In this document: positions 1-23,430 of the stretch, piece after piece
How positions within the stretch are numbered: the first letter of the stretch is position 1
How the letters are laid out: every line of letters begins with the position of its first letter
IMG/VR virus record: IMGVR_UViG_3300043773_000343
Coordinates: 1-23,430 of that record
Reading direction: 5' to 3' (one strand)
Length of the DNA stretch: 23,430 nucleotides
Origin: a virus
Notes under the pieces: model-generated
The model's database searches: none
What the model was told of the DNA's origin: nothing
The model's input: the letters and a program-made list of their open reading frames with translations, nothing else
Program-made: the position numbers and the translations under genes

Positions 1-237
1 ATGAAAACACCGGCACAAAACTTTAAGGATGAGATAGAAAATCTCATACAAGCAAAACTCAACAGATCACTAAACACCTACAATAGTGGATATGTTCAAG
101 CATTGCAAGACATTGAGGAACTGATTGACAAGCTTATCGTGGATGAGAGAGACCACTTTGACCTCTGCTGTGAAATGGGACAGTTGTATCGTGAATTTGA
201 TGCACAAGAGCTAATGAATAAAAGATACAACAAATGA
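1..237 (+). CDS. Small phage protein of unknown function (78 aa)
   Basis: I do not recognise this 78-residue protein. It is soluble and mixed-charge, with likely long helices (residues 1-25 and 35-75), no membrane segment, and an acidic middle around residues 38-55. Its ATG is the first base of the window, so a start further upstream cannot be excluded. Its TGA overlaps the ATG of the next gene in an ATGA junction, which supports real translation and coupling. It heads a run of small + strand genes that leads to the large terminase gene. That position suggests an accessory or regulatory role, but nothing in the sequence names it. Confidence 0.6.
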   Translation: MKTPAQNFKDEIENLIQAKLNRSLNTYNSGYVQALQDIEELIDKLIVDERDHFDLCCEMGQLYREFDAQELMNKRYNK

Positions 238-458
238 AGCTCCTAGCAACCCCAAAAGCACAAGCTAAATTCATGCTGAAACATGCACTAGCTGTAGTCA
301 AAGAAATGGAACTGAATGGACTGACAAGAGATAGAGTAAAGGAGTCAGTGGCACTAGCTATAGACAGAATCATAGCAGCTCCAGTGGAGGATAAAGTTGG
401 AGAGCAACAAGCTGTCAAGTATTGGACTAGGGTAAAGAAATATCTGAAAGAGTTATGA
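234..458 (+). CDS. Small basic helical phage protein of unknown function (74 aa)
   Basis: This 74-residue protein is lysine-rich and probably all-helical. It has no membrane segment, cysteines or recognisable motif. The start is well fixed because its ATG overlaps the TGA of the gene before it (ATGA), and its own TGA overlaps the ATG of the gene after it in the same way. Such couplings on both sides argue for a genuine gene in an operon of three. A possible nucleic-acid-binding role is only a guess from the excess of Lys and Arg in the C-terminal part (VKYWTRVKKYLKEL). Confidence 0.6.
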   Translation: MKLLATPKAQAKFMLKHALAVVKEMELNGLTRDRVKESVALAIDRIIAAPVEDKVGEQQAVKYWTRVKKYLKEL

Positions 459-724
459 AAGCAGTACAGCATATAGCTAATTACTCATCATGCGAATCAA
501 TGCAAAATGAGTTCTTAAATTTAGAGCAGTTGCTCAGCATTTCATGGGTGAAATCATATTCTGATGATCCTAACTTTCACCTATTCTCATTGTGCAATGA
601 TGAGTATGGCTGTAGCCTAATGGCTGAGATGAATAAAGGTGAAGATTGGTGGGTAGTATGTGACATCATTGGAAATAAAAAACAAATCAAAGAATTGAAT
701 CTACCAAAGTTCAAACACAAATAA
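455..724 (+). CDS. Small phage protein of unknown function (89 aa)
   Basis: I do not recognise this 89-residue protein. It mixes polar and aromatic residues, with a WW pair near residues 65-66 (EDWWVVCDIIG) and four cysteines scattered without a CxxC spacing, and it ends in a basic tail. There is no signal peptide or membrane segment. The ATG overlaps the previous gene's TGA (ATGA). It is the last gene of the first coupled trio. After it comes a 73-bp gap with a 9-bp direct repeat before the next gene starts, so transcription may be reset here. Confidence 0.6.
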   Translation: MKAVQHIANYSSCESMQNEFLNLEQLLSISWVKSYSDDPNFHLFSLCNDEYGCSLMAEMNKGEDWWVVCDIIGNKKQIKELNLPKFKHK

Positions 725-758
725 TTGGCAGCAAACTCAATTTAGTGTCAATAATTGG
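720..758 (+). repeat. Direct repeat AATAATTGG x2, 30 bp apart
   Basis: AATAATTGG occurs at 720-728 (overlapping the stop of the upstream gene) and again at 750-758. The copies are exactly 30 bp apart, about three helical turns, in the only sizeable gap among the left-hand + strand genes. The spacing would suit a dimeric or cooperative DNA-binding protein near a promoter for the gene starting at 798. I see no clear promoter next to it, and two 9-bp copies in AT-rich DNA can arise by chance. Confidence 0.3.
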
Positions 759-797
759 TGATACACAAACTCTTTTGATAATCAAAAAACAGAAAAT

Positions 798-1031
798 ATG
801 AGCGACAAAAAACAGACAGCAGTACAATGGCTATATGATGAATTATCTCATTGCCTACATCGTGAGGAAGTATGTGATTTGCTCTATAAATTAGAACAAA
901 AAGCACTACAAATGGAACGAGAACAGATTGAGGAGGTAGCAATGTACCATAGAGATAGTGCTGTGGAAATTGACTGCATAAGAAGTTATATGAAAAAAAA
1001 TTACGGAGGTCAAGATGAAAGCAATCATTGA
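798..1031 (+). CDS. Conserved small phage protein (77 aa)
   Basis: This 77-residue, mostly helical, acidic protein starts with a Lys/Gln-rich segment, then a predicted helix around TAVQWLYDELSH and a Glu-rich helix around KALQMEREQIEEVA. This layout resembles a type of short protein often seen in Bacteroidota phages, whose function is not known to me. The ATG at 798 follows a 73-bp gap. The leader is A-rich (cagaaaat), which is common for genes of this phylum and lacks a Shine-Dalgarno site. The C-terminus overlaps the next gene by 17 bp. Confidence 0.65.
   Translation: MSDKKQTAVQWLYDELSHCLHREEVCDLLYKLEQKALQMEREQIEEVAMYHRDSAVEIDCIRSYMKKNYGGQDESNH
1005..1010 (+). promoter_or_regulatory. Strong Shine-Dalgarno site for the gene at 1015
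   Basis: GGAGGT lies four bases before the ATG at 1015, inside the end of the previous coding region. It fixes the start of the 76-aa gene. It stands out because most genes in this window have no visible Shine-Dalgarno site. Confidence 0.6.
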
Positions 1032-1245
1032 GTTCAACCTGGATGAGCCAGACGATATTGAAGCTCATAAGAAGTTCACTAATCTCAATGCTGTCTATAT
1101 CGCGCTGTGGGAATTTGATCAAGAGATGAGGAGGCAGATCAAGTACAACAGTGAGAACTATGACCCTGAGCAATTAGATGCCCTAGATAAATTGCGTGGA
1201 AAGTTCCATGACATTCTGCATGAAAATCAAATCAAAATAGATTGA
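1015..1245 (+). CDS. Conserved small acidic phage protein (76 aa)
   Basis: This 76-residue protein opens with a short beta-like stretch (MKAIIEFNLDEPDD). Two helices follow, including a segment around VYIALWEFDQEMRRQIKYN and a final one around LDALDKLRGKFHDILHEN. I have seen this arrangement in small proteins of phages and prophages of Bacteroidota; the function is unknown to me. The start is supported by a GGAGGT site at 1005-1010. The gene lies directly before the large terminase gene, whose GTG start comes two bases after this stop codon, so it may be co-expressed with packaging. Confidence 0.7.
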   Translation: MKAIIEFNLDEPDDIEAHKKFTNLNAVYIALWEFDQEMRRQIKYNSENYDPEQLDALDKLRGKFHDILHENQIKID

Positions 1246-1246
1246 T

Positions 1247-2554
1247 GTGGAACTACTAGACAAGCAAAAGGAGGCACTGATCTATCTGAGGAACAATCAC
1301 CCAGCTAACATGATTTTGTATGGTGGAGCTGCAGGAGGTGGCAAGACCAGGCTAGGCTGTATATGGCAGATACAAAGGAGGCTCAAATATCCTGGCACCA
1401 AGTCACTCATTGGTAGGTCCAAACTAGATACACTAAAAAAGACCACAATAGCCTCATTCTTTGAGACCACTAGACTGATGGGACTACAGCCTCATAACCA
1501 CTACAACTATAATCAGCAGAGCAATACTATCACCTTTTACAATGACAGTCAAATAGTGCTTGCAGATTTAGCTTACAAGCCATCAGATCCACACTACCAA
1601 GACTTAGGTGGACTAGAGCTGACTGATGCATTTATAGATGAGGCAGCGGAAGTTCATGAGAGAGCTATCACTACTGTGCTATCGCGTATCAGATACAAGC
1701 TGAATGAATATGACCTTGTGCCAAAACTACTAATGACATGCAACCCATCTAAGGGCTATCTATACAATGAGTTCTACCATCCCCACCGGGAAGGTAGATT
1801 GAGTCCTGACAAAGCATTTATTCAATCACTATCTGCAGATAATTACATGCTGCCAGAGTCCTACATGGGCATCCTTAACTCATTGCCGGAAGTTGATAGA
1901 AAAAGACTACTGTTGGGTGATTGGGATTTTGATAGTAGTGATGATAGACTGTACTCCTATGCTGAGTTGCTGAGATGTTTTAGAGATAAGTCAGACAGTC
2001 TGACCGATTGCTACATCACTGCGGATATTGCGCGCATGGGTAAAGACAGAACGGTGATTTGTGTGTGGAATGGTCTGCACCTGGAAAGAATGGAAATGCA
2101 TCTGCATAAGAGAGTGAATGAGATAGTTGACATCATCAAGAGATTGATGGATGAGTACCAGGTGAGGCTTAGCAATGTGATCTGTGATGAGGATGGCATT
2201 GGAGGAGGAGCAGTTGACTATCTCCGTTGTCCAGGATTTGTCAATGGCTCAAAAGCTTTCCGACCTAACTACAAAAATCTGAAAGCTGACTGCTACTTTA
2301 AGCTAGGGGATATGATAGACAAGAATGAGATCACATTCAATGCTAAGTATAAGGATCAAATAACAAAGGAACTAGAGCTAGTCAGGAGAGCCAATGTAGG
2401 CAGTGATGGTAAGCTGATGGTAACTGATAAGGAAACAATCGCAGCGAAAGCTGGAGGACTATCTCCGGACATTGCTGATAGCATCATGATGCGTGCCTAC
2501 TTTGAAGTCAACAAGAAAGATGGTAAGTACTTTATTGGTGGAATAGCTGTCTAG
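1247..2554 (+). CDS. terL: Terminase large subunit (packaging ATPase and nuclease)
   Basis: This 435-residue protein is the motor that drives DNA into the prohead and cuts it. The N-terminal ATPase has a Walker A motif GGAAGGGKT (residues 26-34) and a Walker B motif ending FIDEA (Asp131, Glu132 as catalytic carboxylate). The C-terminal RNase H-like nuclease keeps the expected acidic residues: Asp260 in TADIARMGKDRT, the ICDEDGIGGG segment (residues 312-321), and Asp408/Asp411 in SPDIADSIMM. Length and order fit the Terminase_6/6C type. Translation probably starts at GTG 1247, because an ATG at 1245 runs into a stop within five codons. The gene is on the opposite strand from the small subunit and all structural genes. 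Its TAG stop lies in the CTAG palindrome shared with the converging gene. Confidence 0.95.
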   Translation: MELLDKQKEALIYLRNNHPANMILYGGAAGGGKTRLGCIWQIQRRLKYPGTKSLIGRSKLDTLKKTTIASFFETTRLMGLQPHNHYNYNQQSNTITFYNDSQIVLADLAYKPSDPHYQDLGGLELTDAFIDEAAEVHERAITTVLSRIRYKLNEYDLVPKLLMTCNPSKGYLYNEFYHPHREGRLSPDKAFIQSLSADNYMLPESYMGILNSLPEVDRKRLLLGDWDFDSSDDRLYSYAELLRCFRDKSDSLTDCYITADIARMGKDRTVICVWNGLHLERMEMHLHKRVNEIVDIIKRLMDEYQVRLSNVICDEDGIGGGAVDYLRCPGFVNGSKAFRPNYKNLKADCYFKLGDMIDKNEITFNAKYKDQITKELELVRRANVGSDGKLMVTDKETIAAKAGGLSPDIADSIMMRAYFEVNKKDGKYFIGGIAV

Positions 2555-2799
2555 TTCTTTTTAGCTATTGCAGAGATCCTGATTGATTGCTTTTCTTGAT
2601 GCGCTGCCATGACAGCCATCATGCCTCTTAGCTCTTCATAAAAAAACTGAGCTATGAACTCTCCATTTTCATTCAGTATCTGCACCTTTTCCTCATCAAT
2701 ATAGACAGTGGCACTGAGCAAGTCTCCATCATCATCATCATCAGGTGAGATAAATATGCATGGCTTGTATAGACCCATCTTTATGTATGTGTTATTCAT
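2551..2799 (-). CDS. Unknown 82-aa protein with an Asp run
   Basis: This is the last gene of the leftward operon. The 82-residue product has a run of five Asp residues near residues 20-24, encoded by a (GAT)5 triplet repeat. A beta-rich stretch follows (ATVYIDEEKVQILNENGEF), then a helix. No membrane segment or known motif is visible. The Asp run might bind a cation, but I cannot support that. The ATG overlaps the stop of the spanin-like gene upstream (ATGA), and its stop shares CTAG with the convergent large terminase gene. Position suggests co-expression with the lysis genes; the function is unknown. Confidence 0.6.
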   Translation of the reverse strand: MNNTYIKMGLYKPCIFISPDDDDDGDLLSATVYIDEEKVQILNENGEFIAQFFYEELRGMMAVMAAHQEKQSIRISAIAKKN

Positions 2800-3179
2800 A
2801 GGATGAGAGCTAAAATGATGACCAATATACCACCTTCAAATAGTGCCAAATTCCTCCAACCTCTCTTCCTACTTTTTTCCCTCACCAATCCCTCATTTAA
2901 TTCCCCATTCAATCCCTCTATATGGCGCAAACTGTCCTCAATTTGTCCTATATATGACTCATTATATGTATTCTTTTCTAATAATGACTGATTTAACAGA
3001 CTTAGATTGTGATTGTCTGCCTGCAGATATTCCATCCTAGTCACTCCCATTACCACAAGCCTCCTTTCAATCCTTAAAGTATCCAGCTTTCTCAAGCTCG
3101 CGGAGTCTTTTGATAGCTTTTGTGTAGCTGCTATCAATGGCAATGCTATCATAAAGGTAAATAGTGTCAATCTTTTCAT
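2796..3179 (-). CDS. Spanin-like second component: signal sequence, coiled region, C-terminal TM (127 aa)
   Basis: The protein has a hydrophobic signal-like N-terminus (residues 1-19, LTLFTFMIALPLIAAT) and a polar, heptad-rich middle (residues 20-105). It closes with a C-terminal membrane segment (residues 108-127, ending ILVIILALIL) with no tail. Its first 113 bp lie inside the gene of the inner-membrane protein just upstream, in another frame. That nesting is typical of spanin pairs, which join inner and outer membranes in the last step of lysis. Unlike a classical o-spanin or u-spanin it has no cysteine after the signal, so no lipobox. It could be an unusual spanin, a periplasmic protein held by its C-terminus, or a two-TM protein. 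Role assigned mainly from position and topology. Confidence 0.5.
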   Translation of the reverse strand: MKRLTLFTFMIALPLIAATQKLSKDSASLRKLDTLRIERRLVVMGVTRMEYLQADNHNLSLLNQSLLEKNTYNESYIGQIEDSLRHIEGLNGELNEGLVREKSRKRGWRNLALFEGGILVIILALIL

Positions 3180-3372
3180 GGTAGATTTCTTTGATTTTTA
3201 CTCTTGTTTTGACAATCGTGTCAATTCTTGCCTCTATTACTTTTTGGATGGAGTCATGTCTGACTGTGACTACTTTCACCTTTTGTCTGTAGCGGATTTG
3301 CATGGTCACTGCTATGAGTAAAAGCAGTGCAATGCTTATCATGATCATGGCATCAATATACTTTGCCCTCAT
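3067..3372 (-). CDS. i-spanin-like inner-membrane protein (101 aa)
   Basis: An N-terminal membrane anchor (about residues 8-26, AMIMISIALLLLIAVTMQI) is followed by a charged, helical periplasmic region with repeated short D-x-I/V patterns (RHDSIQ, RIDTIVK, KIDTIYLYDSIAIDS). This is the topology of an i-spanin, the inner-membrane half of the complex that fuses or disrupts the outer membrane. Many Bacteroidota phages carry similar proteins next to the endolysin. It overlaps the metallophosphoesterase gene upstream by 20 bp and the second spanin-like gene by 113 bp. Met9 and Met11 are possible alternative starts, but they would eat into the membrane anchor. Role inferred from topology and context. 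Confidence 0.6.
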   Translation of the reverse strand: MRAKYIDAMIMISIALLLLIAVTMQIRYRQKVKVVTVRHDSIQKVIEARIDTIVKTRVKIKEIYHEKIDTIYLYDSIAIDSSYTKAIKRLRELEKAGYFKD

Positions 3373-4333
3373 AGATCTTTTTGTTTTCTACATGGAAATG
3401 CTTACCATCTCTGTGCAGTATGGCAAAGCCATGATTCCACTGATTAGCTGGCCTATAGCGTGGTGATAAGTCACATAAGCAACCTACTGACCAAGTAGTG
3501 ATGATCTTTCCATTCAAGTCCTTTTCATTGTGCTCTGATGTCTGATGCCAATGGCCACAGATTGCATGACTCTTAGCTCTCAAGTACAGACCTCTAGCAA
3601 TGTTTACCGGAGAGAATACATTCTGTCCAAACTCATGTCCATGCACCACATTCAGTGTGTTGAATTTAGCAAATGTCCTACCTTCAATCCACTCCACTCC
3701 ATACTGCTCTAGCCACAATAGTGACTGCAGATTGAATGCCTCTATCTCTACTAGTTCCGGTGCATGGGATGACAAGTATCTCCAATATCTCTCCTCATGA
3801 TTGCCCTCTTTGTAGTACACTTTTTTGAAATAGGGAGTTATCATCTTGAGAAATGACCTCACTGTCTCAAGTTCTTGACTGAATGACCTAGCTTCGGGAT
3901 CATTCTCCCATCTTGAGAGTGTATGGCAGTCCATGATGTCACCATTCAAGTACAGTGTATCACAGCCTTTCTCTATGCCATAGTTCAAAGCAATAGACAA
4001 AGCTTCCTCATCATGGTAGGGGAAGTGAATATCTTTGAGCAATAGCACCTTATCACCCTTTATGCTTACCGGCTGTCTCTTGACAATAGCTGATTTGGGC
4101 AGTGTGAAATAGGGTGATTGTGGAATAAATAAGCTTTTGTCTTTTGTATTGTTTTTTTTGTATCCACCGGCAAGTCCTCTGACCACTCTTACAAGTGATC
4201 TAGCTGTCTCTATGGTATCAAAACTCTGCCCATGTTCTTTCTTTAGTAGTTTAGCTAAGGTGAGATTTGGCATGTCAGGATACTTGCGACAGTAGTCCTC
4301 AGTTAGCAATCTGTTCTGCTTTTTATTACTCAT
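3353..4333 (-). CDS. Calcineurin-like metallophosphoesterase (326 aa)
   Basis: All metal-binding motifs of the family are present in order: DIH (Asp101, His103), GD (Asp132), GNHE (Asn178, His179), a VVHGHEFG segment (His231, His233) and GHWH (His261, His263). The enzyme should therefore hydrolyse phosphomonoester or phosphodiester bonds with a two-metal centre; the substrate is unknown. The first 65 residues are a separate small helical module ending in a basic RGLAGGYKK stretch, perhaps a DNA-binding or dimer segment. The gene sits between the endolysin (8-bp overlap) and the spanin-like pair (20-bp overlap), so it is translated with the lysis genes. A role in nucleic-acid processing, nucleotide recycling or lysis cannot be separated from sequence alone. 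Confidence 0.85.
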   Translation of the reverse strand: MSNKKQNRLLTEDYCRKYPDMPNLTLAKLLKKEHGQSFDTIETARSLVRVVRGLAGGYKKNNTKDKSLFIPQSPYFTLPKSAIVKRQPVSIKGDKVLLLKDIHFPYHDEEALSIALNYGIEKGCDTLYLNGDIMDCHTLSRWENDPEARSFSQELETVRSFLKMITPYFKKVYYKEGNHEERYWRYLSSHAPELVEIEAFNLQSLLWLEQYGVEWIEGRTFAKFNTLNVVHGHEFGQNVFSPVNIARGLYLRAKSHAICGHWHQTSEHNEKDLNGKIITTWSVGCLCDLSPRYRPANQWNHGFAILHRDGKHFHVENKKIYEGKVY

Positions 4334-4871
4334 TGATTAAGGTATAAGTGAAAACTCCTTTCCCACTATCCTTACATTTTTTCAATAAAAAATTAAAATC
4401 TGATGGATCAGCTATCACCTGGCATCCTGCACTCCACTTATCCACTAGCTTACTCATCAAGTTAGCATTTGCTCTATGTATGTTTATCCCAAACATTCCC
4501 CTATCAATCACTCCAACAGCATCAGCTTTCTCATCTCTGTTAGCATCTCTAAATACATTGACCGGTAAGGTCTGCACGAGTGCTTCATATTTGTTCTGAT
4601 GCTTGCCTAGTCTCCATGTGTTCCTATATTGCCCCTCGCATAGCACAGCAGTACCTTTAGGATTGAGCAGATTTTTTAGCCAGTGCTTGCCTGGTCTAGT
4701 TGTCGCATGGAAAGAATAAGCTTTGTCACCATCAATCAAAAAGATATTATCACAAAAGGTATTTGGTATGTAGTCCTTTGTCCTGATACCTACAATATGA
4801 AATGTCTCCCACTGATAACCCTTGACAGCAAAGCTATCTTTAAGCCATTGTAGATTACTTATTGTCAGCAT
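4326..4871 (-). CDS. Putative endolysin with L,D-transpeptidase (YkuD)-like active site
   Basis: The 181-residue protein carries the catalytic signature of the YkuD fold: His132 (GINIHRA) followed by exactly fourteen residues and then S-A-G-C (Ser147-Cys150). This matches HX14-17[S/T]xGC, with Cys150 as nucleophile. A possible cation-binding loop (RDANRDEKAD, about residues 108-117) lies before it. Related proteins in Bacteroidota phages and genomes act on or are predicted to act on peptidoglycan cross-links. There is no signal peptide, so export would need the holin-like gene just upstream, whose stop overlaps this start by 17 bp. Endolysin is inferred from context; whether it cuts or exchanges cross-links is not visible. 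Confidence 0.75.
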   Translation of the reverse strand: MLTISNLQWLKDSFAVKGYQWETFHIVGIRTKDYIPNTFCDNIFLIDGDKAYSFHATTRPGKHWLKNLLNPKGTAVLCEGQYRNTWRLGKHQNKYEALVQTLPVNVFRDANRDEKADAVGVIDRGMFGINIHRANANLMSKLVDKWSAGCQVIADPSDFNFLLKKCKDSGKGVFTYTLINE

Positions 4872-5046
4872 TCAGCTTCTGTATTTTTTTATGATAGTAG
4901 ATGATGGTCATGATACCGACCACAATGGCAATCAATCCAGCTATTATCTTCACAATGATTTCTACTTGTTCTAAGTTGGCTACTGATGCCATGCTGATTG
5001 ATGTGATAGCACCAATGGTACCAGGTGTATCGTTACTTGCTACCAT
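4855..5046 (-). CDS. Putative holin or small membrane protein (63 aa)
   Basis: The protein has one strong membrane segment (about residues 29-50, IIVKIIAGLIAIVVGIMTIIYY) and a short basic C-terminal tail (HKKIQKLNADNK). A weakly hydrophobic N-terminal stretch rich in Gly, Ser and Thr precedes it. Size, charge pattern and position directly before the endolysin gene, overlapping by 17 bp, fit a holin that opens the inner membrane for endolysin release. With one clear membrane segment it would be a class III-type holin; the N-terminal stretch might be a second, weaker one. A competing holin candidate lies in the head gene region. Confidence 0.6.
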   Translation of the reverse strand: MVASNDTPGTIGAITSISMASVANLEQVEIIVKIIAGLIAIVVGIMTIIYYHKKIQKLNADNK

Positions 5047-5158
5047 TGCCCTCTCTTTTTTTCAAGTCACTCATCATCTTGTTGTAGAAAGATTTCATTT
5101 TCATTTCGTACTCTTTCCGTTTATCTACCTGACTGGTAGAAAGTCTCTTATTGACCAT
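5033..5158 (-). CDS. Very small basic protein, unknown (41 aa)
   Basis: Reading the - strand from ATG 5158 gives a 41-codon frame ending at TAA 5033-5035. Its product begins MVNKRLSTSQVDKRKEYE and ends KKREGNGSK. It is strongly basic and helical, with many Lys, Arg and Met residues and no membrane segment. It bridges the only gap (5047-5124) in this otherwise overlapping gene row. It overlaps the end of the connector gene by 34 bp and the start of the holin-like gene by 14 bp, which is how the neighbours are joined. The start has no Shine-Dalgarno site. It may be a real small protein or a frame kept for translational coupling; the function is unknown. Confidence 0.45.
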   Translation of the reverse strand: MVNKRLSTSQVDKRKEYEMKMKSFYNKMMSDLKKREGNGSK

Positions 5159-5697
5159 CTTAGTGTTGATTGTTTTAAGCCTTGCGAATAGTTCAGTCCT
5201 GTCTGTGTGTATATCTGCGTATATGGTGACTGATCAGGTGATACATTGCTGCTATATTCAGGAAACAAAGCTACATTTTGTCTGATGTAGTCTAGCATCC
5301 TTTGTGTATAGTACCTTGCATTGTCCTTTGCTGCCTCCATTAGCTTGTGCAATTCAGTCTCACTGATGCTATTGGCATTCTCACTATCTCTGCTGACTAT
5401 GTTTCCATTGTCATGCTTATAGACAAGTAAGGGATAGAGCTCAATCATGGTCCACCACACTAGCATCTTTCTTACATATTGGTCTAAGAGTGTCTCATAG
5501 TCACCAGCTAAGGTCTGATTTTGTGCATCTGTTTTCAGCTTATTAGTCAAATCAGTGCCGAGAAAGTTGACCAAATACTTGTCTTGAGCTAAGTAGATGC
5601 ATGGTCTGATGATAGCAGTGTCAACACTGTCATTGATTGCTGTGTATTTCTTGATGAATGTCTCATCAATCAAAAGTATTTCCGGTAGTACTGCCAT
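5125..5697 (-). CDS. DUF6712-like head-tail connector protein (190 aa)
   Basis: The N-terminal part (FIKKYTAINDSVDTAIIRPC, then YLAQDKYLVNFLGTDL) is typical of a helical protein family in Bacteroidota phages that I know as DUF6712. Members lie next to the portal and capsid genes and are taken to be adaptor or connector proteins of the neck. A long central helical segment around VRKMLVWWTMIELYPLLVY follows, and the tail is Tyr/Gln rich. The gene starts four bases after the portal stop codon, which fits a role at the portal. I judge the family from pattern memory; the connector role is inferred from gene order. Confidence 0.65.
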   Translation of the reverse strand: MAVLPEILLIDETFIKKYTAINDSVDTAIIRPCIYLAQDKYLVNFLGTDLTNKLKTDAQNQTLAGDYETLLDQYVRKMLVWWTMIELYPLLVYKHDNGNIVSRDSENANSISETELHKLMEAAKDNARYYTQRMLDYIRQNVALFPEYSSNVSPDQSPYTQIYTQTGLNYSQGLKQSTLRWSIRDFLPVR

Positions 5698-5701
5698 GAT
5701 T

Positions 5702-7678
5702 TTAACTGTATTTTAGTGATCCTCTTCCTGGTCTGTTTATTGGTGCTATTCCCTCTATTCCTTTTGGCTTCACATAAGGCACATTCCCCACTCTCTTATC
5801 ATTGTCAAGCCCTTTGTTAGGCAAAAATCTTCCTTTCTCTTGTTTCCTAAAGTATATCTGACGCTTCCATACATGATGGCAATAGGCCCCCCCGACGAAG
5901 CGGAAGATGTCGTAAGTTGACTGCCCTTCCGGTGCAAACTCACCATTGACTCCAGCATCACTCATTCTTTGTATATCCTCATACTTGAATACTGCCCCTG
6001 CCTTGCTCATACCTACCATCTCTATGCAAAAATCTCTGCTGTTAGCTGATAGATTTTGACTGTATGCATAGCGCAGCTTGTATAGTCCACTGTCACCCCA
6101 TTGACTTCTAGCTGACTCATCACCTTTAGCATAACTATCTAGTGATTGGCACTGCAGTACAAACTCTGATTCTGCATCTACATCTGTGACATCTTCCTCA
6201 CTGAGTAACTCCCACTCATCATTGATGTACTCAGCTTTTTCTTTTAGCTGTTCAATGAATACCTTGCCTTGCTCGTCAGTAAAATCTTGCTGTTCAGCAG
6301 AGCAGCACATCAAAGCTGCATCATCTTTTTTTTTTATAGAGCTGAGTACAGTAGCCGGATTGATAGGAGTAGATGATAAGTTATCAAATATGCTATTGAT
6401 TTGCTCAGGCGATAACATTGGGAAAGATGCCAAAGTAATAGCTTTAGCAGATGGTACTGTCAATACATTGGCTGTAGTCTGTACTATAATCTCAAGCAAG
6501 GATGCAATCTGAGCACCATTCAATGCTTGACTAGCTACATCTATAGGAGCTGCTGCAGTTTCTGCTGGTCCACTCACTGCTCCTGCCTCTTGAGCAATCT
6601 CAATGATGTCATTCTTTTCAATAATTACTTGTGATGGCACTCCATTGAATGCCAATATCTCCTCCACTGCAGTCGTTATGATGCGCTGAAATGGCTCAAT
6701 AACTTGCTTAGTGAATACATAAAGCGCAGCCTTTATCTCATCTGTATTAGAACCCAATCCATTGCCATCAGTTCTCACTCCCATGAGAAGAGGTGATGTC
6801 ACTCTATGCGCTACAATGATCTGTGATGTAGCCTCTTTGGAGAGGTACTCATACTGCTTGTCAGCATCAGTAATTGGAAAGGCTTGAATGTTGGGAGCTT
6901 CCTCCTTATTTTTAGTGAAAGTAATAAGAAACTTTCCAGCGTTGTGAGTTCCGGATAGATTCCTTTCAATTTCTCTACTGATCATTCTCTGAGCTTCAGG
7001 TGATGGCTCACCATTGGCAAAGTTGATGTGAAACGATGGAAAGAAACCATTGAGGATATTGTTCACATGGTACTCACTGATGTGCCTGGTTAGTTCAATC
7101 CAATCTTTACTACTGATGTAGTCGGGACGAGGATAGTACATTGATCCCACACTATGCAGATGGAAAAAAAGGACTTGTCTAGGTGATGGATCTTCGGGAT
7201 TGAAAAGAGGTACATATTCAGGCTTGTTCTTTTGCTTTCTGATGTCCATCCAGTCTCTGCTATACCACACTCCCACTACTTCATCCTCACTGTCACTCAT
7301 AGCCAATCTCACATTTTCATAGGGCAAATGATTGACCTTGACAATACGAGTATGGTCCATGCTATAGATGACCTCCCAATAAACTCCCCCCTGCAATTTT
7401 AAGTCTAAAGCTGTAGAGCCTAAAATACTATCAAGCTCAAGCTTTGCCATCTCCACCTGGCTTGCTGGATTCTCACTCTTGAAACCTTTACCGGCTATCA
7501 TGAATGAAATGCTATTCACTAGACTACCATGAACGGGTGAACTCTGATAGAGGTCTATCAAATAATTTGGCATTGCATTCCCATCACCCCATTCAACCCA
7601 TCCCTTTGTGGTCTCTTTCTCTACTTCCTCTACTTTGATGTATTTAGCAAATGCTAAATTAGTCAGATTATTGTCCAT
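5702..7678 (-). CDS. Portal protein fused to a C-terminal Cys-His (MuF-like?) domain
   Basis: The 658-residue product is the head vertex ring through which DNA passes. Residues 1-370 show the portal pattern: GWVEWGDGNAMPNYL, SPVHGSLVNS, LKLQGGVYWEVIYS, and a later helical stretch with RVTSPLLMGVRTDGNGL, which resembles the conserved portal core. Residues 370-445 are Ala-rich helices. From about 500 to 658 there is a second domain with SRDFCIEM, YEDIQRMSDAGVN and GGAYCHHVWKRQIYFRK. This end piece is common in Bacteroidota phages and is perhaps related to the MuF head-morphogenesis domain; that link is a guess. Between the two regions lies an A10 run in the coding strand (codons 449-451). Overlaps the upstream gene by 11 bp. 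Confidence 0.88.
   Translation of the reverse strand: MDNNLTNLAFAKYIKVEEVEKETTKGWVEWGDGNAMPNYLIDLYQSSPVHGSLVNSISFMIAGKGFKSENPASQVEMAKLELDSILGSTALDLKLQGGVYWEVIYSMDHTRIVKVNHLPYENVRLAMSDSEDEVVGVWYSRDWMDIRKQKNKPEYVPLFNPEDPSPRQVLFFHLHSVGSMYYPRPDYISSKDWIELTRHISEYHVNNILNGFFPSFHINFANGEPSPEAQRMISREIERNLSGTHNAGKFLITFTKNKEEAPNIQAFPITDADKQYEYLSKEATSQIIVAHRVTSPLLMGVRTDGNGLGSNTDEIKAALYVFTKQVIEPFQRIITTAVEEILAFNGVPSQVIIEKNDIIEIAQEAGAVSGPAETAAAPIDVASQALNGAQIASLLEIIVQTTANVLTVPSAKAITLASFPMLSPEQINSIFDNLSSTPINPATVLSSIKKKDDAALMCCSAEQQDFTDEQGKVFIEQLKEKAEYINDEWELLSEEDVTDVDAESEFVLQCQSLDSYAKGDESARSQWGDSGLYKLRYAYSQNLSANSRDFCIEMVGMSKAGAVFKYEDIQRMSDAGVNGEFAPEGQSTYDIFRFVGGAYCHHVWKRQIYFRKQEKGRFLPNKGLDNDKRVGNVPYVKPKGIEGIAPINRPGRGSLKYS
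6326..6335 (-). other. A10 slippery run inside the portal gene
   Basis: The coding strand reads ATA AAA AAA AAA GAT, giving ten adenines in a row and an in-frame A AAA AAA heptamer. It falls at codons 449-451, between the portal domain and the C-terminal domain. A -1 shift gives AGA then TGA; a +1 shift gives ATG ATG CAG CTT TGA. Either kind of slip would stop the protein at about 452-455 residues. Confidence 0.5.
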
Positions 7679-8072
7679 TGTATATGTAGTCTGATGGTGT
7701 TGTAAAGCTCGGTGTCTGATAGTAGGTCACTCCCCAAGTTGCCTCCATGAAACCTTCATCTATCAGTCCCAAAGATAGTGATGGATCTAAGTTAGTTCCA
7801 CTGTTTTGTGCATAAATACTATAGGCATATCTGCCTGGCTCAGTCAATAAGATACCGTTGTTTAGAGGATCATTGACATTAGTGTCAAATTCCAAGAGAC
7901 TAGCTCTCTCATTTTCACTCAGGACTTTTGGTATGAAAAAATACTCTTGCCCGGTATTGGCATGCACTAGCTTAACCAGGTAGTGAGTATAAGTAGCAGC
8001 CAAGATCAGCTCCCCCTCTTTCAAAGAGAGGTAAGCTGTCTGATTGGCTGTATTAGTTTCAACAAATAGCAT
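7668..8072 (-). CDS. Conserved phage structural protein, unknown (134 aa)
   Basis: This 134-residue, beta-rich protein has segments such as TYTHYLVKLVHANTGQEYFF and GILLTEPGRYAYSIYAQNSG, ending with EGFMEATWGVTYYQT. I have seen this pattern in short proteins encoded among the head and tail genes of Bacteroidota phages. It looks like a compact beta-sandwich, perhaps a neck, head-fibre or tail component. No membrane segment, signal or catalytic motif is visible. It lies between the tube-like protein and the portal and overlaps the portal start by 11 bp. The structural role rests on position; the exact job is unknown. Confidence 0.6.
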   Translation of the reverse strand: MLFVETNTANQTAYLSLKEGELILAATYTHYLVKLVHANTGQEYFFIPKVLSENERASLLEFDTNVNDPLNNGILLTEPGRYAYSIYAQNSGTNLDPSLSLGLIDEGFMEATWGVTYYQTPSFTTPSDYIYNGQ

Positions 8073-8080
8073 CTGCTATT

Positions 8081-8614
8081 TTAGAGAGTAGGTGCGTCTA
8101 TTGTACCATCAAAGTCACTCACGATAGAGTCAGCTAGGCGGTAAGCTTTTGCAGCTTCCTCTGCAGTGAATGTAATTTTGTACCCATTGACATCCCCCTT
8201 AGCAGTACCAGTCTCAGTTGACTCAGTAGCTACCTCTGCACCATCCTTATATCCCATCAACCAATAGTTGTCATTGTTGTCTTGTACGATGATGATGTGG
8301 CGACCTCTTGAAAAAGTGTCAATCTGTAATCTGCGAGCTGCAGTCAATTTAGTGAATTGAGCAGTTAAGGTCTGTGTGTAGAAAATAGTGTTATTCTCTT
8401 TTGATACAGTGGCAGCCTCCACAAAGTTACCGACATGAGGTTTCATGTTGTAGGTCTCCCAAGTTGCTGCTGGTAAAGCTGTTATTAATTGTGTTGTTGG
8501 ATCTATTGTAGCTGCATTGCTGATTGTTGCATAAGGACCAATCCAAAAGGCCTTAATACCACCAATCGTTGACTTACAATCTACTAAAAATCCCGCTGTT
8601 GCTAGACATGACAT
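8081..8614 (-). CDS. Structural protein, possible major tail tube protein (177 aa)
   Basis: The protein begins MSCLATAGFLVDCKSTIGGI, which resembles the start of structural proteins I associate with Bacteroidota phages. Residues 85-130 carry a pattern (RLQIDTFSRGRHIIIVQDNN, then YWLMGYKDGAEV) seen in the same family. A Gly/Thr-rich beta segment around GYKITFTAEEAAKAY follows. Length, beta content and lack of membrane segments would suit a tail tube subunit. The gene is just downstream of the capsid gene and its terminator, so some read-through or a hidden promoter must feed it. Tail tube is my best guess; a head decoration protein is the main alternative. Confidence 0.55.
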   Translation of the reverse strand: MSCLATAGFLVDCKSTIGGIKAFWIGPYATISNAATIDPTTQLITALPAATWETYNMKPHVGNFVEAATVSKENNTIFYTQTLTAQFTKLTAARRLQIDTFSRGRHIIIVQDNNDNYWLMGYKDGAEVATESTETGTAKGDVNGYKITFTAEEAAKAYRLADSIVSDFDGTIDAPTL

Positions 8615-8646
8615 GGCTTTATATTTTTTTATTAGTTAATATCTAT

Positions 8647-8673
8647 AAAAAAGGCGGAGCCAAATACCCCGCC
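8647..8673 (-). terminator. Intrinsic terminator after the major capsid gene
   Basis: On the - strand GGCGGGG pairs with CTCCGCC (seven pairs, one of them G-U) around a seven-base loop, and six T residues follow directly. It lies about 25 bp after the capsid stop codon and before the next gene. On the + strand the same hairpin is followed by CC and five T, so it could also work weakly in that direction. Confidence 0.75.
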
Positions 8674-8698
8674 CCTTTTTATGTTAGATTTGATAATC

Positions 8699-9655
8699 TT
8701 AGTAAGCTACAGCTACATCTGATGTGAAACCAACCTGAGTACCAAAACGGTATCTCATAGCCATGCGGACATTATCAGAGGCATCAGTCAAGCTCATATC
8801 TACTACCTTAACTTCGTTCTGATCAGATACCAAGTCAGTACCTACAAACAAGTTCTCAGGCTGAGCAAACAACAAACAATCGTTAGGGAAGCCAGGACAT
8901 ACATAAATCTCATATCCATAAACTTGTCTCAAGATGCTGTTGTCAGCAGGTTGCAATGGACCACCGGTACCAGCTGCCATACAAGCTTGCATGTAAACCT
9001 GGAAGGTCTTGCGACTCATGTAGCACTTAGTGTTAGGAGATCCCATGATACCGGCAGGAATTGCTGCTACAGTAGCGTCAATAGCGGTCATGATTGCAGT
9101 AGTACCACCGGCACCTGCAGGAGTCAAAGCAGAAGCAATGTTGTAGCTCGGAGATGTAGTGAATGCATCTTGTAGCTTTTTCATCAAGCCATCAAAAGAA
9201 GTGTATCCACTAGATCCACCGATAGCTCCGGAGAAATTACCTTGCCATAAGTTGAACTCAATCTGCTCAGAGACTTTGCCAGCTAAGTAAGTCAATAAAA
9301 AGTCAGCAAAGTTAGCAGGGATAACATCGTTGATGAAACCTCTACCGGTCTGCATAGCTTCCCAGTCACGAGCAAAATCAGCTTTACATACTTCGATGTT
9401 AGTCATCAAGTCAGTCACTTGCAATACAGCCTCTGACAAAGTCAAGGTAGATGTGCTATTGTCAAAATTACAGCTTGCAGCCTTTACTAGATTTGCGCTT
9501 GCTAATTTCTTCAATACAGCTTTGAACTTTACATTTTCTTTGACCGTTACATAGCGGTTAGCGATGGTGTCTCCAGTCAAAAGAGCAGCACTGATGTAGG
9601 GTAAAGCTAATTCCCCAGCATAAGAGCTTGCAGAGATGGTTAAATTACTTGCCAT
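8699..9655 (-). CDS. Major capsid protein (HK97-like)
   Basis: The 318-residue protein forms the shell of the head. It begins MASNLTISASSYAGELALPY and ends with VRMAMRYRFGTQVGFTSDVAVAY, a beta end segment I know from major capsid proteins of Bacteroidota phages. The middle carries an Ala/Gly-rich stretch and the surface-type helix ADFARDWEAMQTGRGF. Size and context fit: scaffold-like protein and protease upstream, portal downstream. An A-rich leader (taataaaagaaaaaa) stands directly before the ATG, as expected for strongly translated genes in this phylum. The gene is followed by an intrinsic terminator. No covalent cross-link residues can be assigned by eye. Confidence 0.88.
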   Translation of the reverse strand: MASNLTISASSYAGELALPYISAALLTGDTIANRYVTVKENVKFKAVLKKLASANLVKAASCNFDNSTSTLTLSEAVLQVTDLMTNIEVCKADFARDWEAMQTGRGFINDVIPANFADFLLTYLAGKVSEQIEFNLWQGNFSGAIGGSSGYTSFDGLMKKLQDAFTTSPSYNIASALTPAGAGGTTAIMTAIDATVAAIPAGIMGSPNTKCYMSRKTFQVYMQACMAAGTGGPLQPADNSILRQVYGYEIYVCPGFPNDCLLFAQPENLFVGTDLVSDQNEVKVVDMSLTDASDNVRMAMRYRFGTQVGFTSDVAVAY

Positions 9656-9674
9656 TTTTTTCTTTTATTAAAAA

Positions 9675-10331
9675 TTATTTATTTGCGATTATTGCCTTGA
9701 TTCTGTCAGCAGCATTTGTGTACTGAACCATAGGCTTGATTTCTTTCTTAACTGCTGTCTGCTTAACAGATACAGCGGCAGCTTGAGTTGATAGAGCAGT
9801 ATAAGCAGCTTTCACAGTGTCAAGCTCCTTGCTTACCTCAGCCATCTCAATCTCTTTAGAGCTTACGATTTTTTCAAACTCAGCTTTCAAGTTATTGAAC
9901 TGCTCAGTGAGTGCTGTCAATGCATCATCTACATACTGCTTAGTAAGTACCTCAGCTTGTTCTGCTTGCTCAGCTTCTACTGTTACCTCTACTTCTACTT
10001 CATCCTCAGCTTTAGGAGTAATAGCTGATACCTTGCCCTCAAGTACTGATAGGACAGTGCCATCGGCCACAATATAGTCACCGTCAGCAACAGCCACAGG
10101 ATTGCCATCAACATCCTTAGTGTAAATTTCAACCCCAAGATCCCAGCTTTCAGCCGGTGTGAAAACGATAGTGCCATCCTCTAGTGCTGTTTCAACCATG
10201 AATTTAAGAGCCTCAGCGGTCTCCTCTTTTGTTACCTCAGCAGTTTCATCTACTGATAACTTGATACCATGAGCAGAAAGCTTTTCTTGAGCCTTTGCCA
10301 TGATTTGATAAATGCGGTCTTTTACTTCCAT
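9675..10331 (-). CDS. Putative scaffolding or prohead core protein (218 aa)
   Basis: This acidic protein lies between the prohead protease and the capsid gene, where scaffolds usually sit. Residues 1-30 are helical. A beta-rich middle follows (DGNPVAVADGDYIVADGTVL, then LEGKVSAI), then a strongly acidic Glu/Val/Ala stretch (about residues 112-130). A long coiled region comes next (about residues 130-190), and the end is basic and helical (NAADRIKAIIANK), the part that in scaffolds binds the shell. The start chosen is ATG 10331; a TTG two codons earlier is less likely. It is probably processed by the XkdF-like protease. A structural decoration role is possible. Confidence 0.65.
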   Translation of the reverse strand: MEVKDRIYQIMAKAQEKLSAHGIKLSVDETAEVTKEETAEALKFMVETALEDGTIVFTPAESWDLGVEIYTKDVDGNPVAVADGDYIVADGTVLSVLEGKVSAITPKAEDEVEVEVTVEAEQAEQAEVLTKQYVDDALTALTEQFNNLKAEFEKIVSSKEIEMAEVSKELDTVKAAYTALSTQAAAVSVKQTAVKKEIKPMVQYTNAADRIKAIIANK

Positions 10332-10349
10332 AATCAATAGTATATTTTC

Positions 10350-10574
10350 TTATTTCCTTTTTTCAAATATCTTCTCTATCACTGACAAGCCTAGTCCACC
10401 TCCTGCTATTAAGCACAGTGCATCATACATAAATTCAGGACAGATTTTGTCCTTATCTGTAACAGTTGCAATAAATGCAAGACTTATGACAGTGGCAGTA
10501 CAGATAAGAGCTGCAAATCTTTTGGAGCTCATTGGATCATCTGCACTGATTAGCTTTTTCATCAGTTCTCTCAT
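10350..10574 (-). CDS. Small two-TM membrane protein, holin-like (74 aa)
   Basis: The protein starts with a short amphipathic basic stretch and an SADDPMSSKRF segment. Two hydrophobic segments follow: about residues 20-38 (FAALICTATVISLAFIATV) and 50-66 (YDALCLIAGGGLGLSVIEK), with a KDK turn between them and a basic tail (KIFEKRK). The hairpin topology and size fit a class II holin. I recall similar proteins in Bacteroidota phages placed, as here, between head genes instead of next to the endolysin. Its ATG overlaps the protease stop (ATGA). It could be a second holin or antiholin, or a membrane protein for head assembly. Confidence 0.6.
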   Translation of the reverse strand: MRELMKKLISADDPMSSKRFAALICTATVISLAFIATVTDKDKICPEFMYDALCLIAGGGLGLSVIEKIFEKRK

Positions 10575-11200
10575 GGGTGCTCAAGTATGTTCAACTCTTC
10601 AATCATCTCATCTAAGATTCTTTCTACCTCATACTCCTCCATCATCTTCTCCTCATTCTCTAGGAAATACCCCTCTAATGACCATCCCTTAAACACTCCA
10701 TTCTTGACATCTTGCCACAATCCATCATCTTCCACATGGCCACCAATATACCAGGTACCGGGAGGAGTAGTGAAACCCAATGCTGCTGACTTATCTTTAG
10801 TGGCATCTGTCTGTATCCATGTCTCTACAATGTTCACCCCTTGCACCGGTACAGCATGTTCTAAGTTAGTATATTGGTGCATGGAATTTCTCATATACTT
10901 CTGAGCTATTGTCTTAATGGTCTCAGCTTTATAGGTAGCCATCCACTCCTCTTTAGTCTTGTCATTGTAGCGGTAGATAAGTTGGTCTGGTATCATTACG
11001 GGACCATACAACATGCGCTGCTCACCACTCTCCACTGCTGCGAACTTTAGTTCCTCTACTTTCTCTTGAGCTGAGAGTGCTATCCAGTTCACCATGATGG
11101 CAGGATTCTCTACCAATGACATGCAATAGACTCCAGTCTTTTGGTCATCCTCATTGATTACATACTCAATGATCTTCATTTTCTTTTTAGTATCTTCCAT
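10571..11200 (-). CDS. Prohead protease, XkdF-like (Peptidase S78 type)
   Basis: The 209-residue protein shows the pattern of XkdF-like prohead serine proteases. It has SLVENPAIMVNW (residues 28-39) and MLYGPVMIPDQLIYR (63-77). A conserved histidine follows in NLEHAVPVQGVNIVETW (His115), and the serine lies in FKGWSLEGYF (Ser174). His115 and Ser174 are the likely catalytic pair. It matures the prohead by cleaving scaffold and capsid proteins. The tail (residues 180-209) is very acidic and helical. A strong Shine-Dalgarno site lies eight bases before the ATG. The gene is followed by the small membrane protein (ATGA overlap) and the scaffold-like gene, the usual protease-scaffold-capsid order. 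Confidence 0.85.
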   Translation of the reverse strand: MEDTKKKMKIIEYVINEDDQKTGVYCMSLVENPAIMVNWIALSAQEKVEELKFAAVESGEQRMLYGPVMIPDQLIYRYNDKTKEEWMATYKAETIKTIAQKYMRNSMHQYTNLEHAVPVQGVNIVETWIQTDATKDKSAALGFTTPPGTWYIGGHVEDDGLWQDVKNGVFKGWSLEGYFLENEEKMMEEYEVERILDEMIEELNILEHP

Positions 11201-11204
11201 AGTG

Positions 11205-12995
11205 TTATCCTCCTCCTAGTATAGATGCGGTGTTTTTTATTTTGAACTCAGCTTGCTGTGCATTGCTAACTTGCCCTGCTAGTACATAGGTCTGCAATGG
11301 TGCAGCATTGACATTGCCCTGCAAGAAAGAAAGATTGAGAGCTGATGGTGATTGTGATGTAGGTGCTGACATTGCTCCTCCGCCTGATGGGGATGGCATT
11401 GTTGGTGTATCAAGTCCTCCACCTCCACCTCCTCCACCTGGATTGAATTGTGAAGCTGCAATCTTAGCAATACTAGCAGCTCCTGCTGCTCCAATAGCCA
11501 CAGCATTAGCAACTTTGAGAGCCATACCAAAAGGCTCTGGTACAGTGCTCACTGCATTCAATGCATTCTGTACCCCCATGATTGTGCTGATAGTTGTCTG
11601 AGTGATACTTAGTGCCTTGCTTATTTTGAAAGCTTTCTCAGCACTAATCAGTCCACTTGTAGTCATGGCATCTGTCAAGCTTTGTGCTGCATTCAGATAT
11701 TGTACAGCTATCTCTAATTTTGATTGCTGTACCTTTCTCTCTAGTTCAATCTGCTTTTGACTAGCTTCATCTGCTCTTTGTAATTGCTGACTGACAAATA
11801 CCTTATCATATCCATCAAGTAGCTCATAAGCAGTCTTAGCAATCTCAGTTTTTTCTATAGCTCTCTCCCTCTCTTGATCAGTCAAGTCTTGACCTAGCTT
11901 ACTCATCTGCTCAGTCTGCTCAAGAGCCATTTGATAATCTTCGGCATCTTGATTAGCATTGAAATCTGACAGTGCTTTTCTCCTATCTATTTTCTCTTTC
12001 TGTGCTTTTTCCTCTTTATCCTTATTTTCTTTAGCTTTAGCTTCATCTTCTTTAGCATAAGCCTCATCAATCTTTCTCCTTTTCTCTCTGTAAACTTCAT
12101 TCAATTTTTGGATGTCCTCAGCACTTGCTCCCAATATACCTAATTGTCTTAAAGCTTCATTGTATTCATCTTGAATAAGCTTATAGGTCTTTTGTCTTTC
12201 GGTCAATCCTATAAGACTATACTGCTTATCTAGCTCTACTCTTTTTGCACTTAACGCATTCAATCTTTCCTGCGTCAGTTTTTCCATCTCAACCCTTAGA
12301 TCATTGTATTTCTGTTGAGATTCTGCCTCTTTTGCTTTCCATGTATCACTCAGAGCTATCTTTTGATCATGTGACTCCTTAGCTACTTTCAGGATAGCTG
12401 CATGATACAACATCTCTCTGTTAAGTTCCTCCATGCGAATTTTATAGATTTGCTCTGCTGAGCCATTCGCCTGGATGATTCTTAATTCATTGTCTTTTTT
12501 ATAGTTCGCTAGATCTCTTTGCCTCTGTTCTTCAATTCTTTTGATCCTATCCTGCTCTTGATCATTGAAATAATTGATAGCAGCGACTGCTCCAGCAATG
12601 GCTCCAGCTATCCAAAAAATTGGATTTGACAACAATGATCTACCTAAACTTGCTAGGCCATCACCTATGCTAGATAAGCCATCTTTGAATGACTTAAAAT
12701 CAACAGCTTTGACATTTCCTGCCATCCGTTTCATTGAGTCTCCAAAACCTTCAAGATCTAAGCTCATGAGTTGTCCCTGAGCTATACCTAAATTGTTTCC
12801 AAAAGATTCAATAGCAGGACCAGCATTTGAGTTGACTGCTTCCTTTACATCTTTCATCCTATCCCTAAGCTCTCCAGCTTTTTGGGATAACTTGACAAAC
12901 TCATCAGAGCCTGCACTTAGTCCGACCATGCGGTCCTGGACTTGTTTCAGCTCGTTCTTTATTCCTCTTAAACCGGATACTATTTCATCAGCCAT
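11205..12995 (-). CDS. Tail tape measure protein (596 aa)
   Basis: This long, helical protein sets the tail length and fills the tube before DNA release. Residues 1-60 contain heptad-rich helices (GIKNELKQVQDRM). A hydrophobic segment lies near residues 121-143 (LLSNPIFWIAGAIAGAVAAI), and a long charged coiled coil covers about residues 145-430. An Ala-rich hydrophobic region follows near residues 500-540 (ANAVAIGAAGAASIAKIAAS). The end is a Gly-rich linker with eight glycines and a low-complexity Pro/Ser tail. At about 1.5 Angstrom per residue the tail would be near 90 nm, an estimate from the general rule only. The gene overlaps the small membrane protein upstream by 16 bp. Tape measures are usually upstream of the tail-tip genes; here they are downstream. 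Confidence 0.85.
   Translation of the reverse strand: MADEIVSGLRGIKNELKQVQDRMVGLSAGSDEFVKLSQKAGELRDRMKDVKEAVNSNAGPAIESFGNNLGIAQGQLMSLDLEGFGDSMKRMAGNVKAVDFKSFKDGLSSIGDGLASLGRSLLSNPIFWIAGAIAGAVAAINYFNDQEQDRIKRIEEQRQRDLANYKKDNELRIIQANGSAEQIYKIRMEELNREMLYHAAILKVAKESHDQKIALSDTWKAKEAESQQKYNDLRVEMEKLTQERLNALSAKRVELDKQYSLIGLTERQKTYKLIQDEYNEALRQLGILGASAEDIQKLNEVYREKRRKIDEAYAKEDEAKAKENKDKEEKAQKEKIDRRKALSDFNANQDAEDYQMALEQTEQMSKLGQDLTDQERERAIEKTEIAKTAYELLDGYDKVFVSQQLQRADEASQKQIELERKVQQSKLEIAVQYLNAAQSLTDAMTTSGLISAEKAFKISKALSITQTTISTIMGVQNALNAVSTVPEPFGMALKVANAVAIGAAGAASIAKIAASQFNPGGGGGGGGLDTPTMPSPSGGGAMSAPTSQSPSALNLSFLQGNVNAAPLQTYVLAGQVSNAQQAEFKIKNTASILGGG
11209..11217 (-). promoter_or_regulatory. Shine-Dalgarno site of the prohead protease gene
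   Basis: AGGAGGAGG on the - strand ends eight bases before the protease ATG at 11200. It also encodes the last glycines of the tape measure protein, so part of the match may be due to Gly codons. It supports the ATG at 11200. Confidence 0.5.
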
Positions 12996-13189
12996 ATTAT
13001 TGCACTTAGTATTGTACTTATTAGTATAATCACGATTGAATAGTTGATGAACTTAGTGATGTACCTGCTCATCTTATTCTTGTACTTACCTTTGGCGATA
13101 CTACCCACCTCAGATTCCGTTGGTAGTTTCTGTTGTAGTAGTGCCAATGCCTCTGCTATGTGTGCAGGGTCTATCTTCTCTATTGTCAT
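12980..13189 (-). CDS. Small protein with C-terminal membrane anchor (69 aa)
   Basis: I chose ATG 13189, which overlaps the stop of the large tail gene (ATGA); a longer frame up to 13228 exists but lies wholly inside that gene. The protein has a helical, charged N-terminal part (residues 1-45: ALALLQQKLPTESEVG, then a basic GKYKNKMSRYITKF) and a single membrane segment at residues 49-67 (SIVIILISTILSAIIWL). A membrane-anchored protein between a tail-tip gene and the tape measure is odd. It might help tail assembly at the membrane, act in exclusion or lysis, or be a virion component. No family recognised. Confidence 0.6.
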   Translation of the reverse strand: MTIEKIDPAHIAEALALLQQKLPTESEVGSIAKGKYKNKMSRYITKFINYSIVIILISTILSAIIWLMK

Positions 13190-16100
13190 TCTGATCCGTT
13201 TTGAGTTACATTCACCTGAGCTGTCCAATATATTTCGTCTGTTGGATAGGTGCCATTGAGATTCCTTACATACAGATTAACCACTTCAGGATTGGTGGTA
13301 TCTGTTCTCCACAAAAGCTCCATTGGACCTATTGCACCGGGATCTACATCTATTATCCTATTGTGTGGAATATCACCGGTAGCAGTTCCACCTATATTGG
13401 TGATAATTGAGTATGTCTGTATGCTGTATATCTTGTCAGGATGCCAGGCTGGTGTATGTGATACCCATGTAGTAGCTATGAATGTCACAGTGACTGCATA
13501 AACTGAGTTAGGCAATGTTCTAAACTGACCAACAATGCCCTCAGTCAATGCGCTAGAAAATGTGTCCTTGCCAAACCATGTCATGATACCAGTTGCACTC
13601 TGATTCTTGAACTGAGTGTCATTGCCACCCCCATACCAAATACCTTTGTTTTGTACCAATAAATCTGAGCCACCTACTATGCTATTGCGAGCTTCTCCAG
13701 TTACTGTCAATTTATCACCCACCACTATAGTACCGGTAGCTGATGGGTCTTTTTTTATTGAAGCTCCATTGAATAGAGAGTCAAATCCTCCCTTTACTGC
13801 ACTTAGGGGTGATGTAGGTCTAGGCTTTAGTCCTCCCTGATTCTGACTGCGATAGCATTTGCTTACTGACGCATCCCAATAGTACCCTATCTGCTCACAG
13901 CAAATCTGACTACCTCCATTCATCCAATCTACTGAGCCATCTTTTAGTATTGCTATAGCTGTATCTGTACAGACATTGGGCAGCTCCACTGTGCTGAGCT
14001 TTTTAATCAATGTCACTGTTGTGCTCTGATTCATTCCCATGTTGTAACTATCCACAGCCAGTACTCTCCAGTATGAATTGAAAAGAAAGATGCTGTCATT
14101 GAATTGCAGATTGAGAATGTCAGTCACATCTAAATTGAATTGCGCTGTGAGTACCTTGCTTTCCGGGCTGTATAGCTCTTGCAGATAATTGTTGTAGTAC
14201 TTCAAAAATCTAGTATTTGCAGGAGCTGAGATGATGGGATGCATGGGTATCTCCTGAGAGAAATTCAAGTCCTCACTGCTGAGGTCAGGCAGCAATGTAT
14301 CATACTGCCCAACAAAAGGAACTTCCATACCATCAGGTCCACTAATAATGATTCCACCTTCCGGATTGATATGGAACATATCATCAAAATTGAAATACAA
14401 AAATCTTGCACCTGGTGTGACAAATTGGTAGTCATTATCTACAAACTTTGGTAGATGCCAAGTAGTGTGATTGTTCAGCATCTGATTGGGAGTAGGACAA
14501 GCCTCTAGCTGCACCGTATTTTCTCCCGTAGTAAAATCACTCTGAGTGTCATACAAGTCTAGTGCTCCAAACAATCTGCCCACTGTCTTATATGCCTGAT
14601 TAGCTACATCACTTCCCTCGCTGTATGTGAACACTTGCTTTCTTGTTTGGTACTCTGATGATGGAATGATAGTCATCTCTGCATTTTCATCTAGCTTGAT
14701 TGTCCAATCAACAATGCCTCCACCGGTCAAGTACTCATTCATGGTCATTATATCAATTACCCCGTAATTGGAGTAATTAGGAATGGCTACTGAGTTGGTC
14801 AGCTTCATGACATCGCGTAGGAAATCAAGTAGCTGATAGTTTTGTGGTGCCATTTGAATAGCACTAAATGGAGTAGCTAGTGCTATTTGTACTCTTTGAA
14901 AATCAAAGCTAGTACATCTGCAAATGATTTTTCTTGCACCTCCATCTGTTGGGTCACCAAAAGCAGCAAAGCAAGGCTGTATGGTTTGTCCTGCTGTAAA
15001 CCAATAACTATTATTACCGGTTATTTGTGGGTCATTATTGAAAGCTTGTACTGTGAGCTCTTGATTCTGTATTGGCAGACCTGCCACTGTATAAGTTGTG
15101 AAACCTATAGCTGTATCTCCACCCACTCCACTAAAATCACCTAGAGGTATTGCATTCAATCTAGCCTCTATTGGATAGTCAGCAGTTCCGCTGTCAAGAT
15201 TAGGTCCACCTGTATTGATGGTACCACTCATTTGCAGATTCCATCCTGCTATTAAACTAACCCCATCCACCAAAAATGCTGGTACTACAGTTGTTTGAGG
15301 TGGGTATAAGAAACCAGGCACAGCACTTATCTCACATCTCACTGTACCTCTAAATGAGAACTGATAATAGCCAGTATTGGGTATAGTGTATGTGTTGGTG
15401 AGTGCATCAAAATTGCTGCCTATGTCTATCTGCTCACTGTATGCTCCTAGTGTGGGTGCAATATAAGTACTACCACTCAACACTGACCAGCTTAGTGTCT
15501 CATCAGCTGTCTGATAAGCCTTAAACTGTATGTTATTGGCACCGTTGTCATGGTACTTGATAAAGCCATCAGCACCAATAAATGGCATGCACATCTTATT
15601 CAGCTGAGTAGTTAGCTCAGTGCTTAGTTGTATTCTCCTTTTGTTCTGACTTGATAAATAGTCACTAATCTTATCTACTAGATATTTCAGCTTTATGCAT
15701 GGAGTTAAGTCCTGTGCATTGATCATATTGTCAGGCTGAAAAAATGCAGTTGGTCCAAACCCATAAGAATAGGGTGCATCTACATAAGTACCGGTCAGAT
15801 TAGATGGATAAGACATAAACTGCTGACCCCTATCTATCAATGCCCACAAAAGCTTGTGATCACTGTAGTCATTGGTGCCAATTACACCTCCATTGTTTAC
15901 CCTCCTACAATTAGTAAAGTCAACACCATGCTCAAGGTCTGTGAAATCAAGTACACTAAAATCAATATCTTTGAGATTAGTACCTAGATCAACAGCATCC
16001 CCAAAGAACACTATTGAAAAGTCAGACATCTTGTTGTATTTGATAAATGACTTTTTGAACTGCACAAAACCCTCAGCGATTGGCACAGTATCCACTGTCA

Positions 16101-16344
16101 AAATAGCTTTGAACTTCCTCTTGATGTCATTAGTTGATACTATATTGAAATCGCTTTGGAGACCAAATAGATTGCAGTTGTTTTGTGTAGCTGGTATGCG
16201 GAACTCCTGACTATAAACATCACCACTTTCTAGAGTAGTGATGCTATTAAAGTTGAAATTCATGGAGATGGTATCTTGACCATAAAGGTCTAGTACATAG
16301 CCAGTGCCTGACTGATCGTAAACTGTTAAAATCACATCGTTCAT
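13186..16344 (-). CDS. Large tail protein, probable tail tip or baseplate-like component (1052 aa)
   Basis: This is the largest gene in the window. The N-terminal 120 residues hold a beta domain with the segment VYSQEFRIPATQNNCNLFG. I associate it with large tail proteins of Bacteroidota phages (the S-x-x-F-x-I-P-A-T-x-x-N pattern). The rest is beta-rich, with many Tyr, Asn and Thr, as in tail-tip or receptor-contact proteins. Near residues 790-830 there is a cysteine cluster (VCTDT, ICCEQIGYYW, SKCYRS) that may form disulphides or bind metal. ATGA junctions with the gene before and the gene after show tight coupling. Tip/central hub is the likely role; a host-binding role for the C-terminal third is an inference. 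Confidence 0.65.
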   Translation of the reverse strand: MNDVILTVYDQSGTGYVLDLYGQDTISMNFNFNSITTLESGDVYSQEFRIPATQNNCNLFGLQSDFNIVSTNDIKRKFKAILTVDTVPIAEGFVQFKKSFIKYNKMSDFSIVFFGDAVDLGTNLKDIDFSVLDFTDLEHGVDFTNCRRVNNGGVIGTNDYSDHKLLWALIDRGQQFMSYPSNLTGTYVDAPYSYGFGPTAFFQPDNMINAQDLTPCIKLKYLVDKISDYLSSQNKRRIQLSTELTTQLNKMCMPFIGADGFIKYHDNGANNIQFKAYQTADETLSWSVLSGSTYIAPTLGAYSEQIDIGSNFDALTNTYTIPNTGYYQFSFRGTVRCEISAVPGFLYPPQTTVVPAFLVDGVSLIAGWNLQMSGTINTGGPNLDSGTADYPIEARLNAIPLGDFSGVGGDTAIGFTTYTVAGLPIQNQELTVQAFNNDPQITGNNSYWFTAGQTIQPCFAAFGDPTDGGARKIICRCTSFDFQRVQIALATPFSAIQMAPQNYQLLDFLRDVMKLTNSVAIPNYSNYGVIDIMTMNEYLTGGGIVDWTIKLDENAEMTIIPSSEYQTRKQVFTYSEGSDVANQAYKTVGRLFGALDLYDTQSDFTTGENTVQLEACPTPNQMLNNHTTWHLPKFVDNDYQFVTPGARFLYFNFDDMFHINPEGGIIISGPDGMEVPFVGQYDTLLPDLSSEDLNFSQEIPMHPIISAPANTRFLKYYNNYLQELYSPESKVLTAQFNLDVTDILNLQFNDSIFLFNSYWRVLAVDSYNMGMNQSTTVTLIKKLSTVELPNVCTDTAIAILKDGSVDWMNGGSQICCEQIGYYWDASVSKCYRSQNQGGLKPRPTSPLSAVKGGFDSLFNGASIKKDPSATGTIVVGDKLTVTGEARNSIVGGSDLLVQNKGIWYGGGNDTQFKNQSATGIMTWFGKDTFSSALTEGIVGQFRTLPNSVYAVTVTFIATTWVSHTPAWHPDKIYSIQTYSIITNIGGTATGDIPHNRIIDVDPGAIGPMELLWRTDTTNPEVVNLYVRNLNGTYPTDEIYWTAQVNVTQNGSE

Positions 16345-17705
16345 AGAGTAGGTGTATAAGCTATTGCTAAATAATCTTGTGCGTACTTGAACTTAATAGT
16401 GATGTTGTACTTAGTTGTGTTTCTTTCTTTTTTCATGATGTAGCTGTTTTCAGTTACTATCATGGGTATTGGCACCTCCTCCTCTACATAAACCCAGTGA
16501 ACTACATCAGCCACCATCAAGGTCTCAAGGTAGGCGAACTCTGCCTCTGAAATCCAATCGCTAGTCACTGTCAAGTACTTAGTCACCATGTTCTCTCTGC
16601 TCACATTTTGGCGGAACTCATTCCAATCAGTTGACAGCATGCCAGGTGTGACTTGCTCAAATCCTAAGTTGGCATAGTTACCATAAGGTTTCTTGTACTC
16701 AGTCCTTTCAATGTCTATGCTGTTTTCGCTTTTCTTAGTGAAGGTGAAATAGTTCCACCCTCCTAGCTTACCAATCCATCCAATGTGGATAGGCTCATAT
16801 CTGCAGTCTATATCTTCAATGTAGAACAGAAATTCCTCACTGCATAAGCTATCGTTAATATCTTTGAGTTGGAGAGTGTAAAAAGCTGTATTTGGTGGAA
16901 TGCCAATGATGTCATAGATATTGTTCCAGTGCGCTGGAATGAAAGCCATGCCACCTTGTATCATGTCAACCCCTATACTCGTATCAGTAGAAATCAATGT
17001 GCCATCAGCCTCCCAAAAGTTAATATGTACAAACTGCTTGAGTCCATCATGATTGCCACTGTAGGTACCATTGTCAGCATTGGTACAGATGATACCAAAT
17101 ACATCTTGATAGGTTGGCACCATGATACCCTTAGCTCTGAATGATACCGGTACTTTGCTTGCTAGCCTTTGGTAGAATGTGTGTCTGTCGTAATCAACAA
17201 AACCTGCAGTCAGTCTAGCAGCGCAATTTTCAACATAAAAATCACCAGTGTTGCTCCACCCTTGAAATACCATAAACTCCAATGTCTGTGCTCCTTTCGC
17301 TCCAGGATCTTTCGTGAATACTCCAGCCACATCCCATGCCTCCCACACTTGTATTATCATGATACCATTCATAGCATCCTTTTTCACTACAGCATCTCCA
17401 TTGCTCTTGATTGGATTGTGAATGTATGGACCAGTCAAGCTGATGTCAATCAAAGTCTTGTTTGGCACACTATTGATGATGTGTGGTCTGAGATTGATGA
17501 TGCCATGACCTTGAGGATTAGGTGGTATGTACAAGGTAGTAAATACATTGCCACTGATAGTGACCATATTGATACTTACCCAATATCTGAAACCAGTATT
17601 GGTATATTCAGTACTGTATGCAGTTATCACATTATCAATGCCACCCTTTGAGATATTATCGTATGTGTTGGTGTTGGCTGTTGTTCTTAAAATACTTATT
17701 GCCAT
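16341..17705 (-). CDS. Tail protein, possible distal tail protein (454 aa)
   Basis: This 454-residue, beta-rich protein has many aromatic residues and no membrane segment or signal. Around residues 305-345 it carries IGWIGKLGGWNYFTFTKKSE followed by IERTEYKKPYGNY. I recall this pattern from tail proteins of Bacteroidota phages placed next to the large tip protein. The last third (VTSDWISEAEFAYLETLM) resembles the end of such proteins. It stands directly before the 1052-aa protein with an ATGA overlap, so they are likely made in step and assemble together. A Dit-like distal tail role is plausible by position only. Confidence 0.55.
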   Translation of the reverse strand: MAISILRTTANTNTYDNISKGGIDNVITAYSTEYTNTGFRYWVSINMVTISGNVFTTLYIPPNPQGHGIINLRPHIINSVPNKTLIDISLTGPYIHNPIKSNGDAVVKKDAMNGIMIIQVWEAWDVAGVFTKDPGAKGAQTLEFMVFQGWSNTGDFYVENCAARLTAGFVDYDRHTFYQRLASKVPVSFRAKGIMVPTYQDVFGIICTNADNGTYSGNHDGLKQFVHINFWEADGTLISTDTSIGVDMIQGGMAFIPAHWNNIYDIIGIPPNTAFYTLQLKDINDSLCSEEFLFYIEDIDCRYEPIHIGWIGKLGGWNYFTFTKKSENSIDIERTEYKKPYGNYANLGFEQVTPGMLSTDWNEFRQNVSRENMVTKYLTVTSDWISEAEFAYLETLMVADVVHWVYVEEEVPIPMIVTENSYIMKKERNTTKYNITIKFKYAQDYLAIAYTPTL

Positions 17706-17706
17706 G

Positions 17707-18306
17707 TCATGCTCTTTTTACTAATCTAAATGTGTTCATTAGCTCCACCTCTATATCTTTTCCTACACTATTAAGTATATCAGGCCCCATTGCCTTGAGT
17801 GTATCTAAGTAGGCATATTCGAAATAGTGCAATCCTACTCTACCTCTTTCCTCTATTGCTTTAGCAATGGCATAAGCTATCCCCTCTCTCTTGCTTTTGG
17901 ATGGCTTGCTGATGAACTTACCATCTTTGTCTCTGAACTTGATGTTCTTTTTTTCCATCCATTTGAATATCATTTTGGATGGAGGCATCTTTGCTATGGT
18001 AGCATTCTTAGATGGCATGTAGTAGGGGTCATCAGTTGGCATTCCCTTAGTACCTTTCTGCCCATGCTCTATTGCCATTGCATACTTTTTCGCCTGACCT
18101 ACAACATAAAATGAGAGAGTCATGTCCTTATTTACTTTTCCTCTCAATCCACTTTTGAGCTTACCACTAGCCACAAAGTTCTTACTAATCGTCTTGCTCA
18201 CCTTGAACTTAGATACCTTTTGTGTGGCACCTATGTTGCGCTGAGCTTCCTGGACCACCTCAGTAACAAACTCATTGAGTAGCTCTTTCAGATTGTTAAG
18301 CTCCAC
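17707..18306 (-). CDS. HK97 gp10-like neck or tail completion protein (199 aa)
   Basis: This basic protein has a conserved-looking middle: KLKSGLRGKVNKDM, then YVVGQAKKYAMAIEHGQKGT and a segment with MPTDDPYYMPSKNATI. Tail completion proteins of the HK97 gp10 type show a similar layout: an N-terminal helix, then a beta core with a Y..xVExG-like motif, here YAMAIEHG. The C-terminal part is helical (REGIAYAIAKAIEERG). Translation probably starts at GTG 18306, inside the end of the gene before it. Such proteins join the head to the tail. The pattern is fairly clear but weakly conserved, so the call is moderate. Confidence 0.6.
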   Translation of the reverse strand: MELNNLKELLNEFVTEVVQEAQRNIGATQKVSKFKVSKTISKNFVASGKLKSGLRGKVNKDMTLSFYVVGQAKKYAMAIEHGQKGTKGMPTDDPYYMPSKNATIAKMPPSKMIFKWMEKKNIKFRDKDGKFISKPSKSKREGIAYAIAKAIEERGRVGLHYFEYAYLDTLKAMGPDILNSVGKDIEVELMNTFRLVKRA

Positions 18307-18499
18307 AGAACTGAGAATAAGCAGTGTTAGGATCGTTCACTAACAAGTCAACAAGTACATCTATGCCTTTAATTTCTAGCGCAGTTGTAAACTCAACATT
18401 TGACTTTTCCCATGCAAAGCAGATAGTACCCCATTGACCATCAGTTGGTATAATGAGCTCAGTAGTTCCGTTGTCCTTTTCAGTAATTGTATAGTTCAT
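18296..18499 (-). CDS. Small protein of unknown function (67 aa)
   Basis: The 67-residue acidic protein has a beta-rich N-terminal half (YTITEKDNGTTELIIPTDGQ, then WGTICFAWEKSN) and a helical end (IDVLVDLLVNDPNTAYSQF). No membrane segment, signal or motif is visible. Its ATG overlaps the stop of the fibre gene (ATGA), and its own end overlaps the GTG start of the gp10-like gene by 11 bp. Its place between a fibre and a neck protein suggests a virion or assembly role, for instance a fibre chaperone, but nothing in the sequence shows this. Confidence 0.6.
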   Translation of the reverse strand: MNYTITEKDNGTTELIIPTDGQWGTICFAWEKSNVEFTTALEIKGIDVLVDLLVNDPNTAYSQFCGA

Positions 18500-19881
18500 A
18501 TCGTTACCATTAGTGCTACAGCATTGGCTTGTGCGGATGCTGCTGATGCGAAATTTTGAAACCTGATAGATGCGTATTGTCCTGCAGTGAATGATACCGC
18601 ATTGGTTGTGTCATTGAAAAAATTGCCTGCTGTTCCTGCTGCTATGGTAATTACCAAAGCTGTATCTGCATTGTTCTTTCTCAGTGTCAAAACGAGTGCT
18701 CCAGAAGCTGGTTGAGCTGTGGCGGTTGCAAAGTACATTCTACTGAGTGTGCAAGCTTGTGGCATTATTGTTATCCTCGCGTTTTCAATACCGCTGAAAT
18801 TTCCACCGGTAAGAGTAGAAAAAACAGTTCCTCCTGCTCCAACAGTTAAACCAGCAAAGGTGCCAGTAAGAAAAGATGTTCCACTGCCTGCACCGGCATA
18901 TTGTGGCACATTCAATGTACTGCCTACTAATGTCGCTGCACCACTTGTGCCAGTAGTGGTTAGTGTGATAGCATTTTGCTTATTATTGAATGTGGTCCAA
19001 TTAGCTGAACTCAATAGACCTCTATTTGAAGCTGATGCAGTTGGTATATTGAATGTATGAGCAGTGCCCACAGATGAAATTGCAAAGTCAGTGCCTGCAC
19101 TACCAGTCACCAATGTTTGTGCTGCACCGGTTAAGCTATTGATAGCTGTTATGCCAGTGCCTGCCATGATGCCTGCTTGCTGAGTCACTGTAAAAATTGC
19201 AGAGGCAGTGGATGGAGGAGGTGAGCCAGCTGCATAGAAAGGCATAGTAACTGATGTGCTTGTGGCACTCCATACCAATTCATAGTATTCGCCAGCTACC
19301 ACATCAAGTAGATAATTCCACGATGGTAGCACATGACCATTAATTCCTCCATGTTTTGCTACTACAGCAACAAATCCGGATGAGCCTGCTACATCACTTC
19401 CATTTTTTCTTAACCATATAGTGACATCATGTTCTTGGGTATCACTATTCTGAAGTTGCACACTAAATTGCAGATTGTAGATACCAGTGTTTGCAAATGT
19501 GATACGGGAGTCACTGACCACCGAAACTCCATTACTCAAGTCCATTGTTCTGAACTTGATGGGATAGCCGGTATTGATCACTGCAATGGTCTGAGTATTG
19601 TTATCCTGATACATTGCATAGTAACCCGAAGGAGTTGGTGTGGTATTGCTACCCCATTTGAGTCCGGTTGATGTACTACTATCAGCCAATAATACTTGAG
19701 TATCTAAACCAACCGGCAATCGTGCATCTGCTGATGCATTGCGTGTGTATAAATCGCCTTTTGTAGTTAGTGGACTACTGCCACCTCCACCTCCTGACAT
19801 TGTTTTCCATGTACCATCAGCAGCTGCATAGTCAGTAGATGCAGATGGGTCATTTGTTGTAAATACTAATTTCTTTGCCAT
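18496..19881 (-). CDS. Putative tail fibre or receptor-binding protein (461 aa)
   Basis: The N-terminal 80 residues hold a Gly-rich linker (SGGGGGSSP) and the segment TTKGDLYTRNASADARLPVG with LLADSSTSTGLKW. Such segments are common in fibre and appendage proteins of environmental phages. Residues 88-235 look like a C1q/TNF-type jelly-roll (IKFRTMDLSNGV, ITFANTGIYNLQFSVQLQNS, VTIWLRKNGSDV), a fold used for trimeric host-binding heads. A linker with NRGLLSSANWTTFNNKQNAI follows, then a final beta domain (about residues 355-461). It is low in charge and rich in Ala, Gly, Thr and Ser. Its start overlaps the preceding stop (TAATG). Host-contact function is inferred from these modules. Confidence 0.7.
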   Translation of the reverse strand: MAKKLVFTTNDPSASTDYAAADGTWKTMSGGGGGSSPLTTKGDLYTRNASADARLPVGLDTQVLLADSSTSTGLKWGSNTTPTPSGYYAMYQDNNTQTIAVINTGYPIKFRTMDLSNGVSVVSDSRITFANTGIYNLQFSVQLQNSDTQEHDVTIWLRKNGSDVAGSSGFVAVVAKHGGINGHVLPSWNYLLDVVAGEYYELVWSATSTSVTMPFYAAGSPPPSTASAIFTVTQQAGIMAGTGITAINSLTGAAQTLVTGSAGTDFAISSVGTAHTFNIPTASASNRGLLSSANWTTFNNKQNAITLTTTGTSGAATLVGSTLNVPQYAGAGSGTSFLTGTFAGLTVGAGGTVFSTLTGGNFSGIENARITIMPQACTLSRMYFATATAQPASGALVLTLRKNNADTALVITIAAGTAGNFFNDTTNAVSFTAGQYASIRFQNFASAASAQANAVALMVTI

Positions 19882-20336
19882 TACAGTGCGTCACATTGAT
19901 TAAAGGTGAAATCTACTTCTATCGTTATTGTGCCCTCCACTCCTGCTAAGTTATTGCTAAAGCTATTGAAAAAAGGAGTGACTGAGATAGGCATCTGCAG
20001 GATTGTGTTATCTCCAAACAAAGTACCGTTCTCAAGCTGAGCTAGTAAGTCCTCAAAGATCAGATGACAGTTGTTAATCACTGACAGTTCACTGAATGGC
20101 TTGCCATCTTTATCTTTAACTAAGTCAGCTATCATGACATCAATGGCAATAGACCTACTCCCATTGTCATAGTTGATAGATGAAGGTGCCACATGCATCC
20201 AGGCATATTCATCACTCTTGCCCAAATCTGCTTCCTGGATAGTATTGTAGCTGAATCGCTTGAGTTGTGGATGGTTATTCGCCCATGTCTCAAGTAGCTT
20301 GACAATGACCTTGTATGTGTATAGTGTAGTACTCAT
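19881..20336 (-). CDS. Tail completion/terminator-like protein (151 aa)
   Basis: The 151-residue protein shows a pattern I know from Bacteroidota phage neck and tail completion proteins. A first helix (LYTYKVIVKLLETWANNHPQ) leads to a beta region (AWMHVAPSSINYDNGSRSIA), then DVMIADLVKD and a helix (INNCHLIFEDLLAQL). A last beta part ends in EGTITIEVDFTFNQCD. This alpha/beta layout fits tail terminators that cap the tube and join it to the head. It is encoded just after the tail-chaperone-like pair and directly before the fibre gene. No motif proves the role, which rests on family memory and on location. Confidence 0.55.
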   Translation of the reverse strand: MSTTLYTYKVIVKLLETWANNHPQLKRFSYNTIQEADLGKSDEYAWMHVAPSSINYDNGSRSIAIDVMIADLVKDKDGKPFSELSVINNCHLIFEDLLAQLENGTLFGDNTILQMPISVTPFFNSFSNNLAGVEGTITIEVDFTFNQCDAL

Positions 20337-20349
20337 ATTGATTAGTATA

Positions 20350-20613
20350 TCAAAGGCTTAAAGGATGCATGACATTATTGTAGCTTTTCATGTAGCTGAT
20401 GTGAGCAAAGATTTGAGCAGCTGGAAGGTCAGTGATCATCATGAACTTTGTTAGGTCTCTATTTGCTAGTTCCTCAATGATGTGCCACCATCCATATTGC
20501 CCTGTGAGGCTATTGCCTGCTCTATCATTGTCAGGCTCTCCTCCATCTGCTTCATCATCTGCTGGTCTAAGAACTTGAGGGAACTGCTCAGCAAATCTTC
20601 TCTGAGCAGACAA
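20350..20613 (-). CDS. Second segment of tail assembly chaperone, reached by -1 shift
   Basis: This 87-codon frame is open from the T9 run to TGA at 20350 and runs 116 bp past the stop of the 198-aa gene that it overlaps. It has no ATG before its last third. The part that looks like real protein is GWWHIIEELANRDLTKFMMI, followed by DLPAAQIFAHISYMKSYNN. The Pro/Arg-rich stretch before it reads like an out-of-frame shadow. A -1 shift from the upstream frame at T9 would fuse the two, as in the gpG/gpGT pair of lambda-type phages. TTG 20613 is a possible but unlikely start. The segment might also be an orphan after a mutation. Confidence 0.45.
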   Translation of the reverse strand: MSAQRRFAEQFPQVLRPADDEADGGEPDNDRAGNSLTGQYGWWHIIEELANRDLTKFMMITDLPAAQIFAHISYMKSYNNVMHPLSL

Positions 20614-21062
20614 AAAAAAACCATTGCACCATTCACATAGGCCATATCTACCTCTCTGAATAGATCAGCATTTTTTATGTGAACATTGCTATCATATTTC
20701 TCTATCTCGTAATTGTGCATGAACTCTGATACTACCGGTCTGTAAAGAATAGACATGATCTTAGGTAGATTGTTAGTGAAATCTGAACTCACTAGCTGAT
20801 TGAGGTCTAAGTACTCACCAAAGCTCATTGCCTCTAGGTTTGGATGGAACCCCATCACCTTGTCACCTATCCTTATGTATTTCTCTAGCTTATTCTGATT
20901 GTAGTCCTTACACTCTTCAATGAACTTAGTGATAGAGGGAGCGATGTCATCCATTGACTTTTCTCTGAGTTGCTCCTTAGTGTAGCCAGTGACTACTTGC
21001 GCCTGGAGGAAAACATTATCTCCGGCATTCTTAAAGTCTATGTACTTGCCTAGTGTAATCAT
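20466..21062 (-). CDS. Putative tail assembly chaperone, first component (198 aa)
   Basis: This helical protein begins MITLGKYIDFKNAGDNVFLQ. Its centre carries YIRIGDKVMGFHPNLEAMSF then GEYLDLNQL, and IMSILYRPVVSEF (about residues 103-115). I have seen this last pattern in proteins encoded near the tail genes of Bacteroidota phages, where they are taken for gpG-like tail chaperones. Tail chaperones bind the tape measure during tail building. The end in frame (LKFLDQQMMKQMEESLTMIE) is a normal amphipathic helix. A T9 run within it may shift ribosomes or polymerase to a second frame. The ATG overlaps the small terminase stop (ATGA). A structural role other than chaperone remains possible. Confidence 0.55.
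   Translation of the reverse strand: MITLGKYIDFKNAGDNVFLQAQVVTGYTKEQLREKSMDDIAPSITKFIEECKDYNQNKLEKYIRIGDKVMGFHPNLEAMSFGEYLDLNQLVSSDFTNNLPKIMSILYRPVVSEFMHNYEIEKYDSNVHIKNADLFREVDMAYVNGAMVFFCLLREDLLSSSLKFLDQQMMKQMEESLTMIEQAIASQGNMDGGTSLRN
20612..20620 (-). other. T9 run, candidate programmed frameshift or transcript slippage site
   Basis: The coding strand reads ATG GTT TTT TTT TGT in the upstream frame, nine T residues in a row, which contains the in-frame heptamer T TTT TTT. The -1 frame continues as TTG TCT GCT and stays open to 20350. It lies about 50 codons before the end of the 198-aa gene. Confidence 0.45.
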
Positions 21063-21487
21063 ATCAGACTGTCTATGGTTATGTTGATACCATTGCCACC
21101 CACATCAAGCTCAGACTTCTCCACATATCCTCTCTTTTTACCTTTGGTCTTGAGATAGAAAATACATGCTGTTGGGTTTGGTCCATCTTGCACCTGGAGT
21201 ACCTCACCCTTAGCTGTTGCAACCTCATGTTTTGCTCCATTGATTAGCTCCATTAGCTTACTCTCAGCAAAGTCAATACATGACTCATTGATAGCATCTA
21301 CTTGAGCTGCATATTCAGGGTCTTCATTGCACCACTCATAGTGACTTGTCCTACTCACATCAGCTTTCTGACAAGCTTGAGAGACGATACCCATTGACTG
21401 CTTGAGGCATTGGATCATCAATTCTTTTTTATTGTTCGTTTTGTGAACTCTTGTTTCAAGAGACTTTTCAAATTTATCTTTTCCCAT
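21059..21487 (-). CDS. terS: Terminase small subunit (142 aa)
   Basis: The small subunit recognises the packaging site and loads the large subunit. The product has a helix-turn-helix around MGIVSQACQKADVSRTSHYE, followed by EWCNEDPEYAAQVDAI and then a helix NESCIDFAESKLMELIN. A PTACIFYLKTKGKKRGYVEK segment comes after it. This order is that of small terminase subunits in Gram-positive and Bacteroidota phages. I chose ATG 21487, which leaves a 14-bp overlap with the gene before; ATG 21511 would add eight residues and a 38-bp overlap. It is on the opposite strand from the large subunit and 18.5 kb away, with all structural genes between them. Confidence 0.8.
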   Translation of the reverse strand: MGKDKFEKSLETRVHKTNNKKELMIQCLKQSMGIVSQACQKADVSRTSHYEWCNEDPEYAAQVDAINESCIDFAESKLMELINGAKHEVATAKGEVLQVQDGPNPTACIFYLKTKGKKRGYVEKSELDVGGNGINITIDSLI

Positions 21488-21650
21488 ACTTTTCAATATA
21501 GCATTTTTCACAGTGAGGCTTTGAGTTTCTTGTAATTGCTATATTGGCCTCATCAATATAATAGTAGATATGCCTACCACAAAAAGAGTCAGCACACTTA
21601 CTGCACTGATGAACTTCCTTTTTTGGTACATCACATCCACACTTAGTCAT
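21474..21650 (-). CDS. Small zinc-finger protein (58 aa)
   Basis: A frame of 58 codons from ATG 21650 to TAA 21474-21476 was read by hand. The product has Cys/His pairs in this order: CGC near the start (Cys4, Cys6), HQCSKC (His14, Cys16, Cys19), FCGRH (Cys24, His27), then HCEKC (His46, Cys47, Cys50). Two zinc sites are therefore possible, in an AN1-like arrangement. The middle, YYYIDEANIAITRNSK, resembles small zinc-finger proteins that I recall beside terminase genes in Bacteroidota phages. It overlaps the end of the 118-aa gene by 8 bp and runs into the small terminase gene. The role is unknown; DNA, RNA or protein binding are all possible. Confidence 0.7.
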   Translation of the reverse strand: MTKCGCDVPKKEVHQCSKCADSFCGRHIYYYIDEANIAITRNSKPHCEKCYIEKYGKR

Positions 21651-21999
21651 TCAATTTACTCTTAAAATGGTTTATCAATCTTTCCATCTGATGATCATAG
21701 TACTTAGCAAATGTCAAAAAACCCTCTTTGTCTTGTTCATATAGCTTGTAAAGTACATTCCTTAACCTCTGACCATTGCTTTTCTTTTCAATCTCAAAAT
21801 CAGCTTTCAGCTCTTCCATTACCTCAAGCTCTTGCTGCATGAAGTTTTCCTCTTTGATAGCTACATAGACAAAACTATTTTGAAGAGCAAATAGTTGGCC
21901 AGCAGTTTGAGGTGACATCTCTTGACTACCCAATACTATTGCAGTTGTTTTGTCTTTTCTTGACTTAATTGACTCAATTTGTCCTGGTATCAATATCAT
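21643..21999 (-). CDS. Conserved phage protein of unknown function (118 aa)
   Basis: The protein begins with MILIPGQIESIKSRKDKTTA and a beta pair, then VLGSQEMSPQTAGQLFALQN and VYVAIKEENF. A helical, charged half with NGQRLRNVLYKLYEQD follows. I recall this layout in conserved proteins encoded near the terminase genes of Bacteroidota phages, with no known function. It is the first gene after the long non-coding stretch, so it would be the first translated in the late operon if transcription starts at the promoter-like element near 22.4 kb. Its end overlaps the zinc-finger gene by 8 bp. There is no membrane segment or metal site. Confidence 0.65.
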   Translation of the reverse strand: MILIPGQIESIKSRKDKTTAIVLGSQEMSPQTAGQLFALQNSFVYVAIKEENFMQQELEVMEELKADFEIEKKSNGQRLRNVLYKLYEQDKEGFLTFAKYYDHQMERLINHFKSKLND

Positions 22000-22438
22000 A
22001 TCTAAGTATTAGTATATCAATGTAACTAATTACTAGCTAAGTAGTAGTTAATACTTAATCTAGAGCATAGATCCTGAGCTAAGAGAGCATGAGAATATCC
22101 TTCTGATGGTTATATCAGTTGTCATTCAGCTCTCAAGCATTAAGTCTCAATCTGTCGCATGAGTCCTTTCGCTTTCAAGTCTCATAGTATCATCAGTGAT
22201 CTATGATCTGGAGTCTACTTTAACAGAGTATCTGACCTCTGTGGTAATCTTCCGGCTCACTCCCTTATGCCACCGGTGCACTGTGTTACCATCCCCTAGT
22301 AGTGCCTAATTCCTTTGCCCTAGCGTATTTGCACCGCCAACAAAAGGAATCCCCCAATGAGCATGCAGGAACTCAGAGGGGGATGAAAAAACACAATCAA
22401 AATCAAAACTAAACCTAACTATTCTCATCTGCATGTCA
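22000..22438 (-). other. Non-coding stretch with nested inverted repeats (possible structured leader RNA)
   Basis: No frame on either strand is open for more than a few tens of codons here, while genes elsewhere overlap. On the - strand the following can pair: 22349-22355 with 22378-22384 (ATCCCCC/GGGGGAT) plus an inner TGAG/CTCA; 22274-22280 with 22330-22336 (CGGTGCA/TGCACCG); 22223-22228 with 22237-22242 (ACAGAG/CTCTGT); 22159-22163 with 22181-22185 (ATGAG/CTCAT); and 22083-22088 with 22129-22134 (GAGAGC/GCTCTC). The last stem encloses 22103-22107 with 22114-22118 (CTGAT/ATCAG). AAGTCTCA also repeats at 22142 and 22177. It may be a structured leader, a separate non-coding RNA, a pac or cos region next to terS, or an origin. 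Confidence 0.5.
22349..22384 (-). repeat. GC-rich inverted repeat in the non-coding stretch
   Basis: ATCCCCC and GGGGGAT form a seven-pair stem. A two-by-two internal loop and a four-pair TGAG/CTCA stem extend it, and the palindrome GCATGC lies in the loop. On the - strand TTCCTTTTGTT follows, so a weak terminator or attenuator is possible as well as a structural RNA element. Confidence 0.5.
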
Positions 22439-22446
22439 CAAATCTA
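22439..22446 (-). promoter_or_regulatory. Promoter -7-like element TAGATTTG for the late operon
   Basis: TAGATTTG on the - strand matches the Bacteroidota -7 consensus TAnnTTTG. It lies about 45 bp after the hairpin that ends the upstream transcript and before the long non-coding stretch. Transcription would start near 22432. I see no clear TTG at the -33 position, so the call is weak. Confidence 0.35.
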
Positions 22447-22489
22447 TATAGAAAAATGTTACGACACAGAGTATTGTTGAAAAGTATAG

Positions 22490-22518
22490 AAAACAAAACA
22501 GCCCACCGTTGTGAGCTG
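22490..22518 (-). terminator. Intrinsic terminator after the zinc-ribbon gene
   Basis: On the - strand CAGCTCAC and GTGGGCTG form an eight-pair stem (one G-U pair) with a four-base AACG loop, followed by TTTTGTTTT. It lies about 55 bp after the stop codon of the 170-aa gene. This closes the upstream transcript and separates it from the late genes. Confidence 0.75.
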
Positions 22519-22572
22519 TAGTGAAATCAAAACTTAAACTATTAAAGGATAGATAGCAATCTATAGTATATC

Positions 22573-23085
22573 TCACCCTTTCTTTTTTCTACTCCTTTTT
22601 ATTCTTGCTGGAACATCTGAGGGGGTACTAGGTGGGTCAGTTGGTGGGTCAGCTTGTACTACAGTGCCATTATTCATATCTTTGAGTAATTGGTCTAAAG
22701 TAGTGAATACCTCACCTCCACATGAACTACATGAGAAACCTCTGAAGTGAGGGTCTTGTGTGTGGAATATCTCACTGAGTGTATCTCTGTCCTCTTTCAC
22801 TATGAACTTTTGCTTAGTCACTCTCTCAGCTATATCTTTGAGGATAGACAGTTGTTTCTTTGTAAAGATCATTGGCCACTTGCTAGCCGGGCAGTCAAAA
22901 TGTTTCAGTGAAGCTTTTGAGCGCAGATGGCATCCACATGGCTTGAAGGTCACTCCATCTATTGTTACCTGGTCTTGAAAAAGGTCCATGAACTTGCCAC
23001 ATGATCCAGTGCTTGATACATAGACAGGACATGCCATGCAGATGTCTAGTCTCTCTTTTCTTTGTTGTGCTGTTGTAAATAACAT
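22573..23085 (-). CDS. Cysteine-rich zinc-ribbon-like phage protein (170 aa)
   Basis: The first 70 residues carry many cysteines: ICMACPVYVSSTGSC (Cys16, Cys19, Cys29), then KPCGCHLRSK and HFDCPASKWP. This fits one or two zinc sites of the type seen in small proteins of Bacteroidota phages (pattern R..C..C........C....C.C.L..K....CP..KW). A second CxxC (CSSCGG, about residues 118-123) follows a helical part. The last 30 residues are a Pro-rich linker and a basic end (RIKRSRKKKG), suitable for nucleic-acid binding. It overlaps the sigma-like gene by 40 bp and ends in a terminator. Its exact role is unknown; a regulator or nucleic-acid-binding protein is a guess. Confidence 0.65.
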   Translation of the reverse strand: MLFTTAQQRKERLDICMACPVYVSSTGSCGKFMDLFQDQVTIDGVTFKPCGCHLRSKASLKHFDCPASKWPMIFTKKQLSILKDIAERVTKQKFIVKEDRDTLSEIFHTQDPHFRGFSCSSCGGEVFTTLDQLLKDMNNGTVVQADPPTDPPSTPSDVPARIKRSRKKKG

Positions 23086-23430
23086 ATATGATCTATTAGT
23101 AATTGTTTAGCTGTGTTGACTGCTCTGAATACATAGGTGAGGGGTATGTCTGTGGCATCGCTGATCTCCTTGTACTTAAATCCCATCAGATAGAGCTCCA
23201 AAGCCTTGCTCTCAAAGTCAGGGAGTCTGCTGATGATGATGTCTATATTCTCTCTATTGACCAGGCTGGCAATATCCGGCACCTTTGTTTGTAAGGCATC
23301 CTCAGTGATCTCACTCATGTCATTAGTGAACTTGCGATGAGTGTAATAAAATCGGCTTGTTGAACTATTGGCAGCTAATCTGAGTGAGCAATCCATATAA
23401 GCCTTGAATTTGCCTCTAGCTACAATATCA
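23046..23430 (-). CDS. Sigma-70 region 4-like helix-turn-helix protein, 5' partial
   Basis: The frame stays open to the right edge (it reads DIVARGKFKAYM before the ATG at 23396). The gene therefore very likely begins outside the window, and the ATG at 23396 is an internal Met. The last 60 residues carry RLPDFESKALELYLMGFKYK then EISDATDIPLTYVFRAVNTA. This has the spacing of a sigma region 4.2-type helix-turn-helix: a first acidic helix, a GFKYKEIS turn, and a recognition helix with an Arg. It may be a phage transcription regulator of late genes, acting on promoters such as the one near 22.44 kb. A homolog of small regulatory or terminase-linked HTH proteins is possible too. Confidence 0.65.
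   Translation of the reverse strand, partial: DIVARGKFKAYMDCSLRLAANSSTSRFYYTHRKFTNDMSEITEDALQTKVPDIASLVNRENIDIIISRLPDFESKALELYLMGFKYKEISDATDIPLTYVFRAVNTAKQLLIDHICYLQQHNKEKRD

What the first reader, a model, noticed from the sequence alone, without database searches (positions are those of the whole stretch)
6326..6335. A10 slippery run at the portal/C-terminal domain junction
Seen: ten A in the coding strand, ATA AAA AAA AAA GAT, at codons 449-451 of a 658-codon portal gene. A -1 slip reaches TGA in the second codon, and a +1 slip reaches TGA in the fifth. Known: portal rings hold about twelve subunits, while MuF-type proteins are present in few copies; A runs of this length are known to cause frameshifting or polymerase slippage, as in dnaX. 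Inference: slippage would give a mixture of portal-only (about 452-455 aa) and full-length portal, setting the copy number of the fused domain.
Basis: partly seen in the sequence, partly recalled or inferred. Interest (0 to 1): 0.65.

Follow-up and report, generated by a model that had tools for sequence, protein, structure and literature searches.

The report
Conserved A10 slippage site in portal
A run of ten to eleven A's, kept at the same protein boundary in most members of a large group of mostly uncultured phages, probably makes the copying or reading machinery slip, so that one gene yields both a plain DNA-portal protein and a longer version with an extra domain.

Summary
The A10 run is real: window 6326-6335, minus strand, ATA AAA AAA AAA GAT, codons 448-451 of 658. 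One-base slips stop after 452 or 455 aa (50 kDa against 73.6 kDa). I collected 195 distinct portal genes, with cores down to about 27% identity. Of 189 that cover the junction, 163 carry an uninterrupted A9-A11 there (96 A10, 61 A11, 6 A9), although codon phase, flanking residues and neighbouring modules differ. The 26 without a run also lack the Lys-Lys-Lys; no junction KKK is broken by AAG. Elsewhere in these loci, 0 of 102 KKK sites reach A10. Stop codons in the shifted frames lie closer than chance, and the run sits in a predicted disordered linker after a complete portal fold. This supports RNA-level slippage giving portal-only plus full-length portal, as in Thermus dnaX. Run length and the lack of ribosomal stimulators favour RNA polymerase slippage. 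The C-terminal domain is not recognisably MuF. Some lineages keep the fusion without the run, so it is not indispensable. No RNA or protein data exist; slippage itself is inferred.

The parts
6326..6335 (-). A10 run, proposed slippage site (codons 448-451, ATA AAA AAA AAA)
   Evidence: Sequence; A9-A11 at 163 of 189 junctions
6321..6323 (-). TGA reached after one extra A or a -1 shift (452-aa product)
6310..6312 (-). TGA reached after one A fewer or a +1 shift (455-aa product)
5702..7678 (-). Fused portal gene, 658 aa
   Evidence: PHROG portal families, E 8.5e-66; portal fold in PDB search
6614..7678 (-). Portal core, residues 1-355
   Evidence: Confident part of the model; PDB portals align over about 340 columns
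6383..6517 (-). Optional helical module before the run, residues 388-432; absent in many relatives
   Evidence: Alignment A1; model
6281..6376 (-). Predicted disordered linker that holds the run, residues 435-466
   Evidence: pLDDT under 50
5705..6277 (-). C-terminal domain of unknown function, residues 468-658
   Evidence: Conserved in relatives; BFVD matches to proteins of uncultured phages, several named XkdF

Best explanation
The A10 run is a conserved slippage site. In a fraction of transcripts (most likely by RNA polymerase realignment on the run) there is one A more or fewer, so translation stops within a few codons and yields a complete portal without the C-terminal domain; the unslipped message yields the full-length fusion. 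Both forms could then enter the portal ring, so the run would set how many subunits carry the extra domain. Shown: the run, its conservation at nucleotide level, the nearby shifted stops, and its place in a predicted linker after a complete portal fold. Inferred: that slippage happens, its rate, that RNA polymerase rather than the ribosome slips, that both forms assemble, and what the extra domain does.
For: A9-A11 at 163 of 189 junctions, in three codon phases and with differing flanks; all 26 run-less junctions lack KKK and none has a KKK broken by AAG. Chance of A10 or longer given the residues and codon use is about 10^-14.7 over 19 clusters. 0 of 102 other KKK sites reach A10; a second KKK shortly after the run in one clade is mostly AAG. 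Nearest shifted stop 1.8 codons away on average against 5.2 at random sites, P about 1e-4. In 948 flanking ORFs A10 or longer: 0 seen, 4.4 expected, while A9 is not depleted. No consistent Shine-Dalgarno-like or stem-loop stimulators. Complete portal fold before the run. Known precedents: A9 in Thermus dnaX (PMC1088944), A11 in Citrobacter tssM1 with 20-25% slippage (PMC4256274).
Against: No RNA or protein data. 26 relatives and cultured Nonlabens phage P12024S have the fusion without the run. The slippage rate in the unknown host is not known. Clusters are not fully independent, so the 10^-14.7 is an overstatement of unknown size. The relatives were chosen as the best matches to a few seeds, so 163/189 is not an unbiased frequency.
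Confidence: 0.75

Rival explanations
1. The ribosome, not RNA polymerase, slips: -1 frameshifting at A_AAA_AAG or A_AAA_AAA, or sliding on repeated AAA codons. The protein outcome is the same, a short portal.
For: Every run contains such a heptamer in the right frame; ribosomes slide on repeated AAA codons (PMC4363877). The window has a possible short stem just downstream (MFE z -1.3).
Against: A heptamer needs 7 A, yet runs of 7 or 8 are not seen at the junction and 157 of 163 are 10 or 11. No consistent Shine-Dalgarno-like or structural stimulator.
Confidence: 0.28
2. The run encodes a lysine-rich linker that the protein needs; the A's are a by-product of codon choice.
For: Nearly all runs encode KKK; AAA is the commoner Lys codon in many clusters.
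Against: No junction KKK with a broken run in 189 junctions, while KKK nearby uses mostly AAG; clades with 51% G+C and AAA use of 0.32-0.37 keep the run; three loci keep A10 with only two lysines followed by Asn (AAC) and one with AAT; run-less relatives have no lysines there.
Confidence: 0.07
3. A DNA-level switch (phase variation): replication slippage on the run turns the C-terminal domain on and off.
For: Homopolymers mutate easily; L021 has A9 and is out of frame.
Against: Only L021 is out of frame, and its run lies about 20 bases from the contig end. All other runs keep the frame whether 9, 10 or 11 long.
Confidence: 0.06
4. The run is a recombination joint at which modules are swapped, with no role in expression.
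For: Modules before and after the run differ between close relatives.
Against: The run is also kept where no module has moved, over deep divergence, and its length is held at 10-11. It does not explain the close shifted stops.
Confidence: 0.04

Closest known systems
Thermus thermophilus dnaX (A9, transcriptional slippage)
   Same: Full-length protein in the zero frame; slippage gives a shorter functional form from the same gene (about half, PMC1088944).
   Different: DNA polymerase subunits in a bacterium; slippage proven. Here a phage portal, slippage inferred.
Citrobacter rodentium tssM1 (A11, transcriptional slippage)
   Same: A11 run without ribosomal stimulators; both length forms and their ratio needed for a multi-subunit machine (PMC4256274).
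   Different: Short form is the zero frame there and slippage restores the long form; here the reverse.
Phage lambda gpG/gpGT and coat-protein frameshifts of T3, A118, PSA
   Same: Phage morphogenesis genes that make two C-terminal forms in a ratio (PMC5009743).
   Different: Ribosomal frameshifting; tail chaperone or coat genes; usually extension rather than truncation.
Fused portal-MuF genes of Microbacterium phages
   Same: Portal fused to a following domain in one gene (PMC7302621).
   Different: No slippage run reported there; the domain here is not detectably MuF.
SPP1 gp6 (portal) and gp7 (MuF)
   Different: Separate genes; no homology between gp7 and this domain shown.

Membership tests
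Programmed transcriptional slippage site | Homopolymer run of about 9 or more A or T in the transcribed gene | tested here: met
   A10 in the window, A9-A11 in 163 of 189 junctions; threshold of nine from PMC1088944
Programmed transcriptional slippage site | Run kept by selection on bases, not only on residues | tested here: met
   Codon null, KKK controls and absence of broken KKK
Programmed transcriptional slippage site | Slipped message gives a sensible alternative product | tested here: met
   Stops close after the run; complete portal fold before it
Programmed transcriptional slippage site | mRNA with run-length variants | not testable with these tools
   No RNA data
-1 programmed ribosomal frameshift site | Slippery heptamer in frame | tested here: met
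   A_AAA_AAA or A_AAA_AAG within each run
-1 programmed ribosomal frameshift site | Shine-Dalgarno-like element or downstream structure that stimulates | tested here: not met
   SD-like bases in 3 of 19 clusters, one of them 30 nt away; no consistent fold
MuF minor head proteins | PF04233 domain or recognisable relative | tested here: not met
   No match in Pfam scan or in six-frame search of the record; no solved-structure match, model of moderate confidence
Phage portal proteins | Portal fold and profile match | tested here: met
   Pfam PF04860 and TIGR01540 below their cut-offs
Phase-variable contingency locus | Frame-switching run-length variants among close relatives | tested here: not met
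   One out-of-frame case, close to a contig end; assemblies only, no reads

The most novel reading that the evidence does not exclude
A whole group of mostly uncultured phages uses transcriptional slippage to build a mixed portal ring in which a set share of subunits carries a C-terminal domain, so that a symmetric ring gains functional asymmetry from a single gene.
Probability: 0.45. Interest if true: 0.82.

Novelty: new variant of a known kind. Interest (0 to 1): 0.7.

Why it matters
Slippage that only shortens a product has been described as hard to detect by comparison (PMC1088944); here deep sampling reveals it through codon-level conservation. If true, it is a recoding site in a portal gene, which the papers I could search do not report, and it makes the question of identical versus mixed portal subunits testable. 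It also means that one annotated portal ORF may encode two proteins in many environmental phages.

Tried and rejected
MuF identity of the C-terminal domain: Pfam, NCBIfam, six-frame PF04233 search and PDB fold search gave nothing; the SPP1 record was not held, so no direct comparison with gp7 was made. Internal restart after the run: a Met follows in some clades only, so not conserved. Shine-Dalgarno-like or stem-loop stimulators: not consistent. Relatives in bacterial genomes: none found. L029 and L049 change frame away from the run, probably sequence errors. Literature searches for portal plus slippage or frameshift found no report of this element.

Full report
Observation. The portal gene (window 5702-7678, minus strand) contains ATA AAA AAA AAA GAT at codons 448-452; the ten A lie at 6326-6335. 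A message with one A more ends at 452 aa, one with one A fewer at 455 aa; both are about 50 kDa against 73.6 kDa for full length.

The gene. The N-terminal part is a portal by PHROG profiles, with sub-threshold support from Pfam and TIGR01540. An AlphaFold model built from 26 sequences (mean pLDDT 68.7) matches solved portals; the best hit, a 370-residue gene transfer agent portal chain, aligns over 343 columns. Residues 435-466, which hold the run, are predicted disordered. In relatives that lack the helical module before the run, the N-terminal part is only about 350-375 aa in many cases, the length of a compact portal. So a stop at the run leaves a whole portal.

The C-terminal domain is well conserved in sequence, so the full-length product is presumably made and used. 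It has no Pfam match of note, no PF04233 match in the record and no solved-structure match. Its moderate-confidence model (pLDDT 65) matches predicted proteins of uncultured phages, several named XkdF and one a portal. I call it a domain of unknown function, not MuF.

Conservation. Six scans of viral contigs gave 195 distinct portal genes, window included; the lowest core identity between two of them is about 27%. Of 189 that cover the junction, 96 have A10, 61 A11, 6 A9 and 26 no run. None of the 26 has KKK at the junction. The run persists with different modules on either side and in three codon phases. Clusters at 70% core identity are uniform: 24 all-run, 12 none-run, none mixed. A tree of 33 representatives, built before the last scan, needs five changes of state; gain and loss cannot be told apart by that count, but several losses of an old element would fit.

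Selection on bases. Given the encoded residues and local codon use, the chance of A10 or longer in all 19 run-bearing clusters tested is about 10^-14.7, if clusters count as independent. None of 102 other KKK sites in ORFs of these loci reaches A10. In the L085 clade a second KKK shortly after the run is coded mostly with AAG. In 948 flanking ORFs, A10 or longer is seen 0 times against 4.4 expected, while A9 is not depleted (11 against 8.9). This hints that slippage becomes costly at about ten A in these phages; it is a weak test on its own.

Product. The nearest shifted stop averages 1.8 codons after the run against 5.2 at random sites of the same genes (P about 1e-4); the farther one averages 11.3 against 18.8 (P 0.004).

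Mechanism. Ribosomal frameshifting needs only a heptamer and usually has stimulators; the runs here are 9-11 long and no stimulator is consistent. A runs of 9 to 11 are known transcriptional slippage sites: Thermus dnaX, with about half the product truncated (PMC1088944), and Citrobacter tssM1, with 20-25% slippage (PMC4256274). I therefore favour RNA polymerase slippage over ribosomal slippage, roughly two to one. A DNA-level switch is unlikely: the only out-of-frame run found lies near a contig end.

Limits. Slippage, its rate and the role of the short form are inferred. Run-less relatives, including cultured Nonlabens phage P12024S, show that the fusion can work without the run. The host is unknown; the nearest cultured relatives infect Bacteroidota. 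Loci were the best matches to a few seeds, so the proportions are not unbiased frequencies.

Noticed in passing
window 20612-20620 (gene 20466-21062, minus strand): A T9 run in the coding strand (GTT TTT TTT TGT, codon 148 of 198) of a gene with a weak PHROG match of unknown function; a possible second slippage site.
   Followed up: no
L004, L015, L022, L039, L084, L089 (about 105 aa directly after the run): Some relatives carry an extra module between the run and the C-terminal domain; it matches phrog_2859 (unknown function), E about 1e-26.
   Followed up: partly
window 5705-6277, minus strand: The C-terminal domain resembles parts of proteins named XkdF in uncultured phages, while this record has a separate XkdF-like protease gene at 10571-11200; the domain seems to move between head genes.
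   Followed up: partly
L092, L139-L142, L194, L206, L215, L219, L220, L278, L280 and others: Lineages that keep the fused portal but lack both the A run and the lysines; natural controls for an experiment, and unexplained.
   Followed up: partly
window 23046-23396, minus strand: Small protein with a weak match to an RNA polymerase sigma factor family (phrog_1740, E 1e-5); could bear on transcription in this phage.
   Followed up: no
window 13186-16344, minus strand: A 1052-aa protein, the longest in the window, without any PHROG match.
   Followed up: no
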